Shown here one piece after another: positions 1 through 64,000 of a stretch of DNA of 64,000 nucleotides. Source of the stretch: Companilactobacillus heilongjiangensis (lineage in GTDB: Bacteria; Bacillota; Bacilli; Lactobacillales; Lactobacillaceae); contig NZ_CP012559.1 of NCBI RefSeq assembly GCF_000831645.3, forward strand, positions 62,001-126,000. Direction: 5' to 3'. Each line of letters starts with the position of its first letter. The first letter of the stretch is position 1. Both the position numbers and the translations under genes were made by a program. The notes under the pieces are model-generated. The model was not told the origin of the DNA and did not search any database. It saw only the letters and a program-made list of their open reading frames with translations.

Positions 1-887
1 ACATAAAAAAATTATCAACCGAAGGTCGTAATCCTCAAACGACTGACTTGGATGAGATGAGTCCGTTAGAAATCGTCTCAGTCATGAATCAAGAAGATCA
101 AAAGGTGCCAGCTGCCATCAAACCGGAGTTGCCACAAATAGCTACAGCCGCAGAAAAGATTTCGCAGTCCTTTAAAAAGGGTGGTCGTTTATTCTATGTC
201 GGTGCTGGAACTAGTGGTCGACTTGGAGTTTTGGATGCTGCTGAATGTGTGCCAACTTTTGGAACTGAGCCCGAAATGGTTCAAGGTTTAATTGCTGGTG
301 GTGGCAAAGCCATGACTTTGGCAGTTGAAGGTGCTGAAGATGATGTTGAACTCGGTGCTAGTGATTTGAAAGACCACAATTTAACTGAAAATGATGTTGT
401 GGTCGGAATTGCTGCTAGTGGTCGAACTCCTTACGTGGTTGGCGCTTTGGACTATGCCAAATCAGTTGGAGCTGATACAATTGCATTATCGTGCAATCAA
501 GATTCAATCATCAGTCAACATGCGGAGACAAAAATTGAAGTTGTCGTTGGTCCCGAAGTTTTGTCAGGTTCAACTAGATTAAAGTCAGGAACCGCTCAAA
601 AGATGGTACTCAACATGTTGTCCACAGCCGCAATGGTCGGTGTCGGTAAGACTTATGGCAATTTGATGGTCGATGTTAAACCAACTAATAAGAAGCTAGT
701 TCAACGTTCAATTAACATTATTGTGGAAGTTACCGGTGTGAAAGCTGATATTGCTCAAGCTACTTTAGAAGAAGCTAACTACTCAGTTAAAGATGCCATC
801 GTGATGATTTCAAACAAGATGGATCAAGCTGCAGCCGAGCAAAAATTAACAGAGTCAGGTGGTTTTGTACGTCAAGCAATCAAGTGA
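1..887 (+). CDS. murQ: N-acetylmuramic acid 6-phosphate etherase, 5' end cut by window
   Basis: Cleaves the D-lactyl ether of MurNAc-6-P to give GlcNAc-6-P and lactate in cytoplasmic peptidoglycan recycling. The reading frame is open to the window edge, and residues before the first in-window TTG ([19 protein letters not shown]) match the usual MurQ N terminus, so the true start lies upstream. The SIS sugar-phosphate domain is clear: [18 protein letters not shown], with a catalytic-type Glu in DAAEC and a second in AVEGAEDD. The C terminus has the UBA-like helical segment typical of the family ([18 protein letters not shown]). The RpiR regulator starts 9 bp downstream, so the two are probably co-transcribed. 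The family assignment is very secure. Confidence 0.95.
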
Positions 888-895
888 GGTAGCAC

Positions 896-1768
896 ATGGT
901 CAATACAATTTTATTAACAATTCGTTCGAAAATGGAGAACGCTAGTAAAGCCGAAAAAGTTCTGGGTGAGTACATTTTAAAAAATGTCCAATTGATTCCT
1001 GGAATGAGTGTGGCTGAATTGTCGAAGCAAAGTGGTGTCAGTCAGGCCACAATAGTTAGATTTGCCCAAAATTTAGGCGTGGATGGTTTTAAAGGTTTAA
1101 AAGTGGAATTAGCACGCTGTTCCATGGACGATGTAACTAATGGCTTGTACGACGAAATTTCGCCAGATGACGGCATTGATGAGTTGAAAGAAAAGCTAGT
1201 TATCCGGATTCAACATACGTTGGAAACAACTAGTCAGGGTCTGGATAAAGATATTTTGAAAAAAACTGTCGATTTGCTTGTCAGTGTTAATGTCATTCAA
1301 GTTTACGGACTTGGTGCTTCTAATTTAGTTGCCGAAGACTTTACACAGAAGTTTTCTCGAATTGGTTTAAATGTGATCAATACACAAGATACTCACGAGT
1401 TGGCGTCGAATTTTTTGACCCAACACAATAGTCAAGTTATCTTCTTGATTTCTGATTCAGGTGAAACTGTGGAGACTTTGACATTGGCTAAATTAGCTAA
1501 GAAAAAAGGTATTCCGGTTATCAGTTTGACGTCGAATACAAATAGTAGTTTGGCTAAAGTGTCGGATATTCATATTTTGACAAGTGATAGTGTGCCGAAG
1601 GATAAGGTTAGATCAGCTGCGACAACATCTCTTATCAGTCAGCTGTATGCTGTTGATTTGATATATTATCTCTACCTACAACGAGATTACGATAAAAATG
1701 TTCAAAGACTGAAAGAATCACATCTTTTAGTTGATGAATATTTTGCTAAGAAAACGAAGAAACGTTAA
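896..1768 (+). CDS. RpiR/MurR-family transcriptional regulator
   Basis: 290 aa. An N-terminal RpiR-type helix-turn-helix (about residues 1-77; MSVAELSKQSGVSQATIVRF) is followed by a SIS sugar-phosphate sensing domain (about 115-250; IQVYGLGASNLVAEDF, FLISDSGETVETL). The ATG at 896 is preceded by GTGAGGT at 884-890, overlapping the murQ stop. Position directly after murQ suggests it senses MurNAc-6-P or a related sugar phosphate and controls the MurNAc recycling genes. The ligand is inferred from context only. A strong terminator follows at once, ending the operon. Confidence 0.88.
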   Translation: MVNTILLTIRSKMENASKAEKVLGEYILKNVQLIPGMSVAELSKQSGVSQATIVRFAQNLGVDGFKGLKVELARCSMDDVTNGLYDEISPDDGIDELKEKLVIRIQHTLETTSQGLDKDILKKTVDLLVSVNVIQVYGLGASNLVAEDFTQKFSRIGLNVINTQDTHELASNFLTQHNSQVIFLISDSGETVETLTLAKLAKKKGIPVISLTSNTNSSLAKVSDIHILTSDSVPKDKVRSAATTSLISQLYAVDLIYYLYLQRDYDKNVQRLKESHLLVDEYFAKKTKKR

Positions 1769-1806
1769 AAAGGATTCAATCTCATTTACAGATTGAATCC
1801 TTTTTT
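1769..1806 (+). terminator. Rho-independent terminator after the murQ-rpiR operon
   Basis: A 13-bp stem (AAGGATTCAATCT paired with AGATTGAATCCTT) with a 7-nt loop runs into six T residues directly after the RpiR stop codon. Confidence 0.9.
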
Positions 1807-1945
1807 GTGTCTCATCTCCGGAGACAACATCATACAGTACCCTAGAATAACCACTAATCCTCAAATATCGACCACTTATTGCAAAGTCGAATACAAATGA
1901 ACCTTTTTGCATAAAATAATAATCATAAACATGAAAGAAGTGATT

Positions 1946-2782
1946 ATGATGAAACTACTTCAAGCAATAAACTTAACTAAAAAATTTCCCAATAAATTAG
2001 CTGTAAATAATATCTCCTTAACAATCAATCAAGGCGAGCTAGTTGCCTTACTAGGACCCAATGGTGCTGGTAAATCGACTACTCTCAACATGATGATTGG
2101 TGTTAGCCAGCCGACAAATGGACAAATAATCTTTGGCGAGAAATCCACTAATATTAAAGATTATAAAACTGAAATTGGCGTTGTTTTTCAAGGCAGCGTT
2201 TTAGATGATGATTTGACTGTCAAAGATAACATTATGACGCGAGCTAATATGTATGCTAAACCAGTGCAACTAAATAGTTTGATTAAAAAATTTGAATTAG
2301 AAAGTATTTGGAAACAGCCTTACTGCAGTCTTTCTGGTGGACAAAGACGCCGAGTAGATATTGCCCGTGCTTTGGTCAGCAGTCCTAAATTGTTATTTCT
2401 AGATGAACCATCAACTGGTTTGGATATACAGACAAGAACTAAAATTTGGGAAGTACTGGAGCAATTACGAAAAGAAACCGGTCTGACCATCGTCTTTACA
2501 ACGCATTATTTGGAAGAATCGGAAAATGCCGATTACATTTATATCATGGATCAAGGCCAGGTCATCGCTGAAGATACTGTGGCTGGTTTACAGAAAAAAT
2601 ATACTCAAAATGTTTTACAACTGGATTATTTAAATGGCGAGTCCAAAACAGAAACTCTTGATAACAAAGATGAGGCTATTAAGATTTTGACGGAAAACGC
2701 TAAGTTGTTAGCCAATTTCGAGTATCGTCCTGGCACAATGGATGATGTCTTTATGAATTTAACAGGAAAGGAGATTCGTTAA
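1946..2782 (+). CDS. ABC transporter ATP-binding protein
   Basis: 278 aa from the ATG at 1946; an upstream in-frame start at 1907 lacks a ribosome site, whereas GAAAGAAGTGA lies just before 1946. Walker A is GPNGAGKST, the signature LSGGQRRRVDIARAL, Walker B LLFLDEPSTGLD and the switch His is in TTHY. The C-terminal extension of about 70 residues is typical of exporters of the antibiotic/lipid (DrrA/CcmA-like) type. The permease begins 2 bp after the stop, so the pair forms an ABC-2 exporter. Substrate unknown. The downstream LytTR/DUF3021 pair may regulate it. Confidence 0.9.
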   Translation: MMKLLQAINLTKKFPNKLAVNNISLTINQGELVALLGPNGAGKSTTLNMMIGVSQPTNGQIIFGEKSTNIKDYKTEIGVVFQGSVLDDDLTVKDNIMTRANMYAKPVQLNSLIKKFELESIWKQPYCSLSGGQRRRVDIARALVSSPKLLFLDEPSTGLDIQTRTKIWEVLEQLRKETGLTIVFTTHYLEESENADYIYIMDQGQVIAEDTVAGLQKKYTQNVLQLDYLNGESKTETLDNKDEAIKILTENAKLLANFEYRPGTMDDVFMNLTGKEIR

Positions 2783-2783
2783 T

Positions 2784-3656
2784 ATGAAAGGATTAATGTA
2801 TCGTAACTTAAAAATTTATTTCTCCAATAAAAGTGGGGTCTTCTTTTCTTTGATGGGAGCGTTGATTTCCTTTGTTCTGTACTTAATATTCTTGAGCCAA
2901 AATATGGTTAATAGCTGGAGTGACGTACCAGATACGAAGTTGTTACTGGATCCATGGCTGATTGGTGGCACGATGACCATTACGGCGATAACGACCACTT
3001 TGAGTAGCCTGAGTTTAATGGTTCAAGACCGTGAGAAAAATATTTTGTCTGATCTGAGTTTGACCGATGTTAGTTACTTGGGAATTCAGTGTTCGTATTT
3101 ACTGACAGCAATGATTGTCGGTACCGTTATGCAGCTGGTAATGTATTTCATGATGGGCGGCTACTTTATGATCGCTGATAAGAGTCCACTGAATATGACG
3201 GTTTTTTCACAAATTCTAGGTACCGCTGTCTTGAGCAGTTTTATTTGGACGACTTTTAATTTACTTTTATTATCGTTTGTTAAAAAAATTGATACTTTGG
3301 GTAAAATTGGGACGATTGTCGGAACAGCATCCGGTTTTCTGGCAGGTGTTTATATTCCGATTGGAATTTTGCCAACTGGAGTTCAAGAATTTATGAAATA
3401 CACGCCAGCACTGTATAATACAGCTATATACCGGAATATTTTGCTGAATACTCAGTTGAAAAATTCGTTTAGAAATTTGCCTGTTTCAATTGCAAATGAA
3501 TTTGATGAAAAGATGGGTATCAATGTTAAATGGGGCAGTCAGATTCTGACGATTCAACAAAATATCTGGGTAATTATCGGCTTTGCGGTAGTGATTAGCT
3601 TGATAACGGTGCTTATTTCCAAATTTAGTCAACGTGTGGTCATTAGCAAAGCTTGA
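2784..3656 (+). CDS. ABC-2 type transporter permease
   Basis: 290 aa with about six hydrophobic segments, partner of the ATPase 2 bp upstream. The N-terminal part (residues 1-35) is a cytoplasmic start followed by the first membrane helix (VFFSLMGALISFVLYLIFL). The central segments and the GVYIPIGILPTGVQEFMKYTP loop are typical of ABC2_membrane proteins. Probably exports a hydrophobic compound or peptide. The LytTR gene starts 19 bp further on, suggesting one transcript. Confidence 0.85.
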   Translation: MKGLMYRNLKIYFSNKSGVFFSLMGALISFVLYLIFLSQNMVNSWSDVPDTKLLLDPWLIGGTMTITAITTTLSSLSLMVQDREKNILSDLSLTDVSYLGIQCSYLLTAMIVGTVMQLVMYFMMGGYFMIADKSPLNMTVFSQILGTAVLSSFIWTTFNLLLLSFVKKIDTLGKIGTIVGTASGFLAGVYIPIGILPTGVQEFMKYTPALYNTAIYRNILLNTQLKNSFRNLPVSIANEFDEKMGINVKWGSQILTIQQNIWVIIGFAVVISLITVLISKFSQRVVISKA

Positions 3657-3674
3657 TTTTAAGGGGAACCGAAT

Positions 3675-4127
3675 ATGAAAATAAACTTCAACCAAGATGA
3701 TAAAATTCCCAAAAATGAAATAGATATAACGGTTAAAGCAGCTAATTTCTCGAATGAAGTTCAAGAATTAATGCGCAAGTTGGAAGAATTGAACGCTAAG
3801 TTTTCCGCCATTCCTTTGTCAGTCGATGATCGAGTAGTTATGGTTCAAATCGAGCAAATCATTGCTGTGGAAGTGTTTGAGAATGAACTAACTGTTTATA
3901 CGCCTGAAAAAAATTATCGTTTACGCGGTCAATTGAAGAAAATGACTGAACGAATCAATGATGGAAATTTTGTTCAAATATCTAAGAATACGGTGATTAA
4001 TTTGAACCATTTGGATTCCTTAGAAGCGGCTTTCTCAGGCAATATGACAGCTTTTTTAACCGATGATTTGAAGTTTAGTGTCAGTCGAAAATATCTATCT
4101 GACTTGAAAAAACAATTGGGGATGTGA
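3675..4127 (+). CDS. LytTR-domain DNA-binding protein without receiver domain
   Basis: 150 aa. The C-terminal half (about 45-148) is a LytTR domain: VVMVQIEQIIAVEVFENELT, then FVQISKNTVINLNHLD and the final FSVSRKYLSDLKKQL strand/helix. There is no phospho-acceptor receiver domain; the N-terminal 45 residues are short and polar. AGGGGAACC at 3661-3669 is the ribosome site. Stand-alone LytTR proteins next to a DUF3021 membrane protein are a recurrent pair in lactobacilli, with the membrane partner thought to hold or control the DNA-binding protein. Likely regulates the ABC exporter upstream. Confidence 0.85.
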   Translation: MKINFNQDDKIPKNEIDITVKAANFSNEVQELMRKLEELNAKFSAIPLSVDDRVVMVQIEQIIAVEVFENELTVYTPEKNYRLRGQLKKMTERINDGNFVQISKNTVINLNHLDSLEAAFSGNMTAFLTDDLKFSVSRKYLSDLKKQLGM

Positions 4128-4137
4128 GGTGTTGAAT

Positions 4138-4545
4138 ATGGCTAATATATTAAAAGTTGTGAAGTATTTTGCGATTGGAGTTTTATTAGGATCATTCAGT
4201 TTCTTATTGATAATCTTACTTGGTGGCGAGATGATGGTTTCCCCAAAAGGTGTGCTATCACTGTTCTTTTTCAGTGGCTTGATTGGAATTGTCTCAATGA
4301 TTTTTGAAGCCGAGTGGTTCAATTTTCCAATTAGATTATTAATACATTTGTTAATTACGATAGTGATTGTTGGTATGATGATGTATTTTGCCGGTTGGTG
4401 GAATCAAGTTGTTGCAGGACATGTGGTCTCATTTTTAACTAGCGTTGGTATAACATATATCGGCGTTTGGGTGATGTTGTATTTGGCAGATGTCATCAAT
4501 ACTAAAAAAATGAATGCGGTGCTACGTAAAAGAAAATCTAAATAA
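4138..4545 (+). CDS. DUF3021 family membrane protein
   Basis: 135 aa with four predicted membrane helices (about 9-30, 38-58, 67-87, 95-117) and a basic C-terminal tail (RKRKSK). The ATG at 4138 is chosen because GTGAGGT lies 7 nt upstream; an in-frame GTG at 4129 overlaps that site. It follows the LytTR gene by 10 bp. By family knowledge it is the likely antagonist or sensor partner of the LytTR regulator; this has not been shown here. Confidence 0.75.
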   Translation: MANILKVVKYFAIGVLLGSFSFLLIILLGGEMMVSPKGVLSLFFFSGLIGIVSMIFEAEWFNFPIRLLIHLLITIVIVGMMMYFAGWWNQVVAGHVVSFLTSVGITYIGVWVMLYLADVINTKKMNAVLRKRKSK

Positions 4546-4548
4546 TCA

Positions 4549-4594
4549 ATAAAAAAATCGAAGATAGCCTAATTAAGGTTACTTCGATTTTTTA
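4549..4594. terminator. Bidirectional terminator between DUF3021 and marR genes
   Basis: AAAAAATCGAAG pairs with CTTCGATTTTTT around an imperfect inner stem, with T runs in both directions. It serves the + strand ABC/LytTR operon and the convergent MarR gene. Confidence 0.8.
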
Positions 4595-5023
4595 ATTAAA
4601 ATTTTTTGCAGCTTCACTCCAACTTTCCAATTGATTAAAAACGGTCTTTAAATCAGTATCGGTAGTGTGGGTTTCCTCAAGTATTTGATTCCACAGTTCC
4701 TCTTTAATTTGGCGAAGCGTTTTACAAGCGTCCGTTCCTTTGGGTGTGATGGTGATCCAAGTTGTCCGATGGTCGCTGTCATCAGATATTCTCGTGATAT
4801 ATCCAGCTTTTTCAAGGTGTGTCATTTCTCGACTAACTAGCCCTTTGTTAATGGCGAGTTCAGTTGTTATTTGTTTTGCGGTAATTCTATTATTATCACT
4901 GATTAAGAGTAGAAAATTAGCGTTACTGGCATTGATTTCAGGAAGAGTAAGTTCGTGACTCATAGCGGTCTGAAAGCGTCGATGCAAGGCTCCAATGAAC
5001 TTTCCCAGTTTTATAATATCCAA
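4592..5023 (-). CDS. MarR-family transcriptional regulator
   Basis: 143 aa. The winged helix-turn-helix occupies about residues 35-105 (NRITAKQITTELAINKGLVS, then wing ISDDSDHRTTWITIT). It is divergent from the small membrane protein at 5131; the intergenic region carries an 18-bp interrupted palindrome, so it probably represses that gene and itself. Ligand unknown. Confidence 0.88.
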   Translation of the reverse strand: MDIIKLGKFIGALHRRFQTAMSHELTLPEINASNANFLLLISDNNRITAKQITTELAINKGLVSREMTHLEKAGYITRISDDSDHRTTWITITPKGTDACKTLRQIKEELWNQILEETHTTDTDLKTVFNQLESWSEAAKNFN

Positions 5024-5065
5024 GACAACGACCTCCTTTTTGTTTCAGTATAGCATAAAATATAG

Positions 5066-5118
5066 TTGACAAATAAACTAAATGAGACTATATTCTACAA
5101 TAGTTGCTTTATCAACTA
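5066..5118 (+). promoter_or_regulatory. Promoter with probable MarR operator
   Basis: TTGACA at 5066-5071 and TATATT about 18 bp downstream form a promoter for the membrane protein gene. A perfect 6-6-6 inverted repeat TAGTTG-CTTTAT-CAACTA (5101-5118) lies around the transcription start, and a related half-site TAGTTG overlaps the -35. The position suits repression by the divergent MarR protein. Confidence 0.6.
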
Positions 5119-5130
5119 ATGGAGGACAAA

Positions 5131-5586
5131 ATGGCTTTTAAACGACAAGTATTATTTATATTATTTATGTGTATCGGCATGGGTGGCAGTATGAGCTGGT
5201 TAAAATTGGCTACGAATCAAGGAATCAATAGCTCGATGTGGCGCGTATTTTTGATATCAGTTTTGCCAACGATAGCGTTTGCCTTTGTATTTAACTTTTT
5301 GATTGTCAGCAATATAAGCAATTTGTTGGTTAAATTACTCACGAAGAATATAACTGATGAAAAAGTTATTGGTCTAAAAGCAGGGGCGATTCGTGGCTGG
5401 ACAATGTTGATTATGATGAGTTTTACGATGAGTACGAGAGCTCTTTGGATCAGCGGAACACTTTCACATATGACAGTAGTGCAGTTTATCCTGGGATATT
5501 TTGGAACATTGACGATGGCATATTTTGTCCGTGATGTTGTTATCATGCCATTGGTAAGACGAATTCTTTTTAGACCAGTAGTTTAA
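5131..5586 (+). CDS. Small four-helix membrane protein, DUF2798-like
   Basis: 151 aa from the ATG at 5131, which has GGAGG at 5121-5125; an upstream in-frame start at 5104 falls inside the palindrome and is unlikely. Four hydrophobic segments (about 5-25, 37-60, 87-107, 117-140) ending in a basic tail (RRILFRPVV). The layout resembles DUF2798 proteins, but the match is from pattern only. Divergent from, and probably controlled by, the MarR gene. Function unknown. Confidence 0.65.
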   Translation: MAFKRQVLFILFMCIGMGGSMSWLKLATNQGINSSMWRVFLISVLPTIAFAFVFNFLIVSNISNLLVKLLTKNITDEKVIGLKAGAIRGWTMLIMMSFTMSTRALWISGTLSHMTVVQFILGYFGTLTMAYFVRDVVIMPLVRRILFRPVV

Positions 5587-5613
5587 AAAATAATCGAGTT
5601 AAATAACTTACGG

Positions 5614-5650
5614 AAGGTTTGAATTCACAATAAAATTCAAGCCTTTTTAT
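5614..5650 (+). terminator. Rho-independent terminator
   Basis: AAGGTTTGAATT pairs with AATTCAAGCCTT (one G-T pair) around an 8-nt loop and ends in T5. Confidence 0.8.
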
Positions 5651-5736
5651 TTAGCTTTATGTTATCCGCTTACATAAATAACAAATTCTGTTAGTATAAG
5701 TATTGCTATAATAGATATAAATTATATTAGGTTATT

Positions 5737-5837
5737 ACGCGTGGTGCTAGTTAATTGTTATTAGTTGAATGTGAAAGCATTTAAACAATTTTAGACTATG
5801 AAATATTTGTAATAGGTTATCAACTAGCACCATGCGT
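5737..5837. mobile_element. MITE-like element, 101 bp, PE-free copy
   Basis: The ends form terminal inverted repeats: ACGCGTGGTGCTAGTT (5737-5752) against AACTAGCACCATGCGT (5822-5837), 15 of 16 matching. The 9-bp sequence TAGGTTATT directly flanks both sides (5728-5736 and 5838-5846), a target-site duplication. It has no ORF. The same interior sequence (GTTATTAGTTGAATG and AAGCATTTAA) recurs at 17.6, 29.7, 32.9 and 47.8 kb and inverted at 23.0 kb, often with a palindromic PE inserted after CTAGTTAA; this copy lacks the PE. The mobilising transposase is not in the window. Confidence 0.8.
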
Positions 5838-5893
5838 TAGGTTATTGTCAGAGAATAACCATTAAGTATCTTTATAATCAATTGGAAATTGAA

Positions 5894-5940
5894 TTAGTCG
5901 GAGGAGTGGGGAGAAATATTTCTCCACGCCCCGAAGACAG
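5894..5940 (+). repeat. Solo outer stem of PE family (core lost)
   Basis: TTAGTCGGAGGAGTGG...CCACGCCCCGAAGAC is the outer stem of the palindromic element with its inner hairpins missing; AGAAATATTTCT remains at the apex. It lies just upstream of the GntR gene start and produces a misleading in-frame N-terminal extension. Confidence 0.6.
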
Positions 5941-5968
5941 CAAAATACATTATTTGGAGAATTCGCTC

Positions 5969-6664
5969 ATGGTTGCAGAAATTTTGTATCAAAAAGTGGC
6001 CGATGATATCAAGAAAAATATCTTGTCCGGCGTTTATGAATTAGATAGCTTGATTCCCACTGAAAATGACCTTGAGAAGAAGTATTCCGTCAGTAAAATT
6101 ACCGTTCGTAAAGCCGTTGAACAGTTAGTTGCTGAAGGTTATTTGATGAAGAAGAGTGGAATTGGAACACGAGTTGTCAGCAATCACTTGTTCAATAAAT
6201 TATCAAAAGCCAAGTCATATTCAACAATCGTCAGAGAAAATGATCAGTTAACGAAACAAGTTTTAGAAGTTGCTAATGTGTCTGCCGAAGAGACCCCAAT
6301 AGCAACTGAATTTGGCGACCAGAATATTGTTTATATCAAACGTTTATATTCATTGGATAATAAACCTTTTATTATTGTGAGCCATTATTTACCTAACGTT
6401 GAAATTCCAACTGAAAAAAGAAATTTGAAAAACCAATCATTGTACAAGTTTCTTAAGGATAGTGGGCAAGAAATCAATAGTTTCAAAGATGAGTTCAGCG
6501 CAGTTAACATCAGTACTGCGGATCAAAAATTGTTAAACAAAGATGATACTTTAGCATTGAAACGAATCAGACGAGGTTTTGATAATAAAGGAAATTTGAT
6601 TGAATATACTGAATCCATTTATGACAGCAATAAAATGCCATACAAAATTGAATATGAAATTTAG
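5969..6664 (+). CDS. GntR/HutC-family regulator with UTRA domain
   Basis: 231 aa. The start is the ATG at 5969 (GGAGA at 5955-5959); an earlier in-frame start at 5882 would read through the PE stem. The N-terminal winged HTH (about 1-70) contains IPTENDLEKKYSVSKITVRKAV, and the C-terminal UTRA ligand domain (about 85-228) contains VYIKRLYSLDNKPFIIVSHY. It lies upstream of the PTS/DgaEF operon and is its likely regulator, responding to a sugar-phosphate intermediate. A perfect palindrome before the EIIC gene is a candidate operator. Confidence 0.87.
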   Translation: MVAEILYQKVADDIKKNILSGVYELDSLIPTENDLEKKYSVSKITVRKAVEQLVAEGYLMKKSGIGTRVVSNHLFNKLSKAKSYSTIVRENDQLTKQVLEVANVSAEETPIATEFGDQNIVYIKRLYSLDNKPFIIVSHYLPNVEIPTEKRNLKNQSLYKFLKDSGQEINSFKDEFSAVNISTADQKLLNKDDTLALKRIRRGFDNKGNLIEYTESIYDSNKMPYKIEYEI

Positions 6665-6724
6665 TGTTTTTTGTTCAAATAAACAGAATTCTTAATTGGA
6701 TTATTTATATTATTAAAATAAAAC

Positions 6725-6902
6725 TAGTTGGAAGAGTGGAGAGTATTCATCAGCAGCGAAAGTGGCGTTATGGCTTTAGCCATTACACCACCGGGCGTGT
6801 TGGAGACTTGCGGTTTTTGCAAGGGTTCAACCGAGGCTCGAGACCGCTCTTTGGCTCGAGCCGTTCCGCGCAGCAGTTGAATACTCTCCGCTCTGGAAAC
6901 GG
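6725..6902 (+). repeat. Palindromic element PE, full copy
   Basis: Outer arms AGAGTGGAGAGTATTCATC and GAATACTCTCCGCTCT pair. Inside are hairpin 1 (GTGGCGTTATGGC TTTA GCCATTACACCAC), hairpin 2 (GACTTGC...GCAAGGGTTC) and the GAGGCTCGAGACCGC segment ending in CCGTTCCGCG. It lies between gntR and the PTS operon. Confidence 0.85.
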
Positions 6903-6918
6903 CCTCATTCAGGAATTT

Positions 6919-6957
6919 ATTTAAGCGTTTACATCATAACATTATAATGTTATGATG
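6919..6957 (+). promoter_or_regulatory. Control region of the amino-sugar operon: cre-like site and 26-bp palindrome
   Basis: TTTAAGCGTTTACAT (about 6919-6934) fits the CcpA cre consensus with one mismatch. A perfect 26-bp inverted repeat, CATCATAACATTA followed by its reverse complement, occupies 6932-6957 and contains a TATAAT at its centre. It sits 13 bp before the EIIC ribosome site, as expected for a GntR operator over the -10 region. Regulator assignment is inference. Confidence 0.6.
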
Positions 6958-6982
6958 ATTGCGAAAAAAGAGGAGGGTACAT

Positions 6983-8260
6983 ATGGATAATTTTGTTAAT
7001 TTTTTGAACGCCAAGATCTTGCCAGTTGCCAATCGAGTTGGGACACAACGACACATGATGGCAATCAGAAAGGGGGTTATTTCAACACTACCACTGACCA
7101 TTGTTGGTTCATTCTTTACTTTGATCAATAATCCCCCAATTCAAGCGTGGGCTGATGCAATAGCTCCTTATAAGGAAATTTTAGATATACCGTTTCGTTA
7201 TACTGTCGGTATTTTAGCTTTGTATGCCACATTCGGTATCGCATCGTCATTGGCTGACAGTTACAAATTAGATAAATTGAGCAACGGAGTTTTGGCCGTT
7301 TTAGCTTTCTTAGTTTCAACAGCCGCACCAATTCACATCACCGAAGATGTTAAAGGTGTGATTTCGGCGGGACGTTACATCGATATTTCTAATTTGAGTG
7401 CTTCATCGTTGTTCGCTTCAATTGTGACCGGACTTTTGTCGGTTGAAATTTATCGTTTCTTCAAAGAACGGAATATCACCATCAAAATGCCGCAAGGTGT
7501 ACCACCAGAGGTTTCTAATTCCTTTGTCGCCTTGATTCCAGCTGCATTTATCCTGATTTTCTTCTGGTTCATTCGTTACATTTTAAACTTCAATATTTCA
7601 TCATTCTTGAGTTTGATCTTGATGCCATTAAAGGGTGTCTTAGTTGGTAACAGTCTCTTCGGTGGCTTACTAACAATTCTCTTGATTACCGGCTTTTGGA
7701 CGTTGGGTATTCACGGTGCAGCTATCATGGCGCCAATTACAAGACCTTTCTGGGAAATGTCAATCGCCCAAAATATGAGTGAATTTGCTGGTGGAACTAG
7801 TGCTAATCACCTTTCAACAATCTTCACTGAACAATTCTTACAATGGTTCCTTTGGATTGGTGGAGCCGGTGGTACTTTGGCCTTAGTTGTTTTGTTCATG
7901 TTCTCTAAGTCAGCATATCTCAAGGATTTGGGAAAACTTGCGATTCTGCCAGGACTTTTCAACATCAATGAACCAGTTATCTTCGGTGCACCAATTGTTA
8001 TGAATCCAATCTTAGGTATTCCATTCATCGTGGCACCTTTAGTTACCGGAACACTCTCGTATTTCATGACTATCTGGGGCGTTGTGCCAATGATGATGGC
8101 CCGTTTACCATTTACCGTTCCCAGTCCATTGGGTGCATTCAGTAGTACAAACTGGAGTATTCCAGCCATGATTTTGGTATTTGTTAACTTCTTGATCGAC
8201 TTGGCAATTTACTACCCATTCTTCAAGATTTTTGAAAAACAACAACTAGAAAAGGAATAG
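6983..8260 (+). CDS. PTS sugar transporter subunit IIC (lactose/cellobiose-like)
   Basis: 425 aa integral membrane permease; start ATG 6983 with AGGAGGG at 6971-6977. It opens with NFLNAKILPVANRVGTQRHMMAIRKG, a typical start of the Lac-family EIIC, and has about ten hydrophobic segments. The LPGLFNINEPVIFGAPIVMN motif is the family hallmark (NEPVIFG substrate-binding loop). No IIA or IIB gene is in the operon, so phosphoryl transfer must come from components encoded elsewhere. With the downstream MupG-like protein and amidohydrolase, the cargo is probably a glycoside of an acylated amino sugar or its acid. Confidence 0.9.
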   Translation: MDNFVNFLNAKILPVANRVGTQRHMMAIRKGVISTLPLTIVGSFFTLINNPPIQAWADAIAPYKEILDIPFRYTVGILALYATFGIASSLADSYKLDKLSNGVLAVLAFLVSTAAPIHITEDVKGVISAGRYIDISNLSASSLFASIVTGLLSVEIYRFFKERNITIKMPQGVPPEVSNSFVALIPAAFILIFFWFIRYILNFNISSFLSLILMPLKGVLVGNSLFGGLLTILLITGFWTLGIHGAAIMAPITRPFWEMSIAQNMSEFAGGTSANHLSTIFTEQFLQWFLWIGGAGGTLALVVLFMFSKSAYLKDLGKLAILPGLFNINEPVIFGAPIVMNPILGIPFIVAPLVTGTLSYFMTIWGVVPMMMARLPFTVPSPLGAFSSTNWSIPAMILVFVNFLIDLAIYYPFFKIFEKQQLEKE

Positions 8261-8269
8261 GTGAGAATA

Positions 8270-8533
8270 ATGGCTTTACTATTTTTAGCAATCTATTTTA
8301 TTGCCTGTGAAATTCTGGTTCAAAAAGATATTATGCCTAGATTTTTAAAAAAATTTCACGCTGGAAAGTTAATTTTCATTTCATTGTCCGTAATTTTAAC
8401 TTTAGCGGTGATTAGCTTCTACGTAAAATATGCCGTGGTTCTAGTAATACTCAGTACAATTTATTTTTCCGTTGTGATTTCGAATTACTACTTGAAAGAA
8501 TTCCAGAAAATGGAGAGGGGTAAAAAAATATGA
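8270..8533 (+). CDS. Small membrane protein of unknown function in PTS operon
   Basis: 87 aa. I start it at ATG 8270, with GGTGAG just upstream; a GTG at 8261 is possible. Three hydrophobic stretches (about 2-17, 38-56, 57-73) separated by a basic loop (MPRFLKKFHAGK), ending in a charged tail. The downstream gene's ATG overlaps its stop codon, so translation is coupled. Co-location with the EIIC suggests an accessory to the transporter. No domain recognised. Confidence 0.7.
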   Translation: MALLFLAIYFIACEILVQKDIMPRFLKKFHAGKLIFISLSVILTLAVISFYVKYAVVLVILSTIYFSVVISNYYLKEFQKMERGKKI

Positions 8534-9618
8534 CCAAGAGAACTTTAGGTATCTCGCTATATCCAGACCACAGCGATGTGAACGAAGATAAGCGTTACCT
8601 CGTACTTGCTAGTCAGTATGGATTCACCAGAATTTTTATGAGTATGTTGGAAGTTTCAGAAGGTAAAGAAAAAGTTGCTCAAAAATTTACCGATTTGATT
8701 AAATTTGCTAAAGGTCTGGGATTCTCAACTACTTTGGATATTGCTCCCAATATCTTTGATCAATTAGGCATTTCTTATGATGATTTGGACTTCTTCTCTG
8801 AATTAGGTGCTGACGCTATCAGACTTGATCAAGGATTCGATGGTCAAAAAGAAGCCTTACTATCATTCAATCCTCAAGAAATGAATATCGAGTTGAACAT
8901 GAGTAATGATGTGGCTTATCTGGATAATATTTTGAGCTATTCATCTAATCGACCTTTCATCTACGGTTGCCACAACTTCTATCCTCAACGTGGGACTGGT
9001 TTACCACTAGATTTCTTCATCAGAGCCTCGCAGAGATTTAAGAATCAAGGTATCGAAACAGCTGCCTTTATCACTTCGCAAGCTGGAACAATCGGACCTT
9101 GGGATATCAATGATGGCTTGCCAACTTTGGAAATGCACCGTGATTTGCCATTGGATGTTCAAGCTAAACATCTTTTCGCTACCAACTTGATTGACTGCGT
9201 AATTATCGGAAATGCTTATGCCTCGGAAGATGAGTTACGTCGTCTTGGAGAATTGGATCGTTATCAACTAGTCTTCAATGTGGCTTTATCCGAAGGCATT
9301 ACTCAATTGGAGCGTGAAGTTCTGCTTGATAATCAACATGTCAGACGTGGTGATATCACTGATTTAGTTATCCGTTCGACTGAAGTTCGTAAGAAGTATA
9401 AAGCTAACGATAATCCCGTTAATTCCGATACACATACCTTTGTCCGTGGCGATATTGTCATTGGTAACGATGAATTCGGCAAGTATAAGAATGAATTGCA
9501 GGTTGTTTTACAGGACCACAGCGATATCAGAAAAAATCGTGTCGCCCAAATTCCAACAGATGAATTGTTCCTATTAGATTACATCGGACCATGGGACAAA
9601 TTCCGTTTTAGGAGATGA
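8530..9618 (+). CDS. DUF871 family protein, MupG-like 6-phospho-glycosidase
   Basis: 362 aa. DUF871 proteins combine an N-terminal TIM barrel (about 1-240; starts RTLGISLYPDHSD) with a C-terminal cyclophilin-like domain (about 250-360). The characterised Staphylococcus member MupG cleaves MurNAc-6-P-GlcNAc. A PTS-generated phospho-disaccharide is therefore the likely substrate class. ATG 8530 overlaps the previous stop (ATGA), with GGAGAGGGG upstream. Whether this copy acts on a muramyl disaccharide or another phospho-disaccharide made by the EIIC is open; the murQ gene at the window start would fit the first. Confidence 0.75.
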   Translation: MTKRTLGISLYPDHSDVNEDKRYLVLASQYGFTRIFMSMLEVSEGKEKVAQKFTDLIKFAKGLGFSTTLDIAPNIFDQLGISYDDLDFFSELGADAIRLDQGFDGQKEALLSFNPQEMNIELNMSNDVAYLDNILSYSSNRPFIYGCHNFYPQRGTGLPLDFFIRASQRFKNQGIETAAFITSQAGTIGPWDINDGLPTLEMHRDLPLDVQAKHLFATNLIDCVIIGNAYASEDELRRLGELDRYQLVFNVALSEGITQLEREVLLDNQHVRRGDITDLVIRSTEVRKKYKANDNPVNSDTHTFVRGDIVIGNDEFGKYKNELQVVLQDHSDIRKNRVAQIPTDELFLLDYIGPWDKFRFRR

Positions 9619-9622
9619 TCTT

Positions 9623-10735
9623 GTGAATAGTCTCTATATAAAAAACGGTAAGGATATCGATGAACAGCCTTTGGAATTGTTATTGGAAGATGGAAAAATT
9701 ATCGATATGGCACCGCAATTAGATGTCGTCGCTGATGAAGTTATCAATTTGCAAGGACATTCGTACGTTTCTGCAGGTTGGATTGATGACCATGTCCACT
9801 GTTATGAAAAAATGTCGCTTTACTATGATGACCCTGACTTGGTTGGCTGCTGTAACGGCGTTACAACGGTGATTGATGCGGGCTCAACAGGTGCTGACAA
9901 TATCGGTGACTTTTATCATCTGGCACAAGCAAAGAAAACTAACGTCTATGCGATGATTAACATTTCTAAAACGGGAATCTTGGCTCAAGATGAATTAGGC
10001 GATATGGATCGACTTCAATTTGATGATTTACAACAGGCTATCAACGATTATCCGAACTTTATTATTGGCTTGAAAGCTCGTATCAGTAAATCGGTTGTCG
10101 TTGGTAATGGGATTAAGCCACTAATAGTTGCTAAAGAATTTCAAAAGAAATTATCACAACGATTGCCACTAATGGTGCATGTCGGGACTAATCCACCAGA
10201 GTTATCAGAGATTATGGATGTCATGGAATCTGGCGATATTATGACGCATTGCTTCAATGGTAAGGATAATGGCATTCTCAATCCGGATGGTTCAATCAAA
10301 GATTTCGTTCGTGAAGGTCTCGATAAAGGCATTATTTTTGATGTCGGTCACGGAACGGAAAGTTTCAATTTTGAAACAGCTGAGGCGGCATTCAAGAATC
10401 ATATTTATCCGCAGAGTCTCAGTACCGATATTTACCACGGTAATCGTGAACATGGTCCAGTTTATAATCTGGCAACGTGTATCGAAAAGATGTTGTATCT
10501 TGGTTTTGATCTGCCAGAAATTTTGCCAATGATCACGACTGTTCCAGCAGCCAATTATCACTTAACCAATAAAGGAAAATTGGCTATTGGCATGGACGCT
10601 GACGTAACGATTTTCAATATTGAAGATTTTTCCAAAACGTTGGTTGATTCAGATGGCAACACTCGTAAAAGTACCAAGACTGTCGAACCAATCTATAGTA
10701 TTGTCGGCGGCAACGCGTATCTGATTGGAGAATAA
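9623..10735 (+). CDS. Amidohydrolase/deacetylase family metallohydrolase
   Basis: 370 aa, GTG start at 9623 with AGGAG at 9610-9614. It is an amidohydrolase-superfamily TIM barrel: HxH metal site in GWIDDHVHCYE, candidate carboxylated Lys in IIGLKARISKS, metal His in MVHVGTNPPE and THCFNGK, and an Asp in STDIYHGN. Homologues are annotated dihydroorotase-like (EF_0837 type) and neighbour DgaE/DgaF genes in Enterococcus. In this operon a deacylase that frees the amino group before the PLP lyase is the most natural role. Confidence 0.82.
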   Translation: MNSLYIKNGKDIDEQPLELLLEDGKIIDMAPQLDVVADEVINLQGHSYVSAGWIDDHVHCYEKMSLYYDDPDLVGCCNGVTTVIDAGSTGADNIGDFYHLAQAKKTNVYAMINISKTGILAQDELGDMDRLQFDDLQQAINDYPNFIIGLKARISKSVVVGNGIKPLIVAKEFQKKLSQRLPLMVHVGTNPPELSEIMDVMESGDIMTHCFNGKDNGILNPDGSIKDFVREGLDKGIIFDVGHGTESFNFETAEAAFKNHIYPQSLSTDIYHGNREHGPVYNLATCIEKMLYLGFDLPEILPMITTVPAANYHLTNKGKLAIGMDADVTIFNIEDFSKTLVDSDGNTRKSTKTVEPIYSIVGGNAYLIGE

Positions 10736-10736
10736 T

Positions 10737-11834
10737 ATGGATATTTATAAAAAATATAACTTGAAGCACGTCATCAACGCTGATGGAAAAATGACTATCC
10801 TTGGTGTTTCTAAGGTGTCTGATGAAGTGGTTGAAGCTCAAAAACAAGGTGCCCAAAACTTTTTTGAAATGGGTGACCTGCTTATTCAAACGGGTAAATA
10901 TTTAGCCCATTTGGTTAATAGTGAAGATGCTTTAGTAGTTAACTCGGCTTCAGCTGGTATCGCCGAAACGATTGCTGGAATCATTGGACAAGGCAGTCAT
11001 TATCACGTTTATCATCCATATACTGACCGAATTTCTAAACGAGAAGTTATTTTGCCTATGGGACATGACGTTGACTATGGTGCGCCAGTTGATGTCATGC
11101 TTGGTGTTGCTGGTGCCAAAATGGTTCCTGCTGGATACGCCAATATGTGTACACCTGAACATTTGGAAATGCAAATAACTGATCAGACAGCGGCTATTCT
11201 TTATATCAAGAGTCACCACACGGTTCAAAAGAGTATGCTGACGATTCGTGAAGCTATTGAAGTGGCCCACCATCACAATTTGCCACTAGTTTTGGATGCG
11301 GCTGCTGAAGAAGACTTGTTGAAATATCTCAAGCTTGGCGCTGATGTCGTGATTTACAGTGGTGCTAAAGCAATCGAAGGACCAGCTTCTGGAGTAATCA
11401 TCGGTAAAGAAAAATACATTCGTTGGGCTCGCATGCAGGGTGCTGGAATAGGTCGAGCAATGAAAATCGGTAAGGAAAACATTATCGGTTTAACTGCCGC
11501 AATTGCCAAGTATTTGCAGGATGGTTCTGAATCTGGTGAGTCAATGAAAGCTAGATTACAACCGTTTGTTGAGAATTTATCCGAAGTATCTGGCTTGAAA
11601 GTTAGAGTCGTTCAAGATGCGGCTGGTCGGCAAATTTATCGAGCTGAAGTGACTCCGACTGGAGATTTGTCAGCTAAAGAAATTTGTGAACAGTTACGTA
11701 ACGGCGATGTAGCGATTTATGCTCGTGAATATCGTGTTAATGAAGGCATTATCGAGTTTGATATTAGAGCGGTCGATGATGTTGAAATGTATCAAATTGT
11801 ATCCAGTTTAAAGAAAATCGTTGGAGGAAAATAA
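10737..11834 (+). CDS. DgaE-family PLP-dependent ammonia-lyase (SelA-like)
   Basis: 365 aa. ATG 10737 is chosen because GGAG lies at 10727-10730; a start at 10725 would overlap it. The fold is SelA/selenocysteine-synthase-like, with the PLP Lys in YSGAKAIEGPASG and the cofactor Asp in LPLVLDAAAEED. The characterised relative DgaE removes ammonia from D-glucosaminate-6-P to give KDG-6-P. The next gene is a DgaF-like aldolase with a 2-bp gap, so the pathway pairing is strong. The exact substrate (phosphorylated or not) is uncertain, because a KDG-type kinase is also encoded. Confidence 0.83.
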   Translation: MDIYKKYNLKHVINADGKMTILGVSKVSDEVVEAQKQGAQNFFEMGDLLIQTGKYLAHLVNSEDALVVNSASAGIAETIAGIIGQGSHYHVYHPYTDRISKREVILPMGHDVDYGAPVDVMLGVAGAKMVPAGYANMCTPEHLEMQITDQTAAILYIKSHHTVQKSMLTIREAIEVAHHHNLPLVLDAAAEEDLLKYLKLGADVVIYSGAKAIEGPASGVIIGKEKYIRWARMQGAGIGRAMKIGKENIIGLTAAIAKYLQDGSESGESMKARLQPFVENLSEVSGLKVRVVQDAAGRQIYRAEVTPTGDLSAKEICEQLRNGDVAIYAREYRVNEGIIEFDIRAVDDVEMYQIVSSLKKIVGGK

Positions 11835-11836
11835 AG

Positions 11837-12571
11837 ATGAATTTACTACCTAATTATTTAGCAAATGGAATTTGTTTGAACGTACTAGCTAATTCAGTTC
11901 AAAACGCCAAAGATTGTTATGAAGCCGCTGAAGGTCACGTGGTACTCGGAGTTTTGACGAAAAATTACCCAAGTGATGAAGCCGCAATTGCTGACATGAA
12001 ATTGTATCAAGCAGAAATTGACAACGCCGTTTCGGTTGGTTTAGGTGCCGGTGATCCAAAGCAAAGTGGAATGGTAACTCGAGTTTCAAAAGAAATTCAA
12101 CCACAACACGTCAACCAAGTTTTCACAGGTGTGGGCGCTACTAGAGAAGCCTTGGGTCAAAATGAAACAATCATTAATGGGCTAGTTTCACCAACTGGTA
12201 AAGTAGGGCTCGTCAACCTTGCCACTGGTCCTTTGAGTAGCCAAGCTGCTCCAACTGAAGTACCAATTGAAACTGCCATTGCTTTGTTAAAAGATATGGG
12301 TGGTTCATCAATCAAGTTTTTCCCAATGAAAGGTTTAGCACACGTTGAAGAATTCAAAGAAGTAGCTCGTGCCTGTGCTGCTAACGATTTTGACTTGGAA
12401 CCAACTGGTGGAATCGACTTAGAAAACTTTGAAACAATTGTCAAAATCGCAGTTGATGCCGGCGTTAAACGAATCATTCCACACGTTTACAGTTCAATTA
12501 TCGATAAAGAAACTGGCGATACTAGACCAGAAGATGTCGCTAAATTATACGAGATTATCAAGAAGTTTTAG
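11837..12571 (+). CDS. DgaF-family KDPG/KDG-phosphate aldolase
   Basis: 244 aa; ATG 11837 with GGAGG at 11823-11827. Class I aldolase TIM barrel with the Schiff-base Lys in GGSSIKFFPMKG and a phosphate-loop type DLEPTGGIDLENF. It belongs to the EF_0839/DgaF family that splits 2-keto-3-deoxy-6-phosphogluconate into pyruvate and glyceraldehyde-3-P. It follows the DgaE-like gene directly. Confidence 0.85.
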   Translation: MNLLPNYLANGICLNVLANSVQNAKDCYEAAEGHVVLGVLTKNYPSDEAAIADMKLYQAEIDNAVSVGLGAGDPKQSGMVTRVSKEIQPQHVNQVFTGVGATREALGQNETIINGLVSPTGKVGLVNLATGPLSSQAAPTEVPIETAIALLKDMGGSSIKFFPMKGLAHVEEFKEVARACAANDFDLEPTGGIDLENFETIVKIAVDAGVKRIIPHVYSSIIDKETGDTRPEDVAKLYEIIKKF

Positions 12572-12581
12572 AGGTTAGAAT

Positions 12582-13574
12582 ATGAATATTTTAGCTTTTG
12601 GCGAGGTCATGCTGCGTTTCACCGTGGCTGATAGAATGATGCTGGAGCAGAGTGATCAGCTGACAATGTCGACTGTCGGAACTGGTGTGAATCTTTTGAG
12701 TAGTTTGGCACATTTTGGCTATGAAACGTCTATGTTAACGGTATTGCCGGATAATCCTATTGGTAAAAAAGCTGCAGCGGATGTGCGTAAATTAGGCATT
12801 TCTGACAAAAATATTCTTTATCGTGGGAAAAATTTAGGCAGCTTTTTCGTTGAATTAGGGCAGGGAGCCCGTCCGCAACGAGTGACTTATCAAGACCGCC
12901 TGTCGAGTTCTTTTTGCCTGATGAACGCTGATGATTATGACTTTGAAAAAGCATTAATTGGCGTTGATATGGTTCACATTTGTGGGATTGCCTTGAGTTT
13001 GAATCGCCAAACACGTAAAGCTGCTTTACATTTAGCAGAAGTGGCTCATGAACGTCATAAGACCGTTTGTTTCGATTTCAATTATCGGATGAGTCTCAAT
13101 GAGGACAACAATCACGAGACGATGAAGAAACGTTATCAGAAAATTTTGCCATTTGTCGATATAGCTTTTGGCAGTCGCCGAGATTTAACTGATTTATTGG
13201 ATTATCAAGTTGATGATGAAACGAAGCTCTATCAAAAATTCTGTCAGGATTATCAAATTAACTTTTTTGCAGGAAGTAAACGTAATTTCATTGATAATCG
13301 CAAATACTTTGAGGGTTTCTTGTTCCATCATGATAAAATTTATCGTTCTGCCGCTAAAGAATTGAATATTCTCGATCGAATCGGTAGTGGGGATGCCTTT
13401 GCCAGCGGCATTCTGACAGGTTTAATTGAAAAATGGGACTTTGAAGATATTTTGGAGTTTGCGATTGCTAATTCAGTTTTGGCACAAGCTTCAATGAACG
13501 ATTCTCCGATTTTTAGCAAGGCCGATGTATTCCATTATATTGATACTGATGGAAAGAACGATTTAATAAGATAG
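12582..13574 (+). CDS. PfkB-family sugar kinase, probable 2-keto-3-deoxygluconate kinase
   Basis: 330 aa. The N terminus is MNILAFGEVMLRFTVAD, as in KdgK-type kinases, and the catalytic anion-hole motif is DRIGSGDAFASGI (about 263-275, Asp base). It is the last gene of the operon, 10 bp after the aldolase. It would phosphorylate KDG to KDPG and so feed the DgaF-like aldolase. This implies that the DgaE-like step may act on an unphosphorylated acid. Confidence 0.82.
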   Translation: MNILAFGEVMLRFTVADRMMLEQSDQLTMSTVGTGVNLLSSLAHFGYETSMLTVLPDNPIGKKAAADVRKLGISDKNILYRGKNLGSFFVELGQGARPQRVTYQDRLSSSFCLMNADDYDFEKALIGVDMVHICGIALSLNRQTRKAALHLAEVAHERHKTVCFDFNYRMSLNEDNNHETMKKRYQKILPFVDIAFGSRRDLTDLLDYQVDDETKLYQKFCQDYQINFFAGSKRNFIDNRKYFEGFLFHHDKIYRSAAKELNILDRIGSGDAFASGILTGLIEKWDFEDILEFAIANSVLAQASMNDSPIFSKADVFHYIDTDGKNDLIR

Positions 13575-13614
13575 CATTAATGTTTTAATTTTAGTTTCAC
13601 CCTTCATAAATTAA

Positions 13615-13796
13615 AAAAATAAGAGAAGAAGCTGTGACATAACTATTTTCATCTTAAATATTCAGCATAAACGTGCAACAAAACATAGCTTTTTCCGCTT
13701 AAAACAAATAAGACGCGCAATCCAAAATCGGATTACGCGTCTTATTTGCCTTAATGCTCGAAAGCTGACCATGTTTTGTCGCACTCTCTTATTTAG
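13615..13796. repeat. Large nested hairpin, not of the PE family
   Basis: Three nested inverted repeats occupy the gap between two convergent genes. The outer one is AAATAAGAGA (13617-13626) with TCTCTTATTT (13785-13794), the middle GTGCAACAAAACAT (from 13673) with ATGTTTTGTCGCAC (to 13784), and the apex AAATAAGACGCG with CGCGTCTTATTT (13705-13746). The apex can act as a bidirectional terminator. The 47-nt asymmetry on the left side suggests a degenerate small mobile element. No ORF is present. Confidence 0.65.
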
Positions 13797-13798
13797 AT

Positions 13799-14974
13799 TT
13801 AGTTACCCTCAACTCCACCAAGCTTTTCAGCAAAGTCATCTTTAGGTTGATCTGAACCGACCAAGTGTAGATCGGCATGTAAAGCATATAAGAAGTCGAG
13901 AAAGGCTGAGTTAACGCCTAATTCATCGAGCTCTGTTAGTGACATTTGATATCTGATTGAGTTTTCTTGTCCGAGTTCAACTTTTTGGACCCACTTTGGA
14001 TCACGAATTGATTCACGGCCAATGGCAGCGAAATCGATACCTGAATCGACAATCTTTTCAGCGTCAGCGGGTTTCTCGATTGAACCGACTGAAATCAATG
14101 GTAGACGGTCGTTGACGACTTTCTTCACCTTGAGAATAATTGGTTCGTCATCGGATTTATCGTTCAATGAAGTTCGCCAAGCATAACCCATTGATACGTG
14201 TAAGTAGTTGATGGGTTGGTCGGCTAGAACATCGATAAATTTCAACGTGTCATCTAGTCTGATACCAGGTTCTTCAATTTCCTCAGGAGAAATACGGTAA
14301 CCAACGATAAACTTATCATCAGCGTATTTTTCAACGGCGGCGTGAACACTCTTAATAACTTCAAGAGGGAAGCGCATGCGATTTTCAAGGTTGCCACCCC
14401 ATTTGTCAGTACGACGGTTTGAGTGTGGTGAGAAAAATTGTTGCATCAAATATGTGTTGGCGCCATGCAATTCGATACCGTCAAAGCCAGCTTGGATAGC
14501 ACGACGAGTAGCTTGGCCAAAGTCTTCGATAATTTGTTCGATTTCAGGTTCAGTTAATTCACGAGGAGTTTCAGCGTTGGGACGCAATGCAGCGACAGCA
14601 CTAGCAGAAACAGGTTGAACGCCACGTAAGATTTTAGAATTAGACATTCTACCGGCGTGGAAAATTTGTAAAATAGCCTTTGTGCCATTTTGTTTAACGG
14701 TACTAGCCAATTTCTTCAAACCGGGCATGAATTTATCGTCAGCGACTGAAGGTTCACCTTCGAAACCTTTGCCATCGTCAGAAACATTCATTGTGGGGAT
14801 GATGAACATACCAACGCCACCGGTGTGAATATCGAAATAGCGCAATTCGTCTTGCGAGACAGCACCGTTTTCTAGGGCTGCAGCTTCGGTCATTGGTGGA
14901 ATGACAATGCGGTTTTTAATCGTAACGCCGTTTTTAAAAGTGTAGGGCTTTAAAAAGTTATATTTTTCTGTCAT
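13799..14974 (-). CDS. Old yellow enzyme family NADH:flavin oxidoreductase
   Basis: 391 aa FMN-dependent TIM-barrel ene-reductase. KNRIVIPPMTEAAALENGAV is the FMN-binding start, GFDGIELHGANTYLMQQFFS carries the substrate-binding His-x-x-Asn, NRRTDKWGGNLENRMRFPLE is the family signature, and GSIEKPADAEKI with AAIGRESIRDPKW forms the phosphate site. It probably reduces activated C=C bonds of enones or quinones in the cytoplasm. Divergent from the HxlR regulator at 15219, a common arrangement in which the regulator senses the electrophile. Confidence 0.93.
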   Translation of the reverse strand: MTEKYNFLKPYTFKNGVTIKNRIVIPPMTEAAALENGAVSQDELRYFDIHTGGVGMFIIPTMNVSDDGKGFEGEPSVADDKFMPGLKKLASTVKQNGTKAILQIFHAGRMSNSKILRGVQPVSASAVAALRPNAETPRELTEPEIEQIIEDFGQATRRAIQAGFDGIELHGANTYLMQQFFSPHSNRRTDKWGGNLENRMRFPLEVIKSVHAAVEKYADDKFIVGYRISPEEIEEPGIRLDDTLKFIDVLADQPINYLHVSMGYAWRTSLNDKSDDEPIILKVKKVVNDRLPLISVGSIEKPADAEKIVDSGIDFAAIGRESIRDPKWVQKVELGQENSIRYQMSLTELDELGVNSAFLDFLYALHADLHLVGSDQPKDDFAEKLGGVEGN

Positions 14975-15218
14975 AAATCAGGACCTCATTTCCTAAAAGT
15001 ATCAATGGGATTATTGTAAAGAGTTATATGCTAAAATCATAGTACGCACTATTTAGTAACTACGAGAATGTCACTGTCATCCGAAAGCTAGAGCGTCTTC
15101 ATTTGTTGAATATATTAAAATAAGTTAAAGTGTTAAACAGTAAGATAATAGGCTCGTAAAGTTTGTGAATAATCTTAATTTAGAGCATTGATTTTAAAAT
15201 AGATAGAGGCTTTTATAT

Positions 15219-15635
15219 ATGGAAGAAAAAAATTATCATATGAGCATGGATCTGACTCTTTCAGTTATTAACGGAAAGTGGAAATCCATGATTCTATGCC
15301 ACTTAGGTAAGCAACCAATGCGCAATGGTGAACTGCTACGTAAGATTTCTGGAATCAGTCAGAAGGTTTTGACACAACAGTTGAACGAATTGATCGACGA
15401 TAAGATTGTTCAAAGAGTAAGTTATCCTGTTTTGCCACTTTGCGTGCAATATTCGTTGACGGAAGAGGGCAAATCATTGCAAAAAGTTCTGATTGATATG
15501 TCGATTTGGGGCCGAAAACATGCTGCTAAAATGGCTGGTGAAGGTCAGAATATTTCGTTCAAACATACCGATTACGATGGATATATAAATATGGAGACAC
15601 CAAAAAAGGACGTTGATCAGCGAATGGCTGAATAG
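15219..15635 (+). CDS. HxlR-family transcriptional regulator
   Basis: 138 aa. HxlR winged HTH: LTLSVINGKWKSMILCHLG, ISGISQKVLTQQLNELI and wing IVQRVSYPVLPLCVQYSLT. The usual redox Cys near residue 10 is absent (YHMSMDLTL), but Cys residues occur in MILCHLG and PLCVQYS. Divergent from the old yellow enzyme with about 245 bp between the starts; probably regulates that gene. Only a weak ribosome site (GATAGAGG) precedes the ATG. Confidence 0.85.
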   Translation: MEEKNYHMSMDLTLSVINGKWKSMILCHLGKQPMRNGELLRKISGISQKVLTQQLNELIDDKIVQRVSYPVLPLCVQYSLTEEGKSLQKVLIDMSIWGRKHAAKMAGEGQNISFKHTDYDGYINMETPKKDVDQRMAE

Positions 15636-15648
15636 CGTCCTTCTTTTT
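15608..15648. terminator. Terminator overlapping the HxlR gene end
   Basis: GGACG at 15608-15612, inside the coding end, pairs with CGTCC at 15636-15640 over an imperfect inner stem, followed by TTCTTTTTAT. Confidence 0.65.
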
Positions 15649-17425
15649 ATTCAAATGGATCTTGCATCTGTGAAATATAGGCGGCCATACGTTTAGTGTA
15701 AGTAGCGTGTTTGAATAAGTCGTCATTTTCCGTTTGCAATTCAGTTAAGTTGTCCGTTATAACGCCGTCAGCGCCCATGAAAATCATTCGATCCATGGAT
15801 TCTTCATCGTTAGCGGTCCAAGCAAAGACTTTCTTTTGTTGCAGATGGGCATTGTCGATGAATGATTGATTTAGAGTTGTGTACTCCATGGTGAAAGCAT
15901 TGGCATTGGTGAATGGAACGCCGAAAAGATTGAACGGCAAGATATAACTGGTGGTGATTTTTGGAATCAGATTTTTGGTTTCCTCGATATAGTTATAATT
16001 CAAAGAGTGAACCATAGCCTTATTTTTTAAGAGTTGTTTTTGATATTTTTTAGCAAATAGTTTTACAAAATCCTTCTTATTACCAGGAACAGATTTCAGT
16101 TCGACCAACAGTTTTTGATGTAGGCGCGTTGATGTTGCCAAGTAATCGTCAAAACTGGCGATGTGGGTGACTTTACCATTTTCGTGAATCTGTGTTTGGG
16201 TCAATTCATCCAAAGTCATCTGGCTAGGTCGCTTGTTGATGCCGGCCAAACCTTTAAGCGTGTTGTCATGGAAAACGACAAATTGATGATCTTTAGTTTC
16301 TTGAACGTCCATCTCAATATAATCTGGCTTTTCTTTAGCAGTGGCTTCGAGCGATTGAATAGTATTTTGGACACCATTGCCATCGTCAACACCACGGTGA
16401 GAAATTGTTAATGGTGGAGTCAAAAATAAATCATTGAAGTAAAATGAATTGTATCCGATAAATGAGATTGCAAAAACTGTTCCCAAAATACCCCAGAACC
16501 ATTTGTGACTGCGATGTTTTCTTCGAGGATAGAAGTAATGTGTGTGCGTGTGGCTGAGCAGAATCAAGACGGACATGCCAGCAGCGTACAAACTTACAAC
16601 GTAATTTAGCAATCGAATGATAGTCATATTGATGACTGCCATTGGAAAGTCGATAACTTTTAGGAATGAAAGATTGTCGACAATTGCCTGCATACCAACG
16701 AAAAATCCGTTACTAATCATGACAAAAAGGGCAACGATGACAACCAATCCTAAGAAAAGCCCCAAGTAATAAAGCATTTTACCTTGAGTCATGTGCCAAC
16801 TGCGTTTGATAGCATCTTTGATATCTTTATTTTCAAAAATCATCATTGGCAAAACGAAGAGCCAACGTAATCCAATATAAAAAATTACGAGATAAACAGC
16901 AATTAGAAGCAGTCCTAATGGTAAATGTTCTTGAAATAACCAATCAATAATAAATTGGGGAACTTTAACTTTGCTCAAAAGCGTGGAGGACATGCCCAAG
17001 CTGCCGAATGGCGTGATAATTAGGAAATATAGTAGGAAAAATCCGAAAGCTTTGAAGGGAAGACCGAAGAGATTTTTACTGACACTCTTGAGATAATCCC
17101 ACCAACTCAAACTGGCATTGGATTTGATAGCTTGAAAACTGACTAGCATTAACGTGAACTGGGCGAAAACCAGCAACAGTATTATTAATAAAACAAAAAT
17201 CAGCCCGAGAACGACCAACGGCTTGTGAGTAATCAAGTCGATTGCGTTGCTATAAGAAATATAATTAACATTGCCGAGATAGTTGATGCCATTAGCCATG
17301 GCGTTTAATATCGGCACGAAAATAAAATTAATACTTAATTGAATCAAAATAATAATTTGACCGTATTTCCAGAAATATTTCCAGAAATTACGGTTTTGAT
17401 AACGTAATTCACGAAGTGACCCCAT
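15647..17425 (-). CDS. Membrane-anchored glycerophosphodiester phosphodiesterase
   Basis: 592 aa. The N-terminal half (about 1-330) has about seven membrane helices of the GDPD membrane domain. The C-terminal half (about 340-590) is a GDPD barrel: ISHRGVDDGNGVQNTIQSLE (catalytic His, Arg, Glu), DYIEMDVQETKDHQFVVFHD (Glu/Asp metal ligands and second His), then LLVELK and WTANDEESMDRM. It would hydrolyse glycerophosphodiesters, or glycerophosphate polymers outside the membrane, to glycerol-3-P and alcohol. Read towards the HxlR gene. Confidence 0.92.
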   Translation of the reverse strand: MGSLRELRYQNRNFWKYFWKYGQIIILIQLSINFIFVPILNAMANGINYLGNVNYISYSNAIDLITHKPLVVLGLIFVLLIILLLVFAQFTLMLVSFQAIKSNASLSWWDYLKSVSKNLFGLPFKAFGFFLLYFLIITPFGSLGMSSTLLSKVKVPQFIIDWLFQEHLPLGLLLIAVYLVIFYIGLRWLFVLPMMIFENKDIKDAIKRSWHMTQGKMLYYLGLFLGLVVIVALFVMISNGFFVGMQAIVDNLSFLKVIDFPMAVINMTIIRLLNYVVSLYAAGMSVLILLSHTHTHYFYPRRKHRSHKWFWGILGTVFAISFIGYNSFYFNDLFLTPPLTISHRGVDDGNGVQNTIQSLEATAKEKPDYIEMDVQETKDHQFVVFHDNTLKGLAGINKRPSQMTLDELTQTQIHENGKVTHIASFDDYLATSTRLHQKLLVELKSVPGNKKDFVKLFAKKYQKQLLKNKAMVHSLNYNYIEETKNLIPKITTSYILPFNLFGVPFTNANAFTMEYTTLNQSFIDNAHLQQKKVFAWTANDEESMDRMIFMGADGVITDNLTELQTENDDLFKHATYTKRMAAYISQMQDPFE

Positions 17426-17456
17426 ATTTATCCCCCCTATGTTTCTACTATATAAT

Positions 17457-17671
17457 ACATGTGATGCTAGTTAAATATGCCGTCTCCAGAGCTGGAAAAT
17501 ATTCACAAGCTGTGCGGACCGGCCCGAGCCAAAGAGCGGTCTCGAACCACGGCACACAAATATTTCCCAGCTCTTCCGACTAATTAATCGTTATTAATTG
17601 AATGTAAAAGCATTCAAGCAACTTTAGACTATGAAATAATTATAATAGGTTATCAACTAATATCCATGCGT
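17457..17671. mobile_element. MITE-like element carrying a PE
   Basis: The left end ACATGTGATGCTAGTT (17457-17472) and right end ...CCATGCGT (to 17671) match the terminal repeats of the 5.74 kb copy. Flanks ACTATATAA and ACTATATAT are a near-perfect target duplication. A PE lies between CTAGTTAA and TCGTTATTAATTGAATG, exactly where the 5.74 kb copy has none. Confidence 0.75.
17477..17586 (-). repeat. Palindromic element PE, core-deleted copy
   Basis: Reverse orientation. Ends are GCCGTCTCCAGAGCTGG and CAGCTCTTCCGAC, with arms AAATATT...AATATTT. It keeps CGGACCGGCCCGAGCC and AGAGCGGTCTCGAACC, but hairpins 1 and 2 are missing. Confidence 0.8.
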
Positions 17672-17742
17672 ACTATATATTACATAATTATAGAGTTTTA
17701 GGGAGATATAAAATAATTAATTTAAAAGAATCGAGTGATAAT

Positions 17743-18084
17743 TTGATAGACATGCATTTGAATCACCAGCCATTTATGGCAATTAAGAATGGAACGAAGA
17801 CGATTGAAGTTAGATTGAATGATGAGAAGAGATCAAAGTTACAAGTTGGTGAAGAGATTCGCTTTACTGATTTGAAAACTAACGAAACAGTTGTGACGGA
17901 AATTCTCGGATTGGAACGATTCGCTAGTTTTAAGGATTTGTTCCGAAAATATTCTGGTGTAATTATTGGTAGTCCTGAGGATGAATCGATTGCTGAGCTG
18001 GATCAAGAGAATCAGGAGATTTATTCACGAGAAATGGAAGAAAAGTATGGAGCATTAGCAATTAAGATTAAGTTGGTCAATTAA
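17743..18084 (+). CDS. ASCH domain protein
   Basis: 113 aa. The ASCH fold is visible in MHLNHQPFMAIKNGTKTIEV (start motif with the conserved G-K-T-I-E), RSKLQVGEEIRFTDL and the C-terminal KYGALAIKIKLV strand. These domains bind RNA or act as small amidohydrolases; the role here is unknown. TTG at 17743 has GAGTGA 5 nt upstream; the ATG at 17752 is an alternative start. Monocistronic. Confidence 0.75.
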   Translation: MIDMHLNHQPFMAIKNGTKTIEVRLNDEKRSKLQVGEEIRFTDLKTNETVVTEILGLERFASFKDLFRKYSGVIIGSPEDESIAELDQENQEIYSREMEEKYGALAIKIKLVN

Positions 18085-18190
18085 TCTTCCACAAAACCAG
18101 GCTTCATAGGCTTGGTAGCCGAAAAATAATGTCAAAATGTTTAGAATAATTAAGCCGTCAAGAAACTGACGGCCGAACAGTTACTTATCA

Positions 18191-18235
18191 AAAACGCTAA
18201 AAATCGAATAACCATCATTCGATTTTTAGCGTTTT
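18191..18235. terminator. Bidirectional terminator
   Basis: AAAACGCTAAAAATCGAAT pairs with ATTCGATTTTTAGCGTTTT over a 7-nt loop; it lies between the convergent ASCH and nucleoid-protein genes. A second hairpin, GCCGTCAAGAAACTGACGGC, precedes it at 18154-18173. Confidence 0.85.
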
Positions 18236-18262
18236 ATTCACAAATCTATCTTACTCACGCAC

Positions 18263-19252
18263 CTAAAACTGACTCTTCAAACTCCCAATATTCTTAATCA
18301 CCACCGAAGTACTGCCATCCGGATTCGTTTCAAACTCAATCGCATCCCGATTCTTCAACAAGCTAATCGGCACGTTGATTTCAATCCCATTATCTAACTT
18401 GATCTTTTGACGCTCATATTTCTTTTCAAAATAATCCACGTTGGGGACGGTAACGACTGGTTCAATCGCCTTTTTGGCCAGTTGGTCCTTAAATTCTGCT
18501 TTAGCTTCTTCTTTCTGGTCAAACACCACGTCGGCGATATAATCATTATCAATGACGCCATCCGTCTCGATACTGTCATGAATCGCCTGCTGTGTCTTGG
18601 ACGTGATGGTGAAGTCATCCCCGTCATCGTACTTTTCCGAAATTTTTTGAATCGATTTTTTGATCTGCTTAACGTTGTTCGAAACTTTGATGGGAACCGC
18701 CGCAACGTTAAGAAAATCCCGCGACATCAGCCACTTACCACTGGCACCCGTGTACTGCTGTTCACGTAACTGAATTTTATCGCCATCAATCAGGAGCATG
18801 TTCTTGACCCCCTGACTAGGCGATGGCAGGATACTATTGTTTTGAACGATGTTATTAACCAAAACATCCTCGTCATACTCAACGTTATGGATATAGCGCT
18901 GAGTGTAATCCAACTTGGCAATCCCAATCATTTGGCTCAAGTTCTCTAGTTCGACGTTAAAGAACAACAAGTCGCCACCGGGAATTTTTTCATTGACCTT
19001 GATACTGTCAAAATAATCCAACGCAAATTTTTCCGTCAGTTTTTGAAAATCGTCACGCCCATTCCAGAACTGTTCGAGCATCGGAATACGTGATAGCTCT
19101 AACTCTACATATTCACTTTTTTCAAATTTATCAATCACTTTTTCAACGTAATTGGAAATTTCAAGGTTATCCTTAGCAATCTCTTTTTGCGACAAAACAA
19201 CGTTGCCGGAGTCCTTATCCAAGATATGGTCAATCACATTTAGAATTCGCAT
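18263..19252 (-). CDS. Nucleoid-associated protein (NA37/YejK family)
   Basis: 329 aa. The N-terminal MRILNVIDHILDKDSGNVVLS and the central GGDLLFFNVELENLSQMIGIAKLDYTQRYIH match the PF04245 pattern. The C-terminal part is charged with IEINVPISLLKNRDAIEFE. The family binds nucleoid DNA, but its function in Firmicutes is poorly known. The gene stands alone and seems slightly richer in GC than its neighbours, compatible with acquisition. Confidence 0.72.
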   Translation of the reverse strand: MRILNVIDHILDKDSGNVVLSQKEIAKDNLEISNYVEKVIDKFEKSEYVELELSRIPMLEQFWNGRDDFQKLTEKFALDYFDSIKVNEKIPGGDLLFFNVELENLSQMIGIAKLDYTQRYIHNVEYDEDVLVNNIVQNNSILPSPSQGVKNMLLIDGDKIQLREQQYTGASGKWLMSRDFLNVAAVPIKVSNNVKQIKKSIQKISEKYDDGDDFTITSKTQQAIHDSIETDGVIDNDYIADVVFDQKEEAKAEFKDQLAKKAIEPVVTVPNVDYFEKKYERQKIKLDNGIEINVPISLLKNRDAIEFETNPDGSTSVVIKNIGSLKSQF

Positions 19253-19398
19253 TACTTTTCCTCACTATGCATAACGGTATTGAAATACGGTTTAGTTGCT
19301 GGTAAAAACCATTTAATATCATTATATCTAGTGTTGACTACGAAAGCTATCGCCACCAGCCACCCTTATTCTGTCAAAACAGAGTGACACTTATTTTT

Positions 19399-20004
19399 TT
19401 AAATCCATTTATTCTTCTCAGCGACATTCAAAGCTTCAATTCGTGAAGAAGTTCCCGTCTTACTAAGAATAGAAGAAATATAATTTCTAACTGTTCCTTC
19501 TGACAAAAAGACTGCTTTAGCAATATCCTTACTGCTTTTTCCAGTTTTAATCTCTTTTAGAACATCTAATTCACGTTTCGTTAAGGGATTCTTTTCAGCT
19601 GAAATAATCGTCGAAACTAATTCTGGTGAGAAAATTGTTTTCCCATCTAGGACCTCATGAATTGCTTTGACTAACTGTTCGGTCGGATTATCTTTCAATA
19701 AATATCCGTTAACGTCCGCTGCAACGGCTTGAGCAAAATATTGTGCATTAGCAAATGTCGTTAAAATAATGACTTTGATTGGCAGTCTGAGTAAATGAAT
19801 TTGTTGGGCGACGTCTAATCCTGATAGTTTAGGCATCTCGATATCAAGAATAGCAACGTCAGGATTTTTAGTGATGATTGATGATAAAGCATCCTCTCCG
19901 TCTGTAGAAGTGCCAATGACTTCGAGGTCATCTTCTAAACTTAGTAACGTTGCCAGTGCGGTATTCAAAAGCTTTTGATCTTCTGCCAGAAAAATTGTTG
20001 TCAT
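19399..20004 (-). CDS. NarL/DesR-type response regulator
   Basis: 201 aa. Receiver domain 1-120 (AEDQKLLN acidic pair; phospho-acceptor Asp in VAILDIEMPKLSG, about residue 54; Lys in YLLKDNP) and a LuxR-type HTH at 135-197 (LTKRELDVLKEIKTGKSSKD, VFLSEGTVRNYISSILSKTG). The histidine kinase ends 2 bp upstream in the same operon. Likely controls the ABC exporter genes that begin the operon. Confidence 0.93.
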   Translation of the reverse strand: MTTIFLAEDQKLLNTALATLLSLEDDLEVIGTSTDGEDALSSIITKNPDVAILDIEMPKLSGLDVAQQIHLLRLPIKVIILTTFANAQYFAQAVAADVNGYLLKDNPTEQLVKAIHEVLDGKTIFSPELVSTIISAEKNPLTKRELDVLKEIKTGKSSKDIAKAVFLSEGTVRNYISSILSKTGTSSRIEALNVAEKNKWI

Positions 20005-20005
20005 A

Positions 20006-21103
20006 TTACTTGTCCTTTTTAATCTGGATTTTTAGGGTGATGCCTGAACTTGATACAATTGTGATTGTGCCGTTAATGTTAGATAACCGTTGTGCCATAC
20101 CTTGGATACCAAATGAGTCTTGTTGATTTTTTTGATAGCCAATGCCGTCATCTTTAATGGATAGATAGTAATTATCGTCGTCTTCATTAAAATTAAATGT
20201 AGCAATATGAGCTTGGCTATAGCGGATAATATTAGTTGATGCTTCTTTAATAATGGCTGCTAAAACAGTTTGAACTTTGATGGGCCAGTTGATAGAGATT
20301 TTTTCGTTATTCGAGCTTTGCATGATATTGACTAGACGTAGGTTGTGTTCCTCTTCAATCATTGCTTCGGCAATTGACTTCTGATTCAAATTACTGACAA
20401 TTTTTCGCACCATGGTTAGGCTTGCTCTTGAAGTTGTTGCGATATCTTTGATTTCTTGTCGTGCTTGATTAGGACTTTTATCTATTAATTTGTCAGCCAA
20501 TTCAGCCTTCAAAGTAATCACTGAGAAAGATTGACCGAGATTGTCATGTAAATCTTTGGCAATTCGTTCACGTTCTTGCTGTTTAATAATAGTCTCCAAA
20601 CGCTTATTGTTTTGCTTTAAACTATACAAGCGGCGGTAGCTGTTTCCTAGTGAGCGTGCGGCAAAAGGAGATCCAATAGCGAAAAACATCGTGATAATAA
20701 TTCCAAAAAATTGGTATTGCTCGAAATTATAGATTATGTTGCCAAGGATACAAAATACGCTGAAGACCAAATAGAGGGCAGTATATTTGTAAAATTGACT
20801 TTTTTTGAATGGTAATGAACCAATTTCCCAGGCTGTATAAATAAAAAGGGTTCCTAAGCCATATTGGTAGACTAGATAGGTCGTTATAAGTAATTGACCA
20901 GTTATTTGAACTGGTAGCCAGCGGTTTATTACATAACCATCACGGTATAATTTTAAAAAAAGCAATAATAACGAAAACAAAATCCAGTCAAACCCATGTT
21001 TAAGTAAGGTTTCACTGGATAATGATATCAAAGAAAATACCCAAAAGTAGGGAATAATACCGAATCGTTTAGGAAATAAAATATGTTTTTCCAAAAATTT
21101 CAT
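20006..21103 (-). CDS. DesK/LiaS-type sensor histidine kinase (HisKA_3)
   Basis: 365 aa from the ATG at 21103, which overlaps the permease stop (ATGA); a longer frame from 21175 would read into the permease gene. Five or six membrane helices in the first 170 residues are followed by HisKA_3 (QQERERIAKDLHDNLGQS, phospho-acceptor His) and an HATPase domain (VLAAIIKEASTNIIRYSQA; LSIKDDGIGY). No extracellular sensor domain is visible, as in kinases that sense membrane state or a partner ABC transporter. Confidence 0.9.
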   Translation of the reverse strand: MKFLEKHILFPKRFGIIPYFWVFSLISLSSETLLKHGFDWILFSLLLLFLKLYRDGYVINRWLPVQITGQLLITTYLVYQYGLGTLFIYTAWEIGSLPFKKSQFYKYTALYLVFSVFCILGNIIYNFEQYQFFGIIITMFFAIGSPFAARSLGNSYRRLYSLKQNNKRLETIIKQQERERIAKDLHDNLGQSFSVITLKAELADKLIDKSPNQARQEIKDIATTSRASLTMVRKIVSNLNQKSIAEAMIEEEHNLRLVNIMQSSNNEKISINWPIKVQTVLAAIIKEASTNIIRYSQAHIATFNFNEDDDNYYLSIKDDGIGYQKNQQDSFGIQGMAQRLSNINGTITIVSSSGITLKIQIKKDK

Positions 21104-21861
21104 GCGAAGGTCAACTCCCGATGTTTTTGATACTTTATTACTAGTAAGGTTCCCACAATTAGAATAAGGAACCAAAGTATAATGCCTATAATGGACGAAA
21201 TGTCTATTGATTTACTATTAAGCAGGGCTTTATCAATATTGGATAATTGAAAAGTGGGGGTTAATTTACCAATGCTTTGGAGCCATTTAGGCATGGCGTT
21301 TATAGGCATCCACAGTCCACTAATAATGGCTAAAGGGAAGGTGACCAGATTATTTAGTAAGTTCACAGTTGCTGGATTTCCAGATAGAGAAATGAGAATA
21401 CCTATAAAAATAAGTGGAATAGTGCCAATAATTGTTGCTAAGATGATGAAAGACCAAGTTTTGATTGGTAATGATAAATGGTTAATTAAAATTCCAGTTA
21501 TGCAAATACCGACAGCAGCGATTAGATTTAATAGTAGAAAAATAATCACACGTGACAAATAATATTTCCATCTAGGCAAGGGTGTTAGGCGAGAGAGCGT
21601 ATCAAAATGACTAGTCTGATCTTCCAGTAGTGTATTAGCAACAGTGATTGTGGAACCTAGTAAACAGCCGTAAATAATCATGCTGATAAGATAATTCAAT
21701 TGCCAGACTTTCAATTCAGTTTGAGCAGCGTTTCCGACAAATATTTTAGAGTACAAAATATAGAATAAAATTGGCAGAACAATATCAAAGAAAAAGAAGC
21801 GCTTGTTACGAAGGATGATACGTTTAAAATTTATTTGAACTTGATAAATAAAACTACTCAT
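21100..21861 (-). CDS. ABC-2 type transporter permease
   Basis: 253 aa from the ATG at 21861 (AAGGAAGGTG ribosome site). Six membrane helices, with SSFIYQVQINFKRIILRNKR at the N terminus and the LVTFPLAIISGLWMPINAMP segment typical of ABC2_membrane proteins. It overlaps the ATPase gene by 8 bp and the kinase start by 4 bp, so the four genes are translationally coupled. Confidence 0.87.
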   Translation of the reverse strand: MSSFIYQVQINFKRIILRNKRFFFFDIVLPILFYILYSKIFVGNAAQTELKVWQLNYLISMIIYGCLLGSTITVANTLLEDQTSHFDTLSRLTPLPRWKYYLSRVIIFLLLNLIAAVGICITGILINHLSLPIKTWSFIILATIIGTIPLIFIGILISLSGNPATVNLLNNLVTFPLAIISGLWMPINAMPKWLQSIGKLTPTFQLSNIDKALLNSKSIDISSIIGIILWFLILIVGTLLVIKYQKHRELTFA

Positions 21862-22738
21862 GTTGAGCACCTTCCTTATTAAAGTTGATAAATAGTGAAT
21901 CAAGTGAATTTTGTTTAACTTGTAGATTTTTGATGGCAGTTAAATATGGAGTTAATTCTTTAATTAATGATTCGGCAGTTTTAGTTGTCAGTTGATAATG
22001 TTTTCCCATATGTTTGAAAGCGATGATTTCTGATAGGGATTGGAAAATTTCGGGTGTCAATTCACTATCAAATTCAATTAGTTTTTCGCCTTCTAAATTA
22101 CGTAAATCAGCTAAAGTCCCATCAAAATTAATCGATTTATTTTGTAAAATCATAATCCGGTCAGCTACCGACTCTAATTCAGCTAGGTAATGGCTGGTTA
22201 CAAAGATAGTTTTATGTTGTCTTTTCATATCAATAATAGTTTGCCAGAACTTTGTGCGACTTTGACTATCCATACCGGCCGTTGGTTCGTCGAGAAATAA
22301 GAGATCGGGATTTCCCGCAACTGCTAAAGCAAAAGATAATCGTCGCTTTTGCCCACCTGATAATTTGGGCATTTCTGAATTTTCTAAATCCTTTAAACCA
22401 GCTAATTTAATTAAGTCCTCGTAAGGGTATGGATGTTGATAATAACTTTGTGTCAGTTTCAAAATTTCCTTCACGGTAATTCGTGTAATTGAAATATTTT
22501 GTTGCATCATAACACCAATATGTTCATGTAAATCTTTTGAAGAATCTAAAAGATTAACTGTTCCCGAGCTGGCAGAAATTAAGTTAAGCAAGATATTGAT
22601 TAGGGTTGATTTACCAGCACCATTTTCACCAATTAAAGCGATAATTTGTTGATTAGAGACGTCAAAATTAATATCATGTAAAACTTCCTTTTTACCATAG
22701 CTTTTGTTTAAATGATTAACACTGATTAATGAGGTCAT
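21854..22738 (-). CDS. ABC transporter ATP-binding protein
   Basis: 294 aa. Walker A GENGAGKST, signature PKLSGGQKRRLSFALA, Walker B DLLFLDEPTAGMD and switch TSHY. It is the first gene of an ATPase-permease-kinase-regulator operon, the usual arrangement for stress- or antimicrobial-responsive exporters. A good AAGGAGGAAAA ribosome site precedes the ATG. Confidence 0.92.
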   Translation of the reverse strand: MTSLISVNHLNKSYGKKEVLHDINFDVSNQQIIALIGENGAGKSTLINILLNLISASSGTVNLLDSSKDLHEHIGVMMQQNISITRITVKEILKLTQSYYQHPYPYEDLIKLAGLKDLENSEMPKLSGGQKRRLSFALAVAGNPDLLFLDEPTAGMDSQSRTKFWQTIIDMKRQHKTIFVTSHYLAELESVADRIMILQNKSINFDGTLADLRNLEGEKLIEFDSELTPEIFQSLSEIIAFKHMGKHYQLTTKTAESLIKELTPYLTAIKNLQVKQNSLDSLFINFNKEGAQHE

Positions 22739-22877
22739 AGGTTTTTCCTCCTTTATTTATGAAACAACGTAAGTTTAATTCTTGGGGTTGTTAATAAATA
22801 GTGGGGGATGTCATAACCTCATATGACATTTGTCATTGACTGCCTTCAGGAGTGAGAAATTTAGGTCATTATGGGAA

Positions 22878-22936
22878 TCGACAAAAGCCGAGGCCTTTTG
22901 TCTTGATTTTGAACTTCGCAAAGCACGTGAATTTTA
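22878..22936 (-). repeat. PE remnant
   Basis: CTTGATTTTGAACTTCGC and AAGCACGTGAATTTT match the hairpin 2 variant found in the PE at 47.6 kb (CCTCGATTTTGAACTTCGC). Arms are lost. The rest of the 22739-23004 gap holds no recognisable gene; the eroded end of a MITE lies at 22968-23004. Confidence 0.55.
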
Positions 22937-22967
22937 ATAATCTATTTCAACTTTTTTAATGGTTTGT

Positions 22968-23223
22968 AAATTTACATGCTTTCACATTCAACTAATAACG
23001 ATTAATTAGTCGGAAGAGCTGGGAAATATTTGTGTGCCGTGGTAGTGGTATAAGTACGGAAGGAATCTTCCGTACTTATACCACCGGACGTGTTTGGAGA
23101 CTTGACGAACTGTGTCAAGTCTTCAAACCGAGGTTCGAGACCGCATTTTGGCTCGGGCCGCTCCGCACAGCTTGAGAATATTTCCCAGCTCTGGAGACGG
23201 CATACTTAACTAGCACCACGCGT
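22968..23223 (-). mobile_element. MITE-like element, inverted, carrying a PE, one end eroded
   Basis: AACTAGCACCACGCGT at 23208-23223 is the terminal repeat, and CATTCAACTAATAACG at 22985-23000 is the inverted interior. The far terminal repeat is missing and no target duplication is seen. The PE sits at the same internal position as at 17.5 and 32.7 kb. Confidence 0.65.
23005..23203 (+). repeat. Palindromic element PE with a replaced hairpin 1
   Basis: Arms GGAAGAGCTGGGAAATATT and AATATTTCCCAGCTCTGG pair. Hairpin 1 here is GTGGTATAAGTACGGAAG paired with CTTCCGTACTTATACCAC, unlike the usual GCGTTATGGC/GCCATTACAC, yet fully complementary. Hairpin 2 is GACTTGAC...GTCAAGTCTTC. CTTCAAACCGAGGTTC (23121-23136) is an uninterrupted IS110-type target. 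Confidence 0.85.
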
Positions 23224-23276
23224 AATAAAATATCTGATATGATACTTTATAGACAAGTGACTAAGGAGCTAAAAAT

Positions 23277-23912
23277 ATGGACCATCCCAAAATCAGTGAA
23301 GACTATCTGGAGTCGGCATCATTCTTCGACATTTTTAATGAAGAGGACTATTTCTTACATGACAAAACTGTTGAAGGCGAGTTTGTTGAAAAACAAATTA
23401 TTAACCATCCGATTATTGAGAAAACTATTTTTGAACACGTCACATTTAGTGAATGTGATTTTGATAAGTTGGAATTGACTGACGTTATCTTCAAAGGTTG
23501 TGATTTGTCGAATTGCCTTTTAACTAAAGCCAGTTTATATCGCGTTGAATTCCAAAATTGTAAGATGATTGGCGTTAATCTGGATAAATCCTACTTTAAT
23601 AATGTTTTGTTCAAAAATTGTTTGATGGACTTGGGTAATATTAATCAAGCAAATTTGAAGGAAACTAGTTTTGAATCAAGCAGTCTGAAAGATATGAGTT
23701 TTAATGAAAATAAGTTGAAGCAAGTATTTTTTGACGATTGTGACTTAAATAAAATGACGATTCTCAGTACCAAATTAAAAGGGATGGACTTCAGTAGTTG
23801 CCGCTTTGAAACCATCGATATTGAAGAGTCTGGGATTAAAGGTCTCAAGGTTAACGCTGAACAAGCAACCTTTTTAGCCAGATATTTCTTAGGAATCAAG
23901 GTATCTTATTGA
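23277..23912 (+). CDS. Pentapeptide-repeat protein, Qnr-like length
   Basis: 211 aa, ATG with AAGGAG at 23263-23268. Most of the chain (about 35-190) is built from five-residue repeats of the form A/C-D/N-L/F-x-x (for example CDFDKLELTDVIFKGCDLSN, CLLTKASLYRVEFQNCKMIG), giving a right-handed quadrilateral helix. The length and a break in the repeats resemble Qnr/MfpA/McbG proteins that mimic DNA and protect gyrase. That role is possible but not shown. Confidence 0.82.
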   Translation: MDHPKISEDYLESASFFDIFNEEDYFLHDKTVEGEFVEKQIINHPIIEKTIFEHVTFSECDFDKLELTDVIFKGCDLSNCLLTKASLYRVEFQNCKMIGVNLDKSYFNNVLFKNCLMDLGNINQANLKETSFESSSLKDMSFNENKLKQVFFDDCDLNKMTILSTKLKGMDFSSCRFETIDIEESGIKGLKVNAEQATFLARYFLGIKVSY

Positions 23913-23933
23913 TGAGATATCTTTTTTTATTTC
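23898..23933 (+). terminator. Rho-independent terminator
   Basis: AAGGTATCTTATTGATGAGATATCTTTTTTT: stem overlaps the pentapeptide gene stop and ends in T7. Confidence 0.8.
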
Positions 23934-23939
23934 AATCTA

Positions 23940-24000
23940 GTTGACAATTGTAAACTTTAACGATAATATACTTTAAGTAGATTACATTTGTAAACAAGAA
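23940..24000 (+). promoter_or_regulatory. Copper operon promoter with two CopY boxes
   Basis: TACATTTGTA at 23983-23992 is a perfect cop box (TACANNTGTA). GACAATTGTA at 23943-23952 is a second, one base off, and overlaps the TTGACA -35 (23941-23946). A CopY repressor would release both under copper. No copY gene lies in the window. Confidence 0.75.
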
Positions 24001-24014
24001 ATGGGGATAACATT

Positions 24015-24386
24015 ATGGCAAGAATTTTAGTTTTGATAGCGTGTTTAGCAATGATTGGTTTTATTTTCTGGTGGTTCTTCGGTAAACATGAAGTTGCCAG
24101 TGCCACAGCAGCAATCGATGACAACAAGCAAAGTGTCGATGTTGAGGTTAAGGGTGGTTATTCACCTGAAGTTGTTACTTTGAAAAAGGGCGTTCCAGCA
24201 ACGTTGAATTTCACGAGAAAAGATGCTTCTAGTTGCTTGGATCGGGTTGTCTTTTCCGATTTTGGGATCAACAAGGAATTGCCACAAAACGAACAACAAT
24301 CGATTGAAATCGATACAAGTAAGCCTGGCGAATATCAATGGGCTTGTGGAATGGATATGTTCCACGGAAAAATTATCGTAAAGTAA
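24015..24386 (+). CDS. Membrane-anchored cupredoxin-domain copper protein
   Basis: 123 aa. One N-terminal membrane helix (about 3-22, VLIACLAMIGFIFWWFFG) is followed by a cupredoxin domain (about 38-123). Probable copper ligands are Cys in DASSCLDRV and the Cys-Met-Met-His cluster in WACGMDMFHGK. It probably binds Cu+ at the outer membrane face and hands it to or from the ATPase encoded 24 bp downstream. Expression is under the CopY boxes upstream. Confidence 0.85.
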   Translation: MARILVLIACLAMIGFIFWWFFGKHEVASATAAIDDNKQSVDVEVKGGYSPEVVTLKKGVPATLNFTRKDASSCLDRVVFSDFGINKELPQNEQQSIEIDTSKPGEYQWACGMDMFHGKIIVK

Positions 24387-24409
24387 TACTGCTGTGAGGA
24401 GGGTTAAGT

Positions 24410-26335
24410 ATGACGATTACAAAACGTTTTTGGATTTCATTAATTTTTTCAATTCCGATGTTAATTGGGATGATTTTGATGCCTTTTGGAATTATGGTTC
24501 CGGGCAGCGAATGGATTCAGTTTGTCCTAACAACTATCGTGATGGCGGTTGCAGCTCGTCCATTCGTTGATAGTGCCTGGGCATCATTTAAAAAGCACCA
24601 TTCAAATATGGATACTTTGGTCGCTATTGGGACGGTCACAGCCTATATTTACAGTATTTACGCAATGATTACTCATCAACCAGTCTTCTTCGAAAGTGCA
24701 GCCTTTGTTGTCACATTCGTTTTGTTGGGACAAGTTTTCGAGGAAAGAATGCGGAACAATGCTTCCAATGCGATTGAAGAGTTAGTTGATTTACAGGCCA
24801 AAGATGCGGAAGTTATGCGTAATGGTCAAATTGTTAAAGTACCTCTATCAGAAATTGTGGTCGGTGACGTTCTTCGAGTTAAACCGGGCCAAAAGATTGC
24901 CGTTGATGGTGAAATCACTGAGGGTAGCTCAACTGTTGACGAATCGATGGTTACCGGTGAGAGTATGCCAGTTGCCAAAAATATTGGTGATAAAGTTATC
25001 GGTTCAACTATGAACAGCAACGGAACTTTTATGTTCAAAGCTGAAAAGGTTGGTTCAGATACAATGCTTTCGCAAATTGTTGAATTGGTTAAAAAGGCTC
25101 AAAACAGTCATGCCCCAATTCAAAATTTAACCGATAAAGTATCGGAAATCTTTGTTCCGGTAGTTTTGAGTTTATCGATTTTAACATTCTTAGTTTGGTA
25201 CGTTTTCCTTGGTGCTACCGTAGCTAATGCCTTAATTTTTGCAGTATCAGTAGTGGTCATTGCTTGTCCATGTGCGTTAGGTTTAGCGACTCCAACTGCT
25301 TTAATGGTTGGAACTGGTCGTGGTGCTAAAATGGGTATCTTGATCAAAAACGGTGAAGTTCTTGAAGAAGTAAACGATGTTAAGACAGTTGTCTTTGATA
25401 AAACTGGAACAATTACTAAAGGTAAGCCTGAGGTAACTGATATTGTCGGCGATAAGAAGCAAGTTTTGAGTATTGCGGCTGCGCTTGAAGAATCTTCTGA
25501 ACATCCATTAGCTACTGCCATTTTGGACAAAGCTAATTCGGATAAGATTGAAGCTTCAACAGTTAGTGATTTCCAAGCTATTGAAGGTAAGGGAGTTTCT
25601 GCCACAATCGATGGACAGCAAGCCTTTGTCGGAAATGATAAATTATTAAATGATATTAAAATTGATTCTGAATTGAATGAACAAATGATTCGTTTGCAAA
25701 ATGAAGCTAAGACAGTTGTCTTTGTCGGAATGGATCAAACAATTATTGGTTTGATTGCTATTCAAGATGCTCCGAAAGAAACATCTAAGTCAGCTATTGC
25801 CACTTTGAAAGCACGTGGTTTGAGAACTGTTATGTTGACGGGTGATAACAAACGTGTTGCCCAAGCAATTGCTCAAGAAGTTGGTATTGACGAAGTTATT
25901 GCGGACGTTTTACCTGGTGATAAGGCTGATCATGTTGAAGCGTTGCAGAAGAATGGAAAAGTTGCCTTTGTCGGTGACGGTATCAATGATGCGCCTGCTT
26001 TAACAATGGCTGACGTCGGAATTGCCATGGGTTCAGGAACGGATATTGCGATTGAATCTGGTGGAATCGTCTTGATGAAGAATGACTTGCGTGATGTTGC
26101 GAAAGCTTTGGAATTGAGTCGAAAGACATTCAACCGTATTAAATTGAATTTGTTCTGGGCATTTGTTTATAACGTCTTGGGAATTCCTGTTGCTGCTGGG
26201 ATTTTCTACGCTATTGGATTGACGCTCAGCCCTGAATTGGCGGGATTGGCTATGGCATTCAGTTCATTGTCAGTTGTGACAAGTTCAGTACTTTTGAATA
26301 AAGCTAAAATTTCTAGTGATGTTGAAATTGCATAG
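24410..26335 (+). CDS. Copper-translocating P1B-type ATPase without N-terminal metal domain
   Basis: 641 aa. Key motifs: CPC at residues 286-288 (Cu+ selective class), TGES at about 182, phosphorylated Asp330 in DKTGTITKGKP, HP at 365-366 and GDGINDAPALTMADVG. Eight membrane helices. No heavy-metal-associated domain or His-rich tail precedes the first helix, so the separate cupredoxin protein upstream may supply copper binding. The CPC motif separates it from classical CopB enzymes, which have CPH. Exports Cu+ from the cytoplasm. Confidence 0.93.
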   Translation: MTITKRFWISLIFSIPMLIGMILMPFGIMVPGSEWIQFVLTTIVMAVAARPFVDSAWASFKKHHSNMDTLVAIGTVTAYIYSIYAMITHQPVFFESAAFVVTFVLLGQVFEERMRNNASNAIEELVDLQAKDAEVMRNGQIVKVPLSEIVVGDVLRVKPGQKIAVDGEITEGSSTVDESMVTGESMPVAKNIGDKVIGSTMNSNGTFMFKAEKVGSDTMLSQIVELVKKAQNSHAPIQNLTDKVSEIFVPVVLSLSILTFLVWYVFLGATVANALIFAVSVVVIACPCALGLATPTALMVGTGRGAKMGILIKNGEVLEEVNDVKTVVFDKTGTITKGKPEVTDIVGDKKQVLSIAAALEESSEHPLATAILDKANSDKIEASTVSDFQAIEGKGVSATIDGQQAFVGNDKLLNDIKIDSELNEQMIRLQNEAKTVVFVGMDQTIIGLIAIQDAPKETSKSAIATLKARGLRTVMLTGDNKRVAQAIAQEVGIDEVIADVLPGDKADHVEALQKNGKVAFVGDGINDAPALTMADVGIAMGSGTDIAIESGGIVLMKNDLRDVAKALELSRKTFNRIKLNLFWAFVYNVLGIPVAAGIFYAIGLTLSPELAGLAMAFSSLSVVTSSVLLNKAKISSDVEIA

Positions 26336-26337
26336 TA

Positions 26338-26371
26338 AAAAGAGACTTCCTAAAGGAGGTCTCTTTTTTAT
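26338..26371 (+). terminator. Rho-independent terminator of the copper operon
   Basis: AAAAAGAGACTTCC pairs with GGAGGTCTCTTTTTT over a short loop. Confidence 0.85.
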
Positions 26372-26428
26372 TATGTATAAGATTATATGTGTATATGTAT
26401 ATATGCGGTGGCTCTGAAACGAGCTACA

Positions 26429-26527
26429 CAGGCCAATTTCTTCCGCTTTGCCTAACTTCCCAAATCATCCGCAAAGTACGCGGACAATTCGTGAAGTCAT
26501 GCAAATGCTCAGAAATTCCCAGGCCTG
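26429..26527. repeat. Strongly diverged PE-like palindrome
   Basis: CAGGCCAATTTC pairs with GAAATTCCCAGGCCTG, and the inner hairpin ATCCGC AAAGTAC GCGGA resembles hairpin 2 of the PE at 47.6 kb (TTCGC AAAGTAC GCGAA). The rest of the core is not recognisable. Confidence 0.45.
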
Positions 26528-26536
26528 CTCCGCTCT

Positions 26537-27043
26537 CTACTTTTTATTCTTAAATATAAAGAACTTCGACAATACATAATTACCAACAATTGCCAAAATC
26601 TGTCCCACAATCTTTGAACCTGTACCATTGGCGCTTAGTACGGAAATTCCGACCCATAGTGTGGCTGTTTCTATTAAGAATGTTAAGATTCTTGTACCGT
26701 AAAAGGCTAACATTTCTCTAAATGCAGTGTTGGATTTGTGGCGGAAGACGATAATTCGGTCAACCCAGAATCCGACTTGTACGCCGAGGAACCAAGCGAC
26801 GATATTGGCAAACTGATAATTGAGGTGCATTGCGTGGTACAAAATGAAGAATGTTCCAAAGTTTACAACAACTGAAAGTAATCCCCAAAGTAAATAACGG
26901 ACCGCTTCTTTACTAGTGCTATCTTCAATTTCTGGTGTTTCTTCAGAATTGAAAACAGTTCCAGCATCATTAATACCCTCTGAAACATCATCAATAACTT
27001 TTGTTAATGGACTTTCTTCGTTAAGATCTGTTTTCTTGTTCAT
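26537..27043 (-). CDS. GtrA-family membrane protein
   Basis: 168 aa from ATG 27043 (GGGAGAG upstream). A polar N-terminal region of about 48 residues precedes four membrane helices of the GtrA fold (EAVRYLLWGLLSVVVNFGTF; NIVAWFLGVQVGFWVDRIIV; the final KIVGQILAIVGNYVLSKFFI). Family members help transfer lipid-linked sugars for cell-wall or teichoic-acid glycosylation. The long acidic N-terminal tail is an addition to the usual 120-140 aa length. Confidence 0.85.
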   Translation of the reverse strand: MNKKTDLNEESPLTKVIDDVSEGINDAGTVFNSEETPEIEDSTSKEAVRYLLWGLLSVVVNFGTFFILYHAMHLNYQFANIVAWFLGVQVGFWVDRIIVFRHKSNTAFREMLAFYGTRILTFLIETATLWVGISVLSANGTGSKIVGQILAIVGNYVLSKFFIFKNKK

Positions 27044-27133
27044 AGTGTCAATCTCTCCCAAATTTAGTGCCTATACCTTTATATTAAACCTTTTTATTCA
27101 GCTAAGAACAAATCTTGTGACTGAAAAGCTAAA

Positions 27134-28537
27134 TTAATCGTTGGAAATTTTTGCGTGGCGCTTCTTGAGATATTCTTTTCCATAATAAACTGCATAGCAG
27201 AGTATCAAAAAAGGAATCATGTAGAAGAGGGCGGAACGTTGGTTGGGGTCGAATATGATTAGAACGCATGATAGAAGGCTCATGATAAATGCGGCCCAAG
27301 GCACGAACGGATACCATGGAGTTTTGAATTTCAATTCGTCTACTTTGTGACCGGATTTTAGAAAGCTTTTACGAAAGTTGATTTCCGATAAAGCAATTGC
27401 CATCCAGACAATTACCACAGCTAAACCAGAGATTGAAACTAGGACTAAATAAACGGTTGAAGCGGCGACAACACTGGAAACTAACGCTAAAACTCCACCA
27501 ATCATACTCAAACATAGGGCAGTCATTGGGACACCTCGAGAGTTAGTTTTGGCATATTTTAGTGGAATCATGCCTTCGTGTGCGAGTGACCATAACATTC
27601 TGGTCGATGCGTATAATCCCGAATTGGCGGCGGAAAGTATGGCAGTGAGGACAACAAAATTCATTAAATCTCCGGCGAAAGGAAAGCCAATACTTTTGAA
27701 CACAAGCACGAAGGGGCTTTGATTAACACCAGCTTTTTGCCATGGAATTAAGGCAGACATGACCACGATACTGCCGATGAAAAAGATGATTAATCTTAGT
27801 AAAGTAGTGTGGATTGCTCTAGGGATGTTCTTGCTTGGATCCTTTGTTTCACCCGCTGTCACACCAATTAACTCGGTTCCAGAAAAGGCAAAGTTAACAG
27901 TCAACATGGTCGTAAAGACGGCTTTAAATCCGTTGGGAAAGAGTCCATCTTTGAATAAGTTGGTAAACATTGGTGCTTGGGTAGTACCTTTGATATGAAT
28001 GACACCAAAGATTGCTAAAAACCCAATCACGATGAATAAAATAATGGCGATAACTTTAATACTGGAGAACCAGAACTCAGTTTCGGCGAAAAATCTAACG
28101 GATAAAGCGTTGGAAATAAAGATGACAGCCATGAATAGAGCGCTCCAAATCCAAGTCGGAGAATGTGGAAACCACTGCTGCATAATCAATCCAGCTGCCG
28201 TAAATTCTGACCCTAATGCGACCGTCCACGTTAACCAATAAAGGATAGCAACGGTGAAACCAGTTCCCGGCCCTATATATTTGTCAGCGTAAACGTGAAA
28301 AGAGCCAGTTTCTGGCATCGCAACGGATAATTCACCCAGACAAAGCATGACTAGATAAACGACAATTGCTCCGATTCCATAGGCTAAAATTGTGCCAATT
28401 GGACCGGCTTCGTGAATCGTATAACCTGAGCTCAAAAAGAGACCCGTTCCAATGACTCCTCCAAGGGAAATCATGAACAAGTGACGAGATTCCATATTTC
28501 TTTTCAATTTAATGTGGGTATTGTTATTATTTTCCAT
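27134..28537 (-). CDS. mmuP: Amino acid permease, S-methylmethionine type
   Basis: 467 aa APC-superfamily permease with 12 membrane helices. [20 protein letters not shown] and [20 protein letters not shown] closely follow the E. coli MmuP pattern. It is divergent from the homocysteine S-methyltransferase gene at 28653, the usual partner, so S-methylmethionine uptake is the best call. Ends in a Lys/Arg-rich cytoplasmic tail. Confidence 0.82.
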
Positions 28538-28652
28538 AGGTAGACACCTTATGTAGCAAGATAAATTAGAATAAGATTAAAAAAGTTTAATTTTTATGAT
28601 AAACTACATTATTATAGAAGGCAAGTTACGTTAGAGCATAGGAGGTAACAAT

Positions 28653-29600
28653 TTGAGCGATTTGATTGCAGCAGATTTGAAGAACAGAAAAGGGCTAGTA
28701 GTCGACGGTGCCATGGCCACTGAATTAGAAAAACGTGGTATTAATACTGACAGTGATCTTTGGTCAGCCAAGGCTTTAATTGAAAATCCCGAAGCAATAA
28801 CAGCTGTTCACGAAAGTTATTTCCAAAATGGGGCAGATGTTGCCACAACCAATACTTATCAGGCTAATGTTTCAAAATTTATGGAATTAGGATTTAGTGA
28901 GTCTGAAAGTGAAAATTTAATAATTAAAGCTGTGGAATTAGCTAAGAAAGCCCGTAGCAATTATTTCGATTCTTTGCCTAAAGATGTTCGTCAAAAACGG
29001 GCACCACATCCTTTAGTCGCTGGTAGTGTTGGACCTTACGGTGCATATTTGGCTGATGGCAGCGAGTACACCGGTGATTATAATTTGAGCAAATCAGAGT
29101 ATCAGGAGTTTCATTATTCGAGAATGGAATTACTGGATCACGCTGGAGTCGACTTATTTGCGTTTGAAACTCAGCCCAATTTTGATGAAGCCAATGCTTT
29201 AGTTGACCTGTTAATGGATAAATTTCCAAAGCAACAGGCTTGGTTAACTTTCAGTGTTAAAGATGATTCAACTTTGTGCGATGGAACATCTTTGTCTGAA
29301 GCAGTGAAATACTTTAACGGTGCTGACCAGATTTCGGCGATTGGCGTTAACTGTACAACTTTAGAGAATATCCATGAAATTGTCCGTAATGTTAATCAAG
29401 TGACTGATAAACCAATTATTGTTTATCCTAATAATGGTGATATTTACGATCCAGTTACTAAAACTTGGCAGGCAAATCCCCAAGCAGACACCTTTTCTGA
29501 CTTAGTGCCAGAGTGGCTTGAAGCAGGTGCCAAGTTGATTGGTGGATGTTGCCGAACAACTCCAAATGACATCAAAGAAATAAGTAATTATATCAATTAA
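28653..29600 (+). CDS. mmuM: Homocysteine S-methyltransferase
   Basis: 315 aa; TTG start with AGGAGG at 28640-28645. It has the GLVVDGAMATELEKRG start motif, NTYQANVSKFMELG, the substrate/zinc Cys of IGVNCTTLENI and the zinc pair GGCCRTTPNDI near the C terminus. It moves a methyl group from S-methylmethionine (or SAM) to homocysteine, giving two methionines. The divergent mmuP-like permease supplies the donor. The 115-bp intergenic region is AT-rich; no clear operator was identified. Confidence 0.93.
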   Translation: MSDLIAADLKNRKGLVVDGAMATELEKRGINTDSDLWSAKALIENPEAITAVHESYFQNGADVATTNTYQANVSKFMELGFSESESENLIIKAVELAKKARSNYFDSLPKDVRQKRAPHPLVAGSVGPYGAYLADGSEYTGDYNLSKSEYQEFHYSRMELLDHAGVDLFAFETQPNFDEANALVDLLMDKFPKQQAWLTFSVKDDSTLCDGTSLSEAVKYFNGADQISAIGVNCTTLENIHEIVRNVNQVTDKPIIVYPNNGDIYDPVTKTWQANPQADTFSDLVPEWLEAGAKLIGGCCRTTPNDIKEISNYIN

Positions 29601-29714
29601 TATTCCAATACCATATATAGTGTTTTTGTGATGTGAAAATACCATATGTTCCATGTGAAACAAATTGAAATAATAATGCCAAAAGTGAAAAATTTTGGGA
29701 TTTTTGACTATTTT

Positions 29715-29898
29715 GATTAATTAATCGTTATTAGTTGAATGGGAAAGCATTTAAGCAGTTTTAGACATCAATCAGCACCATGTGTTATTTAGTTATAAGA
29801 GAGTAGGAGCACCGTTACACTTGATTATTTCAAGCGTGATGGTGCTCCTATTTGTTTTACTGTATTTTTATTCCAATAATTAACGTGTGGCGCTAGTT
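29715..29898. mobile_element. MITE fragments flanking a hairpin
   Basis: 29715-29785 matches the interior and right end of the MITE (GTTATTAGTTGAATG to CAGCACCATGTGT) with a deletion. 29883-29898 (ACGTGTGGCGCTAGTT) is a left end, placed in permuted order. Between them is the terminator-like hairpin at 29803-29850. The whole gap 29601-29991 has no gene. Confidence 0.6.
29803..29850. terminator. Long hairpin, terminator-like
   Basis: TAGGAGCACC pairs with GGTGCTCCTA, enclosing a second stem ACACTTGA/TCAAGCGT. TTTGTTTT follows on the + strand. It may terminate mmuM, although it lies 200 bp after its stop. Confidence 0.6.
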
Positions 29899-29991
29899 AA
29901 GAGCGGGGATTTTCGTCGTAATGTGCTATATTTATGTTGGTAAAAATTTAGAGGGATATTGGTCTTTTAAACAATTGAGGGAGGGATTGCA

Positions 29992-31575
29992 ATGGGTCTG
30001 ATGATTTCAACATTTATCCTGATGTTGACTGCTGTAATAAGTATTTTTCTGGCACAGATTTTTCAGAAGATATCGGTCAGTTACATCAGTATGATTCTTG
30101 GAGCAGGAATCTTTTTGGTTCCCAGCTTGGGCAGTCGTATTGGTGAGTTTAATTCTGAAATTTTTATTGGAGTTATTGTGGCGCCGTTGTTATTTTTTGA
30201 GGGACAGGCAACGCATCTCAATTCAGTAGGAAAAGAGTTAAAGCATATTGTTCAAATGACAGTTGCTCTAGTTATTATATGTATGCTTTTTGCAGGATTT
30301 GGAGTTTGGATAGCCGCTGGGGTTAGTTTGCCACTAGCTTTTATCCTAGCAGCTATCAGCACGCCAACCGATGCTACAGCCATGGAGTCTGTCACCAACG
30401 GGCTCAAAATGCCGGGAGATGAAGGGACTTTCTTAAAAATGGAGTCTTTATTTAATGACGCTACCGGAATCATTTTGTTAAATATGGCAACTTTGTGGTA
30501 CGTCAATGGATACATCAATTATAGTGAAACGATTGTTGATTTTTTGATTTCAGCGGTCGGTGGAGTGATAGTTGGTTTTATTTTTTCTTGGATCATGGTT
30601 TTATTCCGACAAAGTTTAGTTCGTACATCCTATAATTCACAGAATGCTCAAATTTTATTGTATATTGTTGAACCATTTGTCCTATATTACTTGGCTGAGG
30701 GAATACATATTTCTGGTATTATCGCCGTCGTCTGTGCAGGACTGGTTTCCAATGCGGAAGCACAACGAAGTCGACTGACGAATGCGCCACAGGTTCACTT
30801 GGGCGACGATATGAAGAGCATGATTACGGAAATATTTAATAGTGTCGTTTTCGTAGTATTGGGATTCATGTTTACCAAAATTATGTCTGAAGAGCGTTTC
30901 ACCGTTAGTTCCATAAAATGGCTGCTTATCGGTGGTGTTCTGTATATTGTTAACGTGCTAGCTAGATGTGTGTACGGACGAATTAGGCTGAAACTCAGTC
31001 GACGGTCCAGTTGGATTTTCGCTTTGGGAGGTGTGCATGGAGCGGTAACTCTAGCTTTAGCATATACATTGGCAGAATATCATGTTAAAACTGCCGACTT
31101 TAATTTAGTTTTGATGTCTGAAAGTGTCTTGATTATATTGAGTTTGATAGTGCCGACAATTGTATTCCAGTTTATTCTGAAACGAAAAATGCCCAATGAG
31201 GAAGTTATCGCTGAGGTGGCTGAAATCAGGACTAACATGGTTCATAAAGCTGTTGAAGCGGTCAATAAAATGTATTTGCCCGAAAATGTTAAAAAATCAG
31301 TTATCTTTGATTTGATGGCTCAAAAACAACGAACAAGGACTAGTGATTTTGTTAAAGAATGGATAAATGTCGTCAAACATCCTGAATTTACTGGTTCGGA
31401 AAAAGAATTGGAAATGAGAGCATTTATGAATGCTTTCAGTCAGGAACGACAGTATCTGGATATGATTTCACAGAGTGAAGTTAAGTATCAAAACTCAGTT
31501 TTTGAATTGTATAACGAAATATTGATGGCTGAATCATTAGTTATCGGTCCAACCGTACCAGACGAGGAAACTTAA
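29992..31575 (+). CDS. CPA1-family Na+/H+ antiporter
   Basis: 527 aa. About 12 membrane helices in residues 1-400, with STPTDATAMESVTNGLKMPG and KMESLFNDATGIILLNMATL, the Asn-Asp ion-binding pair typical of NhaP/NHE exchangers. A cytoplasmic C-terminal region of about 120 residues follows. ATG has GAGGGAGGG upstream. Exchanges Na+ or K+ for protons across the membrane. Confidence 0.92.
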   Translation: MGLMISTFILMLTAVISIFLAQIFQKISVSYISMILGAGIFLVPSLGSRIGEFNSEIFIGVIVAPLLFFEGQATHLNSVGKELKHIVQMTVALVIICMLFAGFGVWIAAGVSLPLAFILAAISTPTDATAMESVTNGLKMPGDEGTFLKMESLFNDATGIILLNMATLWYVNGYINYSETIVDFLISAVGGVIVGFIFSWIMVLFRQSLVRTSYNSQNAQILLYIVEPFVLYYLAEGIHISGIIAVVCAGLVSNAEAQRSRLTNAPQVHLGDDMKSMITEIFNSVVFVVLGFMFTKIMSEERFTVSSIKWLLIGGVLYIVNVLARCVYGRIRLKLSRRSSWIFALGGVHGAVTLALAYTLAEYHVKTADFNLVLMSESVLIILSLIVPTIVFQFILKRKMPNEEVIAEVAEIRTNMVHKAVEAVNKMYLPENVKKSVIFDLMAQKQRTRTSDFVKEWINVVKHPEFTGSEKELEMRAFMNAFSQERQYLDMISQSEVKYQNSVFELYNEILMAESLVIGPTVPDEET

Positions 31576-31608
31576 ATATCCGGTATAGAGTTGTAAAATA
31601 CTCATGAG

Positions 31609-31658
31609 TGCTCCAATATAATTTTGTTTAAAATGCAAAGTTATGTTGGAGCATTTTT
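31609..31658 (+). terminator. Rho-independent terminator
   Basis: TGCTCCAATATAATTTTG pairs with CAAAGTTATGTTGGAGCA, followed by TTTTTAG. Confidence 0.85.
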
Positions 31659-31824
31659 AGTTGTATAAATAATTTTAGTAAGCAAGCTTACATTACTGAT
31701 TACCGGAGACGGTTCCATATACTAAATGACTAGCGTTAATTAATACCCAAACCATAAAACCTTGCTAATATACAAGCTGATAACAGAATTTGTTATTGAT
31801 TTTCTTAAAGAAGATGAGTTTATT

Positions 31825-32586
31825 ATGAAGAGATTTACACAAGGTTTATTATTTTCTTCATTATTAGCACTAAGTGTTGGAGCGACTGCCATTTCTGGCG
31901 CGGCAACTGCCAAAGCTGATGATAACTATTACGGCTACACGGCACTTGCTACCTCGGTTGTAACGGTTAGAGACACTGGTGCACAAATTTATAATGCTTA
32001 CGGAATTCCAACTGGCAAGTATTTACCAATGAATTCACGGTGGCAGACTAATTTGGAAAATACACTCTATGATGGCTCGTATTATGGCATTGGTGCTGAC
32101 GAATATGTTAAAGCTTCCGATGTTCGTTACGAGATGAAAGCTGGATTTAGTGGCTACGGTGTTCAATCTCCCGGAAATTATGATGGTGTCGTGGTAACTT
32201 CAGATTATGGCGCAGCACTTTATGACGCTGCTGGATCACCAATTGGAAAAAATTTGCCCGATGGTTCAATTTGGAAAATTGATCAGATAAATAATGTCGC
32301 CAGTGGTACTTATTATCGTGTTGGTTTGGGCGAATACGTTAGCGCTACAGACGTCCGTCTTTATGAGGCTGGCTTTTTCAAAGCAATTAGTGGCGTTGTG
32401 ACAACGGGACCTGGTAATCCAACTCCACTATATGATGTCAACGGCCAACTTATTACTGATCGTGCTTTAGCTCCAAACACTAAGTGGTATACCGATGAAT
32501 TCTCCAGTACTGGTGGCACAGGGTATTTACGTGTCGCAACTGACGAATATGTTGTCGCTGCTGATGTATATGAAACTCTAAAGTAA
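31825..32586 (+). CDS. Secreted SLAP-domain surface protein
   Basis: 253 aa from the ATG at 31825, the first start that opens a signal peptide (MKRFTQGLLFSSLLALSVGA, cleavage near ATAKADD). Three SLAP-type repeats follow (about 40-105, 115-180, 190-252), each with the pattern Y-x-x-G-x-x-x-G-x-x-LP and ending Y-x-x-G-x-x-E-Y-V-x-A-x-D-V. Such domains attach proteins non-covalently to the cell wall or form S-layers. No enzymatic domain. Confidence 0.85.
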   Translation: MKRFTQGLLFSSLLALSVGATAISGAATAKADDNYYGYTALATSVVTVRDTGAQIYNAYGIPTGKYLPMNSRWQTNLENTLYDGSYYGIGADEYVKASDVRYEMKAGFSGYGVQSPGNYDGVVVTSDYGAALYDAAGSPIGKNLPDGSIWKIDQINNVASGTYYRVGLGEYVSATDVRLYEAGFFKAISGVVTTGPGNPTPLYDVNGQLITDRALAPNTKWYTDEFSSTGGTGYLRVATDEYVVAADVYETLK

Positions 32587-32655
32587 CTGGGGCATTTTCA
32601 TTAGCCTTGATATATAATCAATTTTTAAAATCTCAGAAAATTATTAAAAATAAAC

Positions 32656-32694
32656 TGCCTTGATAGTCTGTTTAGATTATTGAGGCATTTTTGT
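32656..32694 (+). terminator. Rho-independent terminator
   Basis: TGCCTTGATAGTCTG and the GATTATTGAGGCA arm form an imperfect stem followed by TTTTTG. Confidence 0.7.
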
Positions 32695-32713
32695 TTAAAG
32701 ACGATAAGTAATT

Positions 32714-32951
32714 ACGTGTGGAGCTAGTTAAGTATGCCGTCTCCAGAGCTGGGAAATATTTTCAAGCTGTGCGGAACGGCCCGAGCCAAAGTACGGTCTC
32801 GGACCTCGGTTTGAAGCCTTACCACTACCACGGCACACAAATATTTCCCAGCTCTTCCGACTAATTAATCGGTATTAGTTGAATATAAAAGTATTTAAGC
32901 GGTTTTAAGATATGGAATATTTGTAGTAGGTTATCAACTGGCACCATGCGT
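32714..32951. mobile_element. MITE-like element carrying a PE, intact ends
   Basis: Terminal repeats ACGTGTGGAGCTAGTT (32714-32729) and AACTGGCACCATGCGT (to 32951). AAGTAATT directly repeats on both sides (32706-32713 and 32952-32959). The interior equals the 5.74 kb copy except for the PE inserted after GAGCTAGTTAA. Confidence 0.8.
32734..32866 (-). repeat. Palindromic element PE, hairpin 1 deleted
   Basis: Arms CAGAGCTGGGAAATATT and AATATTTCCCAGCTCT; keeps CGGAACGGCCCGAGCC and GGACCTCGGTTTGAAGCC, then jumps to ACCACTACCACGGCAC. Hairpin 1 is gone. Confidence 0.8.
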
Positions 32952-32971
32952 AAGTAATTGTATAAGGTTGC

Positions 32972-33565
32972 TTAGAATTTGAATGTTGCTTTTTTTAGAG
33001 ATTTAGCTTTTTGGTTAAGGTCGTATGATGCGCCCAAAGAGTAAATAAAAAAGCCAATATTTGCGAGTGCTACAAGAATTAGTTGATTGGACTGAACAGT
33101 TGAATGTATGGAATGAACTAATAAAAATAAATTAGTGATACACAGAGCGGATAGGATAAAAGTTTCTAAGTACGGATGACGTTTACCTATTTCCATGTTG
33201 GGTGAATTTGTCTTTAAATTTGCGATGTCTTTCAAAGAATCAATTGGGTCTTTGTGTTTAATAAGCGACCCAACCTCTTTTTCATAAACTGCAGAATATT
33301 TTGAGTTGAACAAATACTCGATTAAAAGTCCAAGATTTATTAAAACAAAAGAGGTAAAAAACAGAATAGTTTGCATAATAGACACTTCCTTCGGAGTTTT
33401 TATGGTTTTCGTTAGTTCAGCCTGTAGTCCAATGATCGATAGGCATAATGAGGAAATATATATTTTTTTTAAATGGTTGAATAATACAGCAAAATAATAC
33501 AATGGAATCCCGAATGCTAGCAATTCTAAAATCAAGAAAAATAATTTTTCTTGAGAACCTTTCAT
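32972..33565 (-). CDS. Membrane protein of unknown function
   Basis: 197 aa with four or five hydrophobic segments (about 8-28, 33-48, 62-84, 131-150, 158-178) and a hydrophilic middle loop (YLFNSKYSAVYEKEVGSLIK). I recognise no domain. Weak ribosome site. The MITE-PE composite lies directly downstream. Confidence 0.6.
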   Translation of the reverse strand: MKGSQEKLFFLILELLAFGIPLYYFAVLFNHLKKIYISSLCLSIIGLQAELTKTIKTPKEVSIMQTILFFTSFVLINLGLLIEYLFNSKYSAVYEKEVGSLIKHKDPIDSLKDIANLKTNSPNMEIGKRHPYLETFILSALCITNLFLLVHSIHSTVQSNQLILVALANIGFFIYSLGASYDLNQKAKSLKKATFKF

Positions 33566-33616
33566 ATTAATTTAGGATTATGTTGTAGGTGGAGAAAGTG
33601 GATTAGTTTAATCAAA

Positions 33617-33648
33617 GGAGAACCTGATATTATTGGGCTCTTTTTTTA
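33617..33648 (+). terminator. Orphan terminator-like hairpin
   Basis: GAGAACC pairs with GGGCTCT over TGATATTATT, then T7. It lies between two divergent genes, so it may end a short leader transcript. Confidence 0.5.
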
Positions 33649-33691
33649 TTTATCGGTAAAGGCAGGATTTGGAGCAATTAAATTGAAATTA

Positions 33692-33740
33692 GTTGCATAA
33701 TGCACCTAATCGTGTTAATTTAATTAAGTGCAAAACGCAC
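33692..33740 (+). promoter_or_regulatory. Probable MarR operator region
   Basis: GTTGCATAATGCAC (33692-33705) and GTGCAAAACGCAC (33728-33740) contain the inverted pair TGCACCTAA/TTAAGTGCA (one mismatch), about 45-95 bp before the MDR oxidoreductase start. Likely bound by the MarR protein encoded in the same operon. Confidence 0.5.
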
Positions 33741-33785
33741 ATAAATATAAAAATAAAATAACTTTAAAAAAAGAGGTAGTAAATT

Positions 33786-34739
33786 ATGAAAGCAGCAATT
33801 GTAACTGAGAAAAGAAAAGCACCAATTTATGAAAATTTTGAGGAACCAAAATTAAAGGAAGGTAATGTAATTGTTGATGTGAAAGCATCTGCTTTGAGCA
33901 ATTTAACGAAAATGCGTGCCATGGGTCGACATTATTCAGCCGATACAATTTATCCAAATGTTGCTGGAACTGATGGCGTTGGAGTTTTGAATGGTAAAAG
34001 AGTTTATTTTCTAGCTACCAATGCTCCTTATGGTTCGTTAGCTGAGAAAACTTTGATCGATGAACATTTAATTTTGCCATTACCCGATGGAATCGATGAT
34101 GTTACGGCAGCAGCTATTGCCAATCCAGGGATGTCTTCGTGGGCAGCCTTGGTAAGTCGAGCCCATTTTGAAGCCGGTCAGACTGTTTTGATTAACGGAG
34201 CCACTGGAACAGCCGGCAGTTTAGCAGTCAAGATTGCTTATCACTTGGGAGCTAAGAAAGTTATCGTGACTGGTCGTAATAGTGAAAAGTTAAGCAAATT
34301 AGGCGCTGATGAAATGGTAGCTTTTGATATGAATTCTGAAGGCGGGGCAGATAAATTAACCGCTGATTTGGCAAAACAGATGCAATCTGGCGTTGATGTT
34401 GTGCTCGATTATTTATGGGGTGACAGTGCTCTTGCTATTATGAAGGCTGTCGCTATGTTTAGTGGTCACAATGTTACTCGCTTCGTAAGTATTGGAGCAT
34501 CGGCCGGACAAACTGATATTGCTTTACCATCAGCAGTTTTACGCTCTTCAGCGATTGAAATTTTGGGTAGTGGTGTAAAAAGTGCAACTATGTCACAATT
34601 GATTTCAGCCATCAATGGGGTCTTTCAATGGGCCGCAAAGGAGAAAATAACTATGACGACTAATAATTTTGATTTATCAGATATCGATGAAGCTTGGAAG
34701 GTACCGTTGACACCACGTGCGGTTGTAACGGTGAAATAA
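33786..34739 (+). CDS. Medium-chain dehydrogenase/quinone oxidoreductase family protein
   Basis: 317 aa. N-terminal GroES-like domain and a Rossmann domain with the nucleotide motif INGATGTAGSLAVKIAYHLG (about 139-158). The structural and catalytic zinc ligands are lacking, so it resembles zinc-free quinone oxidoreductases that use NADPH. AAAGAGGTAG precedes the ATG. The MarR gene overlaps by 1 bp (TAATG), a typical redox/electrophile response pair. Confidence 0.88.
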   Translation: MKAAIVTEKRKAPIYENFEEPKLKEGNVIVDVKASALSNLTKMRAMGRHYSADTIYPNVAGTDGVGVLNGKRVYFLATNAPYGSLAEKTLIDEHLILPLPDGIDDVTAAAIANPGMSSWAALVSRAHFEAGQTVLINGATGTAGSLAVKIAYHLGAKKVIVTGRNSEKLSKLGADEMVAFDMNSEGGADKLTADLAKQMQSGVDVVLDYLWGDSALAIMKAVAMFSGHNVTRFVSIGASAGQTDIALPSAVLRSSAIEILGSGVKSATMSQLISAINGVFQWAAKEKITMTTNNFDLSDIDEAWKVPLTPRAVVTVK

Positions 34740-35191
34740 TGGAAAATGAATTAATTAAAGCTTTGATAACGATTGTTTCATTCTTTAATCGAACCGATCG
34801 AGACAAAGCCTTCATTAAAGATGCCGGTGTTGATTTAGAAACAACGTCATTTCAACTTTTTGCCACGATTGGTCGGGAGCAACCTACAAATGTCAGTGAA
34901 TTGGCTAATATGTTGGGCAAAAGTCACTCCAGTGTCAGCCGCCAAATTGATAAACTTGAGAAAAAGGGCTTGGTAAAGACAAAAGATGGTTCTAAAGATG
35001 CTCGAGTTCGTTCGATTGAGTTGTCGGCAGATGGTAAGAAATTAAAAGAAGTTTTGGACAAAACTAGAATGAACAATATTAGTAAGGCGCTTGATGATTG
35101 GTCTGATAGTGAGAAAGACGATTTACTTAAAAATCTACAGCATTTGGCAACTACACTAAATGGATTTGAAGATACTGATTCTAGCAAATAA
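34739..35191 (+). CDS. MarR-family transcriptional regulator
   Basis: 150 aa. The ATG at 34739 overlaps the preceding stop; a longer frame from 34694 lies inside the oxidoreductase. HTH region: VSELANMLGKSHSSVSRQID, wing TKDGSKDARVRSIELS. It probably autoregulates the operon through the palindromes at 33.7 kb. Confidence 0.9.
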   Translation: MENELIKALITIVSFFNRTDRDKAFIKDAGVDLETTSFQLFATIGREQPTNVSELANMLGKSHSSVSRQIDKLEKKGLVKTKDGSKDARVRSIELSADGKKLKEVLDKTRMNNISKALDDWSDSEKDDLLKNLQHLATTLNGFEDTDSSK

Positions 35192-35228
35192 AAAAGATTG
35201 AAGTCACATCAAAGACTTCAATCTTTTT
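35190..35228 (+). terminator. Rho-independent terminator
   Basis: AAAAAGATTGAAGTC pairs with GACTTCAATCTTTTT. Confidence 0.88.
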
Positions 35229-35299
35229 GGTATTATCAGGCATATCAGTTTTAACTTTGGATGACTTAACTGTAAACTATTAGATAGTAAATAACGGGT

Positions 35300-35857
35300 T
35301 TGGAGGGCAAGCTTATCGATAAGAAGGAATTACGTAAACAACAGACTAAGAAATTGCATAAAAATAAGGCACTGACTCGCACTGAGGGATTACAGTTACT
35401 GAAAAGATTACAGGAGACTCCTGAGTGGAAGAATGCAAAGACTATTGCAACAACGGTCAGTTCGCTTATCGAAGTTCCCACGACACCAATAATTGAGGCT
35501 GCTCAAGCAGAGGGTAAGGAAGTTTATCTACCAAAAACGATGCCACATCGCCAAATGGCATTTCTACCATTCACAAATAGCGATGATTTGGTAAGAAGTG
35601 ATTATGGCATACTCGAACCAGTTTATAATGAGGATTTGGTCAATCAGACACCTGATTTAGTCATTGTTCCGGGATTAGCTTTCGCTGAAGATTCTAATTA
35701 TCGAGTTGGCTTTGGTGGTGGTTATTATGACCGTTTCTTGGCAAAATATCCTGGTAAAACCGTGGCTTTGGTCCCATCATCAATGCATTTTGACACAGCA
35801 GATTGGGAAATTGAAGATTATGATATTAAGATTCAACGCTTGATCTGTTTAGATTAA
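35300..35857 (+). CDS. 5-formyltetrahydrofolate cyclo-ligase
   Basis: Up to 185 aa. ATP-dependent conversion of 5-formyl-THF to 5,10-methenyl-THF. The N-terminal K-x-x-L-R-K-Q motif, LIEVPTTPIIEAAQAEGKEV, PDLVIVPGLAFAED and the signature GFGGGYYDRFLAKYPG are all present. The start is unclear: the TTG at 35300 falls over the only good ribosome site (GGAGGG at 35302-35307), and the correctly spaced in-frame codons are CTT and ATC. Either a TTG start with a poor site or a rare ATC start at 35315 must be used. Confidence 0.9.
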   Translation: MEGKLIDKKELRKQQTKKLHKNKALTRTEGLQLLKRLQETPEWKNAKTIATTVSSLIEVPTTPIIEAAQAEGKEVYLPKTMPHRQMAFLPFTNSDDLVRSDYGILEPVYNEDLVNQTPDLVIVPGLAFAEDSNYRVGFGGGYYDRFLAKYPGKTVALVPSSMHFDTADWEIEDYDIKIQRLICLD

Positions 35858-35992
35858 AAGGCACATTATAAATATGAATTTTTAGGATGTTTAATATTAG
35901 GCCAGTTGACTGGACTTTTTAATCCCCCTTGTTATAATGAATTTGTGATTTGAATCTCCTTACAATATAAGAAGGTTTGACATTTTCAGCAA

Positions 35993-36020
35993 CAAAAAAA
36001 GAGATGTTCTCAGCATCCCT
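35993..36020 (-). terminator. Terminator of the toxin transcript
   Basis: Read on the - strand: AGGGATG CTGAGAA CATCTCT followed by T6-7. Confidence 0.7.
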
Positions 36021-36084
36021 TTTCCTGTGAAACTCGATAGCCCGTTAAGACGGTAGCTACTAATTATTTTATAGTGTAACTAAG

Positions 36085-36127
36085 ATAACCGTAAACTCAG
36101 CTAAAGTTTAAGACGGTTATTTTTTTG
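36085..36127 (+). terminator. Terminator of the antitoxin RNA
   Basis: ATAACCGT...ACGGTTAT with inner AAACT/AGTTT pairing, followed by T6. Confidence 0.8.
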
Positions 36128-36128
36128 T

Positions 36129-36218
36129 TCACTTTTTGTCGTTATGAATGTATGTTAGCAAGGCAATCAAAAATATGCCGAAAGTTAACATCAAGCTCAT
36201 AGCGTCAAAAACAGACAA
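36129..36218 (-). CDS. Holin-like type I toxin peptide (29 aa)
   Basis: TTG start at 36218 with a perfect AAGGAGGT 8 nt upstream (36228-36235). The peptide begins MSVFDAMSLMLTFGIFLIAL and continues LTYIHNDKK: one membrane helix with a short charged tail, the pattern of the putative holin-like toxin family (Hol_Tox, PF16935; typical A-L-L-T-Y-I ending). It would depolarise the membrane if its mRNA escaped the antisense RNA. An 83-aa frame on the opposite strand over this locus is a shadow. Confidence 0.78.
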   Translation of the reverse strand: MSVFDAMSLMLTFGIFLIALLTYIHNDKK

Positions 36219-36509
36219 AAAGAGCAACCTCCTTTCCTCGAAATGTAGGAACTCATGTGTAAAAAACCATAAGCATCACTTCTTTCGATATAAGCCACCG
36301 TCATTAACTTACTATCGATTATTATTATCTACCAAATATTTTTTTCTAGATATCAATAAAAGCAGGTTGCTTAAGATTAATATTTTCTCTTATTATTGAG
36401 ATCATGTAAAAAGTCATTGTGGATATAAGCCAGTTCTTAATTCAAATTATTGTACTAGGCAATCCAAAGATGTTAAGATAACTACTTGCTGGAAACAATT
36501 GTAGACACT

Positions 36510-36542
36510 AAAAAACCGATCATGATTTTCATCATAATCGGT
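36510..36542 (-). terminator. Terminator of tRNA-Lys
   Basis: On the - strand AACCGATTATGATG pairs with CATGATCGGTT (mismatched apex), followed by TTTTT. It lies 20 bp after the tRNA 3' end. Confidence 0.8.
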
Positions 36543-36561
36543 TAAGCGATAATCGCATTTA

Positions 36562-36634
36562 TGGGTGGTTGGGGGATCGAACCCCAGACCCACGGATTAA
36601 GAGTCCGTTGCTCTGCCAGCTGAGCTAACCACCC
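36562..36634 (-). tRNA. tRNA-Lys (CTT)
   Basis: 73 nt cloverleaf: acceptor GGGTGGT/ACCACCC, D arm AGCTCAGCTGGCAGAGC, anticodon loop CTCTTAA with anticodon CTT, T arm GGGGTTCGATCCCC, discriminator A. CCA is not encoded. Confidence 0.97.
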
Positions 36635-36889
36635 ATGTATCTGTAGTTGATTGCGTATCTCTCTCAACCAACGAGATATATCATACCATAAGCTCCAAAT
36701 TTATGACAAGCTTTTTTTTGAAAAAAATTCAAAAAATTTAACGTAGCTTTAAGGTGGCTTTATTAAGGTTGAAAGATGAGTGTTTAAAATAACCTATTTT
36801 GTAAGATTTTGGTTGTAATAAATTATCAATAGTACCATTCATTTGAAATAGTAAAAATCTATGTAGTTATTCATACTATAAAAAATAAA

Positions 36890-37072
36890 TTAGTTGGAAG
36901 AGCTGAGAGTATTCATCCGCAGCGAAAGTGGCGTTATTGCTTTAGCAATTACACCACCGGACGTGTTGGAGACTTTCCGGTTTCGGGAAAGGCTTCAACC
37001 GAGGCCCGAGACCGTTCTTTGGCTCGGACCGTGCCACGCAGCAGATGAATACTCTCAGCTCTTGAAACGGAA
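36890..37072 (+). repeat. Palindromic element PE, full copy, upstream of walR
   Basis: Arms AGAGCTGAGAGTATTCATC and GATGAATACTCTCAGCTCT. Hairpin 1 has GCGTTATTGC TTTA GCAATTACACC, hairpin 2 ACTTTCCGG...GGAAAGGCTTC. It sits 85 bp before the walR start, so it lies inside or just above the promoter of an essential operon. Confidence 0.87.
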
Positions 37073-37157
37073 TACGCCAATAAACTCTCAATCTTATGGT
37101 GCTTTTGTTTTAATAACTAATAACTTGTATAATATTCACGTCAAGGAGATAAATTAT

Positions 37158-37859
37158 ATGGCTAAAAAAATTCTAGTAGTAGATGATGAAAAACCAATTT
37201 CCGACATTGTTAAATATAATTTGGAAAATGAAGGCTACGAAGTCATAACTGCTTTTGATGGACAAGAAGCTTTGGATAAAGTTGATGAGGATGATCCAGA
37301 CCTTATTTTGCTTGATCTAATGCTTCCGGTTATTGACGGTCTTGAAGTAGCAAGAACTATCAGAAAAACTAAAGATACTCCAATTATTATGTTAACGGCC
37401 AAGGATACCGAAATTGATAAGGTTATTGGCCTAGAACTTGGGGCAGATGATTATGTCACTAAGCCATTCTCTAATCGGGAATTAGTTGCCCGTGTTAAGG
37501 CACGGTTAAGAACCCAAACACACGCTCGCAGTGAAGATACTAAAACTAGTGAGATTAAAATTGGTGATTTAACTATTCTTCCCGATGCTTATACTGTCAC
37601 AAAAAACGGTAAGGAAATTGAATTAACTCATCGTGAGTTCGAATTGTTACATTATCTAGCTCAACATATTGGACAAGTAATGAAACGTGAACACTTGCTT
37701 CAAACAGTATGGGGCTACGATTATTTTGGTGATGTCAGAACAGTTGACGTTACCGTTAGACGTTTACGTGAAAAGATTGAAAACAATCCAAGTCAACCAG
37801 AATGGTTAATGACAAGACGTGGCGTTGGTTACTATTTAAGAGACCCAGATAGTGAGTAG
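37158..37859 (+). CDS. walR: Essential cell-wall response regulator WalR (YycF)
   Basis: 233 aa from the ATG at 37158 (AAGGAG upstream); the frame is open further back only because it reads through the PE. Receiver domain with phospho-acceptor Asp53 ([13 protein letters not shown]) and C-terminal OmpR/PhoB winged helix ([40 protein letters not shown]). Controls peptidoglycan hydrolase genes with WalK. Unusually, walK starts 2 kb downstream, after a PE and an IS. Confidence 0.96.
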
Positions 37860-37860
37860 G

Positions 37861-37962
37861 TAGTTCCGTCTTCATAGCTGAAAGTATTCTTCTGCTGTGA
37901 GGGCAGGTATTGAATTTTGATTTTAGGCTCTGATGGATATCCCTCGTAAATTTCAAATAGAA
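37861..37962 (-). repeat. PE remnant after walR
   Basis: CCGTCTTCATAGCTGAAAG and TATTCTTCTGCTGTGAGG match the left arm of a reverse-orientation PE, starting one base after the walR stop. The remainder is lost. A separate hairpin, AAACTGATTAGC...GCGAGTCAGTTTTTTTT, follows at about 37971-38008 and can terminate walR. Confidence 0.55.
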
Positions 37963-38074
37963 ATTCTAAAAAAACTGATTAGCAGAAAATGCGAGTCAGT
38001 TTTTTTTATTAGTAACTTAAATTTGGAAAGAAAAATAATTAAAATAGAAATAGACGTTGATGAAATAGAATAAA

Positions 38075-38185
38075 TTAGTAGGAAGAGCTGAGAGTATTAA
38101 CCAGCTGTGGGTGTGGCGTTATGGCTTCAGCCATTACACCACCGGGCGTGTTTGGAGACTTACCGGTTTTTGGTAAGGCTTCAAA
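38075..38185 (+). repeat. Palindromic element PE, left half (split by IS110)
   Basis: TTAGTAGGAAGAGCTGAG and TATTAACCAGCTGTGG, then hairpin 1 (GCGTTATGGC TTCA GCCATTACACC) and hairpin 2 (ACTTACCGG...GGTAAGGCTTC). It stops at CTTCAAA, where the IS begins. The right half is at 39745-39821. Confidence 0.9.
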
Positions 38186-38198
38186 ACAACCTAAGATT

Positions 38199-38240
38199 AG
38201 TTCTGAGGGAAGATCAATTTCTTCTCTTAGAACTTTTTTT
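38199..38240 (+). terminator. Insulating terminator at the IS left end
   Basis: AGTTCTGAGGGAAG (38199-38212) pairs with CTTCTCTTAGAACT (38221-38234), 14 pairs including two G-T, followed by seven T. It should stop chromosomal transcription entering the IS. Confidence 0.75.
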
Positions 38241-38410
38241 GTACACTGGAGACAAAGCTAAGATCGTGCATGAACCTCGGGACTTCGAGTCCGTATTAAA
38301 AAATGATCTCCGTTATCTTCATTTCTTTAATCAGGTTTTAGGTTGTGGGACTTCGAGTTCGTGTTTAGGAAATGAGATTCGAAATGTTGATACGGATAGC
38401 TTTAGAAAGG
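38241..38410 (+). ncRNA. Probable IS110 bridge RNA (target- and donor-guide loops)
   Basis: Two modules of the same build occupy the transposase leader. Module 1: basal stem AGATC/GATCT (38261-38265, 38305-38309), apical hairpin GGACTTCGAGTCC, guides flanking it. GAACCTCGG (38272-38280) is the exact complement of the PE target right of the insertion (39748-39756), and TTAAAA (38296-38301) is one base off TTCAAA left of it. Module 2: basal AATC/GATT with ATTTC/GAAAT, apical GGACTTCGAGTTC. TTAGGTTGT (38338-38346) is the exact complement of the IS left end (38186-38194), and TAGGAAA (38366-38372) equals the right end plus core (39741-39747). This is the target loop/donor loop arrangement known for IS110 bridge RNAs. 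Confidence 0.8.
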
Positions 38411-38416
38411 AAAAAT

Positions 38417-39634
38417 ATGTCAGATATAATTGCTTTAGATGTGTCCAAAGGACACAGTTATTGTGTGCATTACAGCGATGGTAACTGCGTGAAAGAATTT
38501 GATTTTGAACATAATAAACTAGGTTTCGCCAAACTAAGCGAAACCGTTAAACGTGCTAATAATCCAACTTTTTATTTTGAGGCTACGGGTATATACTCTC
38601 GCCCCATAGAAAGATTTTGCAGGGATAATAAGATACCCTATGCTTTGTTAAATCCTCTTGAATTACACCTCAAGACAGAGAATTTGCGTCGTGTTAAAAC
38701 CGATAATAAAGATGCGCATAAGATAGCTCTTAGCGCCTATGATAATAGTTATCGGTTGATGGCATTTCAAAATCCTAAATATCTAGATCTTAGAGAATGG
38801 TGTAGATTTTACGAGAGAGTCGAAGACTCTCGTAAATTCAATAAAGTTGAATTACATAACGAGTTACAACAGACGTTTCCAGAAATGGAACAACTGTTTA
38901 CTAATAAGACATCTATTCTATCTTTAAATTTGGTTAGTCTTTTTCCGCATCCTGATTTAGTGTCTGGTATTTCTAGGACAAAATTAAAGAATATTTTGAT
39001 GAGTAAGACCGATAAAAAAATCTCCAGTGATAAAGCACTGGAGTATGCTGAAAAGTTAATAGTCTTTGCTAAGAATAGCTCTCCAGCAGTACGTGTAGAT
39101 AATGTTCAAGTGCAAGAAGTTAAATATTATGCACGTAAATTAAAAGACCTCACTATTGAAAAAAGAAAACTTAGAAAACAAATGATTCAACTCGGAAAAA
39201 CATTACCCGAATTTGAAATTATTGCTTCAATGCCAGGCATTGGTGAATTAACAGCTGCCATGTTACTGGGTGAAATCGGAGATTTCGCCAGATTTGATAC
39301 TTCTAATCAATTGAATGCTTACGTTGGGATTGACCTTATTAGGTACCAATCTGGTCAGTATCTCAGAAAAGATCACATAAATAAACGTGGAAATCCCAAA
39401 GCAAGAGAGATTCTATTCCTCACTGTCAGAAATATGATAAAGCAACAAGCAGCTGCACCTAATCACATCGTGGACTATTACTACAAACTAAAAAGGCAAC
39501 CCGTCCCTAAAAGGGACAAGGTTGCCACAGTGGCTTGCATGAACAAGACACTGAAATGTCTGTTCTCCATGATTAGAAACAAGACTAAATATGCTTATGC
39601 ATATACGGACTCAAGGTCCATAGAGACACTCTAG
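38417..39634 (+). CDS. IS110-family transposase (DEDD recombinase)
   Basis: 405 aa; ATG 38417 with AGAAAGG upstream. N-terminal RuvC-like DEDD domain: Asp8 in IIALDVSKGHSY, Glu55 in TFYFEATGIYS, Asp96/Asp99 in VKTDNKDAHKIA. A coiled central region (about 225-262) precedes the C-terminal Tnp_20 domain: SMPGIGELTAAMLLGEIGDF and the catalytic Ser312 of YQSGQYLRKDHINKRGNPKA. All catalytic residues are present and the frame is intact, so it is probably active with the leader bridge RNA. Confidence 0.95.
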   Translation: MSDIIALDVSKGHSYCVHYSDGNCVKEFDFEHNKLGFAKLSETVKRANNPTFYFEATGIYSRPIERFCRDNKIPYALLNPLELHLKTENLRRVKTDNKDAHKIALSAYDNSYRLMAFQNPKYLDLREWCRFYERVEDSRKFNKVELHNELQQTFPEMEQLFTNKTSILSLNLVSLFPHPDLVSGISRTKLKNILMSKTDKKISSDKALEYAEKLIVFAKNSSPAVRVDNVQVQEVKYYARKLKDLTIEKRKLRKQMIQLGKTLPEFEIIASMPGIGELTAAMLLGEIGDFARFDTSNQLNAYVGIDLIRYQSGQYLRKDHINKRGNPKAREILFLTVRNMIKQQAAAPNHIVDYYYKLKRQPVPKRDKVATVACMNKTLKCLFSMIRNKTKYAYAYTDSRSIETL

Positions 39635-39729
39635 TATCTCTATTCCAAATACTAACTCTTACCTTCATAATTTTAAAGTCATAAGTTATGAAGTACTGTT
39701 TAGAATACTCTCATTTTCCTGATTCTCAC

Positions 39730-39744
39730 TTGACTAATCGTAGG
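39730..39744 (+). promoter_or_regulatory. Outward -35 at IS right end (half of a circle-junction promoter)
   Basis: TTGACT at 39730-39735 points out of the right end. In a circular IS it would lie 18 bp from TAAGAT (38192-38197) of the left end, forming a promoter for the bridge RNA and transposase. In the inserted form it may drive walK instead, but no matching -10 is seen at the right spacing. Confidence 0.55.
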
Positions 39745-39821
39745 AAACCGAGGTTCGAGACCGCTCTTTGGCTCGGACCGGTCCGCATAGCAGGTTAATA
39801 CTCTCAGCTCTGGATACGGCA
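39745..39821 (+). repeat. Palindromic element PE, right half (split by IS110)
   Basis: AAACCGAGGTTCGAGACCGC, CTCGGACCGGTCCGCATAGC, then arm GGTTAATACTCTCAGCTCTG pairing with the left-half arm across the IS. CACATTTAATCTGG follows. Confidence 0.9.
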
Positions 39822-39879
39822 CATTTAATCTGGAAGCTGTATAATATACATAAGTCTGTACAATTTAGGTGGAAATATT

Positions 39880-41775
39880 TTGAAAAATAGATTTGTCTTT
39901 TTACATTCGATTAACTTCAAAATCGGATTGTCTTTTATTTTAATTTTAATCGTCACAATTGAAATCATTGGGGCCTATTTTGTGCGTCAGCTGGAGGATC
40001 AAAATGTTGCTAATTTTGAAACTTCCGTTCAGGTGCCGGCTTATACAATTAATCAAATTTCGGAAAATTTAACGGATAATGATCAACATACCCGTGAAAA
40101 TATCGGAAATGCGATTCAAGATTATTCACGTGTCAGCACCGATATTACCGACGTACAAGTAATTGATCGTAGCGGCATTATCGTGGGTGCCAAGGATTCG
40201 GATGGTGCCAATATTGTCGGAACGCAGACTTTGAAAGATAACATCAAACAAAGTATTCGAACTGATAAAAAAATTACCCAAATTTACTATGAAAAACAAA
40301 ATGGTAGTTCTTACGAGTCAATCGTACCAGTAACTTCACCGGATAATAGTACGGTTGTCGGAGCTATTTATGTTCGTGCCAGCATGGAATCAGTTTATAC
40401 CGGTATCAACAGTATTATTCTGATTTTCCTAACAGCGTCCTTAGTAGCCGGCTTATTGGGTGCCACGATTGCCATTTTCATTTCACGAGCAATTACTCGA
40501 CCTATTGATGAAATGAAGCAGCAGGCGGTCAGAATGGCTGAGGGAGATTATTCCGGACAAGTTCGTGTTTACTCTCCTGATGAGTTGGGACAATTGGCGA
40601 TGGCTGTTAATGATTTGTCGGTTAAAGTCGAAGAGGCCACCGAGAACTCGGAGTCTGAGCGACGAAGGCTGGACAGTGTTTTGACCCAAATGTCAGATGG
40701 TGTTATCGCCACAAATCGTTTGGGAAATATTACTGTTATCAACGAAATGGCTCAAGAATTTTTGGAAAAAGATGAAGATGAAGCTATCGGTCAACCATTA
40801 GTAGAAGTTTTGGGTATCAAGGATCGGACAAGTTTTGATGACTTGCTGGAAAACCCTGACCCAATGGTTATTGAAACGAACGATAACAATGATGATTACG
40901 ATGAAACTGATGATAATTCGTTGATTTTAAACGCTGATTTCTCGTTGATTCAAAGAAATAGTGGCTTTATCAGTGGTATGGTTTGTGTTCTACATGATGT
41001 CACTGAACAACAAAAAATCGATAGCGAACGTCGTCAATTCGTTTCCAATGTTTCGCATGAGTTGAGAACACCTTTGACAAGTATCAGTAGTTATATTGAT
41101 GCTTTGAACAACGGTGCTTGGAAAGATCAGAAGTTGGCACCACAGTTCTTGGGCGTTACAGCTGAAGAAACTGACCGAATGATTCGAATGATTAAGGATC
41201 TCTTGAGTTTGTCACGAATGGATCAAGGTCGTTCGAAACTTGATAAAGAGTTAGTTAACTTCAATGAATTTTTCTCATACATTTTGGATCGTTTTGATAT
41301 GATGTTGAAAAAGGAAAAGGCTGATGCTAAAGAAGATGATACGAAAGTTGTTAAAAACTATCGTATCAAGCGTATTTTCACCAGCAAGGACCTTTGGGTC
41401 GAAATTGATACTGATAAGATGACCCAAGTTATCGATAATATTATGAATAATGCCATCAAGTATTCACCAGATGGGGGTGTCATAACTTGTCGTTTGTTGG
41501 AGACTAATAAACATATTATTATTAGTATTTCCGATGAAGGCCTTGGTATTCCTAGAAAGGATATTAAGAAAGTCTTTGAACGTTTCTATCGTGTTGATAA
41601 AGCACGTTCTAGAAAACAAGGTGGTACCGGACTAGGTCTATCCATTTCGAAAGAAATTGTTGAGCAACATAAGGGTAGAATCTGGGTCAACAGTGCTGAA
41701 GGTAAGGGATCAACATTCTACATTTCCTTGCCATTTGATCCTAACGAGACAGGAGGAGAATGGGATGAAGTTTAG
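39880..41775 (+). CDS. walK: Essential cell-wall sensor histidine kinase WalK (YycG)
   Basis: 631 aa; TTG start at 39880 (AGGTGG upstream). Helix 1 (about 13-33), extracellular PAS-like domain, helix 2 (about 176-202), HAMP, cytoplasmic PAS (about 262-385), HisKA with FVSNVSHELRTPLTSISSYI, and HATPase with IMNNAIKYSPDGG, ISDEGLGIP and GGTGLGLSIS. TATAATATAC at about 39840-39849 may be a private promoter, needed because the IS and PE separate it from walR. Phosphorylates WalR. Confidence 0.96.
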   Translation: MKNRFVFLHSINFKIGLSFILILIVTIEIIGAYFVRQLEDQNVANFETSVQVPAYTINQISENLTDNDQHTRENIGNAIQDYSRVSTDITDVQVIDRSGIIVGAKDSDGANIVGTQTLKDNIKQSIRTDKKITQIYYEKQNGSSYESIVPVTSPDNSTVVGAIYVRASMESVYTGINSIILIFLTASLVAGLLGATIAIFISRAITRPIDEMKQQAVRMAEGDYSGQVRVYSPDELGQLAMAVNDLSVKVEEATENSESERRRLDSVLTQMSDGVIATNRLGNITVINEMAQEFLEKDEDEAIGQPLVEVLGIKDRTSFDDLLENPDPMVIETNDNNDDYDETDDNSLILNADFSLIQRNSGFISGMVCVLHDVTEQQKIDSERRQFVSNVSHELRTPLTSISSYIDALNNGAWKDQKLAPQFLGVTAEETDRMIRMIKDLLSLSRMDQGRSKLDKELVNFNEFFSYILDRFDMMLKKEKADAKEDDTKVVKNYRIKRIFTSKDLWVEIDTDKMTQVIDNIMNNAIKYSPDGGVITCRLLETNKHIIISISDEGLGIPRKDIKKVFERFYRVDKARSRKQGGTGLGLSISKEIVEQHKGRIWVNSAEGKGSTFYISLPFDPNETGGEWDEV

Positions 41776-43078
41776 TCGATTAATTGTCCAGGTATTTTTA
41801 GCCGTGGCAGTGATTACCAGTATTGTCCTATCCTTCTTCATCTGGACTAATACTGCGCGCTATCAACGAGGCAGAAACATTGATGTGACGTCCGCTGAAT
41901 CAAATAAGAATGAAATTCCGATGAACCAAGTTATCAGTCCGACTTCGGTAATTTGGCACGATGAAGATGATCAACATTTGATTTATAACAGTAATGAAAA
42001 CATTTCACTAAGTATCCAAAAAGTTATGCAGGATTGGAAGATTAGCGAACCTAAACAAGTTTCTTCAAAGGATGGAGCTTATTACCAAAAGATTATTCAG
42101 GGTAAGAATATGTTGCAGATGGTCTATCCAACCGCAATTTCCATCAATACTTTTGGTTACTTGTTGAACAATGATAGTTTGAAAAATGATAAGTCTAATC
42201 AATTCAATCGTATTTTGGTTAATTTAAAGGATAAGAAAGACCCTAATATTTATTTGGCTAATGACAATAATTATGCCGTTTATAAAGCCAAGTTGAAGAA
42301 TGCTTCATCGGTACCATTAAAGAAGCTAGTTAAGAAAGCAAATATTAACTTAAAAGTTCGTTTGAATATTATGAAACATGGTGTCTTCACGTTTTACGTT
42401 GATCCTATCAAGTTGAAGACATACTCATATGTCATCAGTGGTAAACAAGACGGCGAATACACGACTGCTTTGTTTGATTCCAATACGAATGGTTTAGTAA
42501 CTTCGGAAGATAATGGCGTATATACATATAATTACGGAGAATCGAAACGTTTAATTTCTGATCACAATACCGATGAGTTAACTTTTGAAGATTATACTGA
42601 TACGTCTGTTCCAAAAACGCAGTTGGCATTTTTGCAACGAGGCTATCAAAAGATTACTAATCTTCAAAATTCTATCTCTAACTTGCGTCTTTACAGTGCT
42701 AATTGGGATGACAAAGATTTGGTTTTCCGCGAATATGTTGAAGGTTTCCCAATCTTTAAAAAGAGCCAGTTTGGTTCGATTCGTATCAAATTTAGTCGTA
42801 AGGGCAGTACCGAGCATTTCTTGAATAAAGTTCTCGAAGTTCCTGTGCCATCTAACCAAGCAGCCACTAAATTGAAGTCAACGAATGCCATCTTTAAAGG
42901 CTTACAACGAGCTGGTTATTCTCCTAACGATGTGGAAGATATTGAAGTTGGTTATCAGTGGGAAGCTGAGGCTGACAATGAGAAAGTTGTCGATTTGAAA
43001 CCTACTTATTATGTTAAAATCGATAGTCATTGGAAGTCATACGATGAGTGGACAAATGAAAGTGCGGAGGAAGATTAA
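41765..43078 (+). CDS. walH: WalK regulatory protein WalH (YycH)
   Basis: 437 aa; ATG 41765 overlaps the walK stop by 11 bp, with AGGAGG at 41751-41756. One N-terminal membrane helix (LIVQVFLAVAVITSIVLSFF), then an extracellular YycH domain. With WalI it adjusts WalK activity at the membrane. Its position in the operon supports the call more than any single motif. Confidence 0.9.
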   Translation: MKFSRLIVQVFLAVAVITSIVLSFFIWTNTARYQRGRNIDVTSAESNKNEIPMNQVISPTSVIWHDEDDQHLIYNSNENISLSIQKVMQDWKISEPKQVSSKDGAYYQKIIQGKNMLQMVYPTAISINTFGYLLNNDSLKNDKSNQFNRILVNLKDKKDPNIYLANDNNYAVYKAKLKNASSVPLKKLVKKANINLKVRLNIMKHGVFTFYVDPIKLKTYSYVISGKQDGEYTTALFDSNTNGLVTSEDNGVYTYNYGESKRLISDHNTDELTFEDYTDTSVPKTQLAFLQRGYQKITNLQNSISNLRLYSANWDDKDLVFREYVEGFPIFKKSQFGSIRIKFSRKGSTEHFLNKVLEVPVPSNQAATKLKSTNAIFKGLQRAGYSPNDVEDIEVGYQWEAEADNEKVVDLKPTYYVKIDSHWKSYDEWTNESAEED

Positions 43079-43891
43079 ATGGATTTTAGAAGAATTGAAG
43101 TTATATTCCTAATAGTTTTTTTCTCACTAGATATCTTTTTGTTCTTGTCATTCCGCAACAGTCAGCAACTGGTCAGCAGTACTAGTACCAACACTTCGAC
43201 CGTGACCGAAATGCGTAAACGTAATATCAGTTTTGGCAGTTTGGATACCAAGAGTGGCAATGCCTATTATTTAGGATCGCAGCCAGATGAATCATTGGCT
43301 CAAAATCTCCAAAAATTACGTGACCAAAAGATTAACTATGAAGATGTTAATCACATGGTTTCAAGTACTTTGGATGATCCTATTGCCGTGACAGATGCCA
43401 ATAGAAAAACAGTTATGAACAATTTTGTTAAAAAAGAAAGCAATATTTTGTTTGGGAAGCATTATAAATATGCACCCCAACTTTCAACTAATTCCCAAAT
43501 GGTTTACATTGAAACTGGTTCGTTAGGTGACGTTTATGATAAAACAGCTCAGCTAATCTTTTCTATTTCCGATGACGAAGTGGTAGGTTATACTCAGACT
43601 TATGTCAAGAAGTTGATTGTCTTGCATGAAAAGCAACCAATCAAGAGTGAGAAAGATGTCATTACTAATTTGTATGCCAATTCGGAAATCCCTAACAATT
43701 CTAAAATTTCATACGCTAACTTAGCCTATACGAAATTGTTGGAAGCCAAGGATAGTACCATTTATATTCCGGTTTGGTTCGTAACGATTAAGAATAAAGA
43801 TAGTAAAGTTTCAGCAACAAAGAAAGTTAATGCCTTTACAGGCAATATTATAAAGAGTTCAACAAACGGAGATAATTACAGTGCCCAATGA
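43079..43891 (+). CDS. walI: WalK regulatory protein WalI (YycI)
   Basis: 270 aa. N-terminal membrane helix (IEVIFLIVFFSLDIFLFLSF) and an extracellular YycI domain; starts 0 bp after walH and overlaps walJ by 11 bp. Partner of WalH in controlling WalK. Confidence 0.9.
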   Translation: MDFRRIEVIFLIVFFSLDIFLFLSFRNSQQLVSSTSTNTSTVTEMRKRNISFGSLDTKSGNAYYLGSQPDESLAQNLQKLRDQKINYEDVNHMVSSTLDDPIAVTDANRKTVMNNFVKKESNILFGKHYKYAPQLSTNSQMVYIETGSLGDVYDKTAQLIFSISDDEVVGYTQTYVKKLIVLHEKQPIKSEKDVITNLYANSEIPNNSKISYANLAYTKLLEAKDSTIYIPVWFVTIKNKDSKVSATKKVNAFTGNIIKSSTNGDNYSAQ

Positions 43892-44687
43892 TGATAGTTT
43901 AAAAATCAGTGTCTTAGCCAGCAGCAGTTCTGGAAATGCCACTTATATCGAAACGCCCAAGCGCCGTGTCTTAGTCGATGCCGGATTGTCTGGTATCAAA
44001 ATTAAACGTGCTATGGATAGCATCGGTAAGGATATTACGAAAGTCGATTCCCTCTTTGTGACTCATGAACATACTGACCATATTCAAGGTGTCGGCGTTT
44101 TGGCCCGTCGCTATGGATTAAGTGTCTATGCTAACGAAAAGACTTGGGAAGCCATGTTGCCAAAGATTGGTAAGGTTTCTGAGGACCAGATAAATATCTT
44201 CAATCACAACAAAGTTATGTCTTTAGATGATTTGGATGTCGAAAGTTTTGCCGTTTCTCACGATGCGGTCGATCCTCAATTCTATAAGTTTTATCACAAT
44301 GGCAAGGAGTTTGTTATCTTAACTGATACAGGCTACGTGTCTGATCGAGTTCAAAAGACAATCGAGAATGCCGATGGTTATTTGATGGAATGCAACCACG
44401 ATGTTGAAATGTTGCGTGAAGGTATCTATCCATGGCCTTTGAAACAACGAATTCTCAGCGAAAAAGGTCACTTATCAAATGAAGATGGTGCCAGAACGTT
44501 GATGGACGTTATCGGTAATAATACTAAACAGATTTTCTTGGGACATTTGAGCCACGAAAACAACACCAAAGCGGCTGCCAGACAAGAGGTTACTCAAGTT
44601 TTGGAAGACCACGATTTTGGTGTGGGTCATGACTTTAAAATCAACGATACCGACCCAGCAGTGGCAGATCCGTTGATTGCATTGTAA
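43881..44687 (+). CDS. walJ: Metallo-beta-lactamase fold exonuclease WalJ (YycJ)
   Basis: 268 aa, GTG start at 43881 (GGAG upstream). MBL metal motif THEHTDHIQG, then a His in SHDAVDPQF, Asp in ILTDTGY and final His in LGHLSHEN. YycJ proteins are 5'-3' DNA exonucleases linked to mismatch repair and the cell cycle. Last gene of the wal operon before a PE. Confidence 0.92.
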   Translation: MPNDDSLKISVLASSSSGNATYIETPKRRVLVDAGLSGIKIKRAMDSIGKDITKVDSLFVTHEHTDHIQGVGVLARRYGLSVYANEKTWEAMLPKIGKVSEDQINIFNHNKVMSLDDLDVESFAVSHDAVDPQFYKFYHNGKEFVILTDTGYVSDRVQKTIENADGYLMECNHDVEMLREGIYPWPLKQRILSEKGHLSNEDGARTLMDVIGNNTKQIFLGHLSHENNTKAAARQEVTQVLEDHDFGVGHDFKINDTDPAVADPLIAL

Positions 44688-44755
44688 AAAGTGAACAATT
44701 TAATCATAAGTCGTTCATAAATTTTTCATATTTCAACGGTATATTAGAATTAATG

Positions 44756-45029
44756 AATGTGGGGTGTATAGTTGATGCCGTCTCCAGATCTGATAGTATT
44801 CCCCTGCTGTGCGGACCGGTCCGAGCCAAAGAGCGGTCTCGAACCTCGGTTTGAAGCCTTACCAAAAAACGGTAAGTCTCCAAACACGCCCGGTGGTGTA
44901 AGAGCTAAAGCTCTAACACCACTTCCACTGCGAGTAAATACTATCAGATCTTCCGACTAGTTCTTTTTGTTGTAAATGATAATAAGCATATTTAATATTA
45001 AAAAGGACCTATTAACTAGCACGATGCAT
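44756..45029. mobile_element. Eroded MITE-like element carrying a PE
   Basis: The right terminal repeat AACTAGCACGATGCAT (45014-45029) and a mutated left end (GTGGGGTGTATAGTTGA, from 44758) surround a PE. The interior is AT-rich and diverged; no target duplication is clear. Confidence 0.5.
44775..44961 (-). repeat. Palindromic element PE, full copy
   Basis: Arms CAGATCTGATAGTATTC and AATACTATCAGATCTT, a variant that still pairs. GAACCTCGGTTTGAAGC (44841-44857) is an uninterrupted exact IS110 target. Hairpin 1 is GGTGTAAGAGC TAAA GCTCTAACACC. Confidence 0.88.
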
Positions 45030-45057
45030 TAGTAAATATGTGGGGAAGTGAAAATGT

Positions 45058-46431
45058 ATGAATAATGACAATAACGACAAATCTGAATCAAGAGTAGAAG
45101 AAAAGAAGCGTGGTTCCACTAAGAATTCTGGGAATGGTTCTTTGCTTAAGACGGGAATTGTAGCATTTATCTCCGCCGCTTTAGGTGTGGTAATTGCTTT
45201 TGCAGGATTCACATATTTCGGCAATAACTCTTCCGATACAGCTAGTGTCGGCAATACCGCCGGAACAACTCAAGTTAGCAATACGAAGGTAAATACATCC
45301 AGTTCAATGTCTGGAGCTTACAAGAAAGTTAATGGAGCTGTCGTTTCCGTTATCAACTTGCAGAAACAAAAGGAACAGAGTTCTGGTGATGGCAGTATTT
45401 CATCCATTTTTGGTGATTTGTTTGGAGATAGTGGTTCTTCGTCAGACAGCTCTTCATCAGATGATGCTCAAGGCCAAGCTGATGAGAATGGCAACAGTGG
45501 CGATTCCAACTCCAATTCTTCAAATAACAGTAAATTGCAAGAGTACAGTGAAGGTTCCGGTGTAATCTATGCTAAACAAAATGGTAAAGGTTATATCGTA
45601 ACTAACAACCACGTTGTTTCTGGTTCTGATTCACTAGAAATCATTTTGGAAGACGGGACTAAAGTAGCTGCTAAATTAGTTGGTACTGATACAGCAACTG
45701 ACTTGGCTGTCTTGGAGATTCCTGGCAGTAAAGTGCCCGCTACAGCTTCATTTGGTAACTCAGACAACGTTTCACCCGGTGACCCTGTAATTGCTATTGG
45801 TTCGCCATTAGGTAGTGAATACGCAACGACAGTTACTCAAGGTATCATTTCAGCTACCAACAGAACTGTGACAACTCAAGACCAAAATACTGGACAAGCA
45901 ACCGGACAGGCAACTGTTTTACAAACTGATGCCGCAATTAATCCCGGTAATTCAGGTGGTCCGTTAGTTAATGCAGCTGGTCAAATCGTTGGTATTAACT
46001 CAATGAAATTGGCTTCAAGCACCGATGGTTCTTCAGTTGAAGGGATGGGCTTCGCTATTCCAAGTAACGAAGTGGTTAAGATTATCAATCAATTAGTTGC
46101 CAATGGTAAAGTTGAACGTCCATCACTCGGTATCAAAGTCTTGGACCTTGATCAAATTACTGATGATTCACAATCAAGCTTGAAGTTGCCAAGCAGCGTA
46201 ACTAAAGGTGTCGTTGTTTACAGTACAACCTCAGGATCAGTCGCTAAAGCCGCTGGTATGAAGAAGTACGATGTAATCGTGAAATTGGGTGACAAGACCG
46301 TAACGTCCGTTGCAGACTTGCATACAGCCTTATATTCACATTCAGTTGGTGATACTGTAAGTATTCAATATTACAGAAATGGTAAATTGAATACAGCCAA
46401 GGTTCACTTAACAAAGCAAACAACCGAATAA
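45058..46431 (+). CDS. htrA: Serine protease HtrA (DegP-like)
   Basis: 457 aa. Cytoplasmic start, one membrane helix (about 32-52), a low-complexity Ser/Asp/Asn linker (105-160), a trypsin-like domain with catalytic His185 (VTNNHVVSG), Asp215 (TATDLAVLE) and Ser299 (NPGNSGGPL), and a C-terminal PDZ domain (about 345-450). Membrane-anchored quality-control protease. ATG has GGGGAAGTGA upstream. Placed after walJ as in many lactobacilli. Confidence 0.96.
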   Translation: MNNDNNDKSESRVEEKKRGSTKNSGNGSLLKTGIVAFISAALGVVIAFAGFTYFGNNSSDTASVGNTAGTTQVSNTKVNTSSSMSGAYKKVNGAVVSVINLQKQKEQSSGDGSISSIFGDLFGDSGSSSDSSSSDDAQGQADENGNSGDSNSNSSNNSKLQEYSEGSGVIYAKQNGKGYIVTNNHVVSGSDSLEIILEDGTKVAAKLVGTDTATDLAVLEIPGSKVPATASFGNSDNVSPGDPVIAIGSPLGSEYATTVTQGIISATNRTVTTQDQNTGQATGQATVLQTDAAINPGNSGGPLVNAAGQIVGINSMKLASSTDGSSVEGMGFAIPSNEVVKIINQLVANGKVERPSLGIKVLDLDQITDDSQSSLKLPSSVTKGVVVYSTTSGSVAKAAGMKKYDVIVKLGDKTVTSVADLHTALYSHSVGDTVSIQYYRNGKLNTAKVHLTKQTTE

Positions 46432-46433
46432 TG

Positions 46434-46612
46434 GTCGTCTCCGGGTACAAGTGATCTTTTGCCGCTATGGGGACCGGTGCGAGCCAAGGTCTCGCACCTC
46501 GATTTGAAGCCTTGCCAGAGTTCGGCAAGTCTCCAAACTCGTCCCGTGGTGTAATGGCTAAAGCCATAACGCCACCTCCATTGCAGGCAAAAATCACTTG
46601 TACCCTCCATCT
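46434..46612 (-). repeat. Palindromic element PE, full copy with distinct arms
   Basis: Starts 3 bp after the htrA stop. Arms GGTACAAGTGATCTTTTGCC and GGCAAAAATCACTTGTACC are unrelated in sequence to most copies but pair with each other. Hairpin 3 is GGTGCGAGCC AAG GTCTCGCACC and hairpin 1 GGTGTAATGGC TAAA GCCATAACGCC. Confidence 0.88.
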
Positions 46613-46666
46613 AAGAAATATATTTAAATTAGACGTTAAGCTATAGTCGTAAAATATAGAGTTCAA

Positions 46667-46708
46667 AAAGCGTGAAACCGTACAATCAGGGTTTCACGCT
46701 TTTTTTTG
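46667..46708 (+). terminator. Rho-independent terminator after htrA/PE
   Basis: AAAGCGTGAAACC pairs with GGTTTCACGCTTT, then T6. Confidence 0.88.
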
Positions 46709-46767
46709 AACTTTAATGTACATTTTGGATATTTATTTCGACTTTTCAGAAAACTAATAAACAGGAG

Positions 46768-46864
46768 TTATCCACAGATGTTAATAACTTGTGTATAAGT
46801 GCCAAAAATTAAGAAAAACCGTTGTAGAAAAGTTATCCACAAAATTACCCACAGCTGTGTATAT
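46768..46864 (+). promoter_or_regulatory. DnaA-box cluster upstream of rlmH
   Basis: Consensus TTATCCACA at 46768-46776 and 46833-46841; TTACCCACA at 46845-46853; TTATACACA on the - strand at 46790-46798 and ATATACACA at 46856-46864. Five boxes in 97 bp of AT-rich DNA. No dnaA/dnaN genes or DNA-unwinding element is evident, so a DnaA titration or regulatory site is likelier than oriC. Confidence 0.75.
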
Positions 46865-47050
46865 CTTTTCAAAAATATCTCCAGTTGCTAGTATAATGGC
46901 CGATATTTCAGGAATGATAAGTGTTACACAAAAACAGACAAACTTTTATTTTTCTGTGCACAAATAAAAACTCATGATAATTCGTATTTTGAAAATTAAT
47001 TTGGAAATTAAACGATAATTTCGTATGATAAATAACGAGGAGATTTTGCT

Positions 47051-47530
47051 ATGAATATTAAAATTGTTACCGTTGGAAAGTTAAAAGAAAAGTACTTCAA
47101 AGCTGGTATAGCAGAGTATGCCAAGCGTTTAGGCGCCTTTTGTAAGTTTCAAATTGTTGAGTGTCCGGATGAAAAAGCTCCTGAAAGTTTGAGTGAAGCT
47201 CAGGATCTCAAAGTGAAACAAATCGAAGGAGAACGAATATTAGGCAAAATTAAGGATAAGGAATATGTGATTTTGCTCGATTTACGTGGAAAAGAACTCA
47301 CTTCTGAGGAAATGGCCAAAAAAATCGATGACTTATCCACATATGGAACTTCTGATATCACTTTTGTAATTGGTGGATCATTAGGAGTTAGCCCCGAAGT
47401 TACTAAACGGGCTGATTACAGCATCTGTTTTGGTAAGTTTACGTTGCCACATCAATTGATGCGTTTGGTATTGACTGAACAAATCTATCGTTCATTCATG
47501 ATTATTAATCATCGAACATATCACAAGTAA
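47051..47530 (+). CDS. rlmH: 23S rRNA pseudouridine-1915 N3-methyltransferase RlmH
   Basis: 159 aa SPOUT methyltransferase: [20 protein letters not shown] start, SAM knot [13 protein letters not shown] and [20 protein letters not shown], ending INHRTYHK (the family's terminal YHK is kept). ATG follows GAGGAG. Position after htrA is conserved. A DnaA-box cluster lies in its promoter region. Confidence 0.96.
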
Positions 47531-47532
47531 AA

Positions 47533-47719
47533 GGTTCCGCCAGAGACCGACAATAATGTAGTTCTGCGCTATGGGGACCGGTCCGAGCCAAAGTGCGGTC
47601 TCGAACCTCGATTTTGAACTTCGCAAAGTACGCGAATTTCAAAACTCGCCCCGTGGTGTAAGAGCTAAAGCTCTAACGCCACCTTCACAGCGGACTACAT
47701 TATTGTCGGTCTCCGGCTA
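47533..47719 (-). repeat. Palindromic element PE, full copy after rlmH
   Basis: Begins 3 bp after the rlmH stop. Arms GAGACCGACAATAATGTAG and CTACATTATTGTCGGTCTC. Hairpin 2 variant: TTTTGAACTTCGC AAAGTAC GCGAATTTCAAAA. Confidence 0.88.
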
Positions 47720-47733
47720 GAGTATTCTAAATA

Positions 47734-47792
47734 TGAATACTCCCAGCTCTTCCGACTAATTAATCGTTAATAATTGAATGTAAAAATATTTA
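47734..47792 (-). repeat. Fragment of a second PE and MITE tail
   Basis: GAATACTCCCAGCTCTTCCG then ACTAATTAATCGTTAATAAT and TGAATGTAAAAATATTT are the right arm of a reverse PE followed by the MITE interior, as at 17.58 kb. Confidence 0.6.
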
Positions 47793-47797
47793 ATTAT

Positions 47798-47842
47798 TGA
47801 AAAAATAAGACAGGAATCCGATTTGGGATTGCCTGTCTTGTT
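47798..47842 (-). terminator. Terminator of the PhzF-family gene
   Basis: On the - strand AAGACAGGCAATCCC pairs with GGATTCCTGTCTT, followed by ATTTTTTC. Confidence 0.8.
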
Positions 47843-47860
47843 TGATATTGAAGATATAAA

Positions 47861-48760
47861 TTATAAATAAATATTAGTATAAAAGGCAATCACTGCATCA
47901 CCGACAATCTGAATTTTAACCGGTTGACCGTGATCCAGATGGACTCGAACCAACATGGTTCCGGGTCTTTTTATTTTTTCACCTTGAACGATTGAAAATT
48001 CAAAGGTATCGCCGTGTGTTTCGACTAAATTATATTTGATGAGGTAAGCACCCAAAGGTCCGTTGGCATTGCCAGTTACGGGATCTTCGTTGATACCGCT
48101 GGCTGGTGAAAACATGCGGCCGTGTATCAATTCTTTTTTATCTGGTGTGGCGAAAAAGACGTAATATCCGTTGCAATTAATGTCTGGCGTGATAGCTTTT
48201 AGTGCTTCTAAATCAGGAGTTAAATTGTCGAGTGTCTGTTGATTATCGACTGCGATCATGACTTTGGCTGCACCGGTTGAGGCAATTGCCATTGGAAATT
48301 TAAGATTGCGTTGTTGTTCAGAAATTCCCAAGGCCTTGAGAATACGTAATTGGATTTCAGCAGCTAAAGGTTCATCAACCGATATTTGACCTTGAGTCAT
48401 AGTGATTTGATAAGTATCGCCAGTTTTCAAAATATCAATTGGAAGGTTGCCCGCACCAGTTTCTTGAACGATAGTTTGTGATGGTAAATTATTTTCGACC
48501 GCCCAAGCAAAATTAGCGCCAATCGTGGCATGACCGCAGATTGGGACTTCAGTTGTAGGTGTGAAAAAACGAATTCGAATGTCAGCTTCGTCAGTCGTTG
48601 AGGGAAGAATAAAGGCAGTTTCCGAGTTATTCATTTCCCGAGCAATTTGTTGCATTTGTTTTTCGGTTAATCCATCAGCGTTTGTGACTACTCCAGCAGG
48701 GTTGCCAGCTAACTTAGTTTTTGTGAAGGCATCGACTTGATAAACGTGATAATTTTTCAT
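47861..48760 (-). CDS. PhzF-family isomerase/epimerase-like protein
   Basis: 299 aa from ATG 48760 (AAGGAG upstream; the longer frame to 48796 has no site). Two-fold diaminopimelate-epimerase-like fold: VDAFTKTKLAGNPAGVV, catalytic Glu in NNSETAFIL, RFFTPTTEVPICGHATIG and GINEDPVTGNANGPLGAYL. Function outside phenazine producers is unknown; it may act on a small cyclic or dienol acid. Confidence 0.9.
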   Translation of the reverse strand: MKNYHVYQVDAFTKTKLAGNPAGVVTNADGLTEKQMQQIAREMNNSETAFILPSTTDEADIRIRFFTPTTEVPICGHATIGANFAWAVENNLPSQTIVQETGAGNLPIDILKTGDTYQITMTQGQISVDEPLAAEIQLRILKALGISEQQRNLKFPMAIASTGAAKVMIAVDNQQTLDNLTPDLEALKAITPDINCNGYYVFFATPDKKELIHGRMFSPASGINEDPVTGNANGPLGAYLIKYNLVETHGDTFEFSIVQGEKIKRPGTMLVRVHLDHGQPVKIQIVGDAVIAFYTNIYL

Positions 48761-48922
48761 GATTTCTGACTCCTTAAAGAGAAATAAATAGACCACTATG
48801 TAAATAAATTATAATTGTAAAGGTTTCGTAATATTTACGAAAATTCGTTGCTTCCTTATATGTATGAATTATAAACTTAACATGAATATAAGTAAGAATA
48901 TTCTTCAGTGGAGATGGATATA

Positions 48923-50269
48923 ATGAAAAAAAGAAATAATATTTTAGTAGCATCAGCAGTTGCCATCATGCTAGCACCAGCTGCTTTGAATGCTCTACCA
49001 CAACAAACAGTGGATGCCAGTGCTGTGGGAACTGTCGCCACTACAACGCCAGTTTATAACGCAAGTGGTAAACAAACAGGTCAAACTTTGCCAAGTGGAA
49101 GTAAGTGGCAATTAGGTCAACAAGAAACCATCAACGGAGTAGCTCATTACTTAATTGGTACAAATGAGTATATTCCAGCTTCAGTTGTTACAAATGTTAC
49201 TGGAGCAACAAACTCTGTTGATCCTGAATTTGGACCAGCCATCACATATAATACTAATCCCGATGCTGGAAAAACTGTTACAGCTAATCAAAAGTTAGGA
49301 ATTGTTGACCGTTATGGTAACGAAACAGGAACTTCTTTACCAGCTGGTAGCCGTTGGGTTATTGGTGAAGTAATGCATGCCAACCGTATGGTTTACTACC
49401 AAGTCGGAAATAATCAATACATTCAATCACTCGATGTAACCATTGATGGTGAAAATGACAATAACAACTCAAATACTGCTGCCGATAATTATGTTGAAAC
49501 AGACGGTAACTTTGGCAAGACTGGTACCATAACTCAAGTCGCTGCCGTAGTTAACGATCAAGGTACAAATACCGGAATTGTTTTGCCAGTTAATAGTTCA
49601 TGGAAACTTGGAAAAGCTATGCACCGTGACAAGCAAACATTCTATCAAGTTGCTACTAACGAATGGGTCTCATTTGCCGATATGTCAGTTGCTAGTTCAA
49701 CAACTACAAATAACAATACAGACTATTCTGGAAATGGTAGTTACATCACGTCTGGATCAACAGATGCAGGTAAGACCGGAACAGTTACAGTTACAACCGA
49801 TATCGTAAATGGTCACGGTGATAATACTGGAAAAACTGTACCAGTAGGTAGTAAGTGGATTCTTGGTGGAGATATTTTACATTATGACAAGCAAACGTAC
49901 TATCAAATCGCTACAAACGAATATATTTCAGTTGCCTATGTAAATATTGCTGACGATACAACAACATCTACACCAACAACAAATACCAATACAAATTCAA
50001 GCATGCCAACACCTGGCAATGGTTTGATTGCTACAACAAAGAAAAATATCCAAACATATAACACAGCAACTAACAGATATGATCAAAGCTTACCAGCTAA
50101 TACATCATGGAAAATTAGTAAATTAGTTGTTAACAAATATGGTTCATATTGGGGTCAAGTTGGAACAAACGATTGGGTTTGGATCTCTGATGTTAACTTG
50201 AACGGTGGATTGAACTTGAAGTCAAATTCATATTACGAACCAGAATTTGGTACAAGCATTATTAAATAA
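48923..50269 (+). CDS. Secreted SLAP-domain surface protein with five repeats
   Basis: 448 aa from ATG 48923 (GGAGATGG upstream). Signal peptide MKKRNNILVASAVAIMLAPA with cleavage near VDASA. Five SLAP-like units (about 35-90, 115-175, 205-265, 285-345, 365-430) share TLPSGSKWQLG-type strands and end Y-Q-(V/I)-(G/A)-T-N-E-(Y/W)-(I/V)-x-x-x-D/Y-V. Linkers are rich in Thr/Asn. Cell-wall bound structural or adhesive protein; a shorter relative is at 31.8 kb. Confidence 0.88.
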   Translation: MKKRNNILVASAVAIMLAPAALNALPQQTVDASAVGTVATTTPVYNASGKQTGQTLPSGSKWQLGQQETINGVAHYLIGTNEYIPASVVTNVTGATNSVDPEFGPAITYNTNPDAGKTVTANQKLGIVDRYGNETGTSLPAGSRWVIGEVMHANRMVYYQVGNNQYIQSLDVTIDGENDNNNSNTAADNYVETDGNFGKTGTITQVAAVVNDQGTNTGIVLPVNSSWKLGKAMHRDKQTFYQVATNEWVSFADMSVASSTTTNNNTDYSGNGSYITSGSTDAGKTGTVTVTTDIVNGHGDNTGKTVPVGSKWILGGDILHYDKQTYYQIATNEYISVAYVNIADDTTTSTPTTNTNTNSSMPTPGNGLIATTKKNIQTYNTATNRYDQSLPANTSWKISKLVVNKYGSYWGQVGTNDWVWISDVNLNGGLNLKSNSYYEPEFGTSIIK

Positions 50270-50323
50270 TACATTTATGAGATACATCTTCAGAAATGAA
50301 GGTGTATTTTTTTTGTGTTCTTT

Positions 50324-50503
50324 GCCTGCCGCCGGGGATTGCCAGAGAATTTTCACCTGCTATGGGACCGGCTCGAGCCAAAGGGCGGTCTCGACCCTCG
50401 ATTTTGAGCTGAAGTTCGCGTCTCAAAATTCGTCCTGTGGTGTAAGTGCTAAAGCACTAACGCCACCTCCATTGCGGGTGAAATTCTCTGGCAATCCCTG
50501 GCT
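50324..50503 (-). repeat. Palindromic element PE, full copy
   Basis: Arms GGATTGCCAGAGAATTTTCA and TGAAATTCTCTGGCAATCC. Hairpin 3: GACCGGCTCGAGCC AAAGGGCGGTCTCGACCC; hairpin 2 is shortened (GATTTTGAGC...GTCTCAAAATTC). Confidence 0.85.
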
Positions 50504-50510
50504 AGTGTTT

Positions 50511-50835
50511 CTGTTAATTTACTGCTAGTTATCTGTTAGTTTTGAATTCATAGCATACTTGGAATGTTGATGTATAAGGATTTTGAGTAACAAATTATCT
50601 GTCAGTTTACTGCTAATTACTGCTAGTTATCTGTTAGTTTTGAATTCAAAGCATACTTGGAATGTTGATGTATAAGGATTTTGAGTAACAAATTATCTGT
50701 CAGTTTACTGCTAATTACTGCTAATTACTGCTAGTTATCTGTTAGCTTGAAATTCAAATCATACTTAGAATACTGATATATAAGTATTTTGAGCAACAAA
50801 TTATCTGTTAATTATCTGTTAGTTTTGAATTTAAA
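50511..50835 (+). repeat. Nested tandem repeat, units of 88, 98 and 108 bp
   Basis: Units start at 50511, 50599 and 50697, with a partial fourth at 50805. Each has TAGTTATCTGTTAG, GAATTCA, CATACTTGGAATGTTGATG and GAGTAACAAATTAT. Successive units carry 0, 1 and 2 extra copies of the 10-mer CTGCTAATTA, so they grow by exactly 10 bp. No ORF. Confidence 0.9.
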
Positions 50836-50900
50836 ATATTTCAGTTATTGAATTGACAGTTAAAAAGATTCCAACCAAACATCAGATAAAAAAACACCCT

Positions 50901-51080
50901 AGCCTTCGGTTGTCAGTAATGCAGACCGCAGTGCAAGTGGCGTTATAGCAGCGGTTTTCTGCTATTACACCACCGACGTATTTTGAGATTCGCGGTTTTT
51001 GCGAAGCTCAAAATCGAGGTTCGAGACCTTGGCTTGCACCGGTCGCACAGCAGGCTGCATTACTGACAACCGGAGGCGGC
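50901..51080 (+). repeat. Palindromic element PE, full copy
   Basis: Arms GGTTGTCAGTAATGCAGACC and GGCTGCATTACTGACAACC. Hairpin 1 is changed to GTGGCGTTATAGCAGCGG with TGCTATTACACCAC; ATCGAGGTTCGAGACC follows hairpin 2. Confidence 0.87.
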
Positions 51081-51144
51081 AATAAAAAAATAATTTCAAT
51101 AATTAAGATTTTTTTTAAATGTTTTTAACCTTTATCTATCAATA

Positions 51145-51161
51145 TTGGAAACGATTTCCAA
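51145..51161. promoter_or_regulatory. cre-like / LacI-family operator before argC
   Basis: TTGGAAACGATTTCCAA is a perfect inverted repeat centred on CG, resembling the CcpA cre site with one extra base per arm. It lies 132 bp upstream of argC. Confidence 0.5.
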
Positions 51162-51292
51162 CCAAAAACAACATTAAAGAAATAATTATTTGATTAGAAA
51201 AATGCTTGTTATTTCTAATAATCAGGCGTACTCTAACTATTAATTTCTACGAACGAAAAGTAGAACAAAGACGTCAAGAAAGGATGATACGT

Positions 51293-52318
51293 ATGAATGT
51301 TGGTCTTGTCGGCGTTACTGGTTATAGCGGTAGCGTCTTGTACGAACTATTATTGCATCACCCAGAAGTTGATTCGGTCAACCTCTATGGGCATGCACAA
51401 TCGGAAATAAAATCTTTAGAATCGGTCCTACCTCAACTACGACGACGAGCTAACATTTTGCCTTATGATCCTGCTGATATCATGAAGAACAATCAAATGG
51501 TATTTTTCGCAACATCTGCTGGTGTTACCACTGAATTAGCCAAGCCGTTTATTGACAAGGACTTTCCAGTGATTGATCTAGCCGGAGACTTTCGATTGAA
51601 GTCACGTGACGTATACAAAAAATGGTATAAGAAGGATGCTCCAGAAATGAAGTATCTTGAAAAGTCACATTATGGATTAGCTGATTTTACTAGCTCAAAG
51701 GGTGTAACTTATGTTTCTAACCCGGGATGCTACGCTACAGCGACAATTTTAGCTTTAGCGCCATTAGTTAAAAATCATCTGATTGATCCAACTTCAATCG
51801 TAGTGGATGCCAAATCTGGTACATCCGGTGCGGGAAAGAAATTGAGTGAATTAACTCATTTCAGCCAAACAAATGAAAATCTGCAACTGTATAAGGTAAA
51901 TCAACATCAACATATTCCAGAAATCGTTCAACAATTAAAACTTTGGGACAATGACGTACCTTATATTCAGTTCACAACAACTTTATTACCACTGACACGT
52001 GGAATAATGGCCAGTTGCTACATCAAGGCAAGGCCTGAGATAACTGAAGAGGATGTCCGAAAGTCCTTTAATCAAACTTACTCAGCTGATACCTTTGTGA
52101 ATGCTACTGAAGGAGTTTTCCCAACACTTAAACAAGTTGTCGGAACTAACTTCTGTGACATCGGTTATCAATTAAACCCTGTTACCCATCAAATTGTCGT
52201 AGTCAGTGTAATTGATAACCTCCTAAAAGGTGCAGCCGGGCAAGCAATTCAAAACTTTAACCAAATGTTTGAATACGAGCCAGGTCTAGGATTGGATTTA
52301 ATTCCAACCTTGCCATAA
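51293..52318 (+). CDS. argC: N-acetyl-gamma-glutamyl-phosphate reductase
   Basis: 341 aa; start at ATG 51293, with AAAGGAT upstream. NADPH site VGLVGVTGYSGSVLYELL, catalytic Cys in VSNPGCYATATILAL, and C-terminal His region LPLTRGIMASCY. Third step of arginine synthesis. First gene of argCJBD. Confidence 0.95.
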   Translation: MNVGLVGVTGYSGSVLYELLLHHPEVDSVNLYGHAQSEIKSLESVLPQLRRRANILPYDPADIMKNNQMVFFATSAGVTTELAKPFIDKDFPVIDLAGDFRLKSRDVYKKWYKKDAPEMKYLEKSHYGLADFTSSKGVTYVSNPGCYATATILALAPLVKNHLIDPTSIVVDAKSGTSGAGKKLSELTHFSQTNENLQLYKVNQHQHIPEIVQQLKLWDNDVPYIQFTTTLLPLTRGIMASCYIKARPEITEEDVRKSFNQTYSADTFVNATEGVFPTLKQVVGTNFCDIGYQLNPVTHQIVVVSVIDNLLKGAAGQAIQNFNQMFEYEPGLGLDLIPTLP

Positions 52319-52335
52319 ATTAGGAGGATTTTTTT

Positions 52336-53562
52336 ATGCAATCATTTATCGAAGAAGAAGAAAAAACTTATGAAGTAGTACCTTTTACATGGCCTAAGGG
52401 TTACAAAGCCGATGGAGTTTACGTAGGATTGCGTAAGAATCCTGAGAAAAAAGATATGGGTTGGCTTTATTCAGAAGTTCCTGCTCAAGCTGCTGGAACT
52501 TATACGACCAACCAATTCCAAGCTGCTCCCACAAAATTAACTAAACAGACAATTAATAAAGAACATCTTTTACAAGGTATTGTGATGAACACTGCCAATG
52601 CTAATTCCGTAACTGGTAAGCAAGGCATGATTGATGCGTTACAAATGCAAGCTTGGGCAGCCGAAAAAATGGCTGTTGACAGTGATTTAGTTGGGGTCGC
52701 CTCAACCGGAGTTATCGGTGAACCATTGCCAATGAATTTGATTAAAAAAGGTGTCGATAAATTACAGCTGTTGGATAATTTCTACGTAACTGAAGCTGTT
52801 CTGACGACCGATAAACATACTAAGACTATCTCAACTCAAATCGAGTTAGACGGTCAGACAGTAACTATTAGTGGCTTTTGTAAGGGTTCAGGGATGATTC
52901 ATCCAAAGATGGCAACAATGCTTGGGTTTGTCGTTACTGATGCCAAGATTGCTGATGGAGCTTTGCAGGGAATGTTGAGCCAAGAAGTTGATTCAACTTT
53001 TAACCAGATTACCGTTGACGGCGATACTTCTACTAATGACATGGTTGTAACGATGGCCAATGGTCTAGCTGGAAATGAACCGATTGAAAATGACGATAGT
53101 GCTAATGCACAGACTTTTCTAAATGCTTATAACGCCGTTTTAACACAATTGGCTCAGGACATTGCAGCTGATGGTGAGGGCTCAACAAAATTGGTCGAAG
53201 TTAACGTTGAAAATGCGGCTAACCACGCTGATGCACAGAAGGTTGCTAAAGCAGTTGTCGGTTCTAACTTAGTCAAAGCAGCAATTTTTGGTGAAGATGC
53301 CAACTGGGGTCGGATTATCGCAGCTATTGGACAGACGAATGCTCAAGTCGATGTCGATCACACGTCAGTTTGGTTGAACGATTTACCACTCGTTACTGAC
53401 AGTCACAGTGCTGATTTTGACGAAGCAGTTATGAAACAGACTTTATCCGAAAATAAGATTACGATTTTGGTTGATCTTCATTCCGGAAATGCGACTGGTC
53501 AGGCCTGGGGCTGTGATTTAACTTACAATTACGTCCGAATCAACGCCACATACAGAAGCTAA
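52336..53562 (+). CDS. argJ: Bifunctional glutamate N-acetyltransferase / ornithine acetyltransferase
   Basis: 408 aa, 17 bp after argC with AGGAGG. Self-cleaving Thr in GMIHPKMATMLGFVVTD, oxyanion region VASTGVIGE and C-terminal GCDLTYNYVRINATYRS. Recycles the acetyl group between acetylornithine and glutamate. No argA is needed. Confidence 0.95.
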   Translation: MQSFIEEEEKTYEVVPFTWPKGYKADGVYVGLRKNPEKKDMGWLYSEVPAQAAGTYTTNQFQAAPTKLTKQTINKEHLLQGIVMNTANANSVTGKQGMIDALQMQAWAAEKMAVDSDLVGVASTGVIGEPLPMNLIKKGVDKLQLLDNFYVTEAVLTTDKHTKTISTQIELDGQTVTISGFCKGSGMIHPKMATMLGFVVTDAKIADGALQGMLSQEVDSTFNQITVDGDTSTNDMVVTMANGLAGNEPIENDDSANAQTFLNAYNAVLTQLAQDIAADGEGSTKLVEVNVENAANHADAQKVAKAVVGSNLVKAAIFGEDANWGRIIAAIGQTNAQVDVDHTSVWLNDLPLVTDSHSADFDEAVMKQTLSENKITILVDLHSGNATGQAWGCDLTYNYVRINATYRS

Positions 53563-53589
53563 TTAAAAAATACGTATGAGGTGAAGATT

Positions 53590-54333
53590 ATGAAGGAAAC
53601 GATTGTTGTAAAAATAGGTGGCAATGCGAGCGACCAGTTACCAACGACTTTCTTTAAGCAACTGGAAACCTGGTGGCTCGAAGGTAAACAAATCTTGATT
53701 ATCCATGGTGGCGGTCCACAAATATCGCAATGGAGCGAGAAATTACAGTTGCCTGTGAAGAAAATTAACGGTATCAGGGTAACGAATAACGAAACTTTGA
53801 ACGTTACCAAGGCGGTTCTATTAGGCTTAGTTCAACCAAAACTTTGTCAATTTATCGGTAATGCTGGTTTGCCCGTTATCGGCTTAAATGCCAGTGATAA
53901 TCACTTGTTAGAAGGCAAGTATTTAAATCAAGCTGAATATGGCGAAGTTGGTCAGGTTACTAAAATTAATAAAAAATGGTTGCAAGAAGAATTACAGAAT
54001 CAGATTGGAATTTTGGCACCATTAGCCCAGACCCATGAAGGCCAGTGGTTGAACGTCAATGCGGATATGGCTGCTGCGACAATTGCCATTCAGTTGCACG
54101 CTGAATCGTTAGTTTTGTTGACAGATGTGCCAGGAGTTTTAAATTCTGGTAAAGTCGTTCCCAAATTAACGGAAACAGTGGCTGATGATTTATTCCAACA
54201 ACACATTATCAAATCAGGGATGATGCCCAAAATTAAGGCTTCATTCAATGCTTTGAGAAATGGCGTTAACCAAACTTTTATCACCAATGATTTAGGACGA
54301 CCGGGAACACAGTTCCAATACGTCGAAAAATAA
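53590..54333 (+). CDS. argB: Acetylglutamate kinase
   Basis: 247 aa; ATG 53590, preceded by GAGGTGA. Amino-acid kinase fold: VVKIGGNASDQL, IIHGGGPQIS, LNVNADMAAATIAI, VLLTDVPGVLNSG. Second step of arginine synthesis. At 247 aa it lacks the N-terminal helix found in arginine-inhibited hexameric enzymes. Confidence 0.94.
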   Translation: MKETIVVKIGGNASDQLPTTFFKQLETWWLEGKQILIIHGGGPQISQWSEKLQLPVKKINGIRVTNNETLNVTKAVLLGLVQPKLCQFIGNAGLPVIGLNASDNHLLEGKYLNQAEYGEVGQVTKINKKWLQEELQNQIGILAPLAQTHEGQWLNVNADMAAATIAIQLHAESLVLLTDVPGVLNSGKVVPKLTETVADDLFQQHIIKSGMMPKIKASFNALRNGVNQTFITNDLGRPGTQFQYVEK

Positions 54334-54352
54334 AAATTTCTGGAGGTTCATT

Positions 54353-55483
54353 ATGGAACATGTATTCCCAACGTACGCGCGTTTCCCATTTGATTTAGTT
54401 AAAGGTGAGGATGTCTATTTAACCGACAATCATGATAAAACTTATTTGGATTTCACTAGCGGTATTGGTGTCTGTAGTTTTGGTTACAGCAATGAAATTA
54501 TTCAAAGTAACGTTCAAAATCAATTAGGTAAAATTTGGCATATTTCTAACTTGTATGAAAGTCAGATTCAAGACGATGTTGCCGCAATGTTGTGTGACGA
54601 TGATCAGTTAGCTTTCTTCTGTAATTCAGGTACTGAAGCTAACGAAGCTGCGTTCAAGTTGGCTCGTAAATATAATGGTAAAACAGCAGTTCTAGCATTC
54701 AACAACGGGTTCCATGGTCGGAGTTATGGTTCGATGTCATTGACCGGTAATCCAGATATTCAAAAAGGCTTTGGTCCATTAGTTCCAGATGTAGAATTTG
54801 CGGACTATAACGATAACGAAGCGCTTGAATTGATTGACTCGCATTTAGCAGCGGTAATTCTTGAAGTAATTCAAGGTGAGGGCGGCGTTTATGTAGCTGA
54901 CCAGAAGTGGTTGACCGATATTCAACAAGCTTGCCATGATAACGGCGTTTTACTGATTATTGATGAAGTTCAAAGTGGAATTGGCAGAACGGGTAAGAAA
55001 TTTGCCTTTGAAAACTTTGGGTTGAAACCTGATATCATCACTTTGGCAAAAGCGTTAGGTAACGGTATTCCGATTGGCGCGATGATTGGTAAAAAGGAAA
55101 TGATCGGAGCCTTTGGCCCTGGGTCACATGGAACAACTTTTGGCGGTAATAAGTTAGCTATGGCATCTGCTCAAGGCGTTTTACAACAATTAACACCAGA
55201 ATTTTTGGCAGAGGTTCAAGCTAAGTCAGCTAAAGTCTGGCAAAAACTAGAGACAGAAATTCTACCATTATTATCTGTGACCGAGGTAACTGGAATGGGT
55301 CTAATGATTGGGATTCATTTGGATACGACATTAGATGTCAATGAAGTGATAACAAAACTGCAGGATAAAGGTTTACTGACATTGTCAGCTAAGCACAATA
55401 CTTTGCGTTTGTTGCCACCATTGATTATGGATGATGATAAATTAAATGAAGGTTTAGATATTATCAAAGAAATTTTACAGTAA
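54353..55483 (+). CDS. argD: Acetylornithine aminotransferase
   Basis: 376 aa class III PLP aminotransferase: DFTSGIGVCSFGY, FFCNSGTEANEAAFKLARKY, LLIIDEVQSGIGRTGK and the PLP Lys in PDIITLAKALGNGIPIGAMI. Fourth step of arginine synthesis. The operon stops here: argF (ornithine carbamoyltransferase) is not in the window. Confidence 0.95.
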   Translation: MEHVFPTYARFPFDLVKGEDVYLTDNHDKTYLDFTSGIGVCSFGYSNEIIQSNVQNQLGKIWHISNLYESQIQDDVAAMLCDDDQLAFFCNSGTEANEAAFKLARKYNGKTAVLAFNNGFHGRSYGSMSLTGNPDIQKGFGPLVPDVEFADYNDNEALELIDSHLAAVILEVIQGEGGVYVADQKWLTDIQQACHDNGVLLIIDEVQSGIGRTGKKFAFENFGLKPDIITLAKALGNGIPIGAMIGKKEMIGAFGPGSHGTTFGGNKLAMASAQGVLQQLTPEFLAEVQAKSAKVWQKLETEILPLLSVTEVTGMGLMIGIHLDTTLDVNEVITKLQDKGLLTLSAKHNTLRLLPPLIMDDDKLNEGLDIIKEILQ

Positions 55484-55571
55484 TAAAAAAGGTAAGATAT
55501 TTGAGATGATAGTAAAGTATCATTTAAAAGTTTTCACAGTATAAAGATTGCCGAAAATTCACATAAAACAA

Positions 55572-55643
55572 AAATAGACTATGAATCCTAATTAATATCG
55601 GAGTGATTAACTCTGATTGTAGAATTCATAGTCTATTTTTTTA
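55572..55643. terminator. Long bidirectional terminator after argD
   Basis: ATAGACTATGAATCC pairs with GAATTCATAGTCTAT; imperfect inner pairing, T7 on the + strand and A/T runs for the convergent gene. The 55484-55571 stretch has nothing recognisable. Confidence 0.75.
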
Positions 55644-55645
55644 AA

Positions 55646-56227
55646 TCAAATTGTCTGGTCATTGTTACGCGTAATCCACATAATAACTGATAAAAAGGCA
55701 ACATCAAACATGACAACCCAAGTCATCATTGGAGGGTAAATTGTTAAAGTTATGATTAGACCAATAAACTTTAGCAGTAAATTCAAGATCATGACCCAAT
55801 TTGGTGTCGTAAATAATAATCCAAAGTGAAGGTGTCTATTGGCATGGTTGAGCGCCTGTGAGATGGCTATATTACTGAAAGTAACCAGAATTACATTGAT
55901 TCCATATAATGCTTGGGCAACGGAATTGTTGAAATGTGAAGCCATAATGCTGGTTGTGTATGGAAAAAATGATGTGAAGAATAGCATTACTAACGAGAGT
56001 ATGACAATCGAACTATTAATTTTTTTAACCTCTTGCCAACCGTTATGGTGTGACAACCACATTAATCCAATCCAGAAAAATGAAGTAGTATATGCGAAAT
56101 AATTTTCTCGGAGTGCAAAAATTCCTGCCCAAGTTACTTGTGTGGGCTTATCCAGTTCCAATACTAATATGGTAATGACGATAGCTAATACAGCATCTGT
56201 GAATGCAACAAGTCTTTCTTTGCTCAT
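55646..56227 (-). CDS. TMEM175/DUF1211-family potassium channel
   Basis: 193 aa from ATG 56227 (AAGGGGG upstream). The family signature RLVAFTDAVLAIVITILVLE opens helix 1 (R-x-x-x-F-T/S-D-A-V). Six membrane helices follow. Bacterial members form tetrameric K+-selective channels without a TVGYG filter. Confidence 0.85.
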   Translation of the reverse strand: MSKERLVAFTDAVLAIVITILVLELDKPTQVTWAGIFALRENYFAYTTSFFWIGLMWLSHHNGWQEVKKINSSIVILSLVMLFFTSFFPYTTSIMASHFNNSVAQALYGINVILVTFSNIAISQALNHANRHLHFGLLFTTPNWVMILNLLLKFIGLIITLTIYPPMMTWVVMFDVAFLSVIMWITRNNDQTI

Positions 56228-56347
56228 AAGTTTTGTTCCCCCTTGCGTAAGAGTATAAAAAAAGATATCGCCCCAGTCAAAAGGACGGTATCTAAGCATC
56301 AGTTATGGATTTGGTGAGATTTGATAACCAATTGAATTTTTTAATAT

Positions 56348-57286
56348 TTATTTGTCGTAGCTTGCTAATGAATCAAAAATGAATTTAACAAATGCTTCAC
56401 GGTCAACATCTTCAAGAACTTTGATACTGTTCTTTTGTGGAGCATCTGTACGACGGTCGGGATATGTCATACCACGATATTGGTCGTTAGTTAGGCAAAC
56501 ATCCATTGAATAGTTTGTGCTCTTAGTGAATAATTCTGGAGCAATCAAACTGATAACGGCACAGGCATCGTGAATTGGAATCTTTGTCATACCTTTAGCT
56601 AATTCAGCTGAAGCGTAGAAATCCAAGATGGAGCTGGCCATTTTACCAACGCGACCGAGATCTTTAATCTTACCGATTTCGTCCATTGTTAGATAAGCCT
56701 TGTTTTCGGTTAAGTTTAGACCTGATAAAGTAATTGGCAATCCTGAGTTGAAGACGATATCCATAGCTTCTGGGTCAACGTAAGCGTTGAATTCGGCAGC
56801 TAGAGTGATGTTACCTTGAAGAGTTGAGCCACCCATAATATAGATGTGTTCGATATTTTTCTTAACGTCTGGGAAAGTCTTCAATAGAAGGGCAACGTTT
56901 GATAATGGAGCAGTGGCAACCAAGTTGACCTTTTCGTCACTCTTAGAAATGCGGTCGTACATGTATGTTACGGCGTTGTCGCTTGTCAAAGGATAGTCAA
57001 GACTGTTTTCGGGAAAGTCATAACCTTCCATACCAGTTTTACCGTGGATTTCACCAGCAGTTTCAATTGGTTTTACTAGTGGGGATGCTTGACCAGATGC
57101 AAGTTCTGCCTTTGAGCCTAAAAATGTTAGTAGCTTCTTAGCATTTTGTGTAACATATTCAAGTTTAACGTTACCACCAACGGTAGTAACACCCATCAAA
57201 TCAGCTTTTTCGGGATGTGCAAGTAAAACTGTTAGAGCAATCGCATCATCAATACCAGGATCACAGTCCATAATTACTTTTGTCAT
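56348..57286 (-). CDS. Inosine-uridine nucleoside N-ribohydrolase
   Basis: 312 aa. Ca2+ site MDCDPGIDDAIALTVL, substrate loops VGVTTVGGN-type (MGVTTVGGNVKLEYV), IYIMGGSTLQGNITLAAEFN, and metal Asp in PIHDACAVISL. Splits nucleosides into base and ribose. It follows a MarR gene by 12 bp on the same strand and is probably controlled by it. Confidence 0.92.
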   Translation of the reverse strand: MTKVIMDCDPGIDDAIALTVLLAHPEKADLMGVTTVGGNVKLEYVTQNAKKLLTFLGSKAELASGQASPLVKPIETAGEIHGKTGMEGYDFPENSLDYPLTSDNAVTYMYDRISKSDEKVNLVATAPLSNVALLLKTFPDVKKNIEHIYIMGGSTLQGNITLAAEFNAYVDPEAMDIVFNSGLPITLSGLNLTENKAYLTMDEIGKIKDLGRVGKMASSILDFYASAELAKGMTKIPIHDACAVISLIAPELFTKSTNYSMDVCLTNDQYRGMTYPDRRTDAPQKNSIKVLEDVDREAFVKFIFDSLASYDK

Positions 57287-57298
57287 TAAATCCTTACC

Positions 57299-57721
57299 TC
57301 ACTTTTTTAATTTTAAGGGAATCTTTTTGAGAGCGCGAACAAAACTATGCCGTTCTAATGTACCTAAAGTCGAGAGAATTTTCTGATCATTATCGGTCAT
57401 AAATTTATCGATAGCATCTTGCATCTCTTTAGACTTGTCAGACAAAACGATACGTTTCAAACGCGAGTCACTTTTAACGCTACGTCGAATAATTAATTCA
57501 TCTTTTTCCATAGTCTTCAAAATATTAGTCGCAGTAGAGCGGCGAATATTGAATTCTCTCTCAATATCTTTTTGATAAATCTCGACATTATGGTGGTCAG
57601 CCAAGTAATGAATAATCTGTACCTGAGTACCAGTCAGTCCATATTTAGCCGCAAAAGTATTGATACCACGGGAAATTTCATTCGATGCAACCTTAATCAA
57701 ATGAGCCACGTCACTCGTCAT
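57299..57721 (-). CDS. MarR-family transcriptional regulator
   Basis: 140 aa; HTH at about 40-100 (IYQKDIEREFNIRRSTATNI, wing RRSVKSDSRLKRIVL). Co-transcribed with the nucleoside hydrolase. GGAGGATC upstream of the ATG. Confidence 0.9.
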   Translation of the reverse strand: MTSDVAHLIKVASNEISRGINTFAAKYGLTGTQVQIIHYLADHHNVEIYQKDIEREFNIRRSTATNILKTMEKDELIIRRSVKSDSRLKRIVLSDKSKEMQDAIDKFMTDNDQKILSTLGTLERHSFVRALKKIPLKLKK

Positions 57722-57828
57722 AAAAGATCCTCCTTAGAGCATTGTATTACTCAATAATTATAACATCATGTATTTGTTCTATCTTTAATGATTGTAAAAT
57801 TATTCACAACTTTTTATTGTAGAAGGAT

Positions 57829-58008
57829 GCCGCCTCCGGGCGTCAGTAATGTAGCCTGCGGTGAGACCGGTGCGAGCCAAGGTCTCGCGCCTCGATTTTG
57901 AGCTTTGCAAAGTACGCAAATCTCAAAATACGTCAGTTGTGTAATAGCGGAAAATCACCGCTATAACGCAACTTTCACTGCGGTCTACATTACTGACACC
58001 CGGAGGCT
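57829..58008 (-). repeat. Palindromic element PE, full copy
   Basis: Arms CGTCAGTAATGTAGCC and GTCTACATTACTGAC within GCCTCCGGG/CCCGGAGGC. Hairpin 1 is GTGTAATAGCGG...CCGCTATAACGCAAC; hairpin 2 TTTTGAGCTTTGC AAAGTAC GCAAATCTCAAAA; hairpin 3 GGTGCGAGCC AAG GTCTCGCGCC. Confidence 0.88.
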
Positions 58009-58267
58009 AGAGGTTTTCTGGATGTTTAGGAAACCCTTAAATCTATAACTCATTTATCAAATAGTTTGAATAGAATTGTCTTAAAGTGATCAACAGAACA
58101 AATTATTAATAGTCTGATAATTTAGTATTAATACGTAATATTATTTAGTTCTGATTTTTGTACTTTTTTGAGTTCCACCAAGGTACAAGATGGAGGAAGA
58201 TACCTAATAATTCAGTATTATTTATGTATCCAAAATGAGAAATACAAAACATTTTACCAATACATTA

Positions 58268-58446
58268 GCCTGAGGATGACAGTGATTTTTGCCTGCTGTG
58301 GAGGTGGCGTTACGGCTTTAGCCGTTACACCACAGGGCGAATTTGGAGACTTGCCGAACTGTGGCAAGGCTTCAAATCGAGGTGTGAGACCTTGGCTCAC
58401 GCCGGTCCTCATAGCGGCAAAAAATCACTGTCATCCTCAGGCGGCC
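58268..58446 (+). repeat. Palindromic element PE, full copy
   Basis: Arms GGATGACAGTGATTTTTGCC and GGCAAAAAATCACTGTCATC. Hairpin 2: GACTTGCCGAACTGTGGCAAGGCTTC split as stem GACTTGCC/GGCAAGGCTTC; hairpin 3 GGTGTGAGACC TTG GCTCACGCC. The rest of the 58009-58562 gap holds no gene; an apparent 98-codon frame here is the repeat itself. Confidence 0.87.
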
Positions 58447-58562
58447 CCCCAACCAGATTTATAATTTTTAGTTCTTTCTAAATCCCTCGAGAAACATTCT
58501 TTGTATTAATTTCAAAACTCACCTATATTGGACTGTAGAAACTAATACAGGGGGAAAAGTAA

Positions 58563-59207
58563 ATGGCTAAAGTTTTAATTTTAGGTGCTAACGGGAAAAT
58601 TGCTCGTTTGGCTGAACATATTTTTGTTGATACAACTGATGCAGATTTAAGATTATATTTGAGAAATGCTGGACGTTTAAAGGATTTCGCTGATTCACAC
58701 AAATTGGTTGAAACCGTTGAGGGTGACGCTACTGATGTTGCCGCATTGAGCGAATCAATGTCAGACGTTGATATGGTTTACGCAAACTTAGCTGGTGGCA
58801 ATATTGAAGATGAAGCTAAGGCTGTTGTTGAAGCTATGCATGCCGAAAAGAAGACACGTCTAGTCTGGATTTCTACTTTGGGTATTTATGATGAAGTACC
58901 TGGTAAATTCGGTGAATGGAACAACAAGACTTTGGGTAACTACATCACTACATACGCTGCTGCAGCTAAAGTTATTGAAGATTCAGATCTTGACTACACA
59001 ATCATTCGTCCAGCTTGGTTGACTGACAAGCCAGAAGTTGATTATGAAGTGACACAAAAGGGTGAAGCCTTCAAAGGAACTGAAGTTTCAAGAAGATCAA
59101 TCGCTCAAGTTGTTGTCGATATTTTCCAAGATCCTGACAAGTTTAAACGCGAGTCAATTGGTGTTAACAAGCCTAATACTGACGGGGATAAGCCTGCTTG
59201 GTATTAA
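58563..59207 (+). CDS. NAD(P)-binding oxidoreductase (atypical SDR)
   Basis: 214 aa single Rossmann domain: VLILGANGKIARLAEHIF (about 4-21), LVWISTLGIYDE and DYTIIRPAWLTDKP. It belongs to the NAD(P)H-binding group (PF13460) often annotated as NAD-dependent epimerase or oxidoreductase. Substrate unknown. AGGGGG precedes the ATG. Confidence 0.88.
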   Translation: MAKVLILGANGKIARLAEHIFVDTTDADLRLYLRNAGRLKDFADSHKLVETVEGDATDVAALSESMSDVDMVYANLAGGNIEDEAKAVVEAMHAEKKTRLVWISTLGIYDEVPGKFGEWNNKTLGNYITTYAAAAKVIEDSDLDYTIIRPAWLTDKPEVDYEVTQKGEAFKGTEVSRRSIAQVVVDIFQDPDKFKRESIGVNKPNTDGDKPAWY

Positions 59208-59213
59208 AGAATC

Positions 59214-59241
59214 AAATGCGTGTAATAGCGCATTTTTTTTG
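59214..59241 (+). terminator. Rho-independent terminator
   Basis: AAATGCG TGTAATA GCGCATTT and T run. Confidence 0.75.
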
Positions 59242-59308
59242 TGGCTGAAATTACGTAAAAATGCTATGGTGGTTTTGTAATCGTTTGCAAGTCAAAGGAG
59301 AAAAATAA

Positions 59309-60238
59309 ATGGTTAAACGTTTAATTAGTGCCAATTCAAGTGAGATGTTGGCAATGAATGGTGCAGAATTGAAACAAAGTATCAAGGCCAGTGAAGGTCG
59401 TGTCGTTTTGAGTGAAAATGTTGTCGTACATGAACCTTTGGATGGCATTACAACTTCAGAAATTGCGGCTGCTTTTGGTGCAGATCTGATTTTATTGAAT
59501 GCTTTGGATGTGTTGAATCCACTAATTTTGGGACTTTATGACGGAGAAGAAACTATGGCTACGGCTAAAGCACATCATGATGGGGAGTCAATCCACCGTT
59601 TGCAAAAGTTAGTTGGTCGTCCAATTGGTGTTAATTTGGAGCCAGTTGATCCTAACGCCAAAATGGCTGAAGACCGCTTGGTTATTCCTGAAGGACGTAT
59701 GGCTAGTGAGAAAACTTTAAAAGAAGTCGAAAAACTCGGCTTTAATTTCGTAGTTTTAACTGGTAATCCCGGAACTGGGGTAACTAATAAACAAATCGCT
59801 GCTAATATCAAAGTGGCTAAAAAAGTGTTCTCTGGTTTAGTAATCGCCGGAAAAATGCACGGTGCTGGGGTTGACGAAGCTGTTGTCAGTCCTGAATCAG
59901 TTGAAGCATTCTTGGATGCTGGAGCTGACGTTATTTTGGTTCCAGCTGTTGGAACGGTTCCCGGTTTTGACGATGCTGAGTTGAAAGAAATTGTTAAATT
60001 GGCTCACAGTCGTGGAGCTTTGGTCATGAGTACAATTGGAACTAGTCAAGAAGGGTCCGGTAGCAGCTTTATTCAAAATATTGCCATTCGTAATAAAATT
60101 GCAGGTGTTGATATTCAACATATCGGAGATGCCGCGTGGGGAATTCAATCACCAATCGAAAATATTTATGCATTGAGTAAAACTATTCGTGGCGAAAGAC
60201 ATGCAATTGCTAGAATGGCTCGTTCAATCAATAGGTAA
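59309..60238 (+). CDS. TIM-barrel protein of unknown function (PEP-mutase-like, DUF7916 type)
   Basis: 309 aa; ATG with AAAGGAG. Repeating beta-alpha units with IGVNLEPVDPN, FVVLTGNPGTGVTNKQI, GLVIAGKMHGAGVDE and GADVILVPAVGTVPGFDDAE suggest a phosphate-binding TIM barrel of the PEP-mutase/isocitrate-lyase type. The ending SGSSFIQNIAIRNKIAGVDI and DAAWGIQSPIENIYAL is family-specific. I do not know its reaction. It stands alone between two terminators. Confidence 0.65.
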   Translation: MVKRLISANSSEMLAMNGAELKQSIKASEGRVVLSENVVVHEPLDGITTSEIAAAFGADLILLNALDVLNPLILGLYDGEETMATAKAHHDGESIHRLQKLVGRPIGVNLEPVDPNAKMAEDRLVIPEGRMASEKTLKEVEKLGFNFVVLTGNPGTGVTNKQIAANIKVAKKVFSGLVIAGKMHGAGVDEAVVSPESVEAFLDAGADVILVPAVGTVPGFDDAELKEIVKLAHSRGALVMSTIGTSQEGSGSSFIQNIAIRNKIAGVDIQHIGDAAWGIQSPIENIYALSKTIRGERHAIARMARSINR

Positions 60239-60240
60239 TA

Positions 60241-60279
60241 AAAAAATCAGACAATCCTTATTGGGAGAGTCTTTTTTTG
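60241..60279 (+). terminator. Rho-independent terminator, weak stem
   Basis: AGACAATCC pairs imperfectly with GGGAGAGTCT, then T7. The following 60280-60527 shows no gene or repeat. Confidence 0.6.
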
Positions 60280-60527
60280 ATAATGGACTTAATTTATAAA
60301 TATATTTAGATTTAATACATGTTAAAAGTGCGTTGTCTGTTTTTCGTACCAATTGAAGTTTTGGAAACGCTAAAGATGAATTAACGTAAATTAATCTATA
60401 AAAATATCAATTTTACCAATAACTCATTTAGCTAAAACGCTGGTAATGGTCCATTTTATATACAAAAAATACATAATCGTTTGATAATTTCGTTTTCAGA
60501 AAGTAATTATCAAGTGAGGTAAGATGA

Positions 60528-61391
60528 GTGAAATTATATGTTGAAGCGGGTCAGGCTTTTAAAATAGGCCAACTAACCGATATTCACATGGGAGAATATC
60601 CTTTGGAAAGAACCGATGAAAAGATGATTGATCAGTTAAGAAATGTTTTGGAAAATAATCGGTTTGATTTGCTGATGTTAACAGGGGACTTGATTTGGGG
60701 CGAATACAACGAAGATCCGCACAAGAGTTTACAAGTTCTCTTCGATTTATTGAACGAGTTTGAAACGCCAGTAGCCATAACTTATGGGAATCACGATACC
60801 GAAGGACGTTACGGTCGAGCTTATATTCGTTCTTTTGAAAAAGAATTGAGTCATTTGGCTGATAAAACACATATTTTTATGTCTGGCGAACATGAGAATT
60901 ATATGTTGGAAGTTTTAGATAAAGCAACCGGCGAAGTAGTGAATAAAATTTTTGTCTGGGATAGTGGTGCATATTCAAAATGGCCAGAAGTCAGCCTTTA
61001 TGCAGCTATCGATCTTGACCAAATCAACTGGTATGTCGATACATCCAAATCGTATGCTCACAAAACATTTGACCTTGGATTTATGCATACGCCATTACCA
61101 GAGTATGGAAAAGTTGATCCAGAGAGAATAACTGGTATTTTTGGTGAGCCAGTTTGTTCAGCTGACCTCAACTCAGGACTCTTCCATGAAATTCTAAAAC
61201 AAAACAATGTCAAAGCGTTATTTGCGGGTCATGACCACTATAATAATTTCTCGGGTTCATACGCTGGAATCCACTTAAATTATGGGAACGTTACAGGCTA
61301 TAACTGCGGCAGCGACTTAACTAGAGGCGTTACACAGATAGACTTGTATAACGATGGATTACAAAGGAAGAACTTACTTTTCACAGAATAA
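60528..61391 (+). CDS. Calcineurin-like metallophosphoesterase
   Basis: 287 aa; GTG start at 60528 with GTGAGGTA 8 nt upstream. Metal-binding motifs in order: GQLTDIHMG (Asp, His), LLMLTGDLIWGEY (Asp), ITYGNHDTEGR (Asn-His-Asp), MHTPLPEY (His) and FAGHDHYNNFSG (His-x-His). No signal peptide, so cytoplasmic. Close to the YvnB/purple-phosphatase-like group; substrate unknown. Confidence 0.92.
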   Translation: MKLYVEAGQAFKIGQLTDIHMGEYPLERTDEKMIDQLRNVLENNRFDLLMLTGDLIWGEYNEDPHKSLQVLFDLLNEFETPVAITYGNHDTEGRYGRAYIRSFEKELSHLADKTHIFMSGEHENYMLEVLDKATGEVVNKIFVWDSGAYSKWPEVSLYAAIDLDQINWYVDTSKSYAHKTFDLGFMHTPLPEYGKVDPERITGIFGEPVCSADLNSGLFHEILKQNNVKALFAGHDHYNNFSGSYAGIHLNYGNVTGYNCGSDLTRGVTQIDLYNDGLQRKNLLFTE

Positions 61392-61406
61392 AGGGTGTCG
61401 TGTTTT

Positions 61407-61476
61407 GCCGTTTCCAGAGCTGAGAGTATTCATCTGCTGCGCGGCCAAGGAATACTCTCAGCTCTTCCAACTAATT
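61407..61476 (-). repeat. Solo outer stem of PE (core deleted)
   Basis: GCCGTTTCCAGAGCTGAGAG plus TATTCATCTGCTGCGCGG joins straight to CCAAGGAATACTCTCAGCTC and TTCCAAC. Only the outer stem remains. Confidence 0.8.
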
Positions 61477-61566
61477 TGTTTTATTAGGTTAATAATCCAG
61501 ATTATTTGAGCTTAGATTATAACTAGGATTTTGATTAGTAACAGATGCAATGCATAATAATTACCC

Positions 61567-61608
61567 AAAAACTAGCCCTATAAAATAAGAAGGGACTAGT
61601 TTTTTTGT
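61567..61608 (+). terminator. Rho-independent terminator
   Basis: AAAAACTAGCCCT pairs with AGGGACTAGTTTTT, then further T. Confidence 0.85.
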
Positions 61609-61638
61609 TGTCTCGATACCATGTTATGAAAAGCTGAA

Positions 61639-61817
61639 TTAGTCGGAGGTTGCCAGAAAAAAAGAGCCAGCAGTGAAGGTGGCGTTATTGCTTTAGCAAT
61701 TACACCACGGACGTGTTTTGAGACGTGGGTTTCGGCTCAAAACCGAGGTTCGAGACCGCTTTTTGGCTCGGGCCGGTCCTCACAGCAGGCTCATTTTTTC
61801 TGGCAACCGGAGACGGC
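61639..61817 (+). repeat. Palindromic element PE, full copy
   Basis: Arms GGTTGCCAGAAAAAAAGAGCC and GGCTCATTTTTTCTGGCAACC, differing from neighbours but mutually paired. Core keeps GCGTTATTGC TTTA GCAATTACACC and CAAAACCGAGGTTCGAGACC. Confidence 0.88.
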
Positions 61818-61925
61818 AATATAACCAAATTTATTGAAAATAAAAAAATAATTTCAGAAAAGACTTACGAAGAAGGATTTTTTCTGGTATATTAATCCAC
61901 TGTTGCAACAATTTGGAGGTAACTT

Positions 61926-63395
61926 ATGAGTCAAGCTCAAAAAATTAATACAAAACCTCTTCATCCATTATTGTCACTAATGGGTGTTCTTATCGGTGGA
62001 TTCGTCGGCATGTTCAGTGAAACTTCATTGAATATTGCTCTTCCATCTATTATGAAAGCTTTTAATATTGAAACAGGTACTGCTCAATGGTTAGTTACTG
62101 GCTACATGCTAGTTATCGCCATCGTCTTGCCACTTTCAAGTTTATTGACAAAACATTTCTCAACTAGGGGATTAGTTAGATTTGGTATATTAGATTTCAT
62201 CGTGGGTTCAGTGATCGCAGCACTTGCTATCAGCTTCCCAATGTTATTAGTCGGACGTATGATCCAAGGTATTGCCACAGGTATTATCTTGCCATTGATG
62301 TTCTCGATTGCGATGAGAATCTTCCCACCTAATAAGTTAGGTGCAGCACTTGGTATGGCAGCTCTTGTCATCATGTTTGCCCCAGCTATCGGACCTACAA
62401 TTTCCGGTATTATCTTGGGAGTATCATCATGGAGATTTATTTTCTGGTCATTCAACATTTTCTTATTGATTGGTTTAGTAATCATGGAAAAGAATTTGAC
62501 GAATGTCTTTGAAGTAACTAAGCCAAAAGTTGACTGGTTAGCTATTGCACTTTCAACTATTAGTTTTGGTTTAATCGTCTTCGGAGTTAGTTATTTAAGT
62601 AAAAGTATCACATTAGCTTTGATTTCCTTAGTCGTTGGTCTAGTGCTATTGGTTGTTTATATCAGACAACAATTGCACGCTGAAACACCAACTTTGGATT
62701 TCGCCGTTTTGAAGAACCCTGAATTTGTAACTGGTTCTGTGCTAGTTATGATCAACTTTGGTATCACATTGTCAGCAATGTACTTGTTGCCAATGTACTT
62801 ACAAAATGGTTTAGGCGTAGCTGTTGCCCTAACAGGTATGGTTATGTTGCCGGGTGGTATTATCAATGCGGCCGTTTCATTCGGTGCCGGTCGTGCTTAT
62901 GATAAAATCGGTGCTAAAGTACTATCACGCCTAGGTTTCTTAGTCTCAATCATTGGTGCAGCTATGTTCCTATTCAGTAACCAAAACAGTTCACTAGGTT
63001 ACATTATCGCTGCCCATATCGTCTTGATGATTGGTGTTCCTTTAGCTATGTCACCATCACAAACATATGGATTGAACTCACTAGATGCTTATCAATCGGC
63101 TGATGGTTCTGCTATTATCAATACTTTCCAACAAGTTATCGGTGCCGTTGCAACTGGTATCGCAACAATCTTGTTGAGTACTGGTCAAGCAAACTACTTC
63201 GCTGATGGTGGAAATTCATCAAAATTAGCATTTACTAATGGCGCTCACTACGGATTTATGTTTACATTAGTATTAGCTGTCTTTGGATTTATCTTGGCAT
63301 TCCGTGTCCACAATAAAAGCAAAGAAACAGTTAGTTCTAAAGAATCAAAGCCTGTAACAGATAAGGCTGAAAGTACTGCTACTGATTTAAACTAG
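61926..63395 (+). CDS. MFS drug/proton antiporter, DHA2 family (14 TM)
   Basis: 489 aa; ATG follows GGAGGTAAC. Fourteen membrane helices. Motif A-like LVRFGILDFIVGSV region, motif C GLAMAALVIMFAPAIGPTISGIILG-type segment around residues 138-162, and WLVTGYMLVIAIVLPLSSLL (motif D1) fit EmrB/QacA exporters. Highly charged C-terminal tail. Likely multidrug or bile/acid efflux. No regulator is adjacent. Confidence 0.9.
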   Translation: MSQAQKINTKPLHPLLSLMGVLIGGFVGMFSETSLNIALPSIMKAFNIETGTAQWLVTGYMLVIAIVLPLSSLLTKHFSTRGLVRFGILDFIVGSVIAALAISFPMLLVGRMIQGIATGIILPLMFSIAMRIFPPNKLGAALGMAALVIMFAPAIGPTISGIILGVSSWRFIFWSFNIFLLIGLVIMEKNLTNVFEVTKPKVDWLAIALSTISFGLIVFGVSYLSKSITLALISLVVGLVLLVVYIRQQLHAETPTLDFAVLKNPEFVTGSVLVMINFGITLSAMYLLPMYLQNGLGVAVALTGMVMLPGGIINAAVSFGAGRAYDKIGAKVLSRLGFLVSIIGAAMFLFSNQNSSLGYIIAAHIVLMIGVPLAMSPSQTYGLNSLDAYQSADGSAIINTFQQVIGAVATGIATILLSTGQANYFADGGNSSKLAFTNGAHYGFMFTLVLAVFGFILAFRVHNKSKETVSSKESKPVTDKAESTATDLN

Positions 63396-63432
63396 TCGCT
63401 GAGTTGATCAGTTAGAACAATTGATACGAAAA

Positions 63433-63467
63433 GAGCCAATCAAGACGGTAATTGATTGGTTTTTTTG
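63433..63467 (+). terminator. Rho-independent terminator
   Basis: CCAATCAA GACGGTAA TTGATTGG then T7. Confidence 0.88.
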
Positions 63468-63473
63468 TTGGGG

Positions 63474-63655
63474 TGCCTCCGGTCGGCAGTAATATATTTC
63501 TGTGGTGGGGACCGGTGCGAGCCAAAGTGCGGTCTCGCACCTCGATTTGAATCCTTGCCACAGTTCGGCAAGTATCCAAACTCGTCCCGTGGTGTAATGG
63601 CTAAAGCCATAACGCCACCTGCACCGCAGACTATATATTACTGCCGACCTCCGGC
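63474..63655 (-). repeat. Palindromic element PE, full copy
   Basis: Arms GGTCGGCAGTAATATATTTC and GACTATATATTACTGCCGACC. Hairpin 1 GGTGTAATGGC TAAA GCCATAACGCC; hairpin 3 GGTGCGAGCC...GGTCTCGCACC. Confidence 0.88.
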
Positions 63656-63841
63656 TTATTGTTGGCTGTTTTACAGAGGGTTTTCGGCAGTTGAGTTATA
63701 ATTTGCTTCATTAGAGTACTTTCTGAAAATGGTCGTTGTTTTATCTTAATTTTAAGGGATTAAATTAGGTATGAATTACGGCTTAATGGGAATAAATAAG
63801 GAATTCATCGATCGGCTTTAGCCTTGATTTCAAAGAATAAC

Positions 63842-64000
63842 TTAGTCGGAAGAGCTGAGAAGTATTCACCAGCTATGGAAGTGGCGTTACGGCTTTAGCC
63901 GTTACACCACCGGGCTAGTTGAAGACTTTTCGGGCTTTGAAAAGGCTTCAACCGAGGTTCGAGACCGCACTGTGGCTCGGGCCGTTTCGCATAGCAGGCG
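63842..64000 (+). repeat. Palindromic element PE, cut by window end
   Basis: Starts TTAGTCGGAAGAGCTGAGAA, with hairpin 1 GCGTTACGGC TTTA GCCGTTACACC, hairpin 2 ACTTTTCGGGC...GAAAAGGCTTC and CCGAGGTTCGAGACCGC; the right arm lies beyond the window. Confidence 0.87.

What the first reader, a model, noticed from the sequence alone, without database searches (positions are those of the whole stretch)
38186..38410. IS110 leader reads as a bridge RNA whose guides match both the PE target and the IS ends
Two similar stem-loop modules carry GGACTTCGAGT(C/T)C hairpins flanked by guides. Module 1: GAACCTCGG is an exact 9-nt complement of the PE sequence right of the insertion; TTAAAA is one base off the left side. 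Module 2: TTAGGTTGT is an exact complement of the IS left end, and TAGGAAA equals the right end plus core AAA. Exact matches of 9, 9 and 7 nt in the expected order are hard to explain by chance and fit IS110 bridge-RNA logic. The natural target programme would be the PE core.
Basis: partly seen in the sequence, partly recalled or inferred. Interest (0 to 1): 0.88.

Follow-up and report, generated by a model that had tools for sequence, protein, structure and literature searches.

The report
Bridge RNA with swapped guide order
A small bacterial jumping gene carries, just ahead of its transposase gene, what looks like a guide RNA whose two loops spell out its landing site and its own ends; comparison of sixty related copies supports this, and the guides sit in the opposite order to the best-studied relatives.

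Summary
Confirmed: the IS110-type element at 38186-39744, inside a palindromic repeat (PE), has an upstream leader that reads as a two-module bridge RNA. The 9-nt complements to the PE right side (38272-38280) and the IS left end (38338-38346) are exact; both together occur in 1 of 20,000 shuffles. The left-side matches are weak in this copy. Across 60 elements with recognisable ends (the genome's four included), target-loop changes track insertion sites: 5.84 of 7 positions match, 3.83 with sites permuted, 0 of 2000. Three 96.5-97.1% identical copies in one genome carry three guides, each fitting its own site exactly. Donor-loop strands track the IS ends; helices show compensatory changes. 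New relative to papers I could read: in both loops the 5' guide pairs the top strand right of the core, the 3' guide the bottom strand left of it. That is opposite to IS621, ISEc21 and ISEc20, and like IS1111 elements, whose RNA lies downstream. The clade thus combines IS110-type RNA placement with IS1111-type guide order and a 12-bp subterminal inverted repeat. Transcription, binding and activity are inferred, not shown.

The parts
38069..38185 (+). left part of the interrupted PE repeat, ending in core AA at 38184-38185
   Evidence: query 49-165 matches many empty copies
38186..39744 (+). IS110-type element (core copies excluded)
   Evidence: boundaries from four filled copies and from empty PE copies
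38190..38201 (+). left subterminal inverted repeat CCTAAGATTAGT; holds the -10-like TAAGAT of the predicted circle-junction promoter
   Evidence: read directly
38199..38240 (+). 5' stem-loop followed by T-run (terminator-like; in the position of the 5' stem-loop of a bridge RNA)
   Evidence: many double compensatory changes in 20 close leaders
38261..38309 (+). module 1 = target-binding loop (outer stem 38261-38265 / 38305-38309)
   Evidence: double changes at four of the five outer-stem pairs
38272..38280 (+). right-target guide GAACCTCGG (5' strand); pairs top strand CCGAGGTTC right of the core
38280..38292 (+). module 1 hairpin GGACTTCGAGTCC
   Evidence: five pairs, standard in 17-20 of 20 close leaders
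38296..38301 (+). left-target guide TTAAAA including core (3' strand); unsupported in this copy and its close clade
   Evidence: z 4.8 over all, -0.1 in the close clade; p=0.63
38329..38379 (+). module 2 = donor-binding loop
   Evidence: outer stem only partly kept in relatives
38338..38346 (+). right-donor guide TTAGGTTGT (5' strand); pairs top strand ACAACCTAA of the IS left end
   Evidence: (z 9.4)
38348..38360 (+). module 2 hairpin GGACTTCGAGTTC
   Evidence: one pair standard in 20 of 20 with 11 double changes
38366..38372 (+). left-donor guide TAGGAAA (3' strand); same sense as IS right end plus core
   Evidence: z 5.2 over all; no variation in the close clade; p=0.066
38417..39634 (+). 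IS110-type recombinase gene, 405 aa (stop included); D8, E55, D96, D99, S312 align to the IS621 catalytic residues
39730..39744 (+). IS right end TTGACTAATCGTAGG: -35-like TTGACT and right copy of the subterminal inverted repeat (ACTAATCGTAGG, 39733-39744)
39745..39829 (+). core plus right part of the PE repeat (AAACCGAGGTTCGAGACC...)

Best explanation
The 38186-38416 leader encodes a bridge RNA. Its first loop programmes insertion at the AA of ...TTCAAACCGAGGTTC... in PE repeats, and its second loop recognises the element's own joined ends (TAGG-AA-ACAACC). The DEDD/serine recombinase would bind one loop to each DNA, cut at the AA core and exchange strands. In both loops the 5' guide pairs the top strand right of the core and the 3' guide pairs the bottom strand left of it: the reverse of IS621 and the same order as IS1111 elements, although the RNA lies upstream of the gene. 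Shown: sequence complementarity, covariation of guides with sites and ends, conserved helices, conserved catalytic residues, insertion point. Inferred: that the RNA is made (probably from a TTGACT-17-TAAGAT promoter formed at the circle junction), is bound by the protein, and directs recombination.
For: Guide-target covariation: 60 elements selected by end motifs only; 56 distinct guide-site pairs, mean 5.84 of 7 matched against 3.83 +/- 0.14 permuted, 0 of 2000; one site per distinct guide (30 guides, 57 elements), mean z 10.8, lowest 9.88 in 50 draws. Natural retargeting: G076 3x3 table 7/7/7 on the diagonal, 5-6 off it, elements 96.5-97.1% identical. Each loop strand tested with both possible partners (57 elements, 30-54 distinct pairs a test): 5' target guide with right target z=16.5, 3' target guide with left target z=4.8, 5' donor guide with left end z=9.4, 3' donor guide with right end z=5.2; the IS621-type partners give z -1.6, 0.1, -0.5, 1.2. 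Helix covariation. Catalytic residues. Copies at the same PE point: 4 of 4. Order controls read from sequence: IS621 and ISEc20 bottom-then-top, IS4321 top-then-bottom (partial, see full report).
Against: No expression or protein-RNA evidence. The left-target guide is not supported in the window's close clade (z=-0.1), where the right end does not vary either. For 12 of 30 guides some other element's site scores higher than the own site, as one would expect of short guides with mismatch tolerance. In the clade below 49% identity the IS621-type partner of the 3' donor strand has z=2.4 (12 of 1000 permutations). The outer stem of module 2 and the long-range closing stem are only partly kept in relatives. 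The guide columns were chosen by me after seeing matches, and permutation does not correct for relatedness of the elements.
Confidence: 0.93

Rival explanations
1. The complementarities are chance or inherited: the element sits in PE by homologous recombination or protein-only targeting, and the leader is an ordinary regulatory leader.
For: PE is extremely abundant (474 cores within 3 mismatches), so landing in PE needs no precise guide; each 9-nt match alone has p of 0.005-0.006.
Against: Guides track sites across 56 distinct pairs and within one genome; all four copies enter PE at the same base; no permutation reached the observed right-target score.
Confidence: 0.03
2. The leader acts chiefly as a transcriptional attenuator or terminator (hairpin plus T-run, 38199-38240) that shields the transposase gene, and the guide matches are secondary.
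For: A hairpin with T-rich stretch lies just inside the left end in nearly all leaders aligned (compensatory changes).
Against: It does not explain the two downstream modules or their covariation with target and ends. The two roles are compatible.
Confidence: 0.04
3. It is an ordinary IS621-type bridge RNA and the apparent swap is a labelling artefact.
For: Polarity is defined relative to the transposase gene, so an inverted gene would swap the labels; my check of IS621 itself found only one of its four guide strands clearly.
Against: In IS621 and ISEc20 the RNA also lies upstream on the gene's strand, and the right-end-sense guide is in the 5' strand of the donor loop, as published for IS621; here it is in the 3' strand across the clade.
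Confidence: 0.04

Closest known systems
IS621 bridge RNA (IS110 group): Durrant 2024 PMC11208160, Hiraizumi 2024 PMC11208158
   Same: upstream RNA, 5' stem-loop then target loop then donor loop, dinucleotide core, promoter formed at the joined ends, DEDD + Ser recombinase
   Different: guide strands swapped in both loops; longer recombinase (405 aa against 326 aa); about 12-bp subterminal inverted repeat against the 2-3 bp the paper gives for the IS110 group
IS1111-type seekRNA (ISEc11, ISPa11, ISKpn4, ISPst6 in Siddiquee 2024 PMC11187229; IS4321 read here)
   Same: top-strand match 5' of bottom-strand match; similar layout [guide]-GG hairpin CCGTAT-[guide] in IS4321 (by eye); subterminal inverted repeat within 7-17 bp
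   Different: RNA upstream, not downstream, of the gene; recombinase of 405 aa in a clade of its own
ISEc21 seekRNA (IS110 type), Siddiquee 2024
   Same: upstream noncoding region; natural redirection reported in a relative, ISMch6
   Different: order of the target matches reversed relative to ours (from the paper; no ISEc21 sequence was examined here)
ISSep2 (Staphylococcus plasmids)
   Same: same end motifs and two-module leader (by eye); in the window's clade
   Different: 42% protein identity; another target guide

Membership tests
IS110 family recombinase | PF01548 + PF02371 domains | tested here: met
   NCBIfam NF033542 180.7 bits, cut-off 140
IS110 family recombinase | DEDD and serine residues | tested here: met
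bridge RNA | two loops complementary to target and donor | tested here: met
bridge RNA | guides covary with natural targets and ends | tested here: met
   left-target strand only outside the close clade
bridge RNA | RNA expressed, bound by the recombinase and essential for recombination | not testable with these tools
   needs experiments
IS110 group (IS621-type) | RNA in the left end, upstream of the gene | tested here: met
IS110 group (IS621-type) | 5' guide pairs bottom strand (left), 3' guide pairs top strand (right) | tested here: not met
   convention
IS1111 group | top-strand match 5' of bottom-strand match | tested here: met
   convention; IS4321 control
IS1111 group | subterminal inverted repeat of 7-17 bp | tested here: met
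   CCTAAGATTAGT / ACTAATCGTAGG, 11 of 12 (read; range)
IS1111 group | RNA downstream of the gene | tested here: not met
IS1111 group | transposase clusters with IS1111 transposases | tested here: inconclusive
   window clade 100/100 and apart from IS4321, but only one certain IS1111 reference, on a long branch

The most novel reading that the evidence does not exclude
A third bridge-RNA arrangement. In this Gram-positive clade the RNA is upstream (as in IS110) but the guide strands are in IS1111 order in both target and donor loops, so guide order and RNA position are separable. The recombinase should load target and donor with the opposite strand polarity to IS621, predicting first-strand cleavage on the other strand relative to the element. 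The two modules look like copies of one unit, and the RNA re-targets naturally by a few guide substitutions within one genome.
Probability: 0.65. Interest if true: 0.72.

Novelty: new variant of a known kind. Interest (0 to 1): 0.62.

Why it matters
Published work ties guide order to the two groups: Siddiquee 2024 contrasts IS1111 with IS110 by the order of the matches, and Durrant 2024 infers that the RNA moved between ends during evolution. This clade separates RNA position from guide order, so it constrains how the arrangement evolved and offers a family of about 400-aa recombinases with short, readable guides. The G076 triplet is a ready natural experiment in reprogramming. The right flanks of the sites fold into hairpins more often than control stretches (27 of 57 against 5 of 57), which suggests a low-harm landing strategy.

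Tried and rejected
Rfam gave only a tRNA and an rli28 match in the window (gathering threshold), no bridge-RNA family. A single RNAalifold consensus over 43 distinct leaders was weak; per-sequence folds and projection of the window fold onto 20 close leaders were used instead. A first tree picked wrong ORFs for several rows, the window's among them (very long branches), and was discarded; one search replaces it. Attempts to read guide order in more distant lactic IS110 groups gave ends but no clear order and are not used. The junction-promoter count (21 of 22) is not used as evidence for spacing: the pieces joined in that script have fixed lengths, so the 17-nt spacing is built in; for the window it is read directly. 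PE as source of the target guide by gene conversion was considered; nothing tested it. The figure panel with guides of ISPpu10, ISAar29 and ISHne5 (Durrant Extended Data Fig. 10c; legend seen) is not held, so a member with the same arrangement may already be drawn there.

Rows dropped: of 114 distinct loci with the gene start, 60 had both end motifs (L059 placed by hand); the other 54 (other or missing ends, truncations) were not analysed for guides. In some searches three of the 60 were left out (L011, L034, L042: leaders with deletions). One search kept all 60, which gave 56 distinct pairs.

Full report
Observation. The window holds an IS110-type element, 38186-39744, inserted in a palindromic repeat (PE). 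Its 405-aa product hits PF01548 and PF02371 and NCBIfam 'IS110 family RNA-guided transposase'; D8, E55, D96, D99 and S312 align with the IS621 catalytic residues (residues named in PMC11208158, passages seen). In 20,000 dinucleotide shuffles of the 176-nt two-module stretch the 9-nt right-target match has p=0.005, the 9-nt left-end match p=0.006, both together 1 of 20,000; the 7-nt right-end match p=0.066 and the left-target match p=0.63. So the two 9-nt matches carry the single-copy evidence and the left-side matches do not.

Insertion site. The genome holds four copies of the element. All four lie in PE copies at the same base. The four empty PE copies printed read GGCTTCAAACCGAGGTTC, and filled ones ...TTCAAAACAACC...GTAGGAACCGAGG; the core is AA, with one extra A on the right in the window copy. 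The right guide fits 9 of 9 in three copies; the fourth site begins TCGAGGTTC, one mismatch. A fifth site, L005, keeps PE plus 72 bp of the IS left end fused to the PE right part: a decayed copy.

Relatives. Transposase relatives were collected from genome contigs (11 loci), whole genomes and plasmids. Of 114 distinct loci with the gene start, 60 carry both end motifs (right TTGACTAATCGTAGGAA, up to 3 substitutions; left CTAAGATTAG, up to 2; L059 has a truncated left end and was placed by hand); four of the 60 are the genome's own copies. The leaders were aligned without their flanks. The alignment columns taken as guides were chosen by me after seeing matches; the same columns serve observed and permuted pairings.

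Targets track guides. For 56 distinct guide-site pairs the 7-nt 5' guide matches its site at 5.84 positions on average, 3.83 +/- 0.14 when sites are permuted, 0 of 2000 permutations reaching the observed value; small offsets were allowed equally in both. With one site per distinct guide (30 guides) mean z was 10.8 and the lowest 9.88 in 50 random draws. The own site was best or tied for 18 of the 30 guides; for 12 some other element's site scored higher. Permutation does not remove relatedness among elements. Examples: window GAACCTC / GAGGTTC; congener G001 GGGCCTC / GAGGCCC in one copy, one mismatch in the other. The cleanest case is genome G076: three copies 96.5-97.1% identical carry AGCCTCT, ATCCTCT and ACTCTCT and sit at AGAGGCT, AGAGGAT and AGAGAGT; each guide matches its own site 7 of 7 and the others 5-6.

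Guide order. Each loop strand was tested against both possible partners in 57 elements (30-54 distinct pairs a test; three leaders with deletions left out). 5' target guide with complement of right target: z=16.5; with left target (IS621 type): -1.6. 3' target guide with left target: 4.8; with complement of right target: 0.1. 5' donor guide with complement of the IS left end: 9.4; with right end: -0.5. 3' donor guide with right end: 5.2; with complement of left end: 1.2. Against this reading: in the close clade (34 elements, 49% identity or more) the left-target guide is not supported (z=-0.1) and the right end does not vary; in the remaining 23 elements the IS621-type partner of the 3' donor strand reaches z=2.4 (12 of 1000).

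Controls for order. Published convention for IS621: 5' side of each loop pairs the bottom strand, 3' side the top strand (PMC11208160, passages). In the IS621 copy examined (L168) the right-end sense ACAGTATC lies in the 5' strand of the donor loop; its left-end complement was not found clearly, and this copy adjoins a truncated one, so only one strand is confirmed. In ISEc20, whose transposase is about as long as ours (398 aa), the right-end sense TAATAGGGG precedes the complement of the left end (6 nt; positions 124 and 163 of its leader), and a 10-nt complement of the right flank is the 3' target strand in one copy; in a second copy that match is 6 nt, and in neither was the left flank found in sense. 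In IS4321 (IS1111 type) the RNA region is downstream and the top-strand match TTCCGTTTT (position 96) precedes a bottom-strand match (position 123; five bases, weak), as reported for ISEc11, ISPa11 and ISKpn4, while ISEc21 has the reverse order (PMC11187229, abstract and five sections read). The window's clade therefore combines upstream RNA with IS1111 order. Its ends also carry CCTAAGATTAGT / ACTAATCGTAGG, an 11-of-12 subterminal inverted repeat (read), inside the 7-17 bp range given for IS1111.

Structure. The window leader folds as a 5' stem-loop with T-run and two stem - internal loop - hairpin modules. Projected on 20 distinct close leaders, the 5' stem-loop, the outer stem of module 1 (38261-38265 / 38305-38309) and the hairpin of module 2 show double compensatory changes; the outer stem of module 2 and the long-range closing stem are only partly kept. 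The two hairpins are near-copies of each other; in one Enterococcus copy (L011) the stretch between them is deleted, as recombination between repeats would give.

Transcription (inferred). Joining the window's right end, AA and left end reads TTGACT-17 nt-TAAGAT (letters). The motifs recur across the clade, but they were also the search motifs, and the constant spacing is built into that script; this is a suggestion, not a test.

Evolution. In a 63-row tree the window's clade (43 rows) is 100/100 and apart from IS621, ISEc20 and IS4321, but these references sit on long branches and their mutual order is unsure.

What the targets are. 57 distinct right flanks of 60 nt fold better than stretches 105-165 nt further on (27 against 5 with z below -2 by mononucleotide shuffles; p=6e-7): the element tends to enter at the 5' side of hairpins. 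In this genome the PE core occurs 474 times within 3 mismatches, 0 in the reversed control, and 247 sites match AANCGAGGTTCGAGACC exactly.

Prior art. Literature searches in the held PMC library listed no paper that I recognised as reporting this arrangement in upstream-RNA elements; of the listed papers I opened four (PMC11208160, PMC11187229, PMC11208158, PMC12982343), in passages or sections. Durrant Extended Data Fig. 10c was not visible, ISfinder could not be consulted, and most subscription papers are absent, so novelty is provisional.

Verdict. Bridge RNA by the computable tests, in a clade with swapped guide order: a new variant of a known kind.

Noticed in passing
window 38069-38185 and 39745-39829; whole genome: The PE repeat is extraordinarily abundant: 474 cores within 3 mismatches in 2.79 Mb (reversed control 0); four empty copies fold at -83 to -104 kcal/mol per 240 nt. 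Congener G010 has 467 cores but no IS match at E<=0.001; the other 34 congeners searched have 0-177.
   Followed up: partly
L005 (G000:C1:1481326-1484514): Remnant of a fifth IS insertion: PE left half plus 72 bp of IS left end fused to the PE right part.
   Followed up: partly
L011 leader: Enterococcus copy whose two bridge-RNA modules are fused by deletion of the stretch between the repeated hairpins.
   Followed up: no
window 36894-43078: PE + IS lie between a response-regulator gene and a histidine-kinase gene (ORFs) that look like walR and walK (names recalled, no call), so the insertion splits what is usually one essential operon.
   Followed up: no
window 36148-36341 (-): Rfam rli28 match just above threshold (48.1 against 45 bits) near a tRNA at 36562-36634 (-).
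   Followed up: no
L142, L171-L174 (G122): Another lactic IS110 group: in 5 of 5 copies the left flank runs CAT... then a TTCCT-like stretch, i.e. a start codon with ribosome-binding site on the other strand.
   Followed up: partly
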